DNA from: Dissulfurimicrobium hydrothermale
GTDB lineage: Bacteria > Desulfobacterota > Dissulfuribacteria > Dissulfuribacterales > Sh68
Direction of reading: 5' to 3'
Assembly (NCBI RefSeq): GCF_022026155.1
Contig: NZ_CP085041.1
Location: 1,520,306 to 1,584,305, forward strand
DNA: 64,000 bases
Shown here: positions 1 through 64,000 of the stretch, in pieces
Layout: every line of letters begins with the position of its first letter
How positions within the stretch are numbered: the stretch's first letter is position 1
Position numbers and translations under genes: made by a program
The notes under the pieces: model-generated
Database searches by the model: none
What the model was told of the DNA's origin: nothing
What the model saw: the letters and a program-made list of their open reading frames with translations, nothing else

Positions 1-1
1 A

Positions 2-694
2 GCCATGGCCTCTGCATTGACAGGCAAGCCACTCGCCAAATACTGGATTCACAGCGAACTTGTCCATGCGGATGGAAAGAAGATGTCCCGAAGCCTCAAA
101 AACATAATAACCCTGAGAGACCTGAAGAAGAAGGGATTTTCAGGCAGACAGATAAGGTTCTTTCTCTTGAAGACAAACTATCGCAAACCCCTTATTTTTT
201 CATTTAAAGCGGTGCGTGAAGCGGTCCAGGCATTGAGACGCATAGACAGGTTTACAGCAGGTATAAAGACATTGATCGATCCATCGACTAATATTGAGAA
301 TACCGCTGATTATATAAAAGAAACGGTCAAGGAGATGGAAAATGGCTGGAGCACTGCGTTAAACGACGATCTCAATGTCTCAGGGGCCATCGGTGCGCTT
401 GCCCGTATGATCCGCAAGGTAAATTACTATCAAAAGAACCATGGACTTACAGGTCCTGATGCAACCACTATTTTTAACGCCCTCAAGAAATTGGATGATG
501 TCATGGCATGCCTTGACCTTTCCGGACAAGAAGACCAGCGGCTCGAAAATATCCGTTCCCTTATCGGTCTTCGCGAGGCGGCCAGAAAAAACAAGAATTG
601 GGCCGAGGCGGACAGATTGAGGGATGAGCTCTTGAAGATGGGCGTAGAAGTCATGGATACATGCGATGGTGTAAGATGGCTGAAAAAGGAGTAA
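2..694 (+). CDS. cysS: Cysteinyl-tRNA synthetase, C-terminal part (5' end outside window)
   Basis: Charges tRNA-Cys with cysteine in the cytoplasm. Only the last ~230 residues are in the window. The frame is already open at base 2, and the sequence before the first Met is not a start region, so the gene begins upstream. The visible part opens with the end of the class I catalytic domain: a TGKPLAKYW segment and the signature KMSRS (KMSKS class) about 27 residues in. It continues through the helical anticodon-binding (DALR-type) domain, and the tail has the usual RLRDELLKMGVEVMDT stretch. The last bases overlap the start region of murJ. The KMSRS motif and the C-terminal signature make the call secure; nothing suggests that the gene is broken. 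Confidence 0.95.
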   Translation, partial: AMASALTGKPLAKYWIHSELVHADGKKMSRSLKNIITLRDLKKKGFSGRQIRFFLLKTNYRKPLIFSFKAVREAVQALRRIDRFTAGIKTLIDPSTNIENTADYIKETVKEMENGWSTALNDDLNVSGAIGALARMIRKVNYYQKNHGLTGPDATTIFNALKKLDDVMACLDLSGQEDQRLENIRSLIGLREAARKNKNWAEADRLRDELLKMGVEVMDTCDGVRWLKKE

Positions 695-2277
695 GCGCGG
701 CCTCTCTTGTCCGCTCCGCCGGTCCAGTGACCATCGCGGTGTTCTTGTCAAGGCTCCTCGGACTCGTAAGGGAGCAGGTTATCGCATGGTTGTTTGGGGC
801 TGGTATGGCCACAGATGCATTTGTGGTCGCATTCAGAATACCCAACCTGCTTCGAGACCTATTCGCCGAAGGGGCGTTGAGTTCGGCCTTTGTGACGGTC
901 TTTACGGAATATGAGACAAGGCGCTCGAGAGAAGATGCGGCCCGTCTCGTAAACAATGTATTCACCTGTCTCGTCGTCGTCGTATCGGTGATTATGTTTA
1001 TCGGGATGGCATTCTCAGGCGAACTTGTGCGCCTGCTTGCCCCGGATTTCGTTCTGATCCCTGGAAAGCTTGAACTGACCACCCATCTTGCGGTAATCAT
1101 GTTTCCGTTCCTGCTCCTTGTATCCATAGCCGCCTTGTTTATGGGCATTTTAAATACCAGACGCCACTTTTTCATACCTGCCCTCTCGTCCAGTTTCTTT
1201 AATCTTGGCTCCATCGCCGTCGGTGTTATTTTTGCATACCTCCTCCCAAAATGGGGGATACCTGCCATATTTGGCATGGCAATAGGGACACTTGCTGGTG
1301 GTCTCGCCCAATTGGTAATTCAAATCCCACTGTTTTTGCGGGAAAATTTGAGTATAAGGCCGTTGATAGACCTCAAAGACCCCGGACTTAGACGTATAGC
1401 CCGTCTCATCATCCCGGCCATAGTCGGGCTTTCGGCTGTGCAGATAAATATCTTCGTGAACACAAACTTCGCATCCAGGTGCGCGGAGGGTAGTGTTGCA
1501 TGGTTGAGCTACGCATTCAGACTCATGCAGTTTCCGATAGGCCTCTTCGGAGTGGCATTTTCTATTGTAACCCTGCCCGCGGTCTCGAGGCTTGCCGCAC
1601 TGAGGGACATCGATGCCCTTGGGCACACGCTTGTATCTTCACTTATAATGGCCTTTGCCCTGACGGTACCGGCGGCCATAGGACTCTGGATACTGGCAGG
1701 ACCAATTATAAGGCTTATCTTTGAACACGGGCGATTTACCGCCTTTGACACAATCATGACCGCCGAAGCGCTCAGATACTATGCCATAGGACTCATTGCA
1801 TATTCGGCGGTAAAGATAGTAGTTCCGGTATTCTATGCATTAAACGACACACGCTGGCCTGTGATAGTGAGTTTTACAACAGTCCTGTTGAATATCGTAA
1901 CGATATCCATGACCATCGACCGACTTGCCCACAAGGCGATAGCACTCTCCACCTCGATCACTGTAACCTTGAATTTTATCCTCCTCGCCATGATATTATA
2001 CAAAAAGATGGGGCATTATCCTGTAGGAAGGCTCTTCTCAGGCCTTGGCAGGATATGCCTTGCAGGGGCCGTCATGGGAGTATTGCTTTTATTCATGGAA
2101 TCCTACTACAGGCCCTCAAATAACCCTATTATACTCACCTTTCAGATAACCGGATATGTAGCTGCAGGGACGGCAATATATGCGGTTATGCTCTTTGTTT
2201 TGAGACTGCCGGAATTCAGAGAGGTATCGGCCGCCATACGAAGACGGCTATGTGCAGGCCGCGATTCCTTTTTTTAA
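676..2277 (+). CDS. murJ: Lipid II flippase MurJ (MviN family)
   Basis: Integral inner-membrane MOP-superfamily protein that flips lipid II across the membrane for peptidoglycan synthesis. The product is about 533 residues, the normal family length, with 13-14 hydrophobic segments over its whole length. It has the typical N-terminal motif SRLLGLVREQVIAWLFGAG and the family segment TDAFVVAFRIPNLLRDLFAEGALSSAFV. The ATG at 676 gives the family-like N-terminus; an in-frame ATG at 661 would add five residues. Neither start has a strong ribosome site, and both lie inside the end of cysS, suggesting coupling. The 3' end overlaps the convergent DUF166-like gene by 30 bases. Confidence 0.95.
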   Translation: MAEKGVSAASLVRSAGPVTIAVFLSRLLGLVREQVIAWLFGAGMATDAFVVAFRIPNLLRDLFAEGALSSAFVTVFTEYETRRSREDAARLVNNVFTCLVVVVSVIMFIGMAFSGELVRLLAPDFVLIPGKLELTTHLAVIMFPFLLLVSIAALFMGILNTRRHFFIPALSSSFFNLGSIAVGVIFAYLLPKWGIPAIFGMAIGTLAGGLAQLVIQIPLFLRENLSIRPLIDLKDPGLRRIARLIIPAIVGLSAVQINIFVNTNFASRCAEGSVAWLSYAFRLMQFPIGLFGVAFSIVTLPAVSRLAALRDIDALGHTLVSSLIMAFALTVPAAIGLWILAGPIIRLIFEHGRFTAFDTIMTAEALRYYAIGLIAYSAVKIVVPVFYALNDTRWPVIVSFTTVLLNIVTISMTIDRLAHKAIALSTSITVTLNFILLAMILYKKMGHYPVGRLFSGLGRICLAGAVMGVLLLFMESYYRPSNNPIILTFQITGYVAAGTAIYAVMLFVLRLPEFREVSAAIRRRLCAGRDSFF

Positions 2278-2868
2278 CGCAATTATGTGAACCTCGCCTG
2301 CAAAGTGAAGGGGGCTCTTGCCTGAGACGGGATCAAAGGCCGATGGATTTGCGCAGCAGAGGTATTGGACCTCTCTGCCGACGGCGCTTATGGCTTCCTT
2401 GCTGGTCATGCCTATCAACCTTGAGGTGACCTTCCAAGTTGCACCGCACGGTGCGCCGCGTCTGACCTTAATGCCTTCAATGCGCCCATCTCTCATTTCA
2501 ACATCATATTCGGGGATACCGAACTGCTCGCCGTACGCCCCTGCCGCATACAGTCTTCCAAGGCCGCAACATGTAAAAGGCGCTATGGCGCCCTGAATGT
2601 GCTGCCCGGATGCAATCACCGGTATGCCCTTTTTGTTGCAGAGCCTTACCAGATGTTCAGAAAGATCGGGGTGTTTGAGAAAATCGAGCACCAGGTCCCC
2701 GTCGAAGTCTTCAGTTATGAATTCCTCGGGCTCGTCTATTACCGACGGGAGGTTTGCAGGCAGATCAAAAACCTTTTCTACGATTATATCCCGGCCGAAT
2801 TCACTTATCCCGGCGGTTTTCAACCACCCTGAACCATGTTGTTCAAAAACCACGATCCTAAAGGGCAT
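2248..2868 (-). CDS. DUF166-like conserved protein
   Basis: A 206-residue protein resembling the DUF166 family (Pfam PF02593, as I recall it), best known from methanogenic archaea and some anaerobic bacteria. Visible conserved points are a HPDL motif near residue 67, a CCGLGRL segment near 119, GAPCGATW near 158, a CCANPSAFD segment near 191 and a final SPLHFAGE. Several cysteines (CC pairs and GAPC) could bind metal or act in catalysis. The start overlaps the end of folE2 by 11 bases, so the two genes are almost certainly co-translated. It is the last gene of a five-gene overlapping cluster. Function unknown; the link to a GTP-derived pterin or nucleotide pathway is inferred from its neighbour. 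Family assignment is from memory of motifs. Confidence 0.7.
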   Translation of the reverse strand: MPFRIVVFEQHGSGWLKTAGISEFGRDIIVEKVFDLPANLPSVIDEPEEFITEDFDGDLVLDFLKHPDLSEHLVRLCNKKGIPVIASGQHIQGAIAPFTCCGLGRLYAAGAYGEQFGIPEYDVEMRDGRIEGIKVRRGAPCGATWKVTSRLIGMTSKEAISAVGREVQYLCCANPSAFDPVSGKSPLHFAGEVHIIALKKGIAACT

Positions 2869-3808
2869 GAATTATATCCCCAAGCGTTGTCTTAAGGGTA
2901 CAGCAGACATCGTGGATATGAATGCTCTCGAGACTCCTTGACTCTATCATAACCTCTGTCCTGGCAGGCATTGCCGTCCCAAAGTGTATACCCACCTCCC
3001 TGGCCGTTTGCCGCACTGCATCTTCTGCAAACTGTGGGGCAAGATGCGCCCTCATCACCATCTCGGCCTCATCGGACCTCTTTAAGAGGTCTTGGGTGAC
3101 ATGAAGCGCGGCCTCAAGACACTTAAGAAGGTCTTCGTAGGATGGATCTTCGCCGTATCTCTCAATAAAAAGGCGCGTAAAGGAACGCTGTGAATGGGTT
3201 ATGAGCGGGAATGAGTTGCCCTTCGCGCTAAACAACTCCTCGTTATATACCTGGGTGCATGGACATGCGGTTATATGCGAAACAGAAAGACCTATCGTCT
3301 CCTTGAAATCCAGTTCTGTTTCAAGTCTTGTCACCTCGACCCTTGCCTCTATATCGAGTGCATCAGTGGATATCCTGTTACTTACCGAGGCGATGCGCCG
3401 GACTGGGACCTTCCCTTTAAGGTTTACGTATGCAATCCCACCTCTCTGTCGCTTGATTACCAGCTCTGCAAGTGCCCTTGCATAGAAACAGAGATCATTA
3501 AACGGCCTGCCGCAGAGGGACGAGACCGCCTCTTCCATCCTTGACATGTGTATGCCGCGCGAATCAGCCGGAAGGCTTACCCCGATATTTGCATCAAAGG
3601 GTAATTGCCCGAAGGGAAGACGTACCCAGAGTGTTTTGCCTGAGATACCAACAGATGTAAGCCCTATCCTGAACGAAGGGGCCTCCTCTGGGACATCGTG
3701 GGCATTTGCCAGGACCCTCGAATGTTCTTCGACTGGGATCGTCAAGGCTCTATTAACCCTTGCGCCTTCATGCCCACATACCAGTCCTGTACGCTCTTCC
3801 ATTTCCAA
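2858..3808 (-). CDS. folE2: GTP cyclohydrolase FolE2/MptA type (COG1469)
   Basis: Metal-dependent GTP cyclohydrolase that opens the GTP imidazole ring to make dihydroneopterin triphosphate (bacterial FolE2) or its cyclic phosphate (archaeal MptA). The 316-residue product has HMSR at about residues 87-90, the hallmark ACPCTQVYN at 181-189 with the proposed catalytic Cys, and THSQR at about 204-208. Bacterial family members are usually 260-310 residues; the first ~40 here are extra and overlap the glycosyltransferase gene by 67 bases, so the true start could lie further in, although I find no better start codon. The gene lies between a glycosyltransferase and a DUF166-like gene. In bacteria it supplies folate or queuosine precursors; this operon hints at a special pterin. 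Confidence 0.9.
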   Translation of the reverse strand: MEMEERTGLVCGHEGARVNRALTIPVEEHSRVLANAHDVPEEAPSFRIGLTSVGISGKTLWVRLPFGQLPFDANIGVSLPADSRGIHMSRMEEAVSSLCGRPFNDLCFYARALAELVIKRQRGGIAYVNLKGKVPVRRIASVSNRISTDALDIEARVEVTRLETELDFKETIGLSVSHITACPCTQVYNEELFSAKGNSFPLITHSQRSFTRLFIERYGEDPSYEDLLKCLEAALHVTQDLLKRSDEAEMVMRAHLAPQFAEDAVRQTAREVGIHFGTAMPARTEVMIESRSLESIHIHDVCCTLKTTLGDIIHAL

Positions 3809-4560
3809 GCCTCCTTGGCTGCAAACTCATGCATGCCCTTGAGCCGTAAGATCTCTTCTTGTCCTGCCAGACCAGACGCCATCACTGTCTTTTCGATCTT
3901 GCCTATGAGATTCAGGATATTGTCCGCCACCCCATTGGTATTACAAAGACACCCGCTGTGCAACGTCCTAATGGTTATGATCTCGGACACAAAACCAAAA
4001 GGAAATAGGACCGACAGCCTTAAAAAAAATACCCAGTCCTCACCGAGTACACCGCCTTCAAAACCGCCAGCCTTTTCAAACGCCTCTCTGGTCACACAAA
4101 CCGACGATGGCACCAGGAAACACCACCTCACGAGCTCCCTAAAGACATCCCCTTCTATGGCGCGCCCACGTTCAGGGATAAAAAATTCCCTTTCCGGTCT
4201 TGAAATCATGTCGATATTTTTAGTGATGCCGTACGCCACATTGAGTCCCTTGGCTATAGCCGACATTAACGCCGAGACATGATTCGGGAGCCACTGGTCG
4301 TCGGAATCGAGAAACATCAAAAGTCCGCCGGCTGCAGCCGCTACCCCCATATTCCTGGCAAGACCTGGACCAATGCCACCTGTTTTTATGACCTTGACCT
4401 GTGGAAATCGTTTTTTTACGGCGGAAGGTGTTCCATCAATTGAGCCATCATCAACGACTATCACCTCAGAAACGGCCTTGGTTTGGCAAACTACACTTTC
4501 TATGGCCCTTAAGACCAAATCTTTCCTATCTCTTACAGGTATAATACAGCTAATCTTCAT
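3742..4560 (-). CDS. Family 2 glycosyltransferase (GT-A fold)
   Basis: Cytoplasmic nucleotide-sugar-dependent glycosyltransferase of about 272 residues. The N-terminus MKISCIIPVRDR, the VVDDGS motif at residues 35-40 and the metal-binding LDSDD at about 84-88 define the GT2 fold. A GEDWVFFLRL motif near residue 170 matches the catalytic ED(W/Y) motif. No membrane segments are seen, so it is soluble or peripheral. The ATG at 4560 overlaps the TGA of the PP-loop gene (ATGA), which fixes the start and shows translational coupling. Its presence inside a cluster with GTP cyclohydrolase and a reductase is unusual; it may glycosylate a small molecule such as a pterin, but a cell-surface sugar role cannot be excluded. 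Confidence 0.85.
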   Translation of the reverse strand: MKISCIIPVRDRKDLVLRAIESVVCQTKAVSEVIVVDDGSIDGTPSAVKKRFPQVKVIKTGGIGPGLARNMGVAAAAGGLLMFLDSDDQWLPNHVSALMSAIAKGLNVAYGITKNIDMISRPEREFFIPERGRAIEGDVFRELVRWCFLVPSSVCVTREAFEKAGGFEGGVLGEDWVFFLRLSVLFPFGFVSEIITIRTLHSGCLCNTNGVADNILNLIGKIEKTVMASGLAGQEEILRLKGMHEFAAKEAWKWKSVQDWYVGMKAQGLIEP

Positions 4561-5345
4561 TTCTTTTCGCTTACATCCCGTCCAGGAGGAAAACACATGG
4601 CCGCATCTTTTATGCGACCCTCAAGCCTATATTCAATATAAGATGAAACCATAGGGAACATATCATCGAGATATGCGCCTATCTCCTTTTCTGTGGCACT
4701 GGTCTTTGTCTGGCAAAATAGGCACTTGCGTTCACCCCCACCTGTTGATGGAAGACCGAGGTCCTCAAGAAGGTGCCTGCCGACCGATTCGATATCCAGG
4801 TCTTCATAAAGTGGAAAGGCCGTTCTTATGCCGAATCTCTTTGAAAGATGCGCTGTTTTTTCCATGAAGACATAGGTCTGTTCAGGATAATAACCCTGTT
4901 TTTTCGTATAACCGGCAAGCATGGTAGGCGCCAGATGCTCAACGCAATAGATTATACCCCTGGCGTGCATGGCAAGTTTACAGGCTACACAGACGAGGTT
5001 CTTTCCGCCGTATTTAGGCATCAGGTCTTCATAGACGTCAAGCCACAGACCCTGAAAGAGTCTCCCCATATCAAGCTCTACATATGACGTCTTCGGGACC
5101 TTGTCCGGCTCTGGCGCCTGGGCTGCAAGTATCCGCTTGGCCACTCTCATGCGGTTTTTGGGAAAGGCCGGAAACCGCCCCATGCCGTTCAACATATGCA
5201 AAAGATGGATGCGTCTTGGTCTCGGTATAAGCGGATGCCTACCCGAAAAGGCAAGCGCATAGAGAGAAAGGGAATCGGTGCCGCCTGAATATAGAATAGC
5301 GACATCCTGACACTCAGGAACAGGCATCCAAGTCATAATCGTCAC
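4557..5345 (-). CDS. PP-loop ATPase (adenine nucleotide alpha-hydrolase superfamily)
   Basis: A 262-residue N-type ATP pyrophosphatase. The PP-loop SGGTDS is at residues 20-25, which implies substrate adenylation. Two CxxC pairs (C119/C122 and C208/C211) could hold zinc or an iron-sulfur cluster, as in thiolation or 7-cyano-7-deazaguanine synthase-like enzymes, but the rest does not match QueC, TtcA or ThiI closely enough to name it. The GTG start at 5345 overlaps the TGA of the upstream reductase gene (GTGA), and its own TGA overlaps the glycosyltransferase ATG. The gene is therefore the second in a coupled operon. Substrate unknown; a GTP- or pterin-derived compound is plausible from its FolE2 neighbour. 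Confidence 0.8.
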   Translation of the reverse strand: MTIMTWMPVPECQDVAILYSGGTDSLSLYALAFSGRHPLIPRPRRIHLLHMLNGMGRFPAFPKNRMRVAKRILAAQAPEPDKVPKTSYVELDMGRLFQGLWLDVYEDLMPKYGGKNLVCVACKLAMHARGIIYCVEHLAPTMLAGYTKKQGYYPEQTYVFMEKTAHLSKRFGIRTAFPLYEDLDIESVGRHLLEDLGLPSTGGGERKCLFCQTKTSATEKEIGAYLDDMFPMVSSYIEYRLEGRIKDAAMCFPPGRDVSEKK

Positions 5346-5986
5346 CTCTTTTTTATCTTATATCGCAAAAAGACCTCGCCACTTTCCTCAACCCTGGACT
5401 CAAAGAGTTTCATATCCAAGAAAGGTCTTCCCAAAGGCAACGGGCCGTCGGCAAGACTTGGCGCCCCTTTTTCACCGGAAAGTTTGGGCGTTATAGTCAA
5501 ATGAAGTTCATCCACTATGCCTTCATAAAGCGCACTGTAATTAAGTCCGGCCCCGCCCTCAATCAAAACACCCTCAACCCCGAGCCTTGCCAGGGCAGAG
5601 ACGGCGTCGGCAATTGAAAGCCCAAAAGGGCCTTTATTTATACCGACAACTGTGGCCTTTCTCCCGACCGACAGCCTGAGATCTGGAGCTATTTCCAGCC
5701 CTGTGAATATAATAGGTCTACGCCCGCGACCCTCTAGAAAGAGTCGCTTTCCGTAAACAGGTATTCGCCCTGAACCCGTTATGATGGCACGTATACGATT
5801 CCTCAACGTCACCCCGCCTGGACCAAGCATCTCTGGGTCGCCCAAACGCAGCGTGTTTGCACCAATCAGGCTTGCATCCGTCTCAAGGCGCATTTTCTCA
5901 AGATATTCTCTGTCGAGCGGGCTGCCCGAGACGATCGGCCCTATCCTGCCGCAGGCAGTGGACGCACATATGATTGTTACCTTCAT
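5342..5986 (-). CDS. RibD C-terminal-domain (DHFR-like) reductase
   Basis: A 214-residue stand-alone RibD_C domain, related to the NADPH-dependent reductase half of RibD and to dihydrofolate reductase. Visible features are the N-terminal MKVTIICASTACGRIG strand, a DASLIGANTLRLGDP segment near residue 36, and the cofactor-binding GVEGVLIEGGAGLNYSAL segment near residues 135-152, followed by DELHLTITPKL. There is no deaminase domain, so this is not a full RibD. In this family such proteins reduce diaminouracil intermediates in riboflavin synthesis or, in some lineages, dihydropterins. It leads a cluster with FolE2, so pterin reduction is a reasonable inference. The ATG has an AAAGAGATGG-like ribosome site. 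Confidence 0.85.
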   Translation of the reverse strand: MKVTIICASTACGRIGPIVSGSPLDREYLEKMRLETDASLIGANTLRLGDPEMLGPGGVTLRNRIRAIITGSGRIPVYGKRLFLEGRGRRPIIFTGLEIAPDLRLSVGRKATVVGINKGPFGLSIADAVSALARLGVEGVLIEGGAGLNYSALYEGIVDELHLTITPKLSGEKGAPSLADGPLPLGRPFLDMKLFESRVEESGEVFLRYKIKKR

Positions 5987-6013
5987 GCCATCTCTTTGTC
6001 TTACGGCAGTCTT

Positions 6014-6700
6014 TTAATGAAATCTCTCCAGATATGTCAAAAGCCTTTGGGCCTCCTCTGGCACCTTTGGGATATCTCCATATAATATCTCGCTTGGCAG
6101 ATAAGGATGCAGATAAAAGGCCTGGTTTGCGTCATAGTCATTGTAAATATATACCCCTTGTAAGGATACCCCTGCAAAGAATCCCCTCGCCCTTGAATAT
6201 GAATAGACCTCGGCCTTAAGTGAAGCGTCTGTTGCAGCCTCGAGCTTCCTCCCTACAGGTCCTGCCGCCACTGAGAGATCAACACCCAGCGTCGCATTGT
6301 TGCTCAAAAAGGCCCTTACCCCCCTTTCGTTCATAATAACCATGACAAAGTCGACCGACTCAAGGCCTATCTGCCAACCAAAACTCCCACCACCCATGGT
6401 AAGAAATGTAGGCCCTTTCCATTTGTTAGTCTTTTGATCTCTAACAACCAGGATGCCCTCGCCGTAATTTGCGCCCAGAATAAAACCGCCTTTTATGACA
6501 CCTGGGAAAATGGCTATGCCAGCACAGCTTGACAGAAGATCATGTGGTATACCTTTTTCGGGCGTAGCGTTCAACTCGTAAAGGACCCTGAAGGCGCTAT
6601 CAACCCGCTGATAGACGCCTTGTCCTGCCGATGCCGCCACTGGATACAAGGCATATACAAAAGAAAAAATCAAAGGTAAGTAGCTGGCGTAGCGTTTCAT
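6014..6700 (-). CDS. SYLF (DUF500/Ysc84-like) lipid-binding exported protein
   Basis: A 228-residue protein with an N-terminal signal peptide (basic MKRY, then a hydrophobic stretch ending near AASA at about residues 22-25) and a SYLF/Ysc84 domain over most of the rest. Typical points are CAGIAIFPGVIKGGFILGANYGEGILV, TMGGGSFGWQIGLESVDFVMVIMN, SVAAGPVGR and SRARGFFAGVSLQG. Family members bind phosphoinositides in eukaryotes; the bacterial role, presumably at the periplasmic face of a membrane, is undefined. The start has an AAAAGGACCC ribosome site, and a promoter-like element lies just upstream. The gene ends 27 bases before the RibD_C reductase and may be transcribed with that cluster. Confidence 0.88.
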   Translation of the reverse strand: MKRYASYLPLIFSFVYALYPVAASAGQGVYQRVDSAFRVLYELNATPEKGIPHDLLSSCAGIAIFPGVIKGGFILGANYGEGILVVRDQKTNKWKGPTFLTMGGGSFGWQIGLESVDFVMVIMNERGVRAFLSNNATLGVDLSVAAGPVGRKLEAATDASLKAEVYSYSRARGFFAGVSLQGVYIYNDYDANQAFYLHPYLPSEILYGDIPKVPEEAQRLLTYLERFH

Positions 6701-6742
6701 AATAGGGTCCTTTTGTTTAAATTTGATAATAGCTATTAAAAA

Positions 6743-6771
6743 TTTTTAACAAAAAGCCTGAGAAATTGCAA
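6743..6771 (-). promoter_or_regulatory. Candidate sigma70-type promoter for the SYLF gene
   Basis: On the minus strand TTGCAA (6771-6766) and TAAAAA (6748-6743) are separated by 17 bases, about 40 bases before the SYLF start codon. The surrounding 105-base gap between hemW and this gene is AT-rich. Prediction from sequence only. Confidence 0.4.
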
Positions 6772-6806
6772 TCTCTAGCACGAATCTGCATATAAAAAGA
6801 TAAAAC

Positions 6807-7946
6807 CTAAACCAGTCTGCTCAGAACCAGATTGGCGAGGCGTCTGCCACGTCTTGTAAGAAAGAGCCTTTCCGAATCATGATAAATGAGCCCGTTTTCA
6901 GTAAGTCGATCGATCTCGTCTCCGTAATAGCCAAGGACGTCGCGTCTCCATTCCGTCTGAAGGTCTTTGAAATGGATACCGTCCACAAGCCTCAGACCCA
7001 TAACGACGGACTCACGAAACCTTGCGTCTTCATCTAGGACCTCCCTTGACCTAATTGGTATCTTTCCAGAGAAGACAGCTTCCATGTAACAAAGGACATC
7101 CGCCTCGTTTTTATACCGCGTCGGAGGGAGATATGAAACAGCTGCACAACCAAGCCCCAAGTAGGTCTTATTTTGCCAATAGGTAAGATTATGCCTACAT
7201 TCAAGGCCTGGGCGCGCAAAATTCGATATCTCGTAGTGTTTGTAGCCGACTTCAGACAAAAATCCTTCAGTCATATCTGTTAAGAGCAAAATGGTATCTT
7301 CGTCAGGCAACACCACCCTACCCTGCTCAACCCAGGCCTTGAAATCGGTTCCGTCTTCAACAGCGAGTTCATAACAGGAAATATGTTCCGGCCCAAGCAC
7401 CGCCGCTTTTTCAAGCGTCCTCTGCCACAGGACTGGATTATCGCCCGGCCAGCCATAGATCAGGTCCATGCTTATAACCTGAAAATCTACAGCTCTGGCC
7501 ATTTTAAAGGCATTTATAGCATCTAAAACAGTATGACTCCTCCCCAGGGCCAAAAGTCCTTTCTCTGATAGAGATTGTACGCCGAGGCTCAGGCGATTTA
7601 CACCGGCCGCCCTTACAGTTTCCAGCCATTTAGCGCTGACAGACCCAGGATTAGCCTCTACAGTGACCTCTACGCCAGAGGACAAAGACCATGAAAGACC
7701 TTCAAAGGCCGCCTTGACGACCCTGGCAAGACCGTCAGCCTGAATTGTGGAAGGAGTCCCACCCCCGATATACATGGTATCGAATGTGAGGGCACGAATA
7801 TCATCCCGGACGGCATAGAGATCCAGTTCCTTCAGCAGGGCATTGAGATAACGCCGCTTAATCTCCTCGGGAAACGGCCTGGAGACAAAATCACAATACG
7901 GGCACTTTCGGGCACAGAAAGGGATATGGATATACAAAGCAGCCAT
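6807..7946 (-). CDS. hemW: Radical SAM heme chaperone HemW
   Basis: HemN-like radical SAM protein of 379 residues that is thought to deliver heme to target proteins rather than oxidise coproporphyrinogen. The N-terminal cluster motif is C11-x3-C15-x2-C18 (HIPFCARKCPYCDF), followed by GGGTPS and by EANPGS. The HNLTYW motif in the C-terminal half is characteristic of HemW and separates it from true HemN, which has other active-site residues. The C-terminal HemN_C-type winged domain is present, so the protein is complete. It is transcribed on the minus strand downstream of ptsI (36-base gap), probably as an independent or read-through unit. Confidence 0.92.
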   Translation of the reverse strand: MAALYIHIPFCARKCPYCDFVSRPFPEEIKRRYLNALLKELDLYAVRDDIRALTFDTMYIGGGTPSTIQADGLARVVKAAFEGLSWSLSSGVEVTVEANPGSVSAKWLETVRAAGVNRLSLGVQSLSEKGLLALGRSHTVLDAINAFKMARAVDFQVISMDLIYGWPGDNPVLWQRTLEKAAVLGPEHISCYELAVEDGTDFKAWVEQGRVVLPDEDTILLLTDMTEGFLSEVGYKHYEISNFARPGLECRHNLTYWQNKTYLGLGCAAVSYLPPTRYKNEADVLCYMEAVFSGKIPIRSREVLDEDARFRESVVMGLRLVDGIHFKDLQTEWRRDVLGYYGDEIDRLTENGLIYHDSERLFLTRRGRRLANLVLSRLV

Positions 7947-7981
7947 ATCATAAATAAACAGGATAATAAAAGGTCTTCAAC

Positions 7982-9784
7982 TCATGCATTTATGTCTTGA
8001 CACAGACCTGGATCGAGCCAGCGCTCCTCAGGAAACCTTTCATGAAAGAAGGCCGAAAGGGCTGCCATGACATCCTGAGGCCCAGGCATCTCAAGAAGCC
8101 GTTTTACAAGGACTGAGCACTCATCCTTATCGCACAAACAAATGAGACGCTTCACCCTTGGTATGGCGATGGCGTTCATGCTCAGCTCATCAAGCCCGAT
8201 CCCGACAAGAATAGGGATATACATCGGTTCACCGGCCATCTCCCCGCACATGGCCACCTCTATACCGGCCTTGTGGGCCGCCTCTACCGTATAATGTATC
8301 ATCCTCAGGATGCCAGGGTGAAGCGGTTCATACATATGCGCCACATGTTCGTTTGCCCTATCTATGGCCAAGGAATACTGTATGAGATCGTTCGTGCCGA
8401 TGCTGAAAAAATCCACCTCTTTTGCAAGTATATCCGCTATCATGACCGCCGTTGGCACCTCGATCATGATGCCGATCATCATATGCTCATCAAACGGGAT
8501 GCCAAGGCCCCTGAATTTCTCTCTGATTTCATCGAGATGCCTTCTTATCTCAAAGAGCTCCTGCCTTCCTGAGATGAGAGGGAAGAGCATCTTCACCCGT
8601 CCATAGACGCTGGCCCTCAAAATCGCTCTCAGTTGGACATCGAACAGATCTGGGGCCTTTAGGCAAAGACGAATGGCCCTCAATCCGAGGGCCGGGTTCA
8701 ATTCCTCTCCGAATGAGACCGGCGCCGCGAGCTTGTCACCGCCTATATCAAGGGTGCGTATGGTAACAGGGTTGGGTGCCATGGCGGTTATTATGTCCCT
8801 GTATGCAGTGAACAATTCCTCCTCGCCCGGGAGTTCTTTGCGTGTCAAATAAAGATATTCGGTACGCAACAGCCCTATCCCATCAGCGCCGTGAAATCTC
8901 GCGGACGGGATCTCATCGGCCAGCTCTATATTGGCCTTCACCTTTACCGCAAAGCCGTCTCTGGTCACGGCCGGCAGGTGGCTATTATAGATGATATCCT
9001 GACGGTATCTGATGTAGCAGGTCTGTTTTTTCTTGTAAAGTGCAAGGGTATCGTCTTCTGGTGCTATGACCACCTCGCCGGTCAAGCCGTCAACAACCAG
9101 CACCTCCCCCGAAAATACCTCAGATGTGATATTTTCAAGACCGACTACGGCTGGGATCCCGAGAGACCTCGCAAGGATGGCAGTATGAGAGGTGCGGCTC
9201 CCTATGTCAGTCACAAAAGCAAGTATCTTGGATGGGTCAATCTGTACCGTATCAGCAGGCGATAGGTCATGGGCCACGATAATGACCGGTTCCCTGACCT
9301 TACTCAAGTCTCCTGCGGCATGCCCAGATAATAGGCCAAATATCCTTTCTACGACATAGTCAAGGTCCTTGACCCGTTCTCTGATATACTGGTCCGTTAT
9401 CTTGCTGAAAAGCCCTCTTGCATGCTCGACAGCCAGGCTGAGCGCCCACTCGGCATTGATCTTTCTCTCGGCGATAAGTTTGAGTGTCTGATTATATATC
9501 ATTCGATCTTTGAGCATCAAGAGGTGCGACTTAAATATCTCACTGTGACTACTCAATTCATCAGGCAATCCGGCCATCAGCATGTTTATGTGATTTTCTG
9601 CGTCTGAAACAGCCTTTTTGAAACGACGGATCTCGGGCCCAATCTCATGCCCTGACAGCACTGTCTGTGGTATCTTGAATTTATATTTGTCCAGAAAGAA
9701 AGCACGGCCTATCGCGATGCCTGGAGAGGCACCGACGCCGTTGAAGACAATTTCTCTGTGATTATTTTGTCTGGCGGCGGTCAT
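7982..9784 (-). CDS. ptsI: PTS enzyme I (phosphoenolpyruvate-protein phosphotransferase)
   Basis: Soluble enzyme that takes phosphate from phosphoenolpyruvate and passes it to HPr. About 600 residues, full family length. The order is normal: HPr-binding helical domain, the swivelling phosphohistidine domain with SRTSHTAILARSLGIPAVVG (His at about residue 200), then the PEP-binding barrel with GIGLLRTEYL and the C-terminal CGEMAGEP containing the active-site Cys. I chose ATG at 9784, which has AAAGGG seven bases upstream; a TTG at 9790 overlapping the ptsH stop is the alternative. It is coupled to ptsH. No EII gene is visible, so this may be a mannose-family or a purely regulatory PTS whose EII lies elsewhere. 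Confidence 0.95.
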   Translation of the reverse strand: MTAARQNNHREIVFNGVGASPGIAIGRAFFLDKYKFKIPQTVLSGHEIGPEIRRFKKAVSDAENHINMLMAGLPDELSSHSEIFKSHLLMLKDRMIYNQTLKLIAERKINAEWALSLAVEHARGLFSKITDQYIRERVKDLDYVVERIFGLLSGHAAGDLSKVREPVIIVAHDLSPADTVQIDPSKILAFVTDIGSRTSHTAILARSLGIPAVVGLENITSEVFSGEVLVVDGLTGEVVIAPEDDTLALYKKKQTCYIRYRQDIIYNSHLPAVTRDGFAVKVKANIELADEIPSARFHGADGIGLLRTEYLYLTRKELPGEEELFTAYRDIITAMAPNPVTIRTLDIGGDKLAAPVSFGEELNPALGLRAIRLCLKAPDLFDVQLRAILRASVYGRVKMLFPLISGRQELFEIRRHLDEIREKFRGLGIPFDEHMMIGIMIEVPTAVMIADILAKEVDFFSIGTNDLIQYSLAIDRANEHVAHMYEPLHPGILRMIHYTVEAAHKAGIEVAMCGEMAGEPMYIPILVGIGLDELSMNAIAIPRVKRLICLCDKDECSVLVKRLLEMPGPQDVMAALSAFFHERFPEERWLDPGLCQDINA

Positions 9785-9786
9785 GG

Positions 9787-10068
9787 TCAATCCCTTTCAC
9801 CGAAACCACTTTCGATCAGTGCCTTGAGCGCCAAGACAGCGGCTGATGCATCAGGACCGCTCGCCCTGACCTTGAGACGACTGCCCATAGGACAAGCAAG
9901 CGTCAGCACCTCAAGGATGCTCTTGCCGTCCACAACAGCGTCGTCTTTTATCAGCCGCACATCGGATTCGAATTCACTAGCCAGGCTGGCGAAGCGTGAC
10001 GCTGGTCTGGCGTGAAGGCCGAGTCGGTTTAAAATGATTACTTCCACCTCAAGGGAGTTATGAGACAT
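9787..10068 (-). CDS. ptsH: Phosphocarrier protein HPr
   Basis: A 93-residue HPr protein. The active-site histidine is in GLHARPAS (H19 in this numbering, His15 of classical HPr), and a GKSILEVLTLA segment carries a serine (S50) at the place of the regulatory Ser46 of HPrs that are phosphorylated by HPr kinase. The ATG at 10068 is preferred because it directly precedes the conserved beta strand and has AAAAAGG upstream; longer readings to 10119 add a Cys-rich tail unlike the family. Its stop is just ahead of the ptsI start. It transfers phosphate between EI and EIIA, and the Ser site suggests an added regulatory input. Confidence 0.95.
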   Translation of the reverse strand: MSHNSLEVEVIILNRLGLHARPASRFASLASEFESDVRLIKDDAVVDGKSILEVLTLACPMGSRLKVRASGPDASAAVLALKALIESGFGERD

Positions 10069-10100
10069 GACCTTTTTAATTTTGTAACAAATACTACATA

Positions 10101-10129
10101 ACATAAAAGAGCAAGACATGTTAAGTCAA
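10101..10129 (-). promoter_or_regulatory. Candidate sigma70 promoter for ptsH-ptsI
   Basis: Minus-strand TTGACT (10129-10124) and TTATGT (10106-10101) with exactly 17 bases between them, about 33 bases before the ptsH ATG. Good match and position; not experimentally supported. Confidence 0.5.
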
Positions 10130-10281
10130 GCATCAATAAAAAGACTATTAGGATATCACCCATCTGCACTGTTAATCTGATTTGTGTAACAGCATGATAG
10201 CTGTCAGGAGGGATCCGTCCAGATCAAACGGTTGTACAAGGGCCTTTTAATGCAAATCCGACAAAAAATATCGTGCCTCAA

Positions 10282-10306
10282 CAAGGGTTTTTTGCAGGAA
10301 CCCTTG
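10282..10306 (+). other. Hairpin in the leader of the EF-G-like gene
   Basis: CAAGGGTT (10282-10289) and AACCCTTG (10299-10306) form an 8-base perfect stem around a 9-base loop, about 75 bases before the EF-G-like start. No U-run follows, so it is not a plain intrinsic terminator. The rest of the 312-base gap between ptsH and this gene holds the ptsH promoter and no gene that I can see. Confidence 0.4.
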
Positions 10307-10380
10307 ACGCAGACAGCAACCATTCATTATCTTGATCAAATCTATCTGTTCTTTAATTCCAAGAGAGGAAGGGATTGAGC

Positions 10381-12468
10381 ATGGAAAATGAAAACATCAA
10401 GAACATCGCCATTGCTGGCAACAACGGGAGCGGCAAGACCTCTCTGGCAGAGGCCGTGCTTTTTACTGCCAAGGCGACAAAACGCCTGGGCAGGGTGGAT
10501 GACGGGAGCTCGTGTCTTGATTTTGAACCGGAGGAGATCAAACGCCGCATCTCAATAAGCGCCGCCCTTCATAACCTCACATGGAAAAAGACAAGGGTCT
10601 TCATAATCGACACCCCAGGGGAAGACAATTTCCTGCCAGAGACAAAAATGGCCCTCAGGGTTGCGGACAATGCCCTTTATGTGATGGATGCGGTTGATCC
10701 ATTGAAGCCACAAACGGAAAAGACATGGCGCATGATCAAGGAGCTTGGACTTCCGGCTATGATCTTCATAAATAAGATGGATAAGGAGAGGGCGGATTTC
10801 AAAAGGGCTGTCGATACGATAAAGACGCTCGGCATAAGGCCGGTACCGCTTTTTATGCCCATAGGGGCACAGGAGGGGTTTAAAGGTATAGTTGATCTCA
10901 TCCAAATGAAGGCCTTTGTCTTTGCCCCGGATGGGAGCGGGAAGGCGACCCAAATCGACATCCCTCCCGACCTCGAAGACGAAGCAGGTGTCTTGCGTGG
11001 AAATTTGATCGAATATGCAGCAGAATCTGAAGACAGCCTGCTTGAAAAATTTTTGGAGGGGGTGGAGCTGAGCCCGGAAGAAATAATATCAGGCCTCATG
11101 AAGGGCGTCAGCGAAGGCGGTTTTGTACCTGTAGCATGCGGATCCGCCATAAAAAACATAGCAAGCCCAAATCTCTTGGATCTTATAGTCAATCTTATGC
11201 CTGGTCCTCAGGCCAGGGGAGACGTTAAGGGCCTCAATCCAAACACAAGGTCCGAGATCATCATGAAACCGCTGCATGATTCGCCTGTATCCGGCATCGT
11301 CTTTAAGACCTTGATAGATCCATATGCAGGGCGTCTCTCGATCCTACGGATCTATTCCGGCACCATCAAGCCGGACGGCGTTCTCTATAACAGTATCCGG
11401 GAGGTTGATGAACGCTACGGCCAGATATTCCTCCTCGAAGGCAAGGCCCAAAAACCAGTCGAGCAGGCGACACCCGGCGAGATAATCGCCATTACGAAGC
11501 TCAAAGAGACGGCAACGGGCGACACCCTCTGTACCCGTGCAAATCCCGTAATATACCCCTTTGTTGATATACAACCGCCTGTGCTGACCTATGCCATTAG
11601 ACCCAAGACAAGAGGGGATGAAGAAAAGATCACACAGGTACTTGCAAGGCTCAAAGAAGAAGACCCGACGCTCGCGATACAGCGGGATCAACAGACAGGA
11701 GAACTTCTTATAGCCGGAAACGGACAGATACACATAGACGTCACCATTGAAAAGATGGAACGCAAGTTTGGGGTACAGGTCGAACTCGCCCTTCCGAAAA
11801 TCCCTTATCATGAGACTATAAAGGCTGCACAAAAAGGGGTAATCTATCGACATAAAAAACAGACCGGCGGGGCAGGTCAGTTTGCCGAGGTCCATTTTGA
11901 CATCACGCCGCTTTCACGTGGGGCCGGATTTGAATTTGAAGAGGCCCTTGTCGGCATGAATGTCCCAAGAAACTTTGTACCGGCTGTTGAAAAAGGGCTT
12001 CATGAAGCGCTGCAGTCAGGTCCGTTGGCCGGGTTGCCGGTAGTAGATATAAAGGTAAGATTTTACGATGGTAAGTCGCATGAGGTTGATTCATCCGAAA
12101 CTGCCTTCAAGATAGCAGCGATCCAGTGCTTCAGAAAAGGCGTACTGGATGCCAAGCCGACCATCCTTGAACCTATAGTCAAGATGACTATTGAGATACC
12201 AGACAATGCCGTAGGAGATGTGATCGGGGATTTAAATTCAAGGAGGGGGCGGGTGATGGGTATGGAGCCGGGACAAGACGGTCGCCAAGTAATAACCGCT
12301 CTCGTCCCGATGGCCGAGGTCCAGCGCTATGTACTCGACCTAAACGCCTTAACCGCTGGACGCGGGACATTCTCTATGGAGATATCCCACTATGAAGAGG
12401 TGCCCGGGAATCTACTCGACAAACTCATAGCTAAGATCAACGAGGAAAGGGGCAAAGGAGAAAAATAG
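10381..12468 (+). CDS. Elongation factor G-like translational GTPase (EF-G paralogue)
   Basis: A 695-residue translational GTPase with the EF-G domain order: G domain, domain II, a domain III/IV region with GGAGQFAEVHFDI, and a domain V ending in the usual GDLNSRRGRVMGME. The P-loop is an unusual GNNGSGKT (residues 13-20) instead of the EF-G AHVDAGKTT, and the G3 motif is DTPGEDNF rather than DTPGHVDF, losing the catalytic His. NKMD is intact. This pattern fits the EF-G-like subfamily found beside a canonical FusA, with a specialised or ribosome-recycling role. Start at ATG 10381 with GAGAGGAAGGGA upstream; a TTG six bases earlier is possible. One base separates it from mog. Confidence 0.88.
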   Translation: MENENIKNIAIAGNNGSGKTSLAEAVLFTAKATKRLGRVDDGSSCLDFEPEEIKRRISISAALHNLTWKKTRVFIIDTPGEDNFLPETKMALRVADNALYVMDAVDPLKPQTEKTWRMIKELGLPAMIFINKMDKERADFKRAVDTIKTLGIRPVPLFMPIGAQEGFKGIVDLIQMKAFVFAPDGSGKATQIDIPPDLEDEAGVLRGNLIEYAAESEDSLLEKFLEGVELSPEEIISGLMKGVSEGGFVPVACGSAIKNIASPNLLDLIVNLMPGPQARGDVKGLNPNTRSEIIMKPLHDSPVSGIVFKTLIDPYAGRLSILRIYSGTIKPDGVLYNSIREVDERYGQIFLLEGKAQKPVEQATPGEIIAITKLKETATGDTLCTRANPVIYPFVDIQPPVLTYAIRPKTRGDEEKITQVLARLKEEDPTLAIQRDQQTGELLIAGNGQIHIDVTIEKMERKFGVQVELALPKIPYHETIKAAQKGVIYRHKKQTGGAGQFAEVHFDITPLSRGAGFEFEEALVGMNVPRNFVPAVEKGLHEALQSGPLAGLPVVDIKVRFYDGKSHEVDSSETAFKIAAIQCFRKGVLDAKPTILEPIVKMTIEIPDNAVGDVIGDLNSRRGRVMGMEPGQDGRQVITALVPMAEVQRYVLDLNALTAGRGTFSMEISHYEEVPGNLLDKLIAKINEERGKGEK

Positions 12469-12469
12469 A

Positions 12470-12961
12470 ATGTACACAGCTGGTATACTCACGATCAGCG
12501 ACAGCGCATCCAAGGGTGACAGAGAGGATGCAAGCGGTACCGTCATATCCAGACTTCTTAGTAAGAAAGGATTCGATGTGCTTATACATAAAATAGTGCC
12601 TGATGAACAACAGACCATCAGTAAAATCCTCATGGAATGGGTAGATGAAAAGGAGGTGGATATAATCGTAACGACAGGCGGCACTGGGCTTACGCCGAGA
12701 GATACAACGCCAGAGGCCACAATGGCTGTGATCACACGGCTTATTCCAGGCATACCAGAGGCGATGCGCGCTGCGGGTATAGGAGAAAACCCAAGGGCCA
12801 TGCTCTCGAGGGCAGTGGCCGGGGTCAGAAAGCGGACGCTCATTATAAACCTGCCAGGTAGCCCGGCCGGGGTTGAGACCGGCCTTTCTGTGATCATGCC
12901 CATTCTGAAGCACGCGATCGATAAAATAAAAGGTGACAATACCCCATGCTGTGAAAGATAA
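12470..12961 (+). CDS. mog: Molybdopterin adenylyltransferase (MogA/MoaB family)
   Basis: A 163-residue MoCF_biosynth protein that adenylates molybdopterin before metal insertion. The hallmark TTGGTGLTPRDTTPEA is at about residues 64-80 and the second motif INLPGSPAGVETGL near 124-138; GITISDSASKG-like strands open the protein (here GILTISDSASKG). Length is normal for the bacterial MogA group. It begins one base after the EF-G-like gene, so the two are probably co-transcribed although they are not functionally related in any way known to me. Molybdenum enzymes are expected in an anaerobe. MoaB versus Mog cannot be settled here. Confidence 0.92.
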   Translation: MYTAGILTISDSASKGDREDASGTVISRLLSKKGFDVLIHKIVPDEQQTISKILMEWVDEKEVDIIVTTGGTGLTPRDTTPEATMAVITRLIPGIPEAMRAAGIGENPRAMLSRAVAGVRKRTLIINLPGSPAGVETGLSVIMPILKHAIDKIKGDNTPCCER

Positions 12962-13057
12962 GAAATGCTTCCTTGCTTTAACAATAAATAGTGATTCCTC
13001 CATCTTTTGAAGAGGAAATAAAAAATGTTTTCGTGTCATCTTTAAACAGGAGTATTT

Positions 13058-14119
13058 ATGAAAATAGGTATAGTAGGTCTGCCTGGGAGCGGCAAGACCA
13101 CCATCTTTAATGCCCTTACCGGCGGCCATGCCGAGACTTCTTCATATAGCGGCGCCAAAAAAGAGGTGAATCTTGCGATAGTAAACGTCCCGGACAAACG
13201 CCTCGATGCCTTGTCTGATATGTACAAACCCAAAAAGACCATTCATGCCCAGGTGCAATATGTCGATGTCGGTGGCGGCATTTCCGGAAAAGATGCCGAC
13301 GGCCGCGCCAAAGACGCCTCTATGGATGAAATTTTGAGGCTCCTCCGACCTGTCGATGCCCTGGTGCATGTAATCAGAAATTTTGAACGGCCAGGGGATG
13401 CCGCTGATCCGCAAAGAGACCTCGAGGCCTTTGAATCGGAACTCGTGTTGACTGACCTCATTGCCCTGGAAAGACGTATCGAAAAGGTTGAAAAAGAAAT
13501 CATTAAAGGGAAAAAAGGGGATCCAAACGAATTTGAGTTGCTCAAAAAGGCATATGAGGTATTAAATAGCGGTCATGCCCTAAGGTCCTTAAATAAGATC
13601 GCAATGTCTCCTTTGCTCAAGGGCTACGCACTCTTATCCGCAAAGCCGTGCATCGTAGTCTTAAACAGCGCAGATGAACTCAGTGTGGGCGAAACTCATC
13701 TTGTTGCACCCGAAGGCGTAGTAACTGTTGAAATCAAAGGGCGCCTCGAGATGGAGCTCAAAGAGCTCCAGCCTGATGAGGCAGAGGCATTCAGAAAAGA
13801 TCTAGGGTTGTCAATACCGGCCACCGACAGACTCATCCAAGAATCTTATGCCCTTCTAGGGCTCATATCTTTCTTTACCGTCGGTGAGGATGAGGTACGG
13901 GCATGGGATATTGCAGCCGGCACGCATGCCCAAAAGGCCGCTGGCGTCATCCATTCAGACATAGAAAAAGGGTTCATAAGGGCCGAAGTGGTCTCGTACG
14001 AAGATCTCATGTCCCATGGATCGTATGTCGCGGCGCAAAGGGCCGGCAAGGTTCGGCTTGAAGGCAAGGACTATGTAATAAAAGACGGCGATGTAGTAAA
14101 TTTCAGATTCAATGTCTAG
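13058..14119 (+). CDS. ychF: Ribosome-binding ATPase YchF (Obg superfamily)
   Basis: A 353-residue P-loop protein of the OBG family that prefers ATP and binds ribosomes. Walker A GLPGSGKTTIFNALTGG is at residues 7-23, the helical insertion follows, and the C-terminal TGS-like domain carries SFFTVGEDEVRAW and the end DYVIKDGDVVNFRFNV. The G4 region reads VVLNSADE, somewhat different from the usual NVxE. An AGGAG ribosome site (AACAGGAGTATTT) supports the ATG at 13058. The gene follows a 96-base gap after mog and its last 8 bases overlap the start of the Crp-type regulator. Confidence 0.93.
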   Translation: MKIGIVGLPGSGKTTIFNALTGGHAETSSYSGAKKEVNLAIVNVPDKRLDALSDMYKPKKTIHAQVQYVDVGGGISGKDADGRAKDASMDEILRLLRPVDALVHVIRNFERPGDAADPQRDLEAFESELVLTDLIALERRIEKVEKEIIKGKKGDPNEFELLKKAYEVLNSGHALRSLNKIAMSPLLKGYALLSAKPCIVVLNSADELSVGETHLVAPEGVVTVEIKGRLEMELKELQPDEAEAFRKDLGLSIPATDRLIQESYALLGLISFFTVGEDEVRAWDIAAGTHAQKAAGVIHSDIEKGFIRAEVVSYEDLMSHGSYVAAQRAGKVRLEGKDYVIKDGDVVNFRFNV

Positions 14120-14888
14120 GTCTTTAATACAGATGGTTGCCTTTCAAAAAAACGGCATACAAAAAGACAGCGGGCAGGATGGGATAAAAAATGATGGACT
14201 GAAAAATATCATGGACGGCCTCTCAATGACACCCATGTTTGATGGGCTCTCCGTTGAAAGGCTGAGGTTGATCGCTGGCATCACTGAACTCCGCCTTTAC
14301 CGCAAAGGACAGACCATTTTTTCCGAGGGTGACCCGGCGGCTGGTTTCTACGCGGTCTTTTCGGGCCGGGTCAAGATATTCAAACTCTCCCCTGATGGGA
14401 AGGAACAAATACTGCATGTCTTCGGGCCGGGCGAGCCGTTCGGAGAGGTTGCTGTGTTCGAGGGTATAAATTTCCCGGCCTATGCCCAGGCGATGGACGA
14501 TGTCACAGCCATATTCATACCGAAGGAACGTTTTGTAGAACTGATAGCTAGAGACCCAGCGCTCACATTGAATATGCTATCGGTATTATCAGTTAGGCTC
14601 AAAAAATTCACCCACCTCATAGAAGACCTCTCGCTAAAAGACACACCAGGGCGGCTTGCTAAATACATCCTGCTTTTGAGTGACAAGGGCCATGGGTCTG
14701 ACAAGATAAGGCTTGACATCACAAAGAACCAACTTGCAGGCCTCCTTGGGACCATACCCGAGACGCTCTCGAGGATTTTTGCGCGCCTATCAGGCCGCGG
14801 GCTTATCAGGATGGAAGGGGCCGATATAACCATCCTTGACCGCAGGGGTCTTGAAGATCTGGCCCAAGGCGTCGCTAAACTCATTTGA
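14112..14888 (+). CDS. Crp/Fnr-family transcription regulator
   Basis: A 258-residue regulator with an N-terminal cyclic-nucleotide-type sensor barrel (FSEGDPAAGFYAVFSGRVKIFKLSPDGKE, then PGEPFGEVAVFEG) and a C-terminal Crp-type winged helix (DITKNQLAGLLGTIPETLSRIFARL). There is no N-terminal cysteine cluster, so it is not an oxygen-sensing FNR; the ligand is unknown. The stated ATG overlaps the last 8 bases of ychF, but the first ~35 residues do not resemble the family, and a start at the Met before DGLSMTPMF is also possible. Location next to HDOD and histidine kinase genes suggests a regulatory block. Confidence 0.88.
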   Translation: MSRSLIQMVAFQKNGIQKDSGQDGIKNDGLKNIMDGLSMTPMFDGLSVERLRLIAGITELRLYRKGQTIFSEGDPAAGFYAVFSGRVKIFKLSPDGKEQILHVFGPGEPFGEVAVFEGINFPAYAQAMDDVTAIFIPKERFVELIARDPALTLNMLSVLSVRLKKFTHLIEDLSLKDTPGRLAKYILLLSDKGHGSDKIRLDITKNQLAGLLGTIPETLSRIFARLSGRGLIRMEGADITILDRRGLEDLAQGVAKLI

Positions 14889-14979
14889 CAACAGACCCAA
14901 ACAAAGGCCGGCCTTGATGTTTAGAGAATGAATGATAAATTATAAAAAATAACATTAAAAATACTACTAAAGACCTTTC

Positions 14980-15843
14980 ATGGATATCCCTACCCCCAAT
15001 CTCTCTCTGTGCCTTGAAAAAATCAACTCCGCCGAATGGCTGCCATGTCCGGATCAGGCGCTATCAAGGTGCCTGAGGCTCTTTACTGAAAAAGATGTCT
15101 CTTTAAATATGATAGAAGAGGCCTTTAGGATAGAGACAAGCCTGTGTTCGCAGCTCCTTAAGGTCGCAAACAGTGCATTTTATGGTGCGACCAAGCAAAT
15201 ACATGATGTCCGCAGGGCCGTAATGACAATAGGTCTGAGAGAGGCAAAAGGTATATGTCTGTCAACGGCCTTGATGCAGCAATTCTCTCAGGCGTTGCTG
15301 CCCACTGCCTTCGATCTCATAAAATTTTGGCGTCATTCTATGCTGACCTCATTCATTGCAAGCGAACTTGCGATGGACAAAACATGGATCAAAAGGGATG
15401 AGGCGCAACTTTATGGTCTTCTGCACGATATCGGCAGGTTGGCCATGGCCGCATTGCTGCCGGATTGGTTTAATAAGGCCGTTACGTCTTCACTTAATGG
15501 GGGCAAATCGCTCTGCGAGGCTGAAAATGATCTAGGTATAACACACTCATTCTTGGGATGGGCACTTGCAAAAAAATGGAGACTGCCGGAACCTGTCTGC
15601 CTAGTGATCCGCTGGCACCACGATCCAATAAAGGAAGGCATCTATTCAAAACAGGTGGCCCTTATATATATAGCGGATTATCTTGCTAACACTATTGGAA
15701 AGTCCGTTATAGTGCCGCAAATAGTCCCCAATGAAAAAATCTTATCTCTTGCAGATATAAATCTATGGAAATTGCAGGATTCCATGGATACGCTCAAAAA
15801 TCTAACAAACAAGATAGAGGCATTCATCAATGATGCCATCTAA
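14980..15843 (+). CDS. HDOD domain signalling protein
   Basis: A 287-residue single-domain HDOD protein. Such proteins are signalling relatives of HD-domain phosphohydrolases, usually without catalysis. Visible points are SLCSQLLKVANSAFYGATKQIHDVRRAVMTIGLREAKGI in the first half, LLHDIGRLAMAALLP near residue 147, and WALAKKWRLPEPVCLVIRWHHDP near residue 195. The partial HD signature (HDIGR) is kept. Start is the ATG after a 91-base AT-rich gap. A hybrid histidine kinase follows after 29 bases on the same strand, so the pair is probably an operon in which the HDOD protein is part of the kinase pathway. Confidence 0.9.
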   Translation: MDIPTPNLSLCLEKINSAEWLPCPDQALSRCLRLFTEKDVSLNMIEEAFRIETSLCSQLLKVANSAFYGATKQIHDVRRAVMTIGLREAKGICLSTALMQQFSQALLPTAFDLIKFWRHSMLTSFIASELAMDKTWIKRDEAQLYGLLHDIGRLAMAALLPDWFNKAVTSSLNGGKSLCEAENDLGITHSFLGWALAKKWRLPEPVCLVIRWHHDPIKEGIYSKQVALIYIADYLANTIGKSVIVPQIVPNEKILSLADINLWKLQDSMDTLKNLTNKIEAFINDAI

Positions 15844-15872
15844 TAAATCAACCATAATCGAACTATTGAAAC

Positions 15873-18029
15873 ATGAACAACAACAGACAGAATGTTAGAA
15901 AATCCACGATCACTGCTGATCCTGTATCAGCATCGATCAGAGATGATTTTTTGCAATTGAGAAGCCAAAAATTAGAAACGATCAATGCCTTGGGTATCAT
16001 TCTAAGAATGATACGAACGGCAACCGCCAATTTACCGCGCGATATACTGGCACAACATATCACAAGGATACTCATAGAAGATACAGATTTTGAAAACGCA
16101 TCTATTCTTCTTTATGACAAAGAGCATGATTGTCTAAGGTTAAATAAGGCGACTGGGTTTTTGGATGTCCTGGGTGACAATATCGAAATCGATTACAATA
16201 AAGATCTTGTTTTTCAAAGGGATGAGGGTATTGCATGGCGTGTATTCAAGTATCAAACCCCATTTTTTATAGAAGATTGCGAAAGCCAACCGCTACCCAA
16301 TAAAAAGGGGGCAAAAATAAATCCCGGATCCTTTGTCTGTCTCCCTCTTGGGGACCAAGGGGTCATCAATATGAGTGCTTCCAGAAAAAGGATGCTCCCA
16401 GAGATCAAGAGAAGATGCCTTATAATCCTTGCCGATCTCGCAGGACATCTGCTTCGACAGGCAGACCTTCAAGACCATCTCAACAGCGGACATCTGAATC
16501 TGCAGCAACTCGTTGAGGCTGGCATCATCGGTCATGGTGCGGACGCCTGGCTAAAGGAGTCAGCATCATATCTAGAATCAGTCATGCAATATATCCCCCA
16601 GGGCATATGCATTATCAATATAAACGGCGACATTGTTTATGCAAACCAGCGCCTTTTGAATATGCTTGACAGTGAGATCAACCATCTGAGGAACCAACCG
16701 ATAAGTAAGATAGTTGTTGACGCGGCAGGCTTTGATGAGGTGTTTAAGCACGTCCTCTATAAAAGAGAGATAACCCGAGCGTCTGACGTACATCTTGCGA
16801 AAGCAGACGGATCGGCGCTGCCGGTTGAGATATTTCTCCATCCATTGAAGGGCCGGGGCGGCCATATCGATGGGGTTATGTTGGTCATCTATGACCCTTC
16901 GACTAGGCAATCCATAAGTGAAGATCTATTGCGTGATGAAAAACTTAAGGCTATCGGCACCATGGCAGGTGGGATAGCGCACAACTTTAATAACCTTTTG
17001 ACAGCCATCCTTGGTAATATAGAGCTTCTCGCAAGAGGCATAACAGACCCTATTGCGCTCAAACGTATAAAGAATATAGAAAGGGCGGTGCTTGACGGGG
17101 CGCAGATGATACGCCGGCTCCAGACCTTTACTAGGTTCAATGCCTTAAAACAAGAAAATTATGCCCCGACTGATGTAAAGACAGCCATAGAAGATGCAAT
17201 AGAACTCACAAGCCCGCGATGGAAAGATATTTGTCAGAGAAAGGGGATCCAGATAAATCTTATTAAACAACTTGATGATACCGGGCCGGTATCCATCCAG
17301 CAGTCCGAGTTGAGAGAGGTGTTGATAAACATGATATTCAACGCCATTGAGGCCATGCCAGATGGGGGTGACATCACGCTGCGCACTTATCAGCACGGTT
17401 CGACAGCATTCCTCGAGATCGAGGACACAGGCTCAGGTATGTCCGATGATATAAAGAGACAGGTGTTTGACCCATTCTTTAGTACAAAAGGCGTTGAAAA
17501 CTCCGGCCTCGGGCTCAGCATATCGTATGGTCTCATCGTTGGAAGCGGTGGAGATATAAGGGTAAAAAGCCAACCAGGCAAGGGCACGACATTTATCTTG
17601 TCCCTGCCTGTCGTCAAACACCATCAGCCGGACGCGGCAAACAAGGAAGGTCTTGCCGCCATAAATGCGCTGCGGATACTTGTGGTAGACGATGAAGCGC
17701 CCCTTGTCGATCTTTTATCTGTCATGTTAAAAGATATGAACCACATCGTAACAGGTACCTCAAGCGGCGAAAAGGCCTTATCGCTCATTGAAACTGAAAG
17801 ATTCGATCTCATAATAACAGATCTAGGCATGCCGCTGGTAAACGGCTGGCAGATAGCCGCAGCAGCCCATGCAAAATCCCCCCCTGTACCTGTAATCCTC
17901 CTTACTGGCTGGGGATGTGATTATGACGGGAAAGACCTCAAGGCCAGAGGCATAGCTGCGGTCCTTTGCAAACCGTTCAAGCTGGATGGACTTATTTGCG
18001 CAATATCAGAGGTAGTCAACCAGTCATGA
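15873..18029 (+). CDS. Hybrid sensor histidine kinase (GAF-PAS-HisKA-HATPase-REC)
   Basis: A 718-residue soluble hybrid kinase; no membrane segment is seen, so it senses a cytoplasmic signal. Domains in order: GAF-like (about residues 45-200), PAS (about 235-345), dimerisation/phosphoacceptor with GTMAGGIAHNFNNLL (His370), HATPase with NMIFNAIEAMPDGG and DTGSGMSDD, and a C-terminal receiver starting at ILVVDDEAP with the phosphoacceptor in LIITDLGMP and the conserved Lys in CKPF. The N-box/HNFNN motif places it in the large PAS-hybrid group. No separate response regulator is adjacent; the output partner is unknown. It follows an HDOD gene and ends at a hairpin shared with the opposite-strand lipoprotein genes. 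Confidence 0.93.
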   Translation: MNNNRQNVRKSTITADPVSASIRDDFLQLRSQKLETINALGIILRMIRTATANLPRDILAQHITRILIEDTDFENASILLYDKEHDCLRLNKATGFLDVLGDNIEIDYNKDLVFQRDEGIAWRVFKYQTPFFIEDCESQPLPNKKGAKINPGSFVCLPLGDQGVINMSASRKRMLPEIKRRCLIILADLAGHLLRQADLQDHLNSGHLNLQQLVEAGIIGHGADAWLKESASYLESVMQYIPQGICIININGDIVYANQRLLNMLDSEINHLRNQPISKIVVDAAGFDEVFKHVLYKREITRASDVHLAKADGSALPVEIFLHPLKGRGGHIDGVMLVIYDPSTRQSISEDLLRDEKLKAIGTMAGGIAHNFNNLLTAILGNIELLARGITDPIALKRIKNIERAVLDGAQMIRRLQTFTRFNALKQENYAPTDVKTAIEDAIELTSPRWKDICQRKGIQINLIKQLDDTGPVSIQQSELREVLINMIFNAIEAMPDGGDITLRTYQHGSTAFLEIEDTGSGMSDDIKRQVFDPFFSTKGVENSGLGLSISYGLIVGSGGDIRVKSQPGKGTTFILSLPVVKHHQPDAANKEGLAAINALRILVVDDEAPLVDLLSVMLKDMNHIVTGTSSGEKALSLIETERFDLIITDLGMPLVNGWQIAAAAHAKSPPVPVILLTGWGCDYDGKDLKARGIAAVLCKPFKLDGLICAISEVVNQS

Positions 18030-18040
18030 TTCTAAAAGCT

Positions 18041-18059
18041 GCCTGCGCACCGCGCAGGC
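18041..18059 (-). terminator. Hairpin terminator between the hybrid kinase and lipoprotein genes
   Basis: GCCTGCGC and GCGCAGGC form a perfect 8-base stem with a 3-base loop. On the minus strand it is followed by AGCTTTT, giving a short U-run; on the plus strand the U-run is absent. It sits 13 bases past the minus-strand lipoprotein stop and 12 past the kinase stop, so it probably ends the minus-strand operon and may act in both directions. Confidence 0.6.
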
Positions 18060-18071
18060 TTGGGTAGATTA

Positions 18072-18479
18072 TCAGCCGTAGCTATTAAAACAGCCATACC
18101 CCTGGACATAATATCCATAATGGGCAAAGGCCTTATCAAGTTCTATACGTTGATCATCGGGCAGGCTGTAATAAAAATTATAGAATTCACTTACATAATC
18201 CTTATCCGAGCATGCATATGAATAGATCTTTTGTTGTTGTCCTTGATTGAGCGATGTGGAGGCCAGAATCTTTTTCAAATAGGTGTGACAAAGGGCATCC
18301 CTGTCCTTGCCTTTATTAGGTGAACCAAGCAAAGTAGTCCTCTCAAGACTGGCCATCCCAAGCCAGTGTGTCGAGGTTACTATAACGGCACGCCTTGCGC
18401 AGCCGGAAAGGACAATGGCCGCCATAAAGAGAAAGACTATGGACACCATAGACAATACATTTCTCTTGACTAACGACAT
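18072..18479 (-). CDS. Small lipoprotein, paralogue B
   Basis: A 135-residue protein whose N-terminus has basic residues, a hydrophobic stretch and a LSGC lipobox, so it should be exported and lipid-anchored. The start at 18479 is fixed by an excellent AAAGGAGGTTTTG ribosome site. The mature part contains GMASLERTTLLGSPNKGKDRDALCHTYLKKIL and a C-terminal YYSLPDDQRIELDKAFAHYGYYVQGYG, and it aligns along its length with the upstream gene product at 18574-18957. The shared frame is GMA-x2-ER-x-TLLGS, a DALC/EALC segment, the FYYxLPD motif and the FA-x-YGY ending. I know no named family; function unknown. Confidence 0.8.
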   Translation of the reverse strand: MSLVKRNVLSMVSIVFLFMAAIVLSGCARRAVIVTSTHWLGMASLERTTLLGSPNKGKDRDALCHTYLKKILASTSLNQGQQQKIYSYACSDKDYVSEFYNFYYSLPDDQRIELDKAFAHYGYYVQGYGCFNSYG

Positions 18480-18542
18480 AGAGCAAAACCTCCTTTCAAA
18501 TAACTTATTAATAACAAACGAACTTTTCATAGAACAATCTCT

Positions 18543-18557
18543 CTGCGCGCCGCGCAG
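18543..18557. other. GC-rich inverted repeat between the two lipoprotein genes
   Basis: CTGCGCG and CGCGCAG, 7 bases each, flank a single C in the 94-base spacer upstream of paralogue B. The core resembles the terminator hairpin at 18041-18059 (shared GCGC-GCGCAG arms) but has no U-run. It may be an old copy of that hairpin or a processing stem. Confidence 0.35.
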
Positions 18558-18573
18558 CCGAAGATCATCCTCC

Positions 18574-18957
18574 TCAGCTGAAACCACGTATCTGATACCC
18601 GTAGAGCGCAAAGGCCCTAGCAAGGTCCAGCCGCGACGCATCAGGGAGGCCGTAATAGAAATCCCTGAAGGCCTTTGTCAAATCCTTCCCTCCACATATG
18701 TAGTAACGGACCATCTCTTTTTGTTTACCATCAAGCGAGCTTACGGCGGCGAGAATCTTTTCAAGATCTCCGTTGCAAAGCGCCTCTATGTCTTTATTTG
18801 AACTACCCGAACCGAGCAATGTAATCCTCTCTGCATTTGCCATTCCAATATCATGTGTCGTATGAATCGCCACCCCAGGTTTTGCACAACCGGAAAAAAG
18901 GATGATAAAAAATGCAAAAAAAACCGAACCGGCGACATGGCCCTTCTTTTTAAACAT
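18574..18957 (-). CDS. Small lipoprotein, paralogue A
   Basis: A 127-residue lipoprotein: basic MFKKK, a hydrophobic segment, and the lipobox FSGC with the lipidated Cys at about residue 24. The mature part is clearly a paralogue of the next gene: GMANAERITLLGS, IEALCNGDLEKIL, a FRDFYYGLPDASRLDLARAFALYGYQIRG ending, and two shared cysteines near the middle (LCN and YICGG). An AAAAGGATAC ribosome site precedes the ATG. The pair lies downstream of marR on the same strand. No enzymatic motif is visible. The tandem duplication with strong divergence suggests two related envelope proteins of unknown role. Confidence 0.8.
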   Translation of the reverse strand: MFKKKGHVAGSVFFAFFIILFSGCAKPGVAIHTTHDIGMANAERITLLGSGSSNKDIEALCNGDLEKILAAVSSLDGKQKEMVRYYICGGKDLTKAFRDFYYGLPDASRLDLARAFALYGYQIRGFS

Positions 18958-19063
18958 ATAGTATCCTTTTAATATTTAGAATAAAAATTAGTATTCTAAT
19001 AAATTTACTACTTTATTCTTTAAAAAAAATCAACAAGAAATTTAATATCCGATTCGAGTTTGA

Positions 19064-19510
19064 TTAAAGCTGGCTTCTTTTGGCCAGATTTTGCCAAATA
19101 AAGATGAGACGCTTCCTCACCTCGGAGACTTCCTGGGGAGAAAGACCGTCGGTCGCCTTTTTATTCATCTCTTCGCCGGCCTTTTCCATTATGGCCTTCA
19201 GCTCCAATGCCTTGGGTCGTAGATATACGTGATAAGCCCTCCTATCCCTCGGACTTCTACGACGCTCTATAAGGCCCGATGCCTCCAGGCGGTCCAATGT
19301 ACGGACAAGGGTGGGATTTTCTATATAAAGGCGGTCGGCAAGCTCCGTCTGCGTAAGCCCGTCACCGTCAAAAAGCTTCATCAGCACACAAAACTGGGCG
19401 CACGTAAGGTTGTATTGAGACAATTTTTCATCAAAACTTCTTTGAAATTCCTTGACCAGTCTGTTTGCAATAAAACCTAGACAATTATCAATATTAAAAT
19501 CATTTTTCAT
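19064..19510 (-). CDS. MarR-family transcription regulator
   Basis: A 148-residue winged-helix regulator. The DNA-binding part reads GLTQTELADRLYIENPTLVRTLDRLEASGLIERRRSPRDRRAYHVYL, a standard MarR helix-turn-helix plus wing. Dimerisation helices flank it. The first 11 bases overlap the end of cmk, so it is translated together with that gene. It is upstream of the two lipoprotein genes, which it could control, but I see no palindrome in the 106-base gap that would confirm this. Ligand unknown. Confidence 0.92.
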   Translation of the reverse strand: MKNDFNIDNCLGFIANRLVKEFQRSFDEKLSQYNLTCAQFCVLMKLFDGDGLTQTELADRLYIENPTLVRTLDRLEASGLIERRRSPRDRRAYHVYLRPKALELKAIMEKAGEEMNKKATDGLSPQEVSEVRKRLIFIWQNLAKRSQL

Positions 19511-20168
19511 AATTATCTTTATGACTCATTAAAATTAATATCTTTTCAAGAACATCGTTTGCCGTAAGCCCTGTTGTATCAATAAAGTACGCATCAGGCG
19601 CCATTTTTAATGGGGCAAGGTCGCGCGTAGAGTCCGCGGCATCTCTTGCCTCGATCTGTAATAACATATCATGATAATTTACGGTCTTGCCGATTGCTTC
19701 AAGCTGCCTCATCCTCCTCATAGCCCTCTCCGGCGTGCTGGCGGTAATAAAAAACTTAAAATCAGCTGCAGGAAAGACAACCGTCCCCATGTCCCTTCCT
19801 TCGGCGACGATATTATTTTTGCCGCCGATTTCCCTTTGACACCTGGTCAAATAATCCCTAACAGGCTTAAGCCTCGATACCGCAGAGGAAAGGGCGTCCA
19901 TTTCGGGACCGCGGATGATATCAGAGATATCTTTACAATTCATAATAATCTTATTGTTATTAAAATCAAAGTCTAACCGTATAGTTTTTAACAACCCAGA
20001 AACAGCCTCCTCATCTGTTACGTCTAGACCGTTTTTTTTCACAATCCATGCCACAGCCCTATACATAGCGCCTGAATCGAGATACTTATAACCAAGCCTC
20101 GCTGCCAACAATCTGCTTATGGTGCTTTTTCCGGCACCCGCTGGTCCGTCTATTGTAATTATCGTCAT
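19500..20168 (-). CDS. cmk: Cytidylate kinase
   Basis: Phosphorylates CMP and dCMP with ATP. The 222-residue product has the P-loop GPAGAGKST (residues 8-16), the substrate-contacting YLDSGAMYRAVAW near 30-42, IVAEGRDMGTVVFPAADFKFF near 116-137 and the lid helix DAADSTRDLAPLKMAPDAYFIDTTGL. Complete and normal in length. It lies 30 bases after pstB on the same strand and overlaps marR, so the run pst-cmk-marR may be a single transcript. Confidence 0.95.
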   Translation of the reverse strand: MTIITIDGPAGAGKSTISRLLAARLGYKYLDSGAMYRAVAWIVKKNGLDVTDEEAVSGLLKTIRLDFDFNNNKIIMNCKDISDIIRGPEMDALSSAVSRLKPVRDYLTRCQREIGGKNNIVAEGRDMGTVVFPAADFKFFITASTPERAMRRMRQLEAIGKTVNYHDMLLQIEARDAADSTRDLAPLKMAPDAYFIDTTGLTANDVLEKILILMSHKDNYEK

Positions 20169-20198
20169 TTCTAAGACCTTAGTCGCTTCAATGAAAAA

Positions 20199-20972
20199 TT
20201 AGCCGAATCTACCTGTTATATAGTCCTCTGTCTCCTTCTTTGTAGGATTGGTGAACATCTTGTCAGTCGGCCCGAATTCCACACATCGCCCGAGATAAAA
20301 AAAGGCAGTATAATCAGAAACACGTGCCGCCTGTTGCATATTGTGTGTTACGATCACGATGGTGAATCTTTCCTTCAGACGTTCTATCAATTCCTCAATC
20401 TTGTATGTAGCGATAGGATCAAGGGCAGAGCATGGCTCGTCCATCAATATCACCTCAGGCTCGACAGCGATCGCCCTTGCTATACAGAGGCGTTGCTGCT
20501 GTCCACCGGACAAGGCCGTCCCGACGGCATGGATATTGTCTTTAACCTCATCCAGCAATGCCGCATCTTTAAGGGCCTGCTCCACCCTGTCGTTTAGTTC
20601 CGATTTGCTCGGGCTGTACTTTAACCTGATGCCATAGGCTACATTGTCAAATATCGACATAGGGAACGGTGTTGGTTTTTGAAAGACCATCCCAATTCTC
20701 ATCCTAAGATCAATCAAATTGACATCGGATGAAAGGATATTTACACCGTCGAAGATGACCTCGCCCTCCGCCCTCTGATCAGGATATAATGAATACATAC
20801 GGTTATATGTCCTAATGTGTGTGGACTTTCCACAGCCTGATGGGCCTATGAAGGCCGTAACCTTATATTCGGCTATGTCTATGCTATTATCAAACAGCGC
20901 CTGGACCTTACCATAAAAGAAATTGAGATTTCTAACCTTTATCTTGACAGGCGTATCCGGTGGAAGAAACAC
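20199..20972 (-). CDS. pstB: Phosphate ABC transporter ATPase PstB
   Basis: Cytoplasmic ATPase of the high-affinity phosphate importer. The 257-residue product has Walker [10 protein letters not shown], the Q-loop FQKPTPFP, the signature [33 protein letters not shown] and the switch His in [10 protein letters not shown]. PstB hallmarks are [16 protein letters not shown] and the YITGRFG end. The residues after Walker A read THIRTYNRM, where most relatives have TLLRTLNRM. The start is a GTG close to a GAGGG site. It forms an operon with pstA and pstC; neither pstS nor phoU is in this window. Confidence 0.95.
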
Positions 20973-20990
20973 CCCTCTTTCCCCCTATTT

Positions 20991-21833
20991 TTATTTCTCC
21001 ATGCGATGAACCAAAAATCTGGCTATTATATTCATGACAAGGACTGAAAAGGCAATAATAAATGACGCCCCCCAGGCCTTCATCTGCCAATCATCATAAG
21101 GTGACATCGCATAATTAAAGATAGTGACCGTAAGATTCGGCATCGGACGCAGTATCCCGCTCGGCCAATAAGGGCTGTTCAGCGATGTAAACAAGAGCGG
21201 TGCGGTCTCACCCGAGACCCTGGCTACAGCGAGAATTATACCAGTCAACATGCCAGCCCTTGCACCACGATATACCACCTGGACAACCATATGCCAGTAG
21301 GGCGCACCCAAGGCAAGCGCCGCCTCCCTCAGCCCGGATGGCACAAGCTTCAGCATTTCTTCGGTTGTCCTTGTAATGACCGGCAACATAAGGATGGCCA
21401 GGGACACAGCCCCGGCAAGACCGGAAAAACTTTTCATCGGCACGACAATGATGGCATAAACAAATATCCCGATTACAATCGCAGGGGCGCTACCGAATAT
21501 GCCGGACAAGAAACGGGTAACCCCTGCAAATCTGCCGTGACCAAACTCTGAGAGATATGTACCTGCCAAGATCCCAAGCGGAACGCCCATTATCATGGCA
21601 AGAACGGTGATAATGACGGTGCCCAACATGGCGTTTGCAAGTCCACCGCCTGCCTCGCCGGGTGGAAGCGGGAGTTCGGTAAAAAACGCCCAATTTATGG
21701 CTGAAAAACCCCTGGCTAGTATTTCAAAAAGTATCCATACGAGAAAAAATATCCCTATAAAGGCGGATATTGAGGAGGCGACCAAGGCCACGCTGTTTAC
21801 AAGCCGTCTGGGCAACATAGACTTCTTCTTCAT
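20991..21833 (-). CDS. pstA: Phosphate ABC transporter permease PstA
   Basis: Inner-membrane permease of 280 residues with six hydrophobic segments. The family motif for contact with PstB is near EMLKLVPSGLREAALALGAPYWHMVVQVV, and GILTGIILAVARVSGETAPLLFT is present. Its ATG overlaps the end of pstC by 4 bases (coupled), and pstB follows after 18 bases. Together PstC and PstA form the phosphate channel. Confidence 0.95.
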   Translation of the reverse strand: MKKKSMLPRRLVNSVALVASSISAFIGIFFLVWILFEILARGFSAINWAFFTELPLPPGEAGGGLANAMLGTVIITVLAMIMGVPLGILAGTYLSEFGHGRFAGVTRFLSGIFGSAPAIVIGIFVYAIIVVPMKSFSGLAGAVSLAILMLPVITRTTEEMLKLVPSGLREAALALGAPYWHMVVQVVYRGARAGMLTGIILAVARVSGETAPLLFTSLNSPYWPSGILRPMPNLTVTIFNYAMSPYDDWQMKAWGASFIIAFSVLVMNIIARFLVHRMEK

Positions 21834-22813
21834 GCCTTATATCCCCCTGACGTGCTTTTTTTAAGCCACCATTCTGCAAGTCCCAACACGACAAAGGTGA
21901 TCAAAAATAAAACGAGCCCTAGTTCTATAAGGGCCGAGAGATAGATTCTGTCCGACGCCTCTGTAAATTCGTTGGCAAGCGTTGAGGCAATGGTATTACC
22001 AGGGGCAAACAGGGAAAGTGACAATTCATGGGCGTTCCCTATCACAAACGTTACCGCCATCGTTTCGCCGATAGCCCTGCCCAAGCCTAGAAGTAGCCCA
22101 CCTATTACACCCCTCATACCGTAGGGAAGTACTATCTGTCTAACCACCTCCCACATCGTTGCACCAAGTCCATAGGCGGATTCTTTTATAACCCTTGGCG
22201 TCATTAAAAATACATCTCTTATGATAGATGCCATAAAGGGCAATATCATTATGGCCAGCACTACGCCGGCCGTGAACATCCCTATGCCCATGGGCGGTCC
22301 CTGAAAAAGCGGCAAAAACCCCAAATATCTCCCAAGAAACGGCTGTATGTAATCCGACATGAAGGGCGCAAGGACAAAAAGGCCCCACATGCCATATATA
22401 ATAGACGGTATCGCAGCCAGAAGTTCTATAGCCACACCGAAGATGGGTCTCAGCGCAAGCGGCGAGAGTTCGGTAAGAAATATGGCCACTCCAAGGGCGA
22501 CAGGGACTGCAAGCAACATGGCAAGCGCTGTGGATACCAATGTACCTATTATTGTTGTAAGGGCCCCGAATTCAGAGGTAACTGGGTTCCATGTGGTGGA
22601 TATGAGAAATTTCAAACCAAAACGTTGAATGGAAGGCCAAGCGTTGTATATAAGCACTGCAAGCATCATTACAAGCAAGATCAGTATGGAAAGGGCCGCA
22701 GCTAACGTAATAAATCTGAAGGCCGAGTCAAAAATGGGGAGATGCGCCCATGAACCTGATTTGTCATTTTTAGCTATTAAATAGCGAAACAAGCCTCGGA
22801 TCCCCGTTTGCAA
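21830..22813 (-). CDS. pstC: Phosphate ABC transporter permease PstC
   Basis: Inner-membrane permease of 327 residues, six hydrophobic segments. Family signature: SAYGLGATMWEVVRQIVLPYGMRGVIGGLLLGLGRAIGETMAVTFVIGN. The start is uncertain: the best in-frame codon is TTG at 22813 without a good ribosome site, and the frame stays open a little further upstream. It is the first gene of pstCAB in this window. The 211 bases between it and the divergent YkgJ gene are AT-rich and presumably hold both promoters; I do not see a clear Pho box. Confidence 0.94.
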   Translation of the reverse strand: MQTGIRGLFRYLIAKNDKSGSWAHLPIFDSAFRFITLAAALSILILLVMMLAVLIYNAWPSIQRFGLKFLISTTWNPVTSEFGALTTIIGTLVSTALAMLLAVPVALGVAIFLTELSPLALRPIFGVAIELLAAIPSIIYGMWGLFVLAPFMSDYIQPFLGRYLGFLPLFQGPPMGIGMFTAGVVLAIMILPFMASIIRDVFLMTPRVIKESAYGLGATMWEVVRQIVLPYGMRGVIGGLLLGLGRAIGETMAVTFVIGNAHELSLSLFAPGNTIASTLANEFTEASDRIYLSALIELGLVLFLITFVVLGLAEWWLKKSTSGGYKA

Positions 22814-23024
22814 ACCTATTTGATGGATAAAAATTTCACAGCCTTATTTATGCTATCTGATATTAAACCAAATTTTTTCTTTTACCATATAAAAATCGAT
22901 GATACCATTTTATGTAACATGATCGTCATACAATACAATCAAACAAAAGGCGCCTTGTCCGATGCCGCAAAATTTCGTATTTTAATTTGGCATCTCGATG
23001 CATAAAAATAAAATGGAGAATCAG

Positions 23025-23813
23025 ATGGCCGAAGGACCTCAAATCTGTTTCGACTCTTCAAAAAAGATGGTGGGCAGGGATACGTTCCGCTTTTCGTGCA
23101 CCCCTGAAAGGGCCTGTTTTACAGCCTGTTGCCACGATCTCAATCTTATATTGACCCCCTATGATATCTTAAGACTTAAAAAATGCCTGGGCTTGAAATC
23201 ATGGGATTTCCTGAAGCGCTATACAAGCGTGCATGTCGGGCCTGGTTCAGGCCTTCCGGTGGTGATGCTTAAAATGGAAGGCGCCGACATGAAGTGCCCG
23301 TTTCTTGAAACCGGCAAGGGATGCACAGTTTATGACGACAGACCCGGCGCTTGCAGGACATATCCCCTTGCAAGGATATCCTGCCGTTCCAAAGATAGAA
23401 ACGGTGTTGAAGAATTTTATTATATAGTTAAGGAACCGGATTGTCTAGGCTTTCAAGACGGGGTGGAATGGACAGTAGAAGAATGGGTCAAAAACCAAGA
23501 GATAAAACCGTATAACGAAATAAACGATATATTTGGAGAGCTTTTGCAGGCAAAGATAGAAGTAGGCGACCCAAGCCTCACGGCAGATCAGATAGAGATA
23601 TTTTACCGCGGCTGTTACGATCTTGATGAATTCAGACGTTTTTTTCTGAAAGGTCCAAATCTTGATCGCTATCTAGAATCAGGGGAGATAATCAGAAAGA
23701 TTACTAATGACGAGCTCGAGCTCCTCAAATACGGGATTCGTTGGGTAAAAAAAAGACTTTTCCAGGGTACTTGTCTCACATGCAAAGCGACACACCGTAC
23801 ACGCCAGACATAG
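23025..23813 (+). CDS. YkgJ-family cysteine cluster protein
   Basis: A 262-residue protein with the YkgJ (CxxxCxxCC-type) metal-chelating signature: ACFTACCHDLNLILTPYDILRL near residue 27, then CPFLETGKGCTVYDDRPGACRTYPL near residues 94-118. These cysteines are thought to bind zinc or an iron-sulfur cluster; the family has no firm function. A further CLTCKATH is found at the C-terminus. I place the start at 23025, where GGAG lies six bases upstream; in-frame ATGs at 22998 and 23013 are less likely. Its stop is one base from the stop of a small gene on the other strand. Confidence 0.88.
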   Translation: MAEGPQICFDSSKKMVGRDTFRFSCTPERACFTACCHDLNLILTPYDILRLKKCLGLKSWDFLKRYTSVHVGPGSGLPVVMLKMEGADMKCPFLETGKGCTVYDDRPGACRTYPLARISCRSKDRNGVEEFYYIVKEPDCLGFQDGVEWTVEEWVKNQEIKPYNEINDIFGELLQAKIEVGDPSLTADQIEIFYRGCYDLDEFRRFFLKGPNLDRYLESGEIIRKITNDELELLKYGIRWVKKRLFQGTCLTCKATHRTRQT

Positions 23814-23814
23814 T

Positions 23815-24087
23815 CTATACACCTTCGGACTGTCTAGTTTCAGGTCTTTCCTCCAGATCCCTTACAAGCTGGGCGACTTGGATGCCAAGTGATATGCATT
23901 CCTTGCCGATCATACATGCATCTGCCTCTTGAGGCTCTAAATACGTTTCAAGTCTTTTGCCGCCCCTTTCCAAACGAACCACCCAGGCTTTTTTTGCTTG
24001 ATCGTATCTTACATCAAGGTCTATATGGCATTTACCGATATCAGGGTATATCTCTCTGATCTTTTCACAGAGTTCCTTTGAATCCAT
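23815..24087 (-). CDS. Small conserved-looking protein of unknown function
   Basis: A 90-residue soluble protein (MDSKELCEKIREIYPDIGKC...) with three cysteines and predicted mixed alpha/beta structure; the middle reads as a beta hairpin (IDLDVRYDQAKKAWVVRLERG). AGGGGGTGTC in front of the ATG at 24087 is a strong ribosome site and fixes the start. It follows lpxC by 20 bases on the same strand and so is probably the last gene of the lpxC unit. No family recognised. Confidence 0.65.
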   Translation of the reverse strand: MDSKELCEKIREIYPDIGKCHIDLDVRYDQAKKAWVVRLERGGKRLETYLEPQEADACMIGKECISLGIQVAQLVRDLEERPETRQSEGV

Positions 24088-24107
24088 GACACCCCCTAAT
24101 CTCAAGT

Positions 24108-25055
24108 TTACACAGAAACGGATGTAAAGATCCCCTTTTCTCCCGATATAGCCTGTACCGCCCATGGATCTGCCGGCCTTTCTGCATCCAATTCAACCAG
24201 TCGCCATGTATAAGGGCGGTTCAAAAGTTCTTTGCTTAAAAGGTGATGGATGGCATGACCGCTTTTAAATGAATCTATCTTACCCAAGACCGGATTACCT
24301 AAAAGGTATATATCTCCAATTAAATCAAGGGCCTTGTGGCGCACGAATTCGTCTGAAAATCTTAAGCCATCTTGGTTCAAGATGGTCTTGTCATCAAGCA
24401 CAAGGGCATTGTCAAGACAACCTCCCAGCGCCAGACCATTTTCTTTGAGATATTCAACCTCTTTTAAAAAACCGAAGGTCCTTGCCCTGCTTATACGTCG
24501 TTCAAAAATATGAGGCGTAACCCTGGAATCGAATTGCTGTCTTGCTATCATAGGGTGATCAAAATCTATACCGACGGACACATAAAGACTATCACACGGT
24601 GAGATTGTGACAGTCTTATCACCCGAACTAACGGTTACAGGCTCAAGTATCTCGATATAACGCCTAGGCGCCTTCTGGCTACTCAAACCAACCTGCTTAA
24701 TCATGGCTACAAAAGGATAGGCGCTACCGTCCATAATTGGGACCTCAGGCCCGTCTATCTCCACAATGGCATTATCTATACCCATCCCAAAAAAGGCAGC
24801 CATGAGGTGCTCAATAGTTGAAACAGACCCAGCAGCATTGCCCACTGTTGTAGCAAGCGATGTCTCTGTGACATATCCAATGTTGGCAGGTATAAGTGCC
24901 ACTGGATCAAGATCCGTCCGCACAAACCTAATGCCAGAATCAACTGGCGCTGGATGCAATTTTATGGTCACCCTGGCCCCTGTATGAAGGCCGATACCTG
25001 AAGCCATTACATATTTTTTAAGCGTATTTTGAAAAACCACCTGCTCTCTCCACAT
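24108..25055 (-). CDS. lpxC: UDP-3-O-acyl-N-acetylglucosamine deacetylase LpxC
   Basis: Zinc amidase for the committed step of lipid A synthesis, which shows that the cell is a lipopolysaccharide-bearing Gram-negative. 315 residues. Conserved points: ASGIGLHTGARVTIKLHPAP near the N-terminus, TIEHLMAAFFGMGIDNA (zinc His), HKALDLIGDIYLLG (second zinc site with the Asp), and SGHAIHHLLSKEL. The ATG at 25055 has no clear Shine-Dalgarno, but the N-terminus matches family length. The 246-base gap upstream carries the inverted repeats listed at 25241-25305. Confidence 0.95.
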   Translation of the reverse strand: MWREQVVFQNTLKKYVMASGIGLHTGARVTIKLHPAPVDSGIRFVRTDLDPVALIPANIGYVTETSLATTVGNAAGSVSTIEHLMAAFFGMGIDNAIVEIDGPEVPIMDGSAYPFVAMIKQVGLSSQKAPRRYIEILEPVTVSSGDKTVTISPCDSLYVSVGIDFDHPMIARQQFDSRVTPHIFERRISRARTFGFLKEVEYLKENGLALGGCLDNALVLDDKTILNQDGLRFSDEFVRHKALDLIGDIYLLGNPVLGKIDSFKSGHAIHHLLSKELLNRPYTWRLVELDAERPADPWAVQAISGEKGIFTSVSV

Positions 25056-25240
25056 TATTTATAAATAAACACACTCAACATCCCCTGTTAGTTACACAGG
25101 CAACAACCCTTATTTTATTTTTGAGGTTCTTAAAGAGTTCTTAAAAAGAAGAAGAGCAAAAGATATGCCAAAAAATGATTAAAAGAATAGCGCATTAAAT
25201 CAATAGGATAAAAAACTGAATTAAAGAAAAATTAATGTGG

Positions 25241-25305
25241 TGTGACATTTTAACCTCATGCCTTAAAAGAAAAAAGAGACTAAAATGTCACATTTGACAT
25301 GTCAA
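25241..25305. promoter_or_regulatory. Inverted repeat and palindrome between era and lpxC
   Basis: TGTGACATTTTA (25241-25252) and TAAAATGTCACA (25281-25292) are perfect 12-base inverted copies around a 28-base purine-rich spacer. Immediately beside them TTGACATGTCAA (25294-25305) is a perfect 12-base palindrome that runs over the era stop codon. The half-site TGTCA/TGACA thus occurs four times in 65 bases. It could be an operator for a dimeric regulator controlling lpxC, or an RNA stem at the end of era. The remaining ~185 bases up to lpxC show no gene. Confidence 0.5.
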
Positions 25306-26225
25306 TCGCCAAATCCGAAGCGTCTGAGATGCCTTTTATCTCTAGACCAATCTTTAAGCGTCTTGACCCATATATCCAAATAAACTTTACACCCCCATCT
25401 TTTTTCCATTTCGACCCTGGCAAGCGTACCGATTTTTTTCAGGCCGACCCCTTCCTTGCCGATTATGATCCCTTTTTGAGACTGCCTCTCTACATAAACT
25501 ACGACCTTTATCCTGATCAGGCCATCCCTCCCTTTATCGAACTTCTCAGCCTCGACCGCAACGGAATAGGGCACCTCCTCCCTCGTCGTCAAAAATATCT
25601 TTTCACGAACAAGTTCGGCAGCGAACTCATCCATACCCTGATCGACTATACAAGAGCCATCATAATAATACTGAGGACCGGCAGGAAGCGATCGCAGTAT
25701 CTCGCTGACAAGCCTGCCCATGCCGTTGTTGCATCTGGCCGAAACCGGGACTATGGCCCTGAATGGATATGCATCTTTGAAAAGATCTATTAATGGCAAT
25801 AGAGTCTCTCTTTTGACCATATCTATCTTGTTAAAAGCAAGAATTGTATCACATCGACTGTTTTCCCTGATGACATCTACGAGCGAGAGCGCAGCTTCCA
25901 CCCCTTTTTTACAGGATATATCGGCAAGCATGAGCAATAAATCCGCATCGCGCATGGCATCTATGGCCGACTTTACTATCAGTTTGTTTAAAGGCCTTTT
26001 AGGACGATGGATGCCTGGGGTGTCGATAAATATAATCTGATAATCTCGGCCGGTAAGAACCCCTTTGATATTGCGCCTGGTGGTCTGAGGCTTGGGCGTA
26101 ACTATGGCCACCTTCTCTCCGAGTAACTGGTTCAAAAGGGTCGATTTACCGGCATTCGGCGCACCAATTATTGCTACAAACCCCGATCTGAAAGGCCCTT
26201 TTTCATCCAATTCACTGCGCATCAC
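25302..26225 (-). CDS. era: GTPase Era
   Basis: Essential GTPase that binds 16S rRNA near its 3' end during 30S assembly. 307 residues; P-loop GAPNAGKST (residues 21-29), PKPQTTRRNIKGVLTG switch region, DTPGIHRP, NKID, and the C-terminal KH domain with KGIIIGKEGVGLKKIGTLARVEMEKRWGCKVYLDIWVK. Its ATG overlaps the rnc stop by 4 bases, the common rnc-era arrangement. Confidence 0.96.
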   Translation of the reverse strand: MMRSELDEKGPFRSGFVAIIGAPNAGKSTLLNQLLGEKVAIVTPKPQTTRRNIKGVLTGRDYQIIFIDTPGIHRPKRPLNKLIVKSAIDAMRDADLLLMLADISCKKGVEAALSLVDVIRENSRCDTILAFNKIDMVKRETLLPLIDLFKDAYPFRAIVPVSARCNNGMGRLVSEILRSLPAGPQYYYDGSCIVDQGMDEFAAELVREKIFLTTREEVPYSVAVEAEKFDKGRDGLIRIKVVVYVERQSQKGIIIGKEGVGLKKIGTLARVEMEKRWGCKVYLDIWVKTLKDWSRDKRHLRRFGFGD

Positions 26226-26980
26226 TTCAATTTTCCGATTGCGATCTCGGCCGCCCTCTGTTCGGCCTCTTTTTTGCTGGAACCAGTAGCCCTCGCAAGC
26301 ATATCGCCCCTGAGATACAGGGCTACTGTAAACAGCCGCTCGTGGTCAGGCCCAGAGACCTGCTCAACCTCATAAACCGGCGTCTCATGATAGAGCCGCT
26401 GTGTGATCTCCTGGAGATTTGTCTTATAGTCCTGTTCCAGGCCGAAATCTAATGCAATATCAAATAGATCATCAAACCACCTTTTAATAAAAAGGAACGC
26501 CGGCTCAATCCCGCCGTCGAGATATATAGCGCCCACCAAGGCCTCAAACGCATCAGCCAAGATAGAATCCTTGTTGCTGCCGTTGCATCTCGCCTCCCCC
26601 TTACCAAGCAGAATGCAGCTTGCAAGTCCTAGCTTTCTGGCCTGCCTGGCCAATTGAGACTCATTTACAAGAAATGCCCTTATCCTGCTGAGGTCGCCTT
26701 CTTTGTATCCGCTCCCATACCTGAAATAAAGCATGTGGCTGACCACAAGACCAAGGACTGCATCCCCAAGAAATTCAAGACGTTCATTGTCCAGCACCCT
26801 CGGTGTCTGCTCTACAGCATAGGAACGGTGCGTAATCGCCTGTTTTGGTAATGACTTATTGGAAAAACGATAGCCTATCTTTTGTTCAAGTTCTGAGATG
26901 TTGGATCTTTTTTGTATTTGTTTTTTTTGCATTCCATTTGGATAAAAACTAAGATTAAATTGCCGATTACACGATTTCAT
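26222..26980 (-). CDS. rnc: Ribonuclease III
   Basis: Double-strand-specific RNase that processes rRNA precursors and other duplex RNA. Catalytic signature NERLEFLGDAVLGLVVS, a second acidic segment (DSILADAFEALVGAIYLDGG) and a C-terminal double-stranded RNA-binding domain ending in SKKEAEQRAAEIAIGKL. Up to 252 residues from the ATG at 26980; the ATG at 26932 would give a more usual length, and neither has a good ribosome site. It is coupled to era. About 220-265 bases separate it from divergent ftsK; that gap is AT-rich, presumably holds promoters, and shows no convincing gene. Confidence 0.95.
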   Translation of the reverse strand: MKSCNRQFNLSFYPNGMQKKQIQKRSNISELEQKIGYRFSNKSLPKQAITHRSYAVEQTPRVLDNERLEFLGDAVLGLVVSHMLYFRYGSGYKEGDLSRIRAFLVNESQLARQARKLGLASCILLGKGEARCNGSNKDSILADAFEALVGAIYLDGGIEPAFLFIKRWFDDLFDIALDFGLEQDYKTNLQEITQRLYHETPVYEVEQVSGPDHERLFTVALYLRGDMLARATGSSKKEAEQRAAEIAIGKLK

Positions 26981-27197
26981 GAGGCTGCAAAGTAAGGCTG
27001 AATGACATAAAAATAATCATTTAGATAGGTATGATTATACATCATAAAATGATAAAATAATAAATCAAGCATGGAAAATGACAAAATTGGCCTGATCATC
27101 TCGGCGTTCCGCCTTGCCGCAAAAGGATAGGTCGCTCCGTAACTAACCATCAACTCGGAAAACAAGGTAAAACCTCAAGAAGACCGACAAAGGTAAG

Positions 27198-29354
27198 ATG
27201 GCAAACGAATCAAAAGATGATATGATCATAAACAATGAATCTCAAAGGCGCAGGGACTTCTTCAGGGAGGTTACAGGGCTTTTCCTGATTGCAACTGCTG
27301 TTTTCATCTTCGTTTCGATAATAAGTCATCTATACGGTAGCGATCTTAAAAATTGGATGGGTCCGGCTGGCACCATCATCGCCTCATTTCTTATCGATGT
27401 GTTCGGTTATACAGTATGGGTCGTTCCAGTGCCTCTGCTTTTCGCCGCCTTTTCTTTGTTCAGTGGGCCACAGACCGACAAGGCACAGCCGGCGTCATGG
27501 TTTCTACCAGGCTGGACGATAACCTTGATCTCTGCGAGCGCTATACTGCAGATGTTTCAATCTCATTCCGAAAATGGCGCTGGCGGGATATTGGGCGCCT
27601 ATGTCTTGCAGGAAACCAAAAAATTGCTCGGCACAGGCGGAGCGGCTATATTTTTATCCGCCTTTTTTATTGCCGGGCTCATGGCCGTAACGCCATTTTC
27701 GCTCAAAAAGGGGGTGAATCGCCTCCTGTTCGTATTTCGTTACGTGTTTCATGGCAGGCTTGATCTTAAGAAATCAAACGCTGGGTCGGTAAAAAACCTG
27801 GAATATCCAGAAACGCCCGGACGGACGACCGTAAAAGATGATGATGGATATCCGAGGATCGTCGAGCCTAAGACAGAACGAAGTGAAAAGAAACAACGCA
27901 GAGAGACCGCAGGGGCAGAAGACGCCTCTGTGTTTCAGGCCACTTCAATAAAGGGTGAATTCAGTCTGCCGCCCCTTTCCCTTCTTGATACACCGCCTTC
28001 AAAGACTAATGTAATAAACAAATCGGCCTGTCGTGAAAACGCCCGTGTGCTTGAACAAAAACTTCTGGATTTCGGCGTTGCAGGCAAGGTGGACGAGATA
28101 TGTCCAGGCCCGGTCGTCACTATGTATGAATACGTCCCTGCACCAGGCGTAAAGATAAACAAAGTAGCGTCCCTTGCCGACGATCTGGCACTGGCCTTAA
28201 AGACCCAGAGCGTTAGGATCGTGGCCCCGATACCAGGCAAGGCCGTAATCGGGATTGAACTTGCCAACCAGGAAAGGCAGACCGTATATCTAAAAGAAAT
28301 ACTTGAGAGTGGGACCTTCCAAGATAATAAGTATGCCCTGCCCCTGGCACTAGGAGAAGATATAATCGGCAAACCTGTAGTGACCGACCTCGCCAGGATG
28401 CCGCATCTTCTGATCGCCGGTGCAACCGGCACAGGTAAAAGCGTAGGCCTAAACGCTATGATATGTTCCATGCTCTATCGCCATCGCCCTGAGAAATTGC
28501 GGTTCTTGATGGTTGACCCAAAGAGGATAGAGCTCTCTCTCTATGACGGCATACCCCATCTACTCCATCCGGTAGTCAGTGAACCAAAAGATGCCACAAG
28601 GGCCCTCAGATGGGTCGTGATGGAGATGGAGCGCCGATACAAACTCCTTGAAGAGGCCCAGGCCAGAAATCTGGATAGCTACAATAAAATAGCCGATGAG
28701 TTGCTCCCATATCTAGTTGTAATCATTGATGAACTTGCAGATCTAATGATGGTCTCCTCTAAAGAAGTCGAATCGGCGATCGCCCGCCTTGCCCAGATGG
28801 CGAGGGCTGCTGGCATCCACCTCCTTATAGCGACACAGAGGCCGTCGGTTGATGTGCTAACTGGCCTCATAAAGGCCAACTTTCCTGCGCGCATATCCTT
28901 CAAGGTCTCATCAAAGGTTGACTCACGCACCATCCTTGATGTGATCGGGGCCGAAAGGCTCTTGGGCATGGGAGATATGTTGTTTCTTCCACCCGGCACG
29001 GCGACCCTTCAGCGTATACATGGGGCATATGTATCGGAAAATGAAATAATGAAGATAGTAGAACATCTGAAGGCCCAAGGCCAACCACAATATGACCTGT
29101 CCGTCGTGGACGCCATCCCAGGCGAAGATGATGAAGGCGATGGCGGGGGGTGCCGCCCTGACTGGCAAGATGAGCTCTATGAGGAGGCGGTCGAGATTGT
29201 AAGACAAAGCGGTCAGGCATCCATTTCCATGCTGCAAAGAAGGCTCAGGATAGGATACAACCGTTCCGCACGTATGATAGAACAGATGGAAAAAGACGGC
29301 ATAGTCGGACCTGCAGATCCAATGGGGCGGCGGCAAGTGCTTGCGCGCAATTAG
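27198..29354 (+). CDS. ftsK: DNA translocase FtsK/SpoIIIE
   Basis: Septum-anchored DNA pump that clears chromosome ends at division. 718 residues. Four hydrophobic segments occupy the first ~170 residues, a short linker follows, then the alpha/beta motor with Walker A GATGTGKSVG near residue 407 and Walker B LVVIIDELADLMM, and a C-terminal winged-helix gamma domain (QASISMLQRRLRIGYNRSARMIEQMEKDGIVGPADPMGRR) that reads KOPS-like sites. The linker is short, as in SpoIIIE-type proteins. The ribosome site AAAGGTAAG precedes the ATG. Confidence 0.96.
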   Translation: MANESKDDMIINNESQRRRDFFREVTGLFLIATAVFIFVSIISHLYGSDLKNWMGPAGTIIASFLIDVFGYTVWVVPVPLLFAAFSLFSGPQTDKAQPASWFLPGWTITLISASAILQMFQSHSENGAGGILGAYVLQETKKLLGTGGAAIFLSAFFIAGLMAVTPFSLKKGVNRLLFVFRYVFHGRLDLKKSNAGSVKNLEYPETPGRTTVKDDDGYPRIVEPKTERSEKKQRRETAGAEDASVFQATSIKGEFSLPPLSLLDTPPSKTNVINKSACRENARVLEQKLLDFGVAGKVDEICPGPVVTMYEYVPAPGVKINKVASLADDLALALKTQSVRIVAPIPGKAVIGIELANQERQTVYLKEILESGTFQDNKYALPLALGEDIIGKPVVTDLARMPHLLIAGATGTGKSVGLNAMICSMLYRHRPEKLRFLMVDPKRIELSLYDGIPHLLHPVVSEPKDATRALRWVVMEMERRYKLLEEAQARNLDSYNKIADELLPYLVVIIDELADLMMVSSKEVESAIARLAQMARAAGIHLLIATQRPSVDVLTGLIKANFPARISFKVSSKVDSRTILDVIGAERLLGMGDMLFLPPGTATLQRIHGAYVSENEIMKIVEHLKAQGQPQYDLSVVDAIPGEDDEGDGGGCRPDWQDELYEEAVEIVRQSGQASISMLQRRLRIGYNRSARMIEQMEKDGIVGPADPMGRRQVLARN

Positions 29355-29446
29355 ACTTATGGAAGATCGTCCCAGACCATCACCACCGAGCAAATCACCT
29401 TTTATAATTACTTGAATATTCATGAAGAGCGGCATATTTTAGATCT

Positions 29447-30976
29447 ATGACCTCCGAATTGATTATAAATACTACGCCCTGGGAGACCAGACTCGCCTTG
29501 CTTGAAAACAGCTCGGTAGCTGAGCTGCACATAGAAAGACAGGCTGAAAAGGGTTATGTTGGCAACATCTACAAAGGCCGTGTGGTGAGGGTACTGCCAG
29601 GGATGCAGGCGGCCTTTCTCGATATAGGACTCTGTCGCACCGCATTTATCTATGTAACGGATGTATATGACCATCTGTCTGAATTCGAGGCCATGCTAGG
29701 TCAGGCCGAATGCGCGGAAGATCCTAATGGGTGCAATTGCAATGAAGATGACCGGATCGATTATATCTCAACCCCTTTCCGCATCGAAGATCTCCTGCAT
29801 GAAGGGCAGGAGATATTGGTCCAGGTTATAAAGGAACCTATAGGGACAAAAGGCGCCAGAGTGACCTCGCACATTTCCATCCCAGGGCGGCACCTGGTGC
29901 TCATGCCCACCATTGATCAGGTTGGTATATCGCGCAAAATAGAAGATGAAAACGAACGGCAGCGTCTCAAAGAGACGATAGACTCCATGCGGCCGAAGGG
30001 CTATGGTTTTATTGCAAGAACAGCCTGCGAAGGTCTGGGCCCCAAAGATATACAGACCGAGATGGATTTTCTACTACATCTATGGGAAAATATTCAGAGG
30101 AAAAGTGCCGTCGCTCCCATACCAAGCCTTGTCTACGAAGACCTTGACATAACCCTTCGCGCCATCAGAGACCTCTTTACAGGCGATGTGGAGCGACTAG
30201 TTGTCGATTCAAATGAGGCGCATGGGCGCATATTGGCCTTTGTAGAGGCATTTGCCCCACATCTAAGGCCCAAAATCGAACTCTATACCCAAACATTGCC
30301 TATATTCGACGCATTCGGCATAGAGGTCGAGGTCTCCCGCGCCTTTGAAAAAAAGGTATGGCTCAAATCAGGCGGTTATATCGTAATCGAAAGCACTGAG
30401 GCCTTGACCGCAATAGATGTAAATACCGGTAAATTTGTAGGAAAACGTCACCTTGAAGACACCATACTCAAGATAAACCTTGAGGCCGCCAGGGAAATAG
30501 CTTATCAGCTTAGGCTTAGGAATATAGGCGGTCTCATCATCATTGATTTTATAGACATGGAGAACCCTGCAAGCAGGGAGGAGGTCTTTAAGACCCTTAA
30601 GGAGGCCCTTAAAAAAGACAAGAGCAAGGCCAATATATTGAGGATGTCCGAGCTAGGCCTCATCCAGATGACAAGAAAGAGAAACAGGGAAGACCTCAAT
30701 AGCATCTTATGCGAACCGTGTTTTTATTGCGAAGGCATGGGCTATCTTAAGGCCAAGAGAACCATCTGTTATGAGATATTCCGTTTAATCCAGCGAAAAT
30801 CAAGGCAATCCAAGTCAAACAAGATAGAAATAGCTGTGCATCCAGCTATCGCCGATATGCTCTTAAAAGAAGAGAGTCAACATGTTACAACACTTGAGAA
30901 ATATACTGGTCATGAGATAATCGTTGTCTCAAAATCTGCATTTCATCTTGAGCAATATGAAATAACATACTTATAA
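29447..30976 (+). CDS. rng: Ribonuclease G (RNase E/G family)
   Basis: Endoribonuclease for 16S 5'-end maturation and mRNA decay. 509 residues. N-terminal S1 domain (GYVGNIYKGRVVRVLPGMQAAFLDIGLCRTAFIYV) with an insert, the catalytic DNase I-like region with LTAIDVNTGKFVG and the magnesium site IIIDFIDM, and a zinc-link type CEPCFYCEGMGYL. It lacks the long scaffold tail of RNase E. Located 92 bases after ftsK and followed at 28 bases by the core-MetE gene. Confidence 0.94.
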   Translation: MTSELIINTTPWETRLALLENSSVAELHIERQAEKGYVGNIYKGRVVRVLPGMQAAFLDIGLCRTAFIYVTDVYDHLSEFEAMLGQAECAEDPNGCNCNEDDRIDYISTPFRIEDLLHEGQEILVQVIKEPIGTKGARVTSHISIPGRHLVLMPTIDQVGISRKIEDENERQRLKETIDSMRPKGYGFIARTACEGLGPKDIQTEMDFLLHLWENIQRKSAVAPIPSLVYEDLDITLRAIRDLFTGDVERLVVDSNEAHGRILAFVEAFAPHLRPKIELYTQTLPIFDAFGIEVEVSRAFEKKVWLKSGGYIVIESTEALTAIDVNTGKFVGKRHLEDTILKINLEAAREIAYQLRLRNIGGLIIIDFIDMENPASREEVFKTLKEALKKDKSKANILRMSELGLIQMTRKRNREDLNSILCEPCFYCEGMGYLKAKRTICYEIFRLIQRKSRQSKSNKIEIAVHPAIADMLLKEESQHVTTLEKYTGHEIIVVSKSAFHLEQYEITYL

Positions 30977-31004
30977 TCCGACCACTTTTTAAAGCGAGGT
31001 AACG

Positions 31005-32054
31005 ATGACATTTAAACCTGGTTCGCTCCCTCTCCTCATAGGAAGCCTGCCGCTTACAGATCACGCTGAGGCGACGGAGCTGATGATGAAATATACACCT
31101 GAAATCCCACTCTGGGTGCAGCTTCCGTGCCATCCCAACGAGAGGTTGCTGAGTCAATTCTCGGAAGGTCTTCCAGGTATAAGGGGCGAAGGAGATAATA
31201 TATATTTCGAAACGAGCGGACCCGACTTTGAAAAGGATCTCGTGACCTTTTATGAAAAATATCTGGCAGTTACAGAGGGCATTGCACCGCTTGAAGGGTC
31301 GATCTTTGCCTTTTCAGAGACGACCGGCAAGGGACTCAATGCCCTTCTTGCGGCACTTCGAAAGATCGAGACTAGACCTCTGGCCTTGAAGGGTCAGATC
31401 ACTGGGCCGTTCACTATGCTCATAGGGCTCAAAGACAGCTCGGGCCGTGCCGTCTATTTCAACCCAACCCTTAGGGAAGCAGTGGTAAAGGCCTTGGGCC
31501 TCAAGGCTGCTTATCAAGTCCATATACTAAAGACCGAGGTCGAGCGGGTGATCATCTTCCTTGACGAACCTGCACTGGCAGGCTTTGGTTCATCCGCCCT
31601 GATCGGTATACCAAGGGATGATGTGGCGTCGGACCTCAAAGAGGTGATCTCAGCGGTCCACCAGGCGGGCGGTCTGGCCGGAATTCATGTCTGCGCCAAT
31701 ACCGACTGGCCGCTGGTGCTCTCCTTGCCTATAGATATCTTGAGCTTCGATGCATTTGGTTATCTTGACCGCATCCTCCTGTTTAAAAACGAACTGATGA
31801 ATTTTCTCAAAAGGGGTGGGGTTATAGCTTGGGGTCTTGTGCCAACGCTAAATGAAGAAGATCTAAGGAATGCCGATACAGACGGATTACTTCTACGCTG
31901 GCAAGAATGCGTAGACGGACTCGGGGCCGACAGCTCATTGATCCTCTCACAAGGCCTCATCACACCAAGCTGCGGGACAGGGCTTCTGCCATTGGACCTG
32001 GCCGTTAAGGCAATGGCACTTACCCGTAATCTCTCCATGAACATAAGATGCTGA
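31005..32054 (+). CDS. Core-MetE / cobalamin-independent methionine synthase-like protein
   Basis: A 349-residue UROD/MetE-like barrel lacking the N-terminal half of MetE. The zinc-type ligands are visible as HVCANTDW near residue 226 and a late Cys in TPSCGTGLLP near residue 325; the position of the MetE glutamate appears as FDAFGY, with Asp. LKGQITGPFTMLIG is also family-like. Short core-MetE proteins in anaerobes are proposed to use a methyl-corrinoid protein instead of methyl-folate as donor for methionine synthesis. The ribosome site GCGAGGTAACG supports the ATG. It overlaps glk by 7 bases. The methyl donor here cannot be told from sequence. Confidence 0.75.
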   Translation: MTFKPGSLPLLIGSLPLTDHAEATELMMKYTPEIPLWVQLPCHPNERLLSQFSEGLPGIRGEGDNIYFETSGPDFEKDLVTFYEKYLAVTEGIAPLEGSIFAFSETTGKGLNALLAALRKIETRPLALKGQITGPFTMLIGLKDSSGRAVYFNPTLREAVVKALGLKAAYQVHILKTEVERVIIFLDEPALAGFGSSALIGIPRDDVASDLKEVISAVHQAGGLAGIHVCANTDWPLVLSLPIDILSFDAFGYLDRILLFKNELMNFLKRGGVIAWGLVPTLNEEDLRNADTDGLLLRWQECVDGLGADSSLILSQGLITPSCGTGLLPLDLAVKAMALTRNLSMNIRC

Positions 32055-33034
32055 TACTGGCGGGCGACATAGGTGGCACCAATGGTAGGCTTGCCATCTT
32101 CAGAGACGATATAATACTTTTTGAGCGCAGCTATCCATCTACTGCTGTCGATTCACTTGCCCAATGTCTGACCGCCTTTCTTCGAGACGCCGAGAGCATA
32201 CTCGGTCCGTTAAAGATCAAGATAAAAGGGGCATGTCTAGCTGTTGCAGGTGTTGTCGACAAGGAAAAAGGCGAGGCTTCCACCATTAATCTGCCGTGGA
32301 CTATAACCAGCCTGGAGATGTCTCACATACTAAACATCCCTAATCAGATGGTCATGCTTATAAACGACATCGAGGCCGCTGCCTTCGGGGTCATGTCGCT
32401 CGGCTCGCACCAGATGGTGAAGATCGGTGGTCTTGAGGCTACAGACCGTGGGCCCAAGGCGGTAATCGGTGCAGGGACAGGTCTTGGCGAGGCATTAATT
32501 GTCCCATTGGATGATATGAGGTTCAAGATACTGGCGACTGAGGGAGGGCATGTCGATTTTGCACCAAATAGCCCTATTGAGATTGAACTCTTAGAAAGTC
32601 TTGCTAAAAAATTCGGCCATGTAAGCGTCGAAAGGGTGCTCTCAGGACCCGGCCTTATGAATATCTACGGCTTTTTGGCAGACAAAAACGGCGTCAACCC
32701 ATCATATCACAACCCTGCCGAGATAACTGCATCCGCCATGGCAAACAAGGACGGACTCTGCACAAGGGCGCTTGAAATATTCTGTTCGATATACGGTGCA
32801 GAAGCAGGAAACTTGGCGTTAAAGTGCCTTGCTTCAGGCGGTGTATATATAACGGGCGGGATAGCACCTGCAATCCTCCCTTTTCTGATCAGATCCGACT
32901 TCAGAAAGACCTTTGAGACCAAAGGGCGTCTGACATGGCTGCTGCAAAAGATCCCTGTCTTCGTGGTCATGGAGCAAAAATTGGGGCTTATTGGGGCACA
33001 AAGGGCTATCCGAGAATATCCTTTGCCCATTTGA
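32048..33034 (+). CDS. glk: Glucokinase (Glk, ROK-distinct bacterial type)
   Basis: ATP-dependent glucokinase of 328 residues. The N-terminal phosphate motif is LILAGDIGGTNGRLAIF, and the substrate loop region LPWTITSLEMSHI and LINDIEAAAFGV match E. coli-type Glk. GAGTGLGEALIVP and EGGHVDFAPNSPIEIELLE are the adenosine and sugar-contact segments. The start overlaps the core-MetE stop by 7 bases. The 3' end overlaps the convergent Nudix gene by 29 bases. Confidence 0.93.
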   Translation: MLILAGDIGGTNGRLAIFRDDIILFERSYPSTAVDSLAQCLTAFLRDAESILGPLKIKIKGACLAVAGVVDKEKGEASTINLPWTITSLEMSHILNIPNQMVMLINDIEAAAFGVMSLGSHQMVKIGGLEATDRGPKAVIGAGTGLGEALIVPLDDMRFKILATEGGHVDFAPNSPIEIELLESLAKKFGHVSVERVLSGPGLMNIYGFLADKNGVNPSYHNPAEITASAMANKDGLCTRALEIFCSIYGAEAGNLALKCLASGGVYITGGIAPAILPFLIRSDFRKTFETKGRLTWLLQKIPVFVVMEQKLGLIGAQRAIREYPLPI

Positions 33035-33419
33035 GCACATGTGTCACCCTCTGAGCAGCCACATCCAAGGCCTCTTCATGGGTAAACCAACGGTATTCGT
33101 CGTGTTCAGGCCTTCCGATCATAGAGTTAAGCGGAAGGTCTACCGTAATACTCTTTGTCTCGGCAATGTAGTAACGAGCCACCTTGCCGTTATTATACGG
33201 CTCCGTCTCCCGATAGTCATAGCCCCAACGGAATTCCAGATCTTTTATGGTGGTTTCCTCCTCCACCTCACGTATCGCAGCTGCCACAGGCTCTTCCCCT
33301 GGCTCCACAATGCCCTTCGGGAAGTCCCAATACTTGTAAGCCCGAAGCATGAGATATTTCCAGATGCCTTCTTCCCTCCTTACCACCACAACGCCTGCCG
33401 AAAGGGTCTTTACCTGCAT
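33006..33419 (-). CDS. Nudix hydrolase (Ap4A hydrolase-like)
   Basis: A 137-residue Nudix protein. The box reads GIVEPGEEPVAAAIREVEEETTI, matching GX5EX7REUXEE with a Thr in place of the late Gly. The preceding KYWDFPKG is typical of bis(5'-nucleosyl)-tetraphosphatase-like members. The ATG at 33419 has GGAGGATGAT in front, an excellent ribosome site, and removes a poorly conserved upstream extension. Likely role: cleavage of dinucleoside polyphosphates or other nucleotide by-products. Confidence 0.9.
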   Translation of the reverse strand: MQVKTLSAGVVVVRREEGIWKYLMLRAYKYWDFPKGIVEPGEEPVAAAIREVEEETTIKDLEFRWGYDYRETEPYNNGKVARYYIAETKSITVDLPLNSMIGRPEHDEYRWFTHEEALDVAAQRVTHVLKWAKDILG

Positions 33420-33531
33420 ATCATCCTCCGTCAAATGATTTTTATAAAAGGCCCTATTGCCCCGAGATCCAGAAACTCCTGCATCATTTTGCAAGAATTA
33501 TATTATTATTATAAAATCAAATCGATAAGTC

Positions 33532-33750
33532 ATGACCAAAAAAAATAGCGATCCGCAAGGCGAACAAAAAATTGGTCACAAAAAGAAGAGGAAATTTAAA
33601 TGCCATGCCTGCGGCAGAGAACTACTATTTTGCTGGAACTGCCCTTGTGGCTTTGAGATCTGTAATGACTGTCTCAAAGAAAACATGTGGGGCATGAGCA
33701 ATGGTGTCACCTGGATCTGCCCCGACTGCGGCAGAATAAGGGGTTTTTAA
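33532..33750 (+). CDS. Small zinc-ribbon protein
   Basis: A 72-residue basic protein with four CxxC-type knuckles: CHACGR, CWNCPCG, CNDC and CPDCGR, enough for two treble-clef or rubredoxin-like zinc sites. The N-terminus is lysine-rich, which suggests nucleic acid binding. Its TAA directly abuts the TCA (stop, minus strand) of pepF with no base between. Family unknown to me; the cysteine pattern makes it a convincing gene despite its size. Confidence 0.75.
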   Translation: MTKKNSDPQGEQKIGHKKKRKFKCHACGRELLFCWNCPCGFEICNDCLKENMWGMSNGVTWICPDCGRIRGF

Positions 33751-35526
33751 TCAGGCTAAGGCCTCGACTTCATCTATCATTTCATCTATTACGCCCAAGC
33801 CTTTGCGCCAGAATGCAGGGTCACGTATGTCAACCCCGAATGGCTCAAGGAGTTCGTACGGGCTCTTACTGCCGCCAGAGGCCAAGAGTTCCAGATAGCG
33901 ATCGACAAAGCCAGGAAACCCATCTTCATAAAGCGCATAGAGCGACAAGACAAGCAGCTCTCCAAATGCATAGGCGTATACATAGCCAGGCGCATGGAGA
34001 AAATGCCCTATATAAGACCACCAGAGCCCGTAATCATCGGTCAGGACAAGGCCATCCTGAAACATCTCGCGTTGGGTCTTGAGCCAAAGGGTACAAAAAT
34101 CTTCCAGAGACAGCTCACCGGCCTTCCGCCTGTGATTATGGATGGCGTCTTCAAAGCGGTTCATGGCAATCTGGCGAAAGACGGTTGCAAATATAGATTC
34201 TATCTTAGAACACACGAGGCCGAGACGTTCGTCGCGGGCCGATATCTTCTTCATCATATCTTTGAAAACCAGCATCTCGCCGAATACTGATGCAGTCTCA
34301 GCAAGCACAAGGGGTGTCCGGCTGTTAAAAAAACCAACCTGGCCAGCCAGTACCTGATGCACGCCATGGCCAAGTTCGTGCGCAACGGTCTCGACGTCCC
34401 GCAAATTTCCCGAATAATTAACAAGCACATAGGGATGTGCATCTGGTACGGTTGGGTGCGCAAACGCCCCGCCGATCTTCCCTGAAACAATAGGGGCATG
34501 TATCCATCCCTCGTCAAAAAAACGCCTTGCCAACCTCAATATATCTGAGGAAAAACGGCCGAAGGCCTCAAGTACTATATCCTTACATCCTGACCAAGAT
34601 ATCTCGCTGCGAGGCAGTGCGGCCACCGGGGCGTACCTGTCATAATCATACAGTACCTCGAGCCCAAGGAGCGAACGTTTTATTTTATAATAGCGGCTGA
34701 CCAGGTCGTAGCGGCCGATTACCGCCTCGACAAGGGCACCTACAGTCTCAGCATCTATCTCGTTGGCCAGGTTCATGGAACTTATCCAGTCGGGATATCG
34801 GCGCAGCCTGTCTTCTATCATCTTATCCGCAAGGATCGTATTAAATATGTGAACAATTACATGACATTCATCCCTAAGGCCTTCTGTAAACTCGGCTGCA
34901 GCGTCTTTACGTTTACCGCGTTCCGGCGAGTAAAGGTCGGCAAGCACCTCCTCCTGCGTGCGGCCATTCTTACCGAAACGCTTGAAGGCGAGGACCTTGT
35001 CAAAGAGCTTCGTCCAAGCAGAACGGCCTGCAGGACTGATGTCTACGAGGAGACGTTCCTCGGTTTCGGAAAGCAGATGGGGCCTGTAGCGTCTGGCCGA
35101 TTTCAGATAATGCCGATAATGTTGAAGCGTCTTGTAAGAGAGTAGGAGATCCGCCTTCTCGTCCGGGGTATTCGCCCATTCGATATCAAAGAAGACGACC
35201 TCTCTAGAGATACTGCTTGAAAACTCCGTTATCCTTTGGAGAAAGGCGCCGGCTTCCGGGTCATTTACGCGCGTTGCAAAGACAAGCTGTGCAAAGGCCT
35301 CAAGACGGGCGACGGCCACCGCAAGCCCTTCCATCTCTTTGATGGCCCCATAGAGCCCTTCAGCGGATAATTCCGCCACCTTACCTGCGTATCTTCTGGC
35401 AAGGTCAACGGCCAACGCGCCTGCCTTGTCCATGTCTTTCTTTATCCTGGGATCGCCGAGGCCGGTATAGAGGCAATCGAGGTCCCATATGACATCAGAT
35501 ACATTCAGTCCTTTTGGGCTATCCAT
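33751..35526 (-). CDS. pepF: Oligoendopeptidase F (M3 metallopeptidase)
   Basis: Cytosolic zinc endopeptidase acting on oligopeptides. About 591 residues. The active site VAHELGHGVHQVLAG holds HEXXH, with the third ligand Glu in the LVLAETASVFGEM segment. The N-terminal helical PepF domain is present. ATG at 35526 is preferred because GGAG lies seven bases upstream; a start at 35550 adds eight residues. The family is normal in length and nothing is broken. Confidence 0.93.
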   Translation of the reverse strand: MDSPKGLNVSDVIWDLDCLYTGLGDPRIKKDMDKAGALAVDLARRYAGKVAELSAEGLYGAIKEMEGLAVAVARLEAFAQLVFATRVNDPEAGAFLQRITEFSSSISREVVFFDIEWANTPDEKADLLLSYKTLQHYRHYLKSARRYRPHLLSETEERLLVDISPAGRSAWTKLFDKVLAFKRFGKNGRTQEEVLADLYSPERGKRKDAAAEFTEGLRDECHVIVHIFNTILADKMIEDRLRRYPDWISSMNLANEIDAETVGALVEAVIGRYDLVSRYYKIKRSLLGLEVLYDYDRYAPVAALPRSEISWSGCKDIVLEAFGRFSSDILRLARRFFDEGWIHAPIVSGKIGGAFAHPTVPDAHPYVLVNYSGNLRDVETVAHELGHGVHQVLAGQVGFFNSRTPLVLAETASVFGEMLVFKDMMKKISARDERLGLVCSKIESIFATVFRQIAMNRFEDAIHNHRRKAGELSLEDFCTLWLKTQREMFQDGLVLTDDYGLWWSYIGHFLHAPGYVYAYAFGELLVLSLYALYEDGFPGFVDRYLELLASGGSKSPYELLEPFGVDIRDPAFWRKGLGVIDEMIDEVEALA

Positions 35527-35597
35527 ATCAACATCTCCATCTCGAAGCATCCAGGGATCTTATGGAATAGAATGAAAAAAAGAAATAGACAGGCGGA

Positions 35598-35897
35598 CTA
35601 TAACTGACCGGTGTCCCCATGGGGAAGGAAGGCATATTTATACGCGCCGCCGCTCTCAATGCGCACCCATCCCCCTTTTGCCAAGGCCCACCACTGCCCG
35701 CCGTCAAATTTTGCAGCAAGCGCCCCATGATAAGCCATCATCCTACGCACTTCTTCTATTGTATATGGATTTTTGGCCATCCCGTTTACTCGAGCATCTT
35801 TACAGGCAACCATCAAGGCGGAGCTTAGGATGACAAAGATGATCCAAAAAAATCTAACGACCGACATGCGGTCAAGGTTCAAAAAACGATAAGACAT
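35598..35897 (-). CDS. Small putative lipoprotein of unknown function
   Basis: Up to 99 residues; the hydrophobic segment FFWIIFVILSSALMVAC ends in a plausible lipobox Cys at about residue 32. The mature part is short and aromatic, with GGQWWALAKGGWVRIESGGAYKYAFLPHGD. The start could be at 35897 or at the Met ten residues later; neither has a good ribosome site. It sits just upstream of pepF on the same strand. No family recognised. Confidence 0.55.
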   Translation of the reverse strand: MSYRFLNLDRMSVVRFFWIIFVILSSALMVACKDARVNGMAKNPYTIEEVRRMMAYHGALAAKFDGGQWWALAKGGWVRIESGGAYKYAFLPHGDTGQL

Positions 35898-36036
35898 GGA
35901 GGTCTATTTAAAGGATTGATGGCCATAAGTCAAGAAAAAAATCCCTTTTCACAGGCTATTCCCATTCCCATACGCCGCTAGCCAGATAGGACTCAACCTG
36001 AATGGAATCTCAGACACATGAGAGTGAGGATACCAA

Positions 36037-36048
36037 ATCAGGCCTGAT
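36037..36048. promoter_or_regulatory. 12-base palindrome upstream of the chemoreceptor operon
   Basis: ATCAGGCCTGAT is perfectly self-complementary. It lies in the 339-base gap between the small lipoprotein and the chemoreceptor, about 45 bases before the G-run. It could be an operator, or chance. The gap also holds the poly-G tract and an AT-rich promoter-like stretch (36108-36236), and no gene that I see. Confidence 0.3.
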
Positions 36049-36093
36049 GATTTGTAATAAATTGAGAAAAAGGGTTTTCAGCCAAGTTGACAT

Positions 36094-36107
36094 GGGGGGG
36101 GGGGGGG
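36094..36107 (+). repeat. Homopolymeric G tract (14 G)
   Basis: Fourteen consecutive G, followed at once by a very AT-rich stretch, located 129 bases before the chemoreceptor start codon. Tracts of this length are prone to slipped-strand changes in length; intergenic ones can alter promoter spacing or transcription factor access. It is by far the longest G run in the window. The exact length could be a sequencing artefact. Confidence 0.9.
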
Positions 36108-36236
36108 TAAGTATATTAATTTATCTTTTTATTTATTTTTTATTAATTTCAATGCTAATTTTGTTGTAAAATGATCAATAATACCAAGCTTCAGACCCTA
36201 TCAGACGGGTTTGATTCAATATCAAGGAGAGGACTC

Positions 36237-38180
36237 ATGAAACAACACATCCGTTCCGTCTATTCCATCCGCTTCCTTATCCCGGCCCTGGTTGCAATAA
36301 TGTTCATTGCAACCATTGTCACCATATCTGTCAATTTTCTGCTTATATCCCTGCACGAAACAGACGCTGCTGCTATAAACATGGCCGGCAGGGAGCGTAT
36401 GCTGAGCCAGAAAATGACCAAGGATGCCGCTCTTATTGTAAAGAACGACTCAGAAGAACAAAAGGGGCGGCTCATTGATGACCTGAAAGAGGCGTCAACA
36501 CTCTTTGATAACTCCCTTAAGGCGTTAAAGGACGGCGGTAAGGATTCAGGGCTTTCACCAGCTACAAACGAGAGACTTGTCTCTGAATTAAATAAACTCG
36601 AAGACATCTGGAGGCCTTTTTATTCAAACGTAAAGGGCATTATGGAGGCGAAAAAAGGCTCGCAAGAGGTGGAAAGCGGGCTTAAATATTTAAATGAGCA
36701 CAACCTTGAGCTTTTGAATCAGGCGGATGCCGTCACCAAGGCCCTCGAAGACCTCTCTCACCTCAAAGATACCTACGCCAAGATATTCCAATACATCACG
36801 CTGGCAGGCGGTGTCTGTTTCATAATCATCGTCAGCTTCTTTACAAAGAGACTCATCATAACCCCGCTTGAGAGGGCCCTGGGCGCCATCAGAGAGGCTG
36901 GATATGGGAGATTTGAAAGGGTGCTTCCTCCGGTCGGGCCACGTGAGGTAAGGGAACTGTGTACGGCCTTCGACTCCCTTTCTTCAGGCATGATAGGGCA
37001 GTTTTCCACGTTGAATGCACAGAACTCCGTCATAGAGAAGGTCAAGGGGTCCATAAAGGCATCAAACAACAACATCTTGAAATACGGCGATGAGATAGAG
37101 GCAATAGCCGAGGATGTGGCCTCAGCCGCCACCCAATCCATGGAGAACCTCGACACAGTGGCCACGGCCACAAAGGACATGTCCACCGCCACAAACGAGA
37201 TCGCCCGCAGCGTCGCTGTCACGGCTCAAAAAACCAACGACGCCCAGTCGCAGACTGCTGCGGCGGCAAAATCTATAGGAAGGCTCTCAGAGAGTTCAGA
37301 AAAGATAGGCGCCATCATACAGGTGATAAACAACATCGCATCCCAGACCAACCTTCTTGCACTCAACGCCACCATAGAGGCAGCCCGTGCCGGCGAGGCG
37401 GGCAAGGGCTTTGCCGTAGTAGCCAACGAGGTCAAGGAGCTTGCCAAGCAGACAGCGGGCGCCACTGAAGAGATCACCCATATGATCCATGCCATTCAAT
37501 CAGACACCACAGAGGCCGTAAAGGCGGTAGAGGAGATCACTCAGGCCGTATCAGAGGTAAATGACCTTGCAAACACCATTGCAAGCGCCACTGAGGAGCA
37601 GACAGCGACCGTCTCCGAGATCACGCGCAATATAGACCAAGCCGCCGAGGGCGCAAGGCGTGTGAAGACGCAGGCGGATACTTTGCTTGAGCATACATCC
37701 AATTTTGCGTATATCCGCAGGGCGTTGGGGCTCGGCGAGGACGCCATGGCCGCAGTGGTATCGGATATCACCATCCTCATGGCCCAGGTCTCGGTCAATA
37801 CAGAGATCATGGACCGCCTGCTCGAATATACGCCCGACGTCTCCAGGGTCAAGAACATCATATGCCAACATATGCAATGGAAGGAAAAGGTGATAGGGGG
37901 TATTGTCGAAAATGTCCCGCCTGAGGTCGAGACAGACCCGCACCGCTGCGGCCTTGGAAGGTTTTTAGAGGTCTATCAGCCAGATTCCCCGGCCATAAAG
38001 GAGCTGATTTCAAGGCTTATACCGGTACATGAAAGGCTTCACAGGTCAGCGATAGAGGTACAAAAACGCATCGCCTCAGGGCAGATCGACTCGCTGATGG
38101 AGTATTTTGAAACTGAGGCTGACCCGCTTTTTAAACAGACGATGGAGTTGTTATATCAGTGGATGGCCCTTGCAAAATGA
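36237..38180 (+). CDS. Methyl-accepting chemotaxis protein with PilJ-like sensor and CZB domain
   Basis: Membrane chemoreceptor of 647 residues. Order: TM1 (about residues 12-36), a periplasmic PilJ/NarX-type helical bundle with [20 protein letters not shown]2 (about 185-207), HAMP, the cytoplasmic coiled coil with the hairpin tip [39 protein letters not shown], and a C-terminal chemoreceptor zinc-binding (CZB) domain: [15 protein letters not shown] and PVHERLH supply the His/Cys/His/His set. Start at 36237 with AAGGAGAGG in front; an upstream ATG at 36171 lacks one. No che genes are nearby. It is coupled by ATGA to a hybrid kinase and may signal into it. Confidence 0.93.
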
Positions 38181-40081
38181 GAGAAATCCTTGACAGTATC
38201 GCCGATTGCATCCTGATAATTGATAAAGACTTTAACATCGTCTTTGCCAACAAGGCGATCCTTGATCTTTGCGGATTAGAAAAAGACGAGGTGATCGGAG
38301 AGAAATGTTACGTCTTTGACCACAGGTGCAACATGCCATGTTCCCCGGCTTTAAAGGGTTCATGCCGTGCAACATGCCCCCTCACCGAGATATTCAAATC
38401 CGGAAAGCCTGCTGTATCCCTGACCCACCGGCACGTCATGCCTGACGGCATGGAGCTGTTGTTCGATATCACCGCCTCCCCTATAAGAGATGAAAAAGGA
38501 GATATCCAGGTCATTGAAGTGATGAGGGATGTGACTGAGCGCAAGAAGACAGAGGAGCTGTTTCAAAACCTGCTTCAGGTGATTGATGAAGGGTTTATCA
38601 TTATAGACCGTGATTTTAAAATCATATATGCAAACAAGGCCTATACCGATGCCTGCAAGAGGCCAACTGAAGATATATTGGGCAGACACTGTTACGCCAT
38701 ATCCCATCAATTCAGCAAACCCTGTTATGAATATGGGGCAGAACACCCATGCACTGTAAAAGATGTATTTGACACAGGAGAACCATCCAGGGCGCTGCAT
38801 ACCCATTATGATAAAGAAGGAAGACCTATTTATGTAGAAACAAAGGCGTATCCCCTGTTTAAAGACAAAGACGGCAAGGCTGCCCTGGCGATCGAGATAA
38901 TAATTAACATCACCGAAAAGATCCGTCTCGAAAAGCAGCTCCTTCACGCCCAGAAGATGGAGACAGTGGGTACCCTGGCAGGCGGCGTAGCCCATGACTT
39001 TAACAACATCCTTACGGCGATCATCGGCTATGGCCAGGTGGCCTTGATGAAGATGCCAAAGGACGACCCGAACCGGAAATACATCGAAAGCATGCTTGAG
39101 GCCTCTGACAGGGCGGCCAATCTTACTGGAAGCCTCCTGGCCTTCAGCAGAAAGGGCATAAGCGACAAGAGGCCCGTAGAGCTTAATGCAGTGATAAAGG
39201 ATGTGGGAAAGCTGCTCAGAAGGGTTATCGGGGAGGACGTGGAGCTCAAGACGGTGTACGGAGGGGATGATGTCACGGTCCTTGCCGACAGAAACCAGCT
39301 CGAACAGGTGCTCATGAACCTTGCCGTAAACGCCAGGGACGCCATGCCCGATGGCGGGACGTTCACCATTACAACGGCAAAGACAACGATCGACGAGGGG
39401 TTCGTAAAGGCCCACGGCTACGGAAGACCTGGAACCTATGCCCTCATCACCGTAAGCGATACCGGCATAGGCATGGATGAGGAGACACTGGGGCACATCT
39501 TTGAGCCCTTCTTTACCACAAAGGAGGTGGGTAAGGGCACGGGGCTTGGGCTTTCCGTGGTCTATGGTATAGTAAAGCAGCACGATGGGTTTATAAACTG
39601 TTACAGTGAACCAGGAAATGGGACTACGTTCAGGATATACCTGCCGGCCATCCAACCCGGCGCCATAGATGCGCCGCACGAGGAGACCCAGGCTGTAGGC
39701 GCCGCTTCCCTACAGGGGACCGAGACCATACTCCTCGCGGAGGACGACGACGGCGTGAGGGGGTTTACGAAGACCGTGCTCACCGATGCAGGCTACAAGG
39801 TCATAGAGGCGGTGGACGGGGAGGATGCAGTGAGGAAGTTTATGGAAAATAAAGACGCGATCCGTCTGCTCATCTTTGACCTTATCATGCCCAAGAAGAC
39901 AGGCAATGAGGCCTACAACGAGATAAAGGGGCTTGCGCCGCAGATAAAGGCCATTTTTGTTACAGGGTACTCGCCTGAGCTGGCAGGCCGTAAGACCTCG
40001 CCCGGAGAAGGCGTGCCTGTGGTATATAAACCCATCTCGCCCAAGGACCTGCTGAGGGAGGTGAGGGGGGTGTTGGGGTAG
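38177..40081 (+). CDS. Hybrid histidine kinase with two Cys/His-rich PAS domains
   Basis: A 634-residue cytosolic hybrid kinase. PAS1 (about 1-120) and PAS2 (about 128-248) each carry the same insert: C44-Y-x3-H49-x5-C55 then C67-P, and C172-Y-x3-H177-x5-C183 then C192. Next come the phosphoacceptor [20 protein letters not shown] (His273), HATPase with [14 protein letters not shown] and DTGIGMDEE, and a receiver ([23 protein letters not shown]). The paired Cys/His motif suggests metal, heme or redox sensing, which is inferred. The ATG at 38177 overlaps the chemoreceptor TGA, giving direct translational coupling. Confidence 0.92.
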
Positions 40082-40086
40082 AAGGG

Positions 40087-40575
40087 ATGTTGAAATTAAG
40101 ATACGACATGAGGCTTGGACCCCGCAATATCAAATATGTCTTATCTATACTGACGTCTTCGTTATGGATGATAATTGGATCATCTGGAAGCGCCTGTGCG
40201 TTTCAGGCGCACGGCTCTCCAGAAGGACTCTATGCCCATCAATTCGCTCACATACTGTATGCATCCTCGGTGACATGGCTGGGCTATAGGATTAAAAGGA
40301 GCGGACTCATGAAAAACAGGCCGTGGAGACTTATATCCATCAGTATGTTTATCCTTGCCTGGTGGAACATATGGGCGTTTTGCGGCCACATCATTGAATA
40401 TATGCTTCCATCGGGGCATTTGGGGCCTATACCGGGTACAGACAGGCCTGGGATCTTAGTGGCATCATGGCTGGATATAGCCTATTACATACTTAAATTC
40501 GACAATCTCATCTCCGTCCCCGCCCTGTGGCTTATCTATATGGCGCTTGCAGAAATGAAAAAGACTGTCAAATGA
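40087..40575 (+). CDS. Four-helix membrane protein paired with a histidine kinase
   Basis: A 162-residue integral membrane protein with about four hydrophobic segments (near residues 17-40, 50-66, 80-100 and 120-155). Histidines lie at or near membrane edges (HGS, YAHQFAHIL, CGHII, SGHLG), which could bind heme or metal, although this is speculative. The gene begins 5 bases after the hybrid kinase and its TGA overlaps the ATG of the next kinase. It is probably an input module for that kinase. No family recognised. Confidence 0.7.
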   Translation: MLKLRYDMRLGPRNIKYVLSILTSSLWMIIGSSGSACAFQAHGSPEGLYAHQFAHILYASSVTWLGYRIKRSGLMKNRPWRLISISMFILAWWNIWAFCGHIIEYMLPSGHLGPIPGTDRPGILVASWLDIAYYILKFDNLISVPALWLIYMALAEMKKTVK

Positions 40576-41669
40576 CATATCTATCACTCTATCCCATCGT
40601 GGCCGTTGATATGCTTGGCTGCCTGGCCATGATAGCCATTGCGACAAGATGTCTTGCGCTGGCCTATGCAATATACCGCTCAGATACCGACAACGCCCTT
40701 TCAAACTATCTCCTACTCCTAATAGCGGCCATATTTATCTTTTCCATCTCGAGATCACTCGGCCATATTGTAAAATACATCCTACACCTTTTCGGCTATA
40801 TCTCAGTCTGGGAAAAGATATCTCCTGTCAGCGGGTCTATCAACACCATAACTTTCGTCATAATAGCCTCCGTCACTGTATTTTTTGATCGGGTCCAGGC
40901 CGTAATGGACAAGATGTTGCATGACAGAATCAGCATAGAAAAGACGAGTAAAGAGCTGCTGCAACTAAATAGAGAGGTTGAGATGATAGTCTCGGAACGG
41001 ACCCAGGCCGAGATGGCGCTAAGAATGGCCCACGAGGCGAGGAACCCGGTCATGATCATCGGCGGACTCGCTAGAAAGGTCTTGAAAAAGATGCCGACAG
41101 AAGACCTGGAGCGGCCGTTGATGGAGATGATAATGGTACAGGCCCAAAGGCTTGAAGAGATGATATTGAGGTTTGAAGAGGCAATCTCTAGGACAAAAAA
41201 ATACTTTTCCCCACAGGAATTAAACGCCATAGTGGAGGAAACCATCGAATTTGTAAGACCCGAGGCCGAACAAAAAGATATAGTCCTATTTTTTGACAGA
41301 TGCCCTGTAAACCTCTCCTTCCAGGGAAACAAATACCTGATAAAAGTGGCCATTGCTCACATTATAAGAAATGCCATAGAAGTATGCGGCCCTGGGAATT
41401 CTATCGAGATAACCACTGATCTGGCCGGGAAGACAGTGTCTGTCACAATAAAAGACAATGGTCCAGGCATACCCGATGAAATCAAACCGCATATCTTTGA
41501 ACCGTTCTACAAGACACACCACGGCGAAACAGGTTTAGGTCTTCCATATGTAAAGCAAATCATTGATGAACACAAAGGTGAAATACGGATTACAAGCGCC
41601 AAGGGGAAAGGGACTACGGTCGAGATACGTATCCCGACGCACATATCGGAGATGACGAATAAGGCTTAA
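40572..41669 (+). CDS. Membrane-bound sensor histidine kinase
   Basis: A 365-residue kinase. Three or four N-terminal hydrophobic segments (about residues 5-110) resemble in style the preceding membrane protein. A coiled coil follows, then a phosphoacceptor RMAHEARNPVMIIGGLARKV and a HATPase with AHIIRNAIEVCG, DNGPGIPDEI and GLGLPYVKQII. There is no receiver domain and no cognate regulator nearby; phosphotransfer to the receiver of the upstream hybrid kinase is possible. The ATG at 40572 overlaps the previous stop (ATGA). Confidence 0.9.
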   Translation: MTYLSLYPIVAVDMLGCLAMIAIATRCLALAYAIYRSDTDNALSNYLLLLIAAIFIFSISRSLGHIVKYILHLFGYISVWEKISPVSGSINTITFVIIASVTVFFDRVQAVMDKMLHDRISIEKTSKELLQLNREVEMIVSERTQAEMALRMAHEARNPVMIIGGLARKVLKKMPTEDLERPLMEMIMVQAQRLEEMILRFEEAISRTKKYFSPQELNAIVEETIEFVRPEAEQKDIVLFFDRCPVNLSFQGNKYLIKVAIAHIIRNAIEVCGPGNSIEITTDLAGKTVSVTIKDNGPGIPDEIKPHIFEPFYKTHHGETGLGLPYVKQIIDEHKGEIRITSAKGKGTTVEIRIPTHISEMTNKA

Positions 41670-41761
41670 GTTTCTATATTATCTACTTGATTTTACCAGT
41701 CTAGTTTGGCATCTTATAACCATGTAACTTAACCTGAGATGGGACTCTACAAGGGGTAAAG

Positions 41762-43423
41762 ATGAGAAGTGACCAAATGAAAAAAGGCGTGGAGAGGGCC
41801 CCACACCGCTCCCTTTTTAAGGCTATGGGCTATATAAACGATGAACTGAGCCGCCCGCTTATCGGCATAGCAAACTCATTTAACGAGATCATCCCAGGCC
41901 ACATCCACCTCAGGCAGATAGTCGAGGCGGTCAAGGCAGGCATCCGCATGGCAGGCGGGACACCCATTGAATTCGGGTGCATAGGGGTCTGTGACGGCAT
42001 AGCCATGAATCACCCTGGTATGCGATATTCCCTTGCCAGCAGGGAGCTCATCGCCGATTCGGTCGAGGTCATGGCCCAGGCGCACCCATTCGACGGCCTT
42101 GTGCTGGTCCCAAGCTGCGACAAAATCACCCCCGGAATGCTTATGGCCATGCTGCGCCTCAACATCCCTGCTATAGCCATAAGCGGCGGTCCCATGCTGA
42201 CAGGCGAATGGAGAGGACGCAAGGTCAATCTTATAACAGTGTTTGAAGGGATCGGCCAGACAAAGGCCGGCAAGATGACGGAGACGGAGATCTCTGAGCT
42301 CGAAGATGAGGCCTGTCCAACCTGTGGTTCCTGTGCAGGGATGTTTACTGCCAACTCCATGAACTGCCTAACAGAGGCCCTCGGACTTGCACTTCCAGGA
42401 AACGGAACCATACCGGCGGTGGCTGCGGCCCGCATAAGGCTTGCAAAAGAAACCGGGATGCAGATCGTACGCCTGATCGAAAAAGACCTGAAGCCAAGGG
42501 ATATCGCGACGCCTGCTGCGTTTAAAAATGCTATTGCCGTTGACATGGCCCTTGGCTGCTCCACAAATACGGTCCTCCACGTCCCGGCAATCGCACACGA
42601 AGCTGAGATCGATCTCCCACTCTCAATCTTCAACGAAATAAGCCTCAAATCCGTTCATATCTGCAGCCTCATACCGTCAGGCCCTCACAGCCTTAAAGAC
42701 CTCCACCTTGCAGGCGGCGTCCAGGCCGTTATAAAAGAACTGACGACGCTTTCGTTAATAGATATCAAGGCGTTGACAGTTACCGGCAAGACAGTAGGGG
42801 AAAATATAAGAGATGTATACGTGAAAGATAGAGACGTCATAAGACCTGCATCAGATCCATATCATAAAGAAGGAGGGATTGCCATACTTTACGGCAGTCT
42901 CTCGCCGAATGGTTCGGTGGTAAAGCAGTCCGCCGTAGCGCCTGAGATGCTGAGACACGAAGGCCCTGCACGGGTCTTTGAATCTGAAGAAGATGCATAT
43001 GGCGCGATACTCGGCGGGAAAATAAGGCCTGGGGACGTGATCGTGATACGTTACGAAGGCCCTAAGGGTGGACCTGGCATGAGGGAAATGCTCTCTCCAA
43101 CTGCAGCAATAATCGGTATGGGTCTAGGCAAGGATGTGGCCCTCATCACAGATGGAAGGTTTTCAGGCGGAACCCAAGGTGCGGCCATCGGCCATGTCTC
43201 GCCTGAGGCCGCGGAGGGTGGCGCAATAGGACTTGTCAGAGATGGTGACATCATCAAGATAGACATACCGGCAAAAAGGCTCGATCTGCTTGTAGATGAA
43301 AAGGAGCTCGAAGAGAGACGCAAGACCTTCAAGCCCATAGGACCAAAGGTCACAATGGGATATCTTGCAAGATATGCTGAACAGGTCACAAGCGGTGCAA
43401 CAGGCGCGATACTCAAAAAATAA
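41762..43423 (+). CDS. ilvD: Dihydroxy-acid dehydratase
   Basis: Iron-sulfur dehydratase of valine, isoleucine and pantothenate synthesis. 553 residues. Cluster ligands are in [10 protein letters not shown] and in [24 protein letters not shown]; the catalytic-domain segment [21 protein letters not shown] is near the C-terminus. AAGGGGTAAAG precedes the ATG. The other ilv genes are not adjacent. A DsrE-like gene follows after 16 bases, probably in the same transcript. Confidence 0.96.
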
Positions 43424-43439
43424 ATAATCGGAGGTACAG

Positions 43440-43790
43440 ATGCCTAATAAACTTAAACTTCTGATACATGTTGCCCAGGCCGATAAATGGGACACTGCCG
43501 CAGGAAACGCCATAAATTTTTTAAAAACCAAACAAACGGGAGAGGAACTCAGGGTTAGGATGATTGCAAATGCAGACGCCGTAACAAGATGCACACAATG
43601 CGATAGGCCCCTTTTTGACGTATTAAAACAGATCGTCCTGGAAGGCGGTGAGATATACCTGTGCGAAAATGCACTCAGGAATTTTGGGATCCATGTCTCC
43701 AGACTCCCCGAGATATTCAAGACCGTGCCGGCTGGCATTAGGGCGTTGGTCGAACTCCAGAACGACGGTTGGCGCTATGTAAGGCCGTAA
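43440..43790 (+). CDS. DsrE/DsrF-like family protein
   Basis: A 116-residue DsrE-like fold protein of the kind linked to sulfur relay or persulfide handling. Start region KLKLLIHVAQADKWDTAAGNAINFL, central NADAVTRCTQCDRPLFDVLKQ and LCENALRNFGI, where a Cys after the glycine-rich strand is the usual active residue in the family. A good CGGAGG ribosome site lies ahead of the ATG. It is next to ilvD; sulfur transfer for its cluster is conceivable but not shown. Confidence 0.82.
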   Translation: MPNKLKLLIHVAQADKWDTAAGNAINFLKTKQTGEELRVRMIANADAVTRCTQCDRPLFDVLKQIVLEGGEIYLCENALRNFGIHVSRLPEIFKTVPAGIRALVELQNDGWRYVRP

Positions 43791-43829
43791 AGCCGTAAAA
43801 ATGTTGAGGGATTCAGTTGGGTCTAGATT

Positions 43830-44177
43830 TCAATGACCAGATAGTGTCTGACCTCTCTTATTCGATCTATCCGAGCTGGTTCGAACCCGCCATGTTAGGT
43901 GCCAAAACCTGTAATAATCGGATGCAACTATATCACAAGGCGATATGCCCACCTTCTGACAGAGGCGACATAGATTTTCTTTGTTTCTACAGATTACGTG
44001 AAAGGCGCACCATCTCTTTGAGCTGAAATTTTCATGTATGGCAATATGACCTTGTTCGGCCCATGAGATTGCGTGCAATATCTCGTCAAGCCTGAAAAAA
44101 CGGATACCCAATTCTTCTGTTGTAGCCCCTAAAATATCCACCAAATCCGAAAAGGGGTCGCCTTTGCGCCTCACCAC
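43830..44177 (-). CDS. Doubtful small reading frame in a 492-base gap
   Basis: The gap between the DsrE-like gene and hisB (43791-44282) has no clear gene. The best candidate is this 115-codon minus-strand frame starting with GTG. Its first half (DPFSDLVDILGATTEELGIRFFRLDEILHAISWAEQ) looks like normal protein, and its second half contains CRNKENLCRLCQKVG; the C-terminus looks non-coding. It may be a remnant of an inactivated gene. There is no good ribosome site and I recognise no family. Confidence 0.25.
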   Translation of the reverse strand: MVRRKGDPFSDLVDILGATTEELGIRFFRLDEILHAISWAEQGHIAIHENFSSKRWCAFHVICRNKENLCRLCQKVGISPCDIVASDYYRFWHLTWRVRTSSDRSNKRGQTLSGH

Positions 44178-44282
44178 TGTTAATAATCTCTTTTTTAAGT
44201 TATTATAAATAATAAAAGGTCTCTAAATGAAATTTAGTCATAATTAATTATAATAGCGGCAGCGGCAAAAGAAAGGAGAAAT

Positions 44283-44888
44283 ATGTCGAGGACATCGAAG
44301 ATCAAAAGAAAGACATCCGAGACCGAGATAAGCCTTGGCCTTGTTCTGGACGGTTCCGGAAAGACTTCCGTCAAGACTGGAATTGGTTTTTTTGACCACA
44401 TGCTTACACTTTGGGCCGTCCATGGATTCTTTGACCTGGATCTTGCAGCAAAAGGGGACTTGGACGTGGATTTTCACCATACAGTGGAAGATATAGGTAT
44501 TTGTCTCGGCAAGGCCATAGCCGATGCCATTGGCGACATGAAAGGCATAAAACGTTATGGAGGCGCATCGGTCCCGATGGACGAGGCCCTTGCCAGGGTG
44601 GATGTCGATGTATGCGGGAGACCCTTTCTGGTCTTTGATGCCAAGCTGTCGACTGCCAAGATCGGGGGGTTCGATGCCGAGCTCATAGAGGAATTTTTAA
44701 GGGCAGTCGCCATAAATAGTGGTATTACCCTCCATGTTCATGTACCTTATGGTAAAAACAACCATCACATTGCAGAGGCGATCTTCAAGGCCTTTGCAAG
44801 GGCGCTCGACAAGGCGCTGCAGCTTGAACCAAGGCTTTGTGGTAGGCCGCTTTCAAGCAAAGGTGGATTTAATGTTGGCTCTCAATAG
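44283..44888 (+). CDS. hisB: Imidazoleglycerol-phosphate dehydratase
   Basis: Histidine synthesis enzyme, stand-alone dehydratase form. 201 residues; the metal-binding motifs GIGFFDHML, DFHHTVEDIGI near residues 62-72 and KNNHHIAEAIFKAFARAL near 160 are complete. GAAAGGAGAA precedes the ATG. The gene is away from other his genes. A lipoprotein gene begins 9 bases downstream, so the two are co-transcribed. Confidence 0.95.
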   Translation: MSRTSKIKRKTSETEISLGLVLDGSGKTSVKTGIGFFDHMLTLWAVHGFFDLDLAAKGDLDVDFHHTVEDIGICLGKAIADAIGDMKGIKRYGGASVPMDEALARVDVDVCGRPFLVFDAKLSTAKIGGFDAELIEEFLRAVAINSGITLHVHVPYGKNNHHIAEAIFKAFARALDKALQLEPRLCGRPLSSKGGFNVGSQ

Positions 44889-44897
44889 AAAGGAGAT

Positions 44898-45584
44898 ATG
44901 ATGAAATCAATTCAGGCTAGAAGATGCCTTTTTATTTTATGCCTCATCCTCTCAGGTCTCATATTTCAATCCTGCGCAACAGTATTCTATAAAGAGGCCG
45001 CTCCTCCGCTCCCAAACATAAAAAGTATAGCCGTCCTTCCTATAGACAGGGCGGTCACCAAGCCTGGGCAGGAAAAGGCCACCTGCGCCCTGAGCGACAC
45101 AACCTTCGATACAAGCAATGTCCCGCCTGAAGCAAGCTCCAAACTCACCGAGACGCTTGTCAGCCTTCTTAAAGACGATCCGAGGTTTAGGCCGATCCCC
45201 GAAGGGGAATGCATCGGTTTCTTGAATGCCTTTTTAAAGGCCGACATAAAGGCCTCCCAACTGCACCTTATTCAATCATTTGGAAGGGAGCTCGGGGTTG
45301 AGGCCGTTTTATATGGCAAGCTTTACAGGTTTAATGAACGCATAGGCTCATCCTATTCCGTTCAAAGGCCTGCATCGGTGGCATTTAGCTTGCACCTCAT
45401 AAGGGTATCCGACGGGGCGGTTCTGTGGCAGTACACCTTCGACGAAACACAGCAACCGCTTACTGAAAACCTTTTAAAAGCCAACCTGTACAAGGAATCG
45501 GGTCTGAAATGGCTCACAGCCGATCAGCTTGCAAGCTATGGGATCACACAGGCATGTAGATCGCTCAAAAAAAGGCTGCCTTAA
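44898..45584 (+). CDS. Putative outer-membrane-type lipoprotein
   Basis: A 228-residue protein with a signal peptide and lipobox FQSC (Cys near residue 26). The mature part starts with IKSIAVLPIDRAV, continues with a helix-rich segment and ends with FSLHLIRVSDGAVLWQYTFDETQQPLTENL, which recalls CsgG-like or LptE-like lipoproteins in strand order but without a firm match. AAAGGAGAT ahead of the ATG is a strong ribosome site. An adjacent Met gives a start ambiguity of one codon. Role unknown. Confidence 0.75.
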   Translation: MMKSIQARRCLFILCLILSGLIFQSCATVFYKEAAPPLPNIKSIAVLPIDRAVTKPGQEKATCALSDTTFDTSNVPPEASSKLTETLVSLLKDDPRFRPIPEGECIGFLNAFLKADIKASQLHLIQSFGRELGVEAVLYGKLYRFNERIGSSYSVQRPASVAFSLHLIRVSDGAVLWQYTFDETQQPLTENLLKANLYKESGLKWLTADQLASYGITQACRSLKKRLP

Positions 45585-45614
45585 TCTGAATTCCATAGGA
45601 TAATACCTTACAAC

Positions 45615-47627
45615 ATGGATGTTGCAAACAATCAAGTAGTGGAATTCCTTGAAAATCAGCGCTTTTTTACGGCCATGTGTATAGGCAAAAAGGGCAATCG
45701 TTACCACCTTCTCACGCACCTCGGGAGGGAAATGAACCTCCCTGAGACAAGGTTTCTCCATGTTTCGCCGCAGCGGATAAAGACCGCTACAAGGAATGAA
45801 TACCTTCAGGAGCTTCGATCGATTTTTGCGAAACGCGACATTTTGAAGACGGCGATCAACATACCCGAGTTATGGGAATTGGTCAGGGATGACAGGGAGA
45901 TTTGGTCTCCAACAGAACTCACAGGACTTGCCTTTAACGTCGAAGACATCGGGCCTGATCACGAAGCGGCTGTGATAAGGGCCGTCATAGACGAACACGT
46001 GCACTTCAAATTCAGGGATGGCATGATAGCCGTCCAGACAGCGGAAAACGTCGGGCGCTTGCTGGAGCAAAAGATGCTCGAAAAAGAAAGGCTTGAAAGG
46101 TTAAGTGCAGGTCTGGGATGGCTAAACACGATATGGGGAGACGCCAAGGACAAATTGCTCTACGACGCCAAAGATCCGGATATCTCCTATTGGGTCGAAG
46201 CCATAAAGGATTTTTGCATAAAAGGTGAGGAATCGGGATATGCAGCCGAGGTGAAGGGGCTGTTTAAACAAGCCGGCCTAAATCGGCCTATGGTACCGTT
46301 TTATACCTTGGTGAAGACTGGGATATGGGGTGAAGATGAGAACCTAGAACTGTACCGTTTCGACATCAAGGCCGACTTCCCACGGTCTGTAATCAATCAT
46401 GCCATGGAATTGGCTAGATCGACATTGGATACCAAGGGTCTACGCGACCTCACGGAAACCTGTATTTTTACCATCGACGGTCCTGAAACCACCGATATCG
46501 ACGATGCGCTGAGCTTTGAAAGATGCGGAAACGGCCTTGAACTTGGCATTCATATAACCAATTTCGGCGCCAAGATAGACCCAGGATCTCCTGTTTTTGA
46601 GGAGGCATTGAGCAGGGCCACTAGTATATATTTGCCTGACCTCACAATACCCATGATCCCGGATATCCTCTCTTCGAACGCCTTCAGCCTCAATAAAAAC
46701 GAACCACGGGCGGCGTTGTCGTTTTTTGTAAAACTCGACAAAAATGGTACCATACTCGAGACAAACATAGAACGTACTCTAATACGCGTCAGCAATCGAA
46801 TGAGCTATGAAGATGCCGACTCAGAAATAGAAAAGGGCGGCATATTCTCAGAGGCATATCAACTCGCTAGGATGCTTCAATCCGCAAGGATCGAGAAAGG
46901 GGCATTACCTCTTCCAATTCCTGAACTTGTCATAAGATTTGACTCGGAAAAGGGTGTGATGATAAAACTCACCAATCCTGGGCCGGCGCGTTTCCTTGTG
47001 GCGGAATACATGATCCTGGCCAACAGAATTGCAGCCGAGTTCCTGAGAGACAACTTCATACCGGCCCTTTACAGGAGCCAACCGCCGCCAAGGGAACAGA
47101 TCATCTCGGGCGCCGAGACTGACATTAAGGCCAACTTCAGACAAAGACGTCTCATAAGCAAAGGCGGGCTTGTCAAAAAACCCGAAGCCCACCACGGTCT
47201 GGGGCTGGCCGCCTATACAACCGTTACATCGCCGCTGAGGCGGGGCCTTGATCTCCTTATGCAACAGCAACTGGACTCATTTCTAAGATGCGGATCGCCG
47301 CTGCATGACATAGAGGGCCTGGAAAAGATGTCAGCAACCCTGCAACATGGCCTTGCGGCCGCATCTGCGATCAAACAAACAAGGATGCGGTATTTTGTGC
47401 TCAAACACATGGAGGGTCGTATAAATATGCCTCTTGACGCATGGATACTTGATACAGGTCCGCATAAGGTGGTTGCCGTATTGTCCGATTATCTCATGCC
47501 GGTCGAACTGCCTAAGCGTCCTGGCTCTACCTACTCTATGGATCAGGATATAAAAATAAACATAAAAAAGGTAAACGCCAGAGAAAATATCCTGAAGGTC
47601 GATTGGTGCAATGGAACCAGACATTAG
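45615..47627 (+). CDS. Exoribonuclease II/R family protein
   Basis: A 670-residue 3'-5' exoribonuclease with an RNB domain. The catalytic segment reads TIDGPETTDIDDALSFE, with the closely spaced acidic residues that bind magnesium; YTTVTSPLRRGLDLLMQQQL near the end is the typical RNB finish, and a degenerate S1-like domain follows. The N-terminal cold-shock part is not typical of RNase R, and the product is closer to the RNase II-like proteins of deltaproteobacteria and plants. It precedes hrpA by 21 bases, so RNA-processing genes are linked. Confidence 0.88.
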   Translation: MDVANNQVVEFLENQRFFTAMCIGKKGNRYHLLTHLGREMNLPETRFLHVSPQRIKTATRNEYLQELRSIFAKRDILKTAINIPELWELVRDDREIWSPTELTGLAFNVEDIGPDHEAAVIRAVIDEHVHFKFRDGMIAVQTAENVGRLLEQKMLEKERLERLSAGLGWLNTIWGDAKDKLLYDAKDPDISYWVEAIKDFCIKGEESGYAAEVKGLFKQAGLNRPMVPFYTLVKTGIWGEDENLELYRFDIKADFPRSVINHAMELARSTLDTKGLRDLTETCIFTIDGPETTDIDDALSFERCGNGLELGIHITNFGAKIDPGSPVFEEALSRATSIYLPDLTIPMIPDILSSNAFSLNKNEPRAALSFFVKLDKNGTILETNIERTLIRVSNRMSYEDADSEIEKGGIFSEAYQLARMLQSARIEKGALPLPIPELVIRFDSEKGVMIKLTNPGPARFLVAEYMILANRIAAEFLRDNFIPALYRSQPPPREQIISGAETDIKANFRQRRLISKGGLVKKPEAHHGLGLAAYTTVTSPLRRGLDLLMQQQLDSFLRCGSPLHDIEGLEKMSATLQHGLAAASAIKQTRMRYFVLKHMEGRINMPLDAWILDTGPHKVVAVLSDYLMPVELPKRPGSTYSMDQDIKINIKKVNARENILKVDWCNGTRH

Positions 47628-47648
47628 GCGCCGACTGAACCAAAGGAT

Positions 47649-50600
47649 GTGACGATTTCAAGCTGGTTGCCTTCAAACCTTGACATTTCTTGCCCGCCAG
47701 GGCTACCTATAGCCCCTTATTGGGAAAAGCTGCGCAAGGCCATAGAAGACAATAGAGTGGTCATTGTTATAGGTGAAACGGGGTGTGGAAAGACAACTCA
47801 ACTTCCAAAGATAGCTATAGCGGCAGGTAGAGGCAGACAGGGCCGCATCGTCTGTACACAGCCAAGGCGTGTAGCCGCCATTGCTGTGGCATCCAGGCTC
47901 TCAGCAGAGCTTGGAGAAACAGGCCTGGCCGTTGTAGGCTACAAGGTAAGATTTAGGGATCGTACACCAAAGACCGCCATTATAAAATTCGTAACCGACG
48001 GCATGCTCCTCGCAGAGCTGCAGAGTGACCCAAGGCTCAGGACCTATGATACAGTGATCCTTGATGAGGCGCACGAACGGAGCCTTAACATCGATATACT
48101 GACCGGGGTCATCAAGGGCCTTATGCCATCAAGGCCAGAACTGAAACTAATAATATCTTCGGCTACGCTCCATACGCAGCAATTTTTGAGACTTTTCCCT
48201 GACGCCGAGGTGGTGAAGATCGAAGGAAGAGGCCATCCTGTCGATATCATCTACAGGCCCTTTCTTTTACCTGGAGATGAAGCGGCCACTACGCCTGAAG
48301 AGCAGGTGGCTGCAGCCATAGATGAACTCCTGGACGGAGGTGGCACAGGCGATGTTCTCGCCTTCCTGGCCACGGAAAGGCAGGTGATTGAGGCGACAAG
48401 ACTCTTGAAGTCCCGTTGGGGCCGCGATGTATTGATATTGCCCATGTTCGGACGTTTAAGTTTTTTTGACCAACAGCGGATATTCGCCCCGTCACACCAG
48501 CGCAAGATCGTCATCGCTACCAATATTGCAGAGACATCTCTCACCATCCCTGGCATACGCTATGTAGTTGACTCGGGACTGGCCAGGATGCTCCGCTACA
48601 ATATCCGCACAAGGACAACCGCCATGCCTGTCGTCCCAATTTCAAAGGCAAGCGCCGAACAGCGGGCCGGCAGGGCGGGACGCACCGGCCCCGGTATCTG
48701 TATAAGGCTTTACAGCAGAGAGGACTTCGAACATCGGCATGATTACACACCGCCCGAGATACTGCGCTCAAACCTGGCCGAGGTGATCTTGAAGCTGATC
48801 AGCATGGGGATCAAAGACGTCTCAGGTTTCGCTTTTCTGGACCCCCCATCTGAAAAGGCTATAAAAGAGGGCTTCGATACGCTTAAAGAGCTAAGTGCTT
48901 TGGACAGGCAAGGACGAATTACGCCTATGGGCCGTCTTATGGCAAGGCTTCCGCTTGACCCGCGCATTGCTCGCATCATCATCCAGGCCGAAAGGGAAAA
49001 TGCCTTGAGAGAAGCAATCATAGTAGCAGCGGCATTGGGTATCCAGGATCCTAGAGAACGTCCGGCGGAGAAGGAGGCGCAGGCCGACAGGGCCCACAGC
49101 GTCTTCATAGATCAATCATCCGACTTTGCAAGCTATATAAAGATTTGGAACTTCATCCATGAAAAAAGGCAGGCAGGCTTTACAAAGAATCAGATCAGGC
49201 GCCTTTGCAAAGACAATCTACTATCTTTTCAGCGTATAGAGGAGTGGATGGAGATCCATGATCAAATACTGGACATCTTGATCGAAACCGGTGGTTTTCA
49301 TCTCAACGACCGCCCTGCAGGATTCGACGCCCTCCATCGCTCTATTTTGGCTGGTTTTCTAAGCCGCATCGCCTTTCTTAATAAGAAAGAGTCGGTATAT
49401 GCCGGGGCCAGGGGCACAAAGATCCAAATATTCCCCGGCTCTGGGCTCTTCAAGAGACGGCCGAGGTGGATCGTGGCAGCCGAGCTTGTAAGAACCTCGC
49501 AACTCTTTGCAAGGACCGTGGCACAGGTAAGACCTGAGTGGATAGAAGAGCTCGCAGGACCTCTGGCTCAAAGGGAGTATTCAGACCCGCATTGGGAGAG
49601 AGCCAGAGGGGAAGTTATGGCGTGGGAGTGCGTAACTGTCTTCGGGCTTGTCGTAGCGGCAAGACGGCCTGTATCCTATTCCAGAATCAATCCACAGAAG
49701 GCAAGGGAGATATTCATATCCCAGGGCCTTGCAACGTGCAATCTCAAGGGAGACTATCCGTTTTTGACCCACAACAGGCAGATTATATCCGACTTGGAAG
49801 GCCTTGTCGGCCGAATAAGACGGCGTGACATCTATGAAAAAGACACAGCGGCAACTCACCTTGATGCCGGACTCAAGGTGCTTGAAGAGGCCTCAGGCCT
49901 TGGACCTATATCGGATGAACGCACCCTTGCCAGGGCGATACGGTTAGTTGGAGACCTGCCTCTGTTTTTGGACAGGGACGCCATCTTAAAAGATATCAAG
50001 GCGGATGACATCCAAAACCTATTTCCAGGCCATCTGAATATATCGGGCCAAGAGATAGAACTTGTCTATAGCTTCAGTCCAGGCAACGAAAGAGACGGCT
50101 TGACCGCCAGAATACCGCTTGCGGCCATCGGCCGTCTGAGGCAGGAAGATTTCCAATGGCTTGTTCCTGGATTCCTGCCAGAAAAGGTAGATTTTCTTTT
50201 ACGCGGATTGCCCAAGGAGATCAGAAATAAACTCATTCCTATTGTCGGGACGACAGATGTTATATGCAGACATATTGAGGCACAACGGGATAAAAGTACA
50301 CTCTTTGACGCCATAGAGGCTACGCTGCATAAATTGTACGACATTACAGTGACAAGGGATCAGTGGCCAGATCAAAGGTCTTTGCCTCCCCATCTAGTCA
50401 TGAGGTTTGAGGTGATAGATGATGGCGGCAGACCCTTGGCCGCAGGCAGGGATCTTGAGGCCTTGCGCATGGCACTGAGAGAAAAGGTGGCCGTGGATCT
50501 TGATATGACCCTGGGCTGGCTCAGGCGCTGTATTGAGAGACCGGTTCCTTCCCTAAACGACCTGCCAGATCTGCCTGAACAGCTGTCAGTAGGACCGGAC

Positions 50601-51491
50601 GGTCTAGGCATCGCCTTCTTCCCTGCCATTGAACGTGATGAACACGGTGGCCTACACATCAGTGTGCTCCGTTCCCAAGACGAGGCGATATCGATGACCC
50701 GCCAGTCGCTGAGATGCGAATTCTCCTTTGCCCTCGCAAAGGAGTTGCACTATCTTAAAAAAAATATATCACTTATAGAAGTCCCTCTTAATGTCATCCA
50801 TTGGGCTGGCGGCGCGGAAAGACTCAAAGAATCCATGGTTGAATGGATCGAAGATGTCTTTTTTGGCCGGTGGTATTGGCATGGTCTGCCTTCCAGAGGC
50901 GACATCCTCAAGAGGCTAAAATACCTAAAGGCCAATCTCTATAAAGACGCCCAAATACATTTGAAACAACTCAAATCTCTCATCGTTCAATTGGGCGCAA
51001 CCATGGCTCAGGTGGAACGATTGGCCGAGCGTAAAGGCCTTGCAACCAAGCAGGCCTACAAGGAGATGCGTATGGAACTCGACGAGATGTTCCCACGCGG
51101 TCTCCCATGGGCCGTCGCTCCTACTCCTGAAGAGGCCGGCGACAGATCGGACGAATCATGCGAGGCCATGACAAGACGGCTCAAGGCCCTAACCATCCGC
51201 GCCCAGAGGGCTTATACAGACCCCTTGAAGGACGCCGCAAAATCCCAGCGGGTCAGACCGTACAAAGAACGATTGGATACAGCGAATGCCGCTTTCAGTC
51301 AAGGGAATAGACCCGCTGAACTCGCTGGGCTCATAGCGGAATTCAGGCTTTTGGTTATAGAATATTATATCTCTATCTTTGCGCCTGAGCTGAAGACCAT
51401 CGTCACAGTCTCGCAAAAACGCCTAGATGAGAAGTGGGAGCATATCGCAAAGGTCCTACAGGACGGCGCAATGACCAAAAATGGACCTTGA
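47649..51491 (+). CDS. hrpA: ATP-dependent RNA helicase HrpA (DEAH family)
   Basis: A 1280-residue DEAH-box helicase, full HrpA length. Walker A GETGCGKTTQLPK near residue 41, TQPRRVAA, DEAH near residue 139, SAT (SSATLHTQQF), GRPV-like motif VI AEQRAGRAGRTGPG, then HA2, OB-fold and the long C-terminal HrpA-specific region. The start is a GTG with AAAGGA very close to it, so the precise start is uncertain. Acts on structured mRNA and ribosome-associated RNA. It forms an operon with the RNase II/R gene. Confidence 0.94.
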   Translation: MTISSWLPSNLDISCPPGLPIAPYWEKLRKAIEDNRVVIVIGETGCGKTTQLPKIAIAAGRGRQGRIVCTQPRRVAAIAVASRLSAELGETGLAVVGYKVRFRDRTPKTAIIKFVTDGMLLAELQSDPRLRTYDTVILDEAHERSLNIDILTGVIKGLMPSRPELKLIISSATLHTQQFLRLFPDAEVVKIEGRGHPVDIIYRPFLLPGDEAATTPEEQVAAAIDELLDGGGTGDVLAFLATERQVIEATRLLKSRWGRDVLILPMFGRLSFFDQQRIFAPSHQRKIVIATNIAETSLTIPGIRYVVDSGLARMLRYNIRTRTTAMPVVPISKASAEQRAGRAGRTGPGICIRLYSREDFEHRHDYTPPEILRSNLAEVILKLISMGIKDVSGFAFLDPPSEKAIKEGFDTLKELSALDRQGRITPMGRLMARLPLDPRIARIIIQAERENALREAIIVAAALGIQDPRERPAEKEAQADRAHSVFIDQSSDFASYIKIWNFIHEKRQAGFTKNQIRRLCKDNLLSFQRIEEWMEIHDQILDILIETGGFHLNDRPAGFDALHRSILAGFLSRIAFLNKKESVYAGARGTKIQIFPGSGLFKRRPRWIVAAELVRTSQLFARTVAQVRPEWIEELAGPLAQREYSDPHWERARGEVMAWECVTVFGLVVAARRPVSYSRINPQKAREIFISQGLATCNLKGDYPFLTHNRQIISDLEGLVGRIRRRDIYEKDTAATHLDAGLKVLEEASGLGPISDERTLARAIRLVGDLPLFLDRDAILKDIKADDIQNLFPGHLNISGQEIELVYSFSPGNERDGLTARIPLAAIGRLRQEDFQWLVPGFLPEKVDFLLRGLPKEIRNKLIPIVGTTDVICRHIEAQRDKSTLFDAIEATLHKLYDITVTRDQWPDQRSLPPHLVMRFEVIDDGGRPLAAGRDLEALRMALREKVAVDLDMTLGWLRRCIERPVPSLNDLPDLPEQLSVGPDGLGIAFFPAIERDEHGGLHISVLRSQDEAISMTRQSLRCEFSFALAKELHYLKKNISLIEVPLNVIHWAGGAERLKESMVEWIEDVFFGRWYWHGLPSRGDILKRLKYLKANLYKDAQIHLKQLKSLIVQLGATMAQVERLAERKGLATKQAYKEMRMELDEMFPRGLPWAVAPTPEEAGDRSDESCEAMTRRLKALTIRAQRAYTDPLKDAAKSQRVRPYKERLDTANAAFSQGNRPAELAGLIAEFRLLVIEYYISIFAPELKTIVTVSQKRLDEKWEHIAKVLQDGAMTKNGP

Positions 51492-51590
51492 GTCTTGATT
51501 GCGAATTTTATCTCGGCAGAGATTCAAATGGAGACATGCGGCCTTCAACACAAAGACCCCCATGTCTCCATCTACATGGATAATATTGAT

Positions 51591-52009
51591 CTAGACGCCT
51601 TCAAATTCCTTCGCTGCGGCAAGCGCCTCGGCGTCCACCTTGCCCTTGTCCTTCATCATCGAAAGGATCGCCGCGACAAGATTCATGACAACAAGGACAC
51701 CTATAACAACGACGAAGCCGCTCATAAAGGCATGGTTTTTTAAGTCAAGCGGGATCCTGCCGTTTCTAAATACATGCGCCACACCTTGGAACCCGTGTTC
51801 AGACAGATATCTATGCTCCAGGCTTGAAAATAGAAGTCCAGAGATATCTACACCGAAAATCAGACCCAAAGAACGCATCAATCATATTCAAAATGCCACC
51901 AGCCAAACCGAGTTTATTTCTTGGTGCGGCACCCATAATTGCACTATTGTTCGGCGGGGTAAACATACCCATCCCGATACCCAAAAGGATCAATTCACCG
52001 ACCAAGCTT
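51591..52009 (-). pseudogene. MFS transporter fragment (EmrB/QacA-like), truncated and frameshifted
   Basis: The last ~130 codons of a drug-efflux-type major facilitator protein. The segment GELILLGIGMGMFTPPNNSA...GLAGGILNM is read in one frame and the rest, MRSLGLIFGVDISGLLFSS... and a last membrane helix (VVVIGVLVVMNLVAAIL), in another. A 4-base insertion around 51880-51883 shifts the frame. The upstream ~350-400 codons are missing; the match stops at the AAGCTT at 52004-52009. The 99 bases between hrpA and this fragment hold nothing that I recognise. Confidence 0.8.
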
Positions 52010-52010
52010 T

Positions 52011-53204
52011 CTTGCTGCCTATCAAGCAACGGCCGAGGACCTACGCGCCGATGCCGAGCCTGGCAAGATTCTTCACGAGACAAGGCAATGCGAGCTTGCC
52101 CGCTTGAGAGAAATTCCATTTAGCCGCTACTATGGCTCAGTAGATGCAACCCCATTGTTTGTAGTCCTTGCAGGACTGTATTGGCAGCGCACTGCGGACC
52201 GACAGACATTGGAGGCCATTTGGCCCCAGATCAAAGCAGCGCTGGAGTGGATCGACCGCTACGGCGATATAGACGGAGACGGTTTTGTCGAATACGGCCA
52301 CCGTAATACAAGTAGCCTTGTCAATCAAGGCTGGAAAGACTCCGAAGACGCTGTATTCCATGCCGACGGACGCTTGGCTCCTCCCCCCATCGCCCTCGCC
52401 GAGGTGCAAGGTTACGTCTATCTGGCGCGGCAATTGGCCTCATCCATGGCCTGCAGTATGGGGGAAACCGCCCTGGCGGCGACTTTGGAAGAAAAGGCTC
52501 GCAATCTCCGGGAGCAATTCGAGGAATACTTTTGGTGCGAGGACCTACAGCTATATGCCTTTGCCCTCGACGGCAACAAGCACCCATGCCAGGTACGTAC
52601 TTCCAATGCCGGACAAGTATTGTTCTCTGGCATAGCTGATCCCAAACGGGCTGCCAAGGTGACACAAACGCTTTTCAGCCCCGATTTGTTCAGTGGCTGG
52701 GGCATCCGCACCGTGGGCGCGCAAGAAGCGCGCTTCAACCCAGCCTCATACCACAATGGATCGGTCTGGCCCCATGACAATGCCATCATCGGGTTCGGAC
52801 TCGCTCGTTACGGCCATATAAAGGAATTGTTGAGGCTCACTTCGGCACTCTTTACAGCGGCGGCATATATGGATTTACGGCGCCTGCCTGAATTGTTCTG
52901 CGGATTCCGCCGCCACAGGGACAAAGGGCCGACGCTATATCCGGTAGCCTGCACGCCTCAGGCCTGGGCGGCGGCGGCCCCCTTTGCCTTACTCGCCGCC
53001 TGTCTCGGGTTTGAACCCCATGCTGCTCTCAACAAAATCCGCCTGCAACATCCAAGACTCCCTGAATTCATTGACTGGGTACGGATTAAGTCACTGCCCA
53101 TCGGTAACTCATATCTGGATATACTGCTACGGCGACATGGATCAGACGTGGCAGTGAACGTGTTGAAACGCAGCGGCCAGGCGGAATTGGAAGTAATCCT
53201 TTAA
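52011..53204 (+). pseudogene. Glycogen-debranching enzyme fragment (amylo-alpha-1,6-glucosidase), 5'-truncated
   Basis: C-terminal ~397 codons of a six-hairpin glycosidase of the GDE_C/amylo-alpha-1,6-glucosidase type. Recognisable segments: EPGKILHETRQCELARL, FSRYYGSVDATPLFV, DGDGFVEY, GWKDSEDAVFHADGRLAPPPIALAEVQGYVY, GWGIRTV and SYHNGSVWPHDNAIIGFGLARYG. The frame is open past the first possible start (TTG 52104) and family similarity continues to about 52005, so the N-terminal half has been lost. Arg codons are mainly CGN, unlike the AGG-rich neighbours, suggesting foreign origin. Whether any product is made is unclear. Confidence 0.85.
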
Positions 53205-53329
53205 TGACGCCATTGCTTGTCGCTTGTTTTGTACCTGTATATTAAAATAAGATGCGAAGATTAACCTGAAAAGATTTTACAAAATGTGCAGATGGGTTTA
53301 GTTATGGTCGGCTGCTTTAATGGTTGTGC

Positions 53330-53935
53330 TCATATGCGGTTAACAGAGACATCCAAATCCTTTAATATTCCGTCCCGGATGCTATATATCCAGCCATGTA
53401 CGTAAAGGTCTCGCCCCTTTCGCCAGGCATTCCTGACAAAACCGGTTCGGCAGACATTGTGCACCTGTTCAATGACATTGAATTCGCACAGCCTGTCAAG
53501 CCGCTGCGCGGCATCGAAAATGGCATTGATTTCTTTCATATAGCGCCGGTAAACTTCACTGACATGGCCCAACCAATTGTTGATCAAGCCATATGATTCT
53601 ATTTCTTCCATATCCATGGCTGTCTTCACGCCACCGCATCCATAATGTCCACAGACAATGATATGCTGCACACTTAGCACCTCTACAGCATATTGAATGA
53701 CGGCCATACAGTTTATATCAGACTGGACAACTATATTGGCGATATTGCGATGCACAAACAATTCGCCTGGCGGCATGCCAACGATCTGATTCGCCGGAAC
53801 CCGGCTGTCCGAACACCCTATCCATAAATACTTAGGTGACTGCTGCTTGGAGAGTCTTTCAAAGAAAGCCGGGTCTTCTTTCTTTATGCCGTCAGCCCAT
53901 GCCCTGTTGTTGTCAAACAAACATTTAAGAGTCAT
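53330..53935 (-). CDS. can: Beta-class carbonic anhydrase
   Basis: Interconverts carbon dioxide and bicarbonate. 201 residues. Zinc ligands C41, H97 and C100 with the D43-R45 dyad (GCSDSRVP; CGHYGCGGVKTAM) place it in the E. coli Can-like group. The gene is on the minus strand, 33 bases after the HPr-kinase-like gene, so the two may be co-transcribed. The 125 bases between it and the debranching fragment show no gene or clear terminator. Confidence 0.95.
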   Translation of the reverse strand: MTLKCLFDNNRAWADGIKKEDPAFFERLSKQQSPKYLWIGCSDSRVPANQIVGMPPGELFVHRNIANIVVQSDINCMAVIQYAVEVLSVQHIIVCGHYGCGGVKTAMDMEEIESYGLINNWLGHVSEVYRRYMKEINAIFDAAQRLDRLCEFNVIEQVHNVCRTGFVRNAWRKGRDLYVHGWIYSIRDGILKDLDVSVNRI

Positions 53936-53968
53936 TTTATTTATTTGTTTTTATTTTTATTTACAGAA

Positions 53969-55747
53969 TTATACCTCTTGGGTCGATGAAATAAGTCGCA
54001 GTAATGCTATAGCGGCCTCATGCGGTCCTTTGGTTTCATATCCTGGGATACCAAGCCTGGTGCGCAGTTGCCCGACAAAGACACCGCTGCGGATGGCGGT
54101 CTCAAAAATCCCCAAGGCCAAATCATCATGCAGCTCACGGTATTGAGGCGGTCCGAAGATATTGGCGAAATAGCTGTGGACCAAGCCGGTTGCAGCGGTG
54201 GTGCCCTTGGACATCACGGCGCCGTCTCTGAAGATCTCAATGGCGCGGGCCACCGAGTCAAATCTCTCGATTATAGGGTGATCCTGGTCAACTTCTTCGT
54301 AATTGTTGGCATAAAGCAGAAAATCGATAGGATATCCATGCAGCACCTCCTCGATGGTTGTAACCGGCAGCACCACTCTGGCATTCACCTTCTGAGGGCT
54401 CATAATGATGGCCCGGTCGATCTGACCGAAGGCATACCCCTGCTGCAGGTCATCCAGCCTGATGAAGGCGCCAGTCTCGGTGCCGTAGGCGATCACACGA
54501 CCGTCCTTGGCAATCTCCAGAGAGCCCATGTCGTCCGCCACAACCCGCATTTCCTGAACAAGATCTCTACCTAAGCTACGAAAGGCCTCAAGGGATTCCG
54601 ACTTACCTGCAGCCGTATCGCCTATTATCAAAATATTCGCCTCATTACCACCCTTAAGCAAAATGCGCACCATTGCGCCATGATAAGGCATCCGGCCCAG
54701 CTTCATCATGACGATATTGTGTAACGTCAGCGCCATCTTTTTCAAATAACCAAAATAACCAAAGCGATCCTCAAGGGGAATAGCCGCTGTAAGCAGACCA
54801 TTTTCGGCGTCATCAAAGAAAACGGTGGGCAGATCACCGAATTTCGCCATATGATCGGCCGGTACGCCAAAGACATACACCGCCTCCGGTCCATCCTCGA
54901 TCTGTTCATCCAAGGCGAGCTCAAACAAATTGGAAAGTGAGATCCCCAATCCCATGAACCTCCGATGGAAATAAATAAAAATCACCACAGGCCCTACCCT
55001 AGCTGGATAGCAGAGCCATTCTTCAGCTGATAGATGGAGACCTTCGATGGGATTTACCGAAACGGCCCTGAACCGGCCAGTACGCGTATTTGTCGGTGGG
55101 TCGATTACAAAGGGCGGCGCAAACCAAACCTGCCGGATAAACGGGACATCCTCAAGGGCATCTCTATATGCCGATGGAAGCCTGGAATCTTTTGGAGCTG
55201 CAATGACGCCGGCATTGCAGCCGGCAGCTACATGCCGGTAAACTCGAGGATGTGTGCCGGTTATATTTTCACACATGTCCCTGTAGAGTGAACGCACCTG
55301 ATGGGCCAAGGCGACGAGGGTATCATTGAAAGCTCTGTAAGGTCGCCTGTTGGAACCCCCTGGCCCGACCCCGGCAAGAAGGACCATGTATCTGTCAAAC
55401 GATCGCCAATAATCATACAACCTTTCGACGAACTGGTGGATGGCATAACGGTAACGGCTTTCCATTAATATGCTGGCGGCAGGCAGGAGCGAGGTCACCT
55501 GTTCAAGCGGATGTTCGCTGAGGGCGCGCAGGATATTGATCATCCGCCTTAGATCATGCCCGCTGGCCATATCCAGACCAAGGGAATCCAGCAGGGAAGA
55601 GTCTTGGCGGCACAGGCTTTCAACAAAATCCTTGAATATATGCTCAAAGACATCGCTTTGGAGCAGTTCCCTCTTGGACGCACATATCTTGCCATCAGTA
55701 TAGATGATATATTGCCGCCCTTCCCTGACAAACCCTTTAATCGCCAT
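53969..55747 (-). CDS. Large HPr kinase/PEPCK-fold protein
   Basis: A 592-residue protein. The C-terminal half has the HPr kinase/PEP carboxykinase nucleotide site: PYHGAMVRI, then GDTAAGKSE (about residues 376-384, like the HPrK GxSGxGKSE) and VADDMGSL, each in the HPrK order. The N-terminal ~340 residues have no domain that I can name. It is far larger than HPrK (~310) and lacks obvious PEPCK substrate motifs, so the substrate, which could be HPr, another protein or a small molecule, is open. AAGGAGAG precedes the ATG at 55747; an ATG at 55780 is less likely. A structured leader lies upstream and carbonic anhydrase downstream. Confidence 0.75.
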   Translation of the reverse strand: MAIKGFVREGRQYIIYTDGKICASKRELLQSDVFEHIFKDFVESLCRQDSSLLDSLGLDMASGHDLRRMINILRALSEHPLEQVTSLLPAASILMESRYRYAIHQFVERLYDYWRSFDRYMVLLAGVGPGGSNRRPYRAFNDTLVALAHQVRSLYRDMCENITGTHPRVYRHVAAGCNAGVIAAPKDSRLPSAYRDALEDVPFIRQVWFAPPFVIDPPTNTRTGRFRAVSVNPIEGLHLSAEEWLCYPARVGPVVIFIYFHRRFMGLGISLSNLFELALDEQIEDGPEAVYVFGVPADHMAKFGDLPTVFFDDAENGLLTAAIPLEDRFGYFGYLKKMALTLHNIVMMKLGRMPYHGAMVRILLKGGNEANILIIGDTAAGKSESLEAFRSLGRDLVQEMRVVADDMGSLEIAKDGRVIAYGTETGAFIRLDDLQQGYAFGQIDRAIIMSPQKVNARVVLPVTTIEEVLHGYPIDFLLYANNYEEVDQDHPIIERFDSVARAIEIFRDGAVMSKGTTAATGLVHSYFANIFGPPQYRELHDDLALGIFETAIRSGVFVGQLRTRLGIPGYETKGPHEAAIALLRLISSTQEV

Positions 55748-55802
55748 ATTCTCTCCTTTTTTGGCGCCGATATCTGCCAATAGACCTACAGTTTTTTTAC
55801 AT

Positions 55803-55845
55803 AAAAAAAGCCGAAGATCACCGTTTTAACCGGTAACTCTTCGGC
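55803..55845 (-). terminator. Intrinsic terminator/attenuator ahead of the HPrK-like gene
   Basis: Minus strand: GCCGAAGA and TCTTCGGC (55845-55838 and 55817-55810) form an 8-base stem, extended by an inner ACCG/CGGT pairing, followed by seven U (55809-55803). It sits 56 bases before the HPrK-like start and 197 bases after the DUF2294 stop. It is either the end of the upstream operon or a leader attenuator. Confidence 0.75.
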
Positions 55846-55970
55846 CTCTTATCCCGTTTGCACCCTTGCCAGGCCCATCCGGGCATATCGGCTGTATTTT
55901 TAAGAAACAGGCCAGTGCTTCCTTAAAAACACCGGCTGATACTGACCAGCCTTATTAATAAGGGCCCTTC
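55838..55970 (-). ncRNA. Structured leader RNA candidate upstream of the HPrK-like gene
   Basis: Reading the minus strand toward the gene: GGCTG/CAGCC hairpin, TTTTTAAG/CTTAAAAA 8-base stem, GCCC-GGAT-GGGC tetraloop stem, then GGCCT (55875-55871) that can pair with AGGCC (55847-55843). The last element overlaps the 5' arm of the terminator, so the two pairings exclude each other. This is the layout of a riboswitch or attenuator. I could not match it to a known riboswitch class. The 294-base gap holds no gene that I see. Confidence 0.45.
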
Positions 55971-56041
55971 AATATCTAGTTAGAAGATTAAATTAAATGT
56001 CAGAGATGTCAAGGTCAGATAACTCTTAATTGAAAAATTAA

Positions 56042-56410
56042 TTATTCGAAATCAATGGGTGCGGCCAGAGTAAAAAGAATTATCCTTTCTCCTGTAACAG
56101 TACTGATGTCAGTATGAAGGCTTATCACCTTCTGTCCGACAATGGCCTCCACTGCCGCCTCCAGCAAGGGTCTGCCCTTTTCCATAAGGGCAATCCGCAC
56201 CTTCTTGATCAACTCCCTGCCGCCATCAATCTCACCAGGTACAGCAAGTTGGCATTCGGCCCGAGTAAGGACCCCTTTGAGCCGAACCAGCACCATATCA
56301 TCGATAAAATAGGTCTTGGTTTCAAGAGGCCCCCTCCCCATATATTCCTTCTCAAATTTAATGACGACGTCACTTATTTCAGCCTCAAGCTGCCCTTTTG
56401 TCTTTTTCAT
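56042..56410 (-). CDS. DUF2294 family protein
   Basis: A 122-residue protein matching DUF2294: it opens with KTKGQLEAEISDVVIKFEKEYMGRGPLETKTYFIDDMVLVRLKGVLTRAECQL, the conserved core of the family, and ends with TDISTVTGERIILFTL. The fold is not one I know; there is no signal peptide or membrane segment. It follows the sugar-kinase gene by 18 bases. Proteins of this family are widespread, and their role is unsettled. Confidence 0.85.
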   Translation of the reverse strand: MKKTKGQLEAEISDVVIKFEKEYMGRGPLETKTYFIDDMVLVRLKGVLTRAECQLAVPGEIDGGRELIKKVRIALMEKGRPLLEAAVEAIVGQKVISLHTDISTVTGERIILFTLAAPIDFE

Positions 56411-56428
56411 GGCGTCTTAACTTACCTC

Positions 56429-57214
56429 TTACTTAAAAGTCTGAACAACCAAGTGGGTCGAACGCGCCTTTTTAATTTTCATCCGTCTTTCAGTCCATGC
56501 AGCTACATCTTTGATCAAGGCGCGTCTCTTCCTACTATCCAGCCCCACGGCATCTGAGTAGACATTCAAAAAAAACAACCTATGGCGTATACCCAAATGG
56601 GCGGCGTCCATATTCATCTGGACAAGATTGCGACATCTCTCGCCCCACGGAAGCCTTAAAATGTATTGACGGTTTCTCTCGTTGTCCAAAAAGGCAAAAC
56701 GCCATTTATTTTTGTCTGATGGATCCGGATCGGTTATAACAAAAATATTGCCCAATCTCAGGTCCCCATGGCGAATCCGGTGATTGTGAAGCCTTGCGAT
56801 TTCTTTGGCAAGTGCGGAGATGAACATCTTTTTCTCATTGTTGCCGAGCCTTTCACGCCAGAAATCCATAACCCCCAACCCGACTATCTCCTCTGTAAGG
56901 CACCACCCCTCACCCTTAAATCTGGCCTTCATATCTGCGCCATATTCAACGACGTTCGGAGCAAGAAACCCGAGCCTTTTGAGGCGTATAGCCTCCTTTA
57001 TAAACCTCTTTGCCCTGGCGCCCTTGAATACCGCCTTTATGCCTTCCTTGAATGATCTTTTGATGAAATACTTGAAGTAATAAACCCTTCCATCCATCTT
57101 CATACATGAAGCCACCCAAGCATTTGATGAGCTTCTCACATGCCTCCAGCCGCAAGGGAGCCTGCAACTGATCAAAAGCCGTTTCTCTTCCGCTGTTAAA
57201 AATATCTCTTCCAT
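56429..57214 (-). CDS. Lipopolysaccharide-core kinase-like protein (Kdo kinase/InaA family)
   Basis: A 261-residue protein-kinase-fold enzyme of the KdkA/WaaP/InaA group that phosphorylates inner-core sugars. The catalytic loop is HGDLRLGN (residues 149-156) and the metal-binding motif LDNER (about 176-180, in place of DFD/DFG). Numerous Arg and Lys suit an acidic glycolipid substrate. Together with LpxC it points to lipopolysaccharide. The ATG has no clear ribosome site. The 250 bases up to the divergent macrodomain gene are AT-rich, include a TGTCATGACA palindrome at 57349-57358, and hold no gene that I see. Confidence 0.82.
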   Translation of the reverse strand: MEEIFLTAEEKRLLISCRLPCGWRHVRSSSNAWVASCMKMDGRVYYFKYFIKRSFKEGIKAVFKGARAKRFIKEAIRLKRLGFLAPNVVEYGADMKARFKGEGWCLTEEIVGLGVMDFWRERLGNNEKKMFISALAKEIARLHNHRIRHGDLRLGNIFVITDPDPSDKNKWRFAFLDNERNRQYILRLPWGERCRNLVQMNMDAAHLGIRHRLFFLNVYSDAVGLDSRKRRALIKDVAAWTERRMKIKKARSTHLVVQTFK

Positions 57215-57464
57215 AGATATGCGACGTGTCTAAACCAGTGTAGGGATTTATGAATATAATAACTTGTACTGCAGTTTCCTCCATCATATGAACAATTAAT
57301 ATGACAGATCTTCTGATCCTGCTGAACACGAAAAATACCTTTGTTGATTGTCATGACAGTGCAATGCAGTTATCTTAAGGGCTAATACGATAACAATGCC
57401 GATATGTTTTACCCAGTGAACACACTTGATTTTAATAAATATATCTTAATAATAAAATGATATC

Positions 57465-57998
57465 ATGTGGCAGGATTACATTGAACTCACAAACGGCGAT
57501 ATTACAACCCTTAATGTAGATGCAATTGTAAATGCGGCCAACAATTCGCTTCTGGGGGGAGGTGGCGTGGACGGCGCCATCCACAGGGCGGCAGGGCCAG
57601 AGTTGCTCGAGGAATGCCGCGGACTTGGCGGGTGCGCAACAGGCGATGCAAAAATAACAATGGGTTACCGGCTACCTGCGCGCTATGTCATCCATACTGT
57701 AGGCCCAATCTGGCGCGGTGGAAGCCGGGGAGAACCAGAACTTCTCGCCAGCTGTTACAGGCGATGCTTTGAAATTGCCAGGGCATATGAATTAAAAACC
57801 ATTGCCTTTCCAGCCATAAGCACAGGGGCATACGGGTTCCCAAAGGATATCGCGGCCATGATAGCCGTTGAAGAGGCCAAAAAGGCGATTCTGAAAGATC
57901 GGACAATCAAAAAGGTCATATTTGTTTGCTTCAACGCCGATACCAGAAAGGCCTATGAGAGCGCCCTGGCAAAGGCGGCCAGAGTATATGGCGATTAA
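57465..57998 (+). CDS. Macrodomain ADP-ribose-binding protein (YmdB-like)
   Basis: A 177-residue single macrodomain. NAAN (residues 23-26) and [14 protein letters not shown] (31-44) form the ADP-ribose site; [12 protein letters not shown] is the distal phosphate loop. The family removes acetyl or ADP-ribosyl groups, for example as O-acetyl-ADP-ribose deacetylase. The last 11 bases overlap the start of the Mut7-C gene, so the two are translated together, which hints at a shared role in RNA or nucleotide metabolism. Confidence 0.93.
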
Positions 57999-58740
57999 GA
58001 TCGTCTTCCACGGAGACCTAAAAGGGCTCGTTTCCATCCCATTAATAGACAACGGTACAATAATCCACAACTCCGACCGTAATGCATCCGTAAAGGACAT
58101 GATAGAGGCACTAGGCGTCCCCCATACAGAGATCGGAAGGATCGAGGCAAACGGTGAAGAGGTCTCCTTTAGCTACCAAGTAAAAACCAAAGACAGGCTT
58201 GATGTATACGCCCTTGACGCGCCGGTTGATTTTTCCATACCATCGCTCTTGCGGCCTGAACCACTTTATGAAATACGCTTCCTTGCGGACGTAAATGTTG
58301 GAAGACTTGCCATATTGCTCAGGATGGTAGGTATGGATACAGCTTACAAAAACGGCCTCTCTGACGCCGAGCTTGCAGAGATATCAAGCATTGAGAAACG
58401 GATACTTCTCACAAGGGACACAAGACTCCTAAAACGCAGCAAGGTAATATTTGGGCACCTTGTCCGCGAAACCGTACCTTTGAGGCAACTGGCCGAGATC
58501 GTCAACCTCTTTAATCTAACATGTAGGCTTTCACCTTTCACAAGATGCCTGGTCTGTAACAGCGTCCTTGAACCGATCGAAAAAGACAAGATAATCTACC
58601 GTCTGGAACCACTTACAAAAAGATATTATGACACCTTTTATCTCTGCCCAGGTTGTGACAGGATCTACTGGCCAGGTTCTCACAAAATAAAGATGGAAGA
58701 GATGCTGAGATCAATCCGAACTGTCCGACAAAATAGATAG
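57988..58740 (+). CDS. Ubiquitin-like/Mut7-C RNase domain protein
   Basis: A 250-residue two-domain protein. Residues 1-85 form a beta-grasp (Mut7-C ubiquitin-like) domain; the rest is a Mut7-C PIN-like RNase domain with [20 protein letters not shown] and [13 protein letters not shown] (acidic active-site residues), ending in a zinc ribbon: CLVC near residue 189 and [13 protein letters not shown] near 220. Proposed role: RNA cleavage, with the beta-grasp part for a partner or small-molecule input. The ATG at 57988 overlaps the macrodomain stop. An IS element lies 17 bases downstream. Confidence 0.88.
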
Positions 58741-58756
58741 GCTACCATGTAAATTA

Positions 58757-60075
58757 GGGCCTGTAAATAATTTTGTGTAAACGGTCTTGTTTTTTCATAT
58801 TCAATAAGCAGGCATTCTGTCACCAAATAAGATGGAAAAGCGGTTCAATGCGGCCTTCCAGTCTCTGATTGGCATAGTCCATTTCCTGGCGATATTGTTC
58901 AGCGCCAGATAAAGCAGTTTGAGCATAGCCTCGTCATTGGGGAACGAACCCCGGTTCTTAGTAACTTTGCGCAGCGACATGTTCAACGATTCTATAGCGT
59001 TAGTCGTGTATATCACCTTGCGTATCTCCGACGGATAGGCAAAAAAGGGATAATGCGCTCCCAGTTCCTGCGCCAGGATTGGCCGATGGACGGATGCGTT
59101 TCATCCCATTTTTCCTCAAAGGCCGTAAGATTCATCTCAGACTGCTCGGCGGTTGTCGCCTGGTAGATGGTCTTGAGGTCCGCAGCTACCTCTTTGCGCT
59201 GTCTCCATGAGACATATCTCAGGGAATTGCGCACCATATGGACAATGCAGAGCTGTATCCGGGTGCGAGGAAAGACCGTCTCAATGGCCTCGGGGAAACC
59301 CTTCAGGCCATCCACACAGGCAATAAAGATATCCTGTACCCCACGATTTCTCAACTCTGTCACTACCTGCAACCAGAACTTGGCGCCTTCGTTTTCCGCA
59401 ACCCACATCCCCAGGACATCCTTGACCCCATCCATGGTGATACCGATAGCCAGATAGACCGCCTTGTTCATAACATGTCCATTATCGCGTCCCTATAGAT
59501 GATCGGGTAAACAGTGTCCAGAGGGCGATTCTGCCAGATTTTAACCTCATCGGCAACAGCGTCAGTGACCGCTGAAATCAGGCTGGGAGAGACATCAACA
59601 CCATAGATATCCTCCAGATGCCCCTGAATCTCCCTGGTGGTCATACCCCGGGTGTAGAGTGAAATAATCTTGTCATCAAAACCGGAAAAGCGGGTTTGCC
59701 CCTTCGGAATGATCACCGGATCAAAGCTGCTGTCGCGGTCACGAGGGACATCGATCGGCAGCTTGCCAAACTCACCCTTGATGGTCTTGACGGATTTGCC
59801 ATTACGGGCATTTCCGCCTTTGACGGCTATTGCACCATGTTTCTCGTGTCCCAGATGGACAGCCATTTCCGCCTGCAGCGCCCTTTCCAGAAGGGCCTTG
59901 GTCAGTTGCTTGAGCAACCCGTTTTCCCCGATCAGCTCTTCGGGTCTTTTACAGTCGTAGCCGACAAACAGACGATCCAACAGTTCTTTTTCAATGGCCA
60001 TAATGATCTCCTTTTAAAGGGTGGGATATCGACATACCCCTGAATGGCCATTTACACAAATTATTTTACACCCTC
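58757..60075 (-). mobile_element. IS256-family insertion sequence, inactive
   Basis: About 1.32 kb. Imperfect inverted repeats of ~23 bases lie at 58762-58784 and 60048-60070 (both TGTAAA...TTTGTGTAAA in orientation), and the element is flanked by GTAAATTA (58749-58756) and GTAAATTT (60076-60083), an 8-base target duplication with one mismatch. The size, ends and duplication length match IS256. It landed between the Mut7-C gene and the 135-residue protein gene. Confidence 0.85.
58801..60001 (-). pseudogene. IS256-family transposase, broken into three frames
   Basis: Mutator-type DDE transposase. The N-terminal part (from 60001) ends in YPIIYRDAIMDML; the middle (NKAVYLAIG...CVDGLKGFPEAI...IVHMVRNSLRYVSW) and C-terminal ([22 protein letters not shown]...) parts are in other frames. 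First break, near 59470: a short internal deletion has lost the usual V-x-x-RDNGHV stretch; AATGG repeats could have mediated it. Second break, near 59041-59046: a run of six T (minus strand) where seven would restore [19 protein letters not shown]. All catalytic acidic residues are still visible, so the losses are recent, or the second is a sequencing error. Confidence 0.9.
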
Positions 60076-60196
60076 GTAAATTTGGACCAAACTGGTTTAT
60101 TTGCTTAAAATATCCCTTCCATACCCCATTTCAAACCTTGAACGCCTCATCTGTTCTCGTTATTTTTTCATACAATATTTTTGAACGGTGAGGGCT

Positions 60197-60604
60197 ATGG
60201 ATAAAAAAAACATCTTGAGACAGACCATAACAGATGGATTCCTTGAAGAACTGTTTCCTCCTGGCAAGGCGGATGAATTTTTTGAAGCCATCTACGGAGG
60301 CACAGAAGAAGGCGCGTTCGACATCGCCCTGAGATTTAGCCTGTTTGATGAACATAGGCTCGAGCTTATACTTGAATACCGCTTGACCGAAAGACCTGGC
60401 AGATGCATGGCATGCAGCCTGACCCGCGGTCTCCCCGCAGTATTTAAAAGGCATCCCATCATCGATATAAAAGGCGCTGTACAAAAGATAGCGGAACGAC
60501 TTGAACCAGGCTGGAAGGTCCTGGAATGGGACCTGGGGCCGACCACCCCAAAGGCGCCGAAGGTAAACGCAATCCCGCTCAAGATAAAACTTGAGGCGCG
60601 ATGA
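60197..60604 (+). CDS. Conserved small soluble protein, function unknown
   Basis: A 135-residue soluble protein: FLEELFPPGKADEFFEAIYGGTEEGAFDIALRF, then RPGRCMACSLTRGLPAVFKRHPIIDIKG with a CxxC pair, and a C-terminal WKVLEWDLGPTTPKAPKVNAIPLKIKLE. I recall similar proteins from deltaproteobacteria that carry a misleading homeobox-style automatic name; there is no homeobox here. The start is ATG 60197 after GGTGAGGG, or GTG 60188. It follows the IS element. Confidence 0.72.
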   Translation: MDKKNILRQTITDGFLEELFPPGKADEFFEAIYGGTEEGAFDIALRFSLFDEHRLELILEYRLTERPGRCMACSLTRGLPAVFKRHPIIDIKGAVQKIAERLEPGWKVLEWDLGPTTPKAPKVNAIPLKIKLEAR

Positions 60605-60630
60605 CGGGCGAAGCTGCTGCATCGCCCGTC
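60603..60630. terminator. GC-rich hairpin at the convergent gene end
   Basis: GACGGGCGA (60603-60611) and TCGCCCGTC (60622-60630) form a 9-base perfect stem with a 10-base loop right at the stop codon of the 135-residue protein gene and 35 bases past the end of the exported-protein gene on the other strand. No U-run follows on either side, so it is either a weak or Rho-assisted terminator or an mRNA end-stabilising stem. Confidence 0.45.
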
Positions 60631-60664
60631 ACAGGCCAAGCAAGATAAGGGACCGTCTTTAAAG

Positions 60665-61129
60665 CTACATCCTTTTCCAGCGAGACCCGGCCCATAGCGG
60701 AAGACCACTGGACATGTCCCTCAGGGTCACGGTTGAGCCGTTTATATCGATGCTTACCGCGATAAGTCTGGTTGTCCCATCGGAAAAGGTAACCTCGTAG
60801 GCCTTTACTGCAACCACATCACCGACAGTCGGTCTTGCAACACCAAGTGAGTCCCAGTACCAGATCGGACCGAGGCCGTAAATGGTAGCGGCAGTCCCTG
60901 CGCCTGTGTCAACCGTAATGCCCTGTCCGTAACAGACCGCCTGGACACTGCCGGTAATTGTAACAGGCGTGCCGGTAAGTATCGCATTCGACATAGGACC
61001 GACGCAGGCACTTGTCTGTGAGGCAGCGTATCCAACCCCGTTTCCTCTGCCAGCCCATGATGCGCCGTTAAAGGCCATTGCCGTCATGACCGCAAGGACC
61101 GTTAAGGATAAAATGAACACTTTTTTCAT
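60665..61129 (-). CDS. Exported small protein of unknown function
   Basis: A 154-residue secreted protein: signal peptide MKKVFILSLTVLAVMTAMAFNGASWA with likely cleavage after residue 26, then a Gly/Ser/Thr-rich mature part predicted as beta strands (TPVTITGSVQAVCYGQGITVDTGAG, VGDVVAVKAYEVTFSDGTTRLIAVSI), like an OB-fold-type periplasmic domain. Two cysteines (CVG, CYG) may form a disulfide. AAGGAGGAACAAG is a very strong ribosome site. Preceded by the mini-ORF at 61206-61277. Confidence 0.75.
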   Translation of the reverse strand: MKKVFILSLTVLAVMTAMAFNGASWAGRGNGVGYAASQTSACVGPMSNAILTGTPVTITGSVQAVCYGQGITVDTGAGTAATIYGLGPIWYWDSLGVARPTVGDVVAVKAYEVTFSDGTTRLIAVSIDINGSTVTLRDMSSGLPLWAGSRWKRM

Positions 61130-61205
61130 CTTGTTCCTCCTTATTCTTTTTAAGATCTAAACAACCATTGACCGAGATCAAAGAGTCTCCAAACTAATAC
61201 AGGCC

Positions 61206-61277
61206 TTAAGGTGCTTCGCCCCTCCACTTGTGTATTGTGCAGTGTTTTGCATAACGCCCACATCCTCTTAAGCCCAA
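61206..61277 (-). CDS. Possible 23-residue leader peptide with full-length Shine-Dalgarno
   Basis: TTG-started reading frame of 23 codons (MGLRGCGRYAKHCTIHKWRG then EAP): basic, with two Cys and two His. Its ribosome site, AAGGAGGTGATC at 61292-61281, matches the whole 16S rRNA 3'-end complement and is 8 bases (GGAGG to TTG) from the start. It ends 76 bases before the exported-protein gene. Could be a leader peptide or a small protein. No family recognised. Confidence 0.4.
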   Translation of the reverse strand: MGLRGCGRYAKHCTIHKWRGEAP

Positions 61278-61341
61278 CTTGATCACCTCCTTCCCCTCCC
61301 AATTCTTTGATCTACAGATACAGTTTACAAAAAGAATGCCA

Positions 61342-61347
61342 ATTATA
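61342..61347 (-). promoter_or_regulatory. Candidate -10 element upstream of the mini-ORF
   Basis: Minus-strand TATAAT, 50 bases before the AAGGAGGTGATC site, in an AT-rich stretch; no good -35 is seen. The 341-base gap (61130-61470) to mscS otherwise contains the mini-ORF and no other gene that I can support. Confidence 0.35.
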
Positions 61348-61470
61348 ACATTTAATAAAAACAATAAGTTATTAAATATCAATCTTGTTTCGAACCGACA
61401 ATCACCAAAACGGCGCGACCATTCCGTCGAATTATAACGGAGAACGTTTTTTTGAATTGATACATGTGGT

Positions 61471-63945
61471 ATGAATATAGAATCCAGCTTGGAGACAAAA
61501 ACAGCAAAAAATAAAGAGAATGCAATGAATAAAGACGGCAAAATCCAAACCAATAACAATTTTACAACAATCAAGCAACCGAACTGCACTGCATGGATGA
61601 AGCCGGCGGTCATGACCTTTTTTATCCTGTTTTTGACATGGCTTTTGGGCCTTCATGCCCATCAGCAGGCCATTGCAGCGCAAAACAATGGTTTCAGCCC
61701 ATCCCGCACCATAGACACATTAAACAAGATCAGTCGTAAGCTCTCTTCAGGATTATTCGATCTCAAAGGCCTGGATGAGGCTGAAAAAGATGTCATATTC
61801 ATAAAGGAAGGCAGTGACGACTGCATCGAAAATACACAAGAAGGGCTCGATCAGCTCAAAGAAACCCTTGATGCCTTAGGCCAGCCATCGCAGGGAGAGC
61901 CGGCGAGGATCGCCGATCAGCGAATGTCTCTCATGAGGCGCAAGGCATTCCTCGAGAGCCGACTTGCCGAGTGTCGCATCATAACCCTCCACGCCAATGA
62001 ATTGATCCCGCGGATAGAAACCGAAAAAAGCAACCTATTGACCAAACGCCTGCTTCACAAAAGACCCGATATAAAAACCCTGCTTGTAGACGAAAGTCTT
62101 GACAATCTCAACCAACACATCGTCGACATAAGAAACGCCTTTCTTAAAGACAAAGGTATAAGGCGTCTCATCCATGGATATTACACTTTTCTAGGCATAG
62201 CGTGCCTGATCGGGGCGGTCTTTGGATTTTGGATCGGGCATACCATGAGGCTCAGGGTTTTATCATGCGGCACAAATGGCCTTTGCGGTAAGGTGTCAAT
62301 GGTCCTCCTTGCAACCTGTGCGCGATATCTCCCTGCCGTCATCCCTTTAACCATCTTCACTATATCTCTAGGTTTCTTGACAGGGGATTTCGGCGCCCAT
62401 TCGTATTCTATGGTGATTTCCTATGCACTTTGCGTTTACATCTACTCAAGGATCGCCGTAAGAATACTCTTCGCCCCACCCGACCCGGCAACACCCTTAA
62501 TAACTCTTCGACAAATCAACACAGGCCACGCTGTATCGATGCGCACAAATCTCTTGCTGATCCTTTTCCTACCCCTGGCGAGTATACTTTTTGCGCCAAG
62601 GGTCCAGGGTATCCCACAAAATATCTATGACCTCCTTGACATAGCACTGTTTTCTCTGGTCGACTTTGGTTTTTTATGGGTCATATGGCCACTACTCAAT
62701 ATCCAAGGGTCTAAAGGAACAACAAGGGGGATCCGCATTGTTACAGCCTTACTTGTACTCGCCCTTTTTGCCCTCAATCTCTTGGGCTATCGAAACCTTT
62801 CACTATTCATACTGCGTGGAACCGCCGGCACGCTTGTCATCTTGGGCGCGCTTAGGATAATGAGGGGATGGGTATGGGATATATCTGCAGGCGTTTCAAA
62901 AGGTCTGATGCCGTGGCAGGTATCCATCAGGGAGAAACTTGGTCTGAGACATGATGATACACTTCCAGGGCTTATCTGGCTAAGGCTGATGGTAGACATC
63001 GTCCTTTGGACAACGTCAGGGCTCTTGCTGCTACTTGTATGGGGCATTACAGGTTCTACGTATTCGCGGGTGTCGGCCCTCCTGTTTGAGGGTTTTGAGA
63101 TCGGACAGATAAAGATCGCACCGTTTCGTATCTTGATGGGCGGATTCGTATTTTTCATACTCTGGATGCTTTCGCGATTGATCAAGGTCAAGATCGAGAA
63201 TAAATGCACCGGTCTTGATATAACACCTGATGTAAGAGAAGGTCTTGTCACGATCATAAGATATGCAGGGTTGGTGCTGGCAGCAGTCATCGCCCTTTCA
63301 GTCGCCGGCGTTGATATGTCAAATCTGGCCATTATAGCCGGCGCGCTTTCTGTGGGTGTAGGTTTCGGGCTTCAGAACATTGTAAACAACTTTGTCTCAG
63401 GCCTTATTCTCATCTTTGAAAGACCGATTAAGAAGGGAGACTGGATAGTAGCGGGTGGGACGGAAGGGCATGTCAAGCGGATAGGTGTGAGATCAACAAT
63501 AGTACAAACCTTTGACAATGCAGACGCCATCATTCCTAACTCCGAACTCATCTCTAACCAAGTAACAAACTGGATGTTGGATGAAAGGACTGGCAGGGTA
63601 CGCATAAATATCGGTGTCGCTTATGGAAGCGATACAAAATTGGTAAAAAGACTCCTTCTCGACGTCGCCCATGCCCACGAAGGCATCATTAAAGATGGTT
63701 CACTGCCAACACCGCAGGTCTGGTTTATGGAGTTTGGCAACAGCTCACTCAATTTTCAACTCAATTTCTATATAAAAAATATCAATGATCGTTTTAACAT
63801 AAGAAGCGATATCATGTTTGAAATAGACCGCATCTTTAGGGAAAACGGCATAGAAATACCGTTTCCCCAAAGGGATATCCATATCAGGAACTGGCCGGCG
63901 CCGGACTTGGGCAGACATGAGGCCGCTTCTACATCTAAAATCTAA
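61471..63945 (+). CDS. Large MscS-family mechanosensitive channel
   Basis: An 824-residue membrane channel, MscK/YbdG-like rather than the 286-residue MscS. It has a signal or first membrane segment (about residues 48-66), a periplasmic coiled-coil domain (about 70-220), about 10 further membrane segments, the pore helix with ALSVGVGFGLQNIVNNFVSGLILIFERPIKKGDWI, and the C-terminal MscS beta and alpha/beta domains (IPNSELISNQVTNW, then QLNFYIKN). It releases osmolytes on hypo-osmotic shock. The start may be the ATG at 61471 or one at 61525; no strong ribosome site is seen at either. Confidence 0.9.
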   Translation: MNIESSLETKTAKNKENAMNKDGKIQTNNNFTTIKQPNCTAWMKPAVMTFFILFLTWLLGLHAHQQAIAAQNNGFSPSRTIDTLNKISRKLSSGLFDLKGLDEAEKDVIFIKEGSDDCIENTQEGLDQLKETLDALGQPSQGEPARIADQRMSLMRRKAFLESRLAECRIITLHANELIPRIETEKSNLLTKRLLHKRPDIKTLLVDESLDNLNQHIVDIRNAFLKDKGIRRLIHGYYTFLGIACLIGAVFGFWIGHTMRLRVLSCGTNGLCGKVSMVLLATCARYLPAVIPLTIFTISLGFLTGDFGAHSYSMVISYALCVYIYSRIAVRILFAPPDPATPLITLRQINTGHAVSMRTNLLLILFLPLASILFAPRVQGIPQNIYDLLDIALFSLVDFGFLWVIWPLLNIQGSKGTTRGIRIVTALLVLALFALNLLGYRNLSLFILRGTAGTLVILGALRIMRGWVWDISAGVSKGLMPWQVSIREKLGLRHDDTLPGLIWLRLMVDIVLWTTSGLLLLLVWGITGSTYSRVSALLFEGFEIGQIKIAPFRILMGGFVFFILWMLSRLIKVKIENKCTGLDITPDVREGLVTIIRYAGLVLAAVIALSVAGVDMSNLAIIAGALSVGVGFGLQNIVNNFVSGLILIFERPIKKGDWIVAGGTEGHVKRIGVRSTIVQTFDNADAIIPNSELISNQVTNWMLDERTGRVRINIGVAYGSDTKLVKRLLLDVAHAHEGIIKDGSLPTPQVWFMEFGNSSLNFQLNFYIKNINDRFNIRSDIMFEIDRIFRENGIEIPFPQRDIHIRNWPAPDLGRHEAASTSKI

Positions 63946-63953
63946 AGCCGAAG

Positions 63954-64000
63954 ATGCAATATCCGACCTATCTCATCGGCGCCAAGATTTTTCAGCTCGC
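63954..64000 (+). CDS. Possible start of a further gene (cut by window end)
   Basis: An ATG 8 bases after the mscS stop opens a frame MQYPTYLIGAKIFQLA that remains open to the window end. Too short to identify. The spacing fits a continuation of the operon. Confidence 0.3.
   Translation, partial: MQYPTYLIGAKIFQL

Follow-up and report, generated by a model that had tools for sequence, protein, structure and literature searches.

In the genome of Dissulfurimicrobium hydrothermale Sh68, an autotrophic sulfur disproportionator for which CO2/HCO3- can be the sole carbon source (PMC8780430), a short gap separates a gene for an MpsC/DUF2294 protein from a gene for an HPrK-like protein. We asked whether the RNA read from this gap does more than end the MpsC transcript and, if so, which genes it would control and what signal it may respond to. 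In what follows, the window is the whole stretch of D. hydrothermale DNA that was analysed, 64,000 nucleotides long.

A structured leader with its own promoter-like site and terminator

The studied interval (window positions 55748-56041, 294 nt, minus strand) is exactly the intergenic gap between the MpsC/DUF2294 gene and the HPrK-like gene, and it contains a promoter-like site of its own, a leader with several hairpins, and a strong intrinsic terminator (Table 1). The original prediction for this DNA had placed successive hairpins and a terminator with seven U upstream of the gene. Both were found, with PA, PB, and P1/P2 followed by a terminator at 55848-55803 whose hairpin (T2) alone folds at -25.1 kcal/mol (z -6.2). 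The 302-nt leader RNA from the coding strand folded at -96 kcal/mol compared with -74.7 kcal/mol in shuffles (z -4.7), and the opposite strand folded less well (z -3.0). A promoter-like site lies at the same place in most copies of the element described below, reaching a score of at least 9.5 in 64% versus 20% of shuffles.

The minimum-energy fold of the window leader also uses a pairing between GCCGAUAU (55893-55886), located 5' of P1, and the complementary AUAUCGGC at about 55774-55767 on the minus strand, just before the ribosome-binding site. This pairing was not seen at locus L005 and is perhaps specific to the D. hydrothermale genome.

Table 1. Features of the leader region and its neighbouring genes in the D. 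hydrothermale window
Feature	Position	Strand	Basis or remark
MpsC/DUF2294 gene	56042..56410	minus	Pfam PF10057, E 2.1e-36; synteny
Promoter-like site TTGACA-16-TAATCT	55985..56012	minus	Just past the MpsC stop, a few bases 5' of the folded domain; consensus match only
Three-way-junction domain	55897..55983	minus	R3 match 55985-55848, 56 bits (window copy in training set); covariation over 25 copies
PA hairpin	55976-55938	minus	Part of the three-way-junction domain
PB hairpin	55936-55911	minus	Part of the three-way-junction domain
Linker from junction domain to P1, A-rich in most copies	55887..55896	minus	Conserved A positions in the 25-copy alignment
P1/P1b/P2 hairpin	55853..55883	minus	R1 match, 69.5 bits (window copy in training set); P1 and P2 pairs covary
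Intrinsic terminator T2, 5' arm AGGCCGAAGA, seven U	55803..55848	minus	-25.1 kcal/mol, z -6.2; two-sided changes in 11 of 16 modelled pairs
Ribosome-binding-like GGAGAG of the controlled gene	55756-55751	minus	Sequence
Controlled gene, predicted PEPCK/HPrK-superfamily protein, 592 aa	53969..55747	minus	Sequence, AlphaFold, Foldseek, weak Pfam matches in homologues
Beta-carbonic anhydrase, next gene downstream	53330..53935	minus	Pfam PF00484, E 2.6e-54; NCBIfam carbonate dehydratase above cut-off

The leader had also been thought to fit no riboswitch class. Our search of the whole window with Rfam 15 agrees with this, since no family reached its gathering score. The best permissive match was psRNA14, which scored 27 bits against a cut-off of 60 and covered only the terminator hairpin. 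At nine loci with strong copies of the element, again no Rfam family matched it. Near the element copies of genome G371, locus L067 contains a Cobalamin riboswitch (RF00174, 105 bits) at 17002-17219 on the plus strand.

A DNA search of the host genome, a single contig of 2,025,450 bases, matched the element once, which speaks against a dispersed repeat or mobile element.

The controlled gene is predicted to encode a PEPCK/HPrK-superfamily protein

The 592-aa product of the gene downstream of the leader had no match in Pfam, and Hpr_kinase_C did not exceed its curated cut-off. Weak matches to Hpr_kinase_C were found in 15 of 29 homologues (best E 0.00089) and weak matches to PEPCK_ATP in 11 of the same 29. 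When an AlphaFold model of the protein (pLDDT 85.6) was compared with Foldseek, the best 50 matches listed were all PEP carboxykinases (best E 1.7e-14, TMq only 0.42). A sequence search of solved structures with the HPrK-like family gave nothing useful. These comparisons point to a member of the PEPCK/HPrK superfamily, and we name the protein by superfamily and not by activity. The family, which has no Pfam or NCBIfam name, occurs in Desulfobacterota, Pelosinus, and others; its fold is nearest to PEP carboxykinase and its Walker-A region is like that of HPr kinase. Elsewhere in the window (58801-60001, minus strand), beside a macro-domain gene region, are adjacent open frames that may be a broken transposase.

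The leader is one of 25 copies of a covarying RNA family

Hairpins like those of the window were expected upstream of homologous genes, and the comparative search bore this out with 25 copies and clear covariation. Genes closely homologous to the HPrK-like gene, at 66-84% identity, retain this leader, and in most cases MpsC lies upstream. The homologue at L023 (50% identity) has no MpsC within 1.5 kb, yet keeps the P1/P2 hairpin and a near-identical terminator.

A covariance model, R1, was built from eight leaders of HPrK-like genes. In the alignment of these leaders 91.6% of cells were paired and 15 pairs had changed on both sides compared with 6.8 in shuffles, and slid controls collapsed. 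We searched 258 genomes of one order with R1 and then retrieved the flanks. This search found 17 further copies in related Desulfobacterota for a total of 25 copies scoring 50-91 bits. The next independent matches, at about 36 bits, and those below them look like bare terminator hairpins, and none was returned by a model from which the terminator was left out (R3). In an alignment of the 25 copies that was fitted to R1 and hence biased towards its structure (A5), 94.5% of cells were paired and 20 of 25 pairs had two-sided changes; the observed values were reached in none of 500 shuffles. All 25 copies share a three-way-junction domain, the P1/P2 hairpin, and the terminator.

R3 was built from a second alignment (A6) with all 25 copies in the training set. 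Over the 258 genomes it gave 23 matches in 16 genomes, all with E-values, which are rough for these models, of 3.4e-13 or less and with nothing weaker up to 0.01. Over 39 loci it returned exactly the same 25 copies and nothing else up to E 1; HPrK-like genes outside the copy-bearing group at these loci gave no match. The window copy scored 56 bits, the L005 copy 49, and the other copies 71-122. About 18 genomes, all from a single phylum, supplied the 25 copies, and many of these copies share one conserved neighbourhood, so that clusters shared by descent count as fewer independent events.

The interval is a copy of a family of structured, covarying 5' leader RNAs of about 180-200 nt that is absent from Rfam, and this conclusion is strongly supported. 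Covariation, conserved unpaired positions, and gene association define the element, as they do the orphan structured RNA motifs known from comparative genomics. It differs from these motifs in being missing from Rfam 15 and in occurring, among the samples searched, only in some Desulfobacterota; the phylum sample was searched with R2, a full-length model in which domain 2 was off by one column, and few candidates were scored per genome.

Between MpsC and the HPrK/PEPCK-like gene of genomes in family f44 (L017, L018, L020, and L027) we observed a different leader that R3 did not find. Its layout matches that of the element, the order being MpsC, promoter-like site, hairpins, AUAAGCC, terminator, and gene, with seemingly two such leaders in tandem in L018. 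It may represent another class of leader for this gene.

A three-way junction lies 5' of the P1/P2 hairpin

The second domain of the element, found INDEPENDENTLY, lies 5' of R1 and was not used in finding the copies, yet it is conserved in all 25. Helix P0 closes a three-way junction with the PA and PB hairpins. The pairings that form P0 differ among copies (UAAGC/GCUUA, UUGGUG/CACCAA, UUAGG/CCUAA, and UAUGGC/GCCGUA), and PA contains a purine-G mismatch between wobble-type pairs. The same layout was recovered by minimum-energy folds of many single sequences. In A6, a plain MAFFT alignment, the combined structure had 85.7% of cells paired and two-sided changes in 28 of 35 pairs. Its covariation score was 0.459 compared with 0.291 in shuffles, none of 500 being as high, and was 0.174 or less when the structure was slid.

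The window copy is a divergent member of the family with a poorly formed closing helix P0 and an unusual PB. A good P0 is also missing in L005, which is without PB as well. A U-rich strand 3' of PB in L007 and L030 was considered as a second terminator and rejected; in most copies this is the 3' strand of helix P0b.

The element has the layout of a transcription attenuator

An expression platform adjoins the folded domain, in that the intrinsic terminator is directly downstream and itself covaries. This arrangement of a conserved folded 5' leader domain with an intrinsic terminator directly after it is also that of terminator-type riboswitches. We consider the leader to be a transcription attenuator, most likely a riboswitch. 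Transcription would start from the promoter-like site that precedes the element, and termination or read-through by RNA polymerase would then depend on the state of the folded domain.

An antiterminator formed by GGCCU (55875-55871) and AGGCC (55847-55843) had been put forward as the switch. The two strands are indeed complementary, AGGCC lies within the terminator 5' arm, and the pairing is possible in all eight copies first compared. This part of the proposal stood, but the pairing does not covary and conflicts with P2, of which GGCCU forms the covarying 5' strand, and we set it aside as the switch. An H-type pseudoknot made through the same strands was dropped on the same grounds. On average, no other region is as complementary to the terminator 5' arm as the GGCCU region, but its pairing energy within sequences (-7.8 kcal/mol) is no better than that between sequences (-7.9 kcal/mol). 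Pairing of the P0' strand with the T2 5' arm is good in some copies and was set aside, the pairing within a copy's own sequence being no better than that across sequences. Comparing within- and cross-sequence pairing thus revealed no alternative terminator pairing that is conserved. Sequence conservation in the lower stem suggests that the terminator 5' arm has a second partner.

The element precedes genes of one physiological theme

The gene downstream of the element is PEPCK/HPrK-like in 12 of the 25 copies, carB followed by carA in five, and purE in five; the remaining three copies precede a CitMHS-family transporter gene, a cytochrome-assembly gene, and a contig end. On the 3' side of purE are genes for a SulP permease, PEP carboxylase, or pyruvate:ferredoxin oxidoreductase. 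In 15 copies the element immediately follows MpsC, and in L063 one gene lies between the two. About 10 of the 25 copies are not directly 3' of DUF2294 and are still located before carB, purE, or the HPrK-like gene.

Four genomes (G371, G447, G573, and G576) contain copies at carB and also at either purE or the HPrK-like gene; those of G500 lie at carB, at the HPrK-like gene, and at a contig end. The presence of several copies before different genes in one genome suggests that a single type of RNA is used for different genes within the same cell. The same RNA precedes several genes of one physiological theme, including HPrK/PEPCK-like genes, carB, purE, and others.

At L063 (2036-5396) the genes for MpsC and a diadenylate cyclase with DACND/DACNH sensor domains are followed by an element copy and a cytochrome c assembly gene, a neighbourhood that possibly links the element to c-di-AMP.

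Discussion

The reactions of CarAB and PEP carboxylase and the PurE/PurK step are textbook examples of dependence on CO2 or bicarbonate. The same compounds are also handled by carbonic anhydrase and pyruvate:ferredoxin oxidoreductase, and SulP permeases carry several anions. Inorganic carbon is what links the genes that the element precedes or whose clusters it shares: it is used or moved by CarAB, PurE, PEP carboxylase, pyruvate:ferredoxin oxidoreductase, and carbonic anhydrase, and possibly by the SulP permease and the PEPCK-like protein. We therefore propose that the element is an undescribed attenuator, probably a riboswitch, that responds to HCO3-, CO2, or a close proxy. The ability of the host to grow on CO2/HCO3- (PMC8780430) fits this proposal. 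With the candidate ligand taken from gene content, we judge the chances of this reading to be about even. Its stricter form is a bicarbonate (or CO2) riboswitch class, in which the RNA would directly sense dissolved inorganic carbon and set the transcription of carboxylation and carbon-supply genes; this we put forward tentatively and think somewhat unlikely.

Bacterial carboxylations generally need bicarbonate or CO2 (PMC8552792, PMC6689103), and fluoride riboswitches demonstrate that RNA can bind a small anion (PMC10043782). The literature searched held no report of a CO2 or bicarbonate riboswitch. The element resembles the fluoride (crcB) riboswitch, a known sensor of a small anion, in that a small anion is its suspected signal. 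It differs from this and other terminator-type riboswitches in its larger, unrelated fold, in having no Rfam match, and in that no covarying antiterminator pairing was found. The genes associated with ykkC RNAs included purine, carboxylase, and bicarbonate-transporter genes, and the ligand of the main class is guanidine (PMC7266159), a history that cautions against naming a ligand from gene lists. The associations of the ykkC group (guanidine, PRPP, and ppGpp riboswitches) with purine genes, transporters, and carboxylases partly overlap those of the element, whereas the architecture of the element is different, has no Rfam match, and goes with a theme of carB, PEPCK-like, and pyruvate:ferredoxin oxidoreductase genes. 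MpsC is weak evidence for an inorganic-carbon signal because, in reports on S. aureus, the working MpsAB bicarbonate transporter does not include it (PMC6689103, PMC8552792).

The leader could instead be a site where a protein, possibly MpsC/DUF2294 itself, binds to promote or prevent termination, with the RNA sensing no small molecule directly. The frequent position of MpsC just upstream of the element fits such a role, as does the lack of a covarying antiterminator pairing, and the order of promoter, leader, terminator, and gene is that of protein-dependent attenuators. The structural model of MpsC is a small alpha/beta protein at best weakly like ribosomal L23-type proteins (E 0.03, TM 0.33), which alone is no evidence. 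However, MpsC occurs without the element RNA in genomes of unrelated groups (the f44 loci). The domain is also larger than the usual protein-binding hairpins, and its size and complexity, three-way junction, and conserved unpaired positions are typical of ligand-binding RNAs. We regard a protein-binding leader as rather unlikely.

A riboswitch-like attenuator for another signal, such as a nucleotide, PRPP, PEP/oxaloacetate, carbamoyl phosphate, or c-di-AMP, is unlikely. Both carB and purE are nucleotide-synthesis genes, PEP carboxylase and the PEPCK-like protein handle PEP and oxaloacetate, and a diadenylate cyclase gene is just upstream of the L063 copy. But inorganic carbon gives a simpler link among carB, purE, PEP carboxylase, pyruvate:ferredoxin oxidoreductase, carbonic anhydrase, and SulP than any one of these molecules, and the Rfam classes that exist for PRPP, ppGpp, purines, and c-di-AMP did not match the element in the window or at the nine loci with strong copies. 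An ordinary terminator for MpsC, accompanied by hairpins without regulatory function, is a very improbable reading of the gap: the frequent position of MpsC immediately before the element and the strength of the terminator hairpin would fit it, but the three-domain structure is conserved and covaries, promoter-like sites lie between MpsC and the element (in the window, after the DUF2294 stop, as expected if the leader is more than the end of that transcript), and copies without an adjacent MpsC precede carB, purE, and HPrK genes.

On the inorganic-carbon reading, the shared use of CO2 or bicarbonate as a substrate by the targets makes the element a concrete and cheaply testable candidate for RNA-based sensing of inorganic carbon. 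The element probably places carbamoyl-phosphate synthase, purine carboxylation, PEPCK-like, and other carbon-handling genes in a single regulon. Should the signal prove to be a different molecule or a protein, the element would still be a new structured RNA family of sulfur-cycling bacteria.
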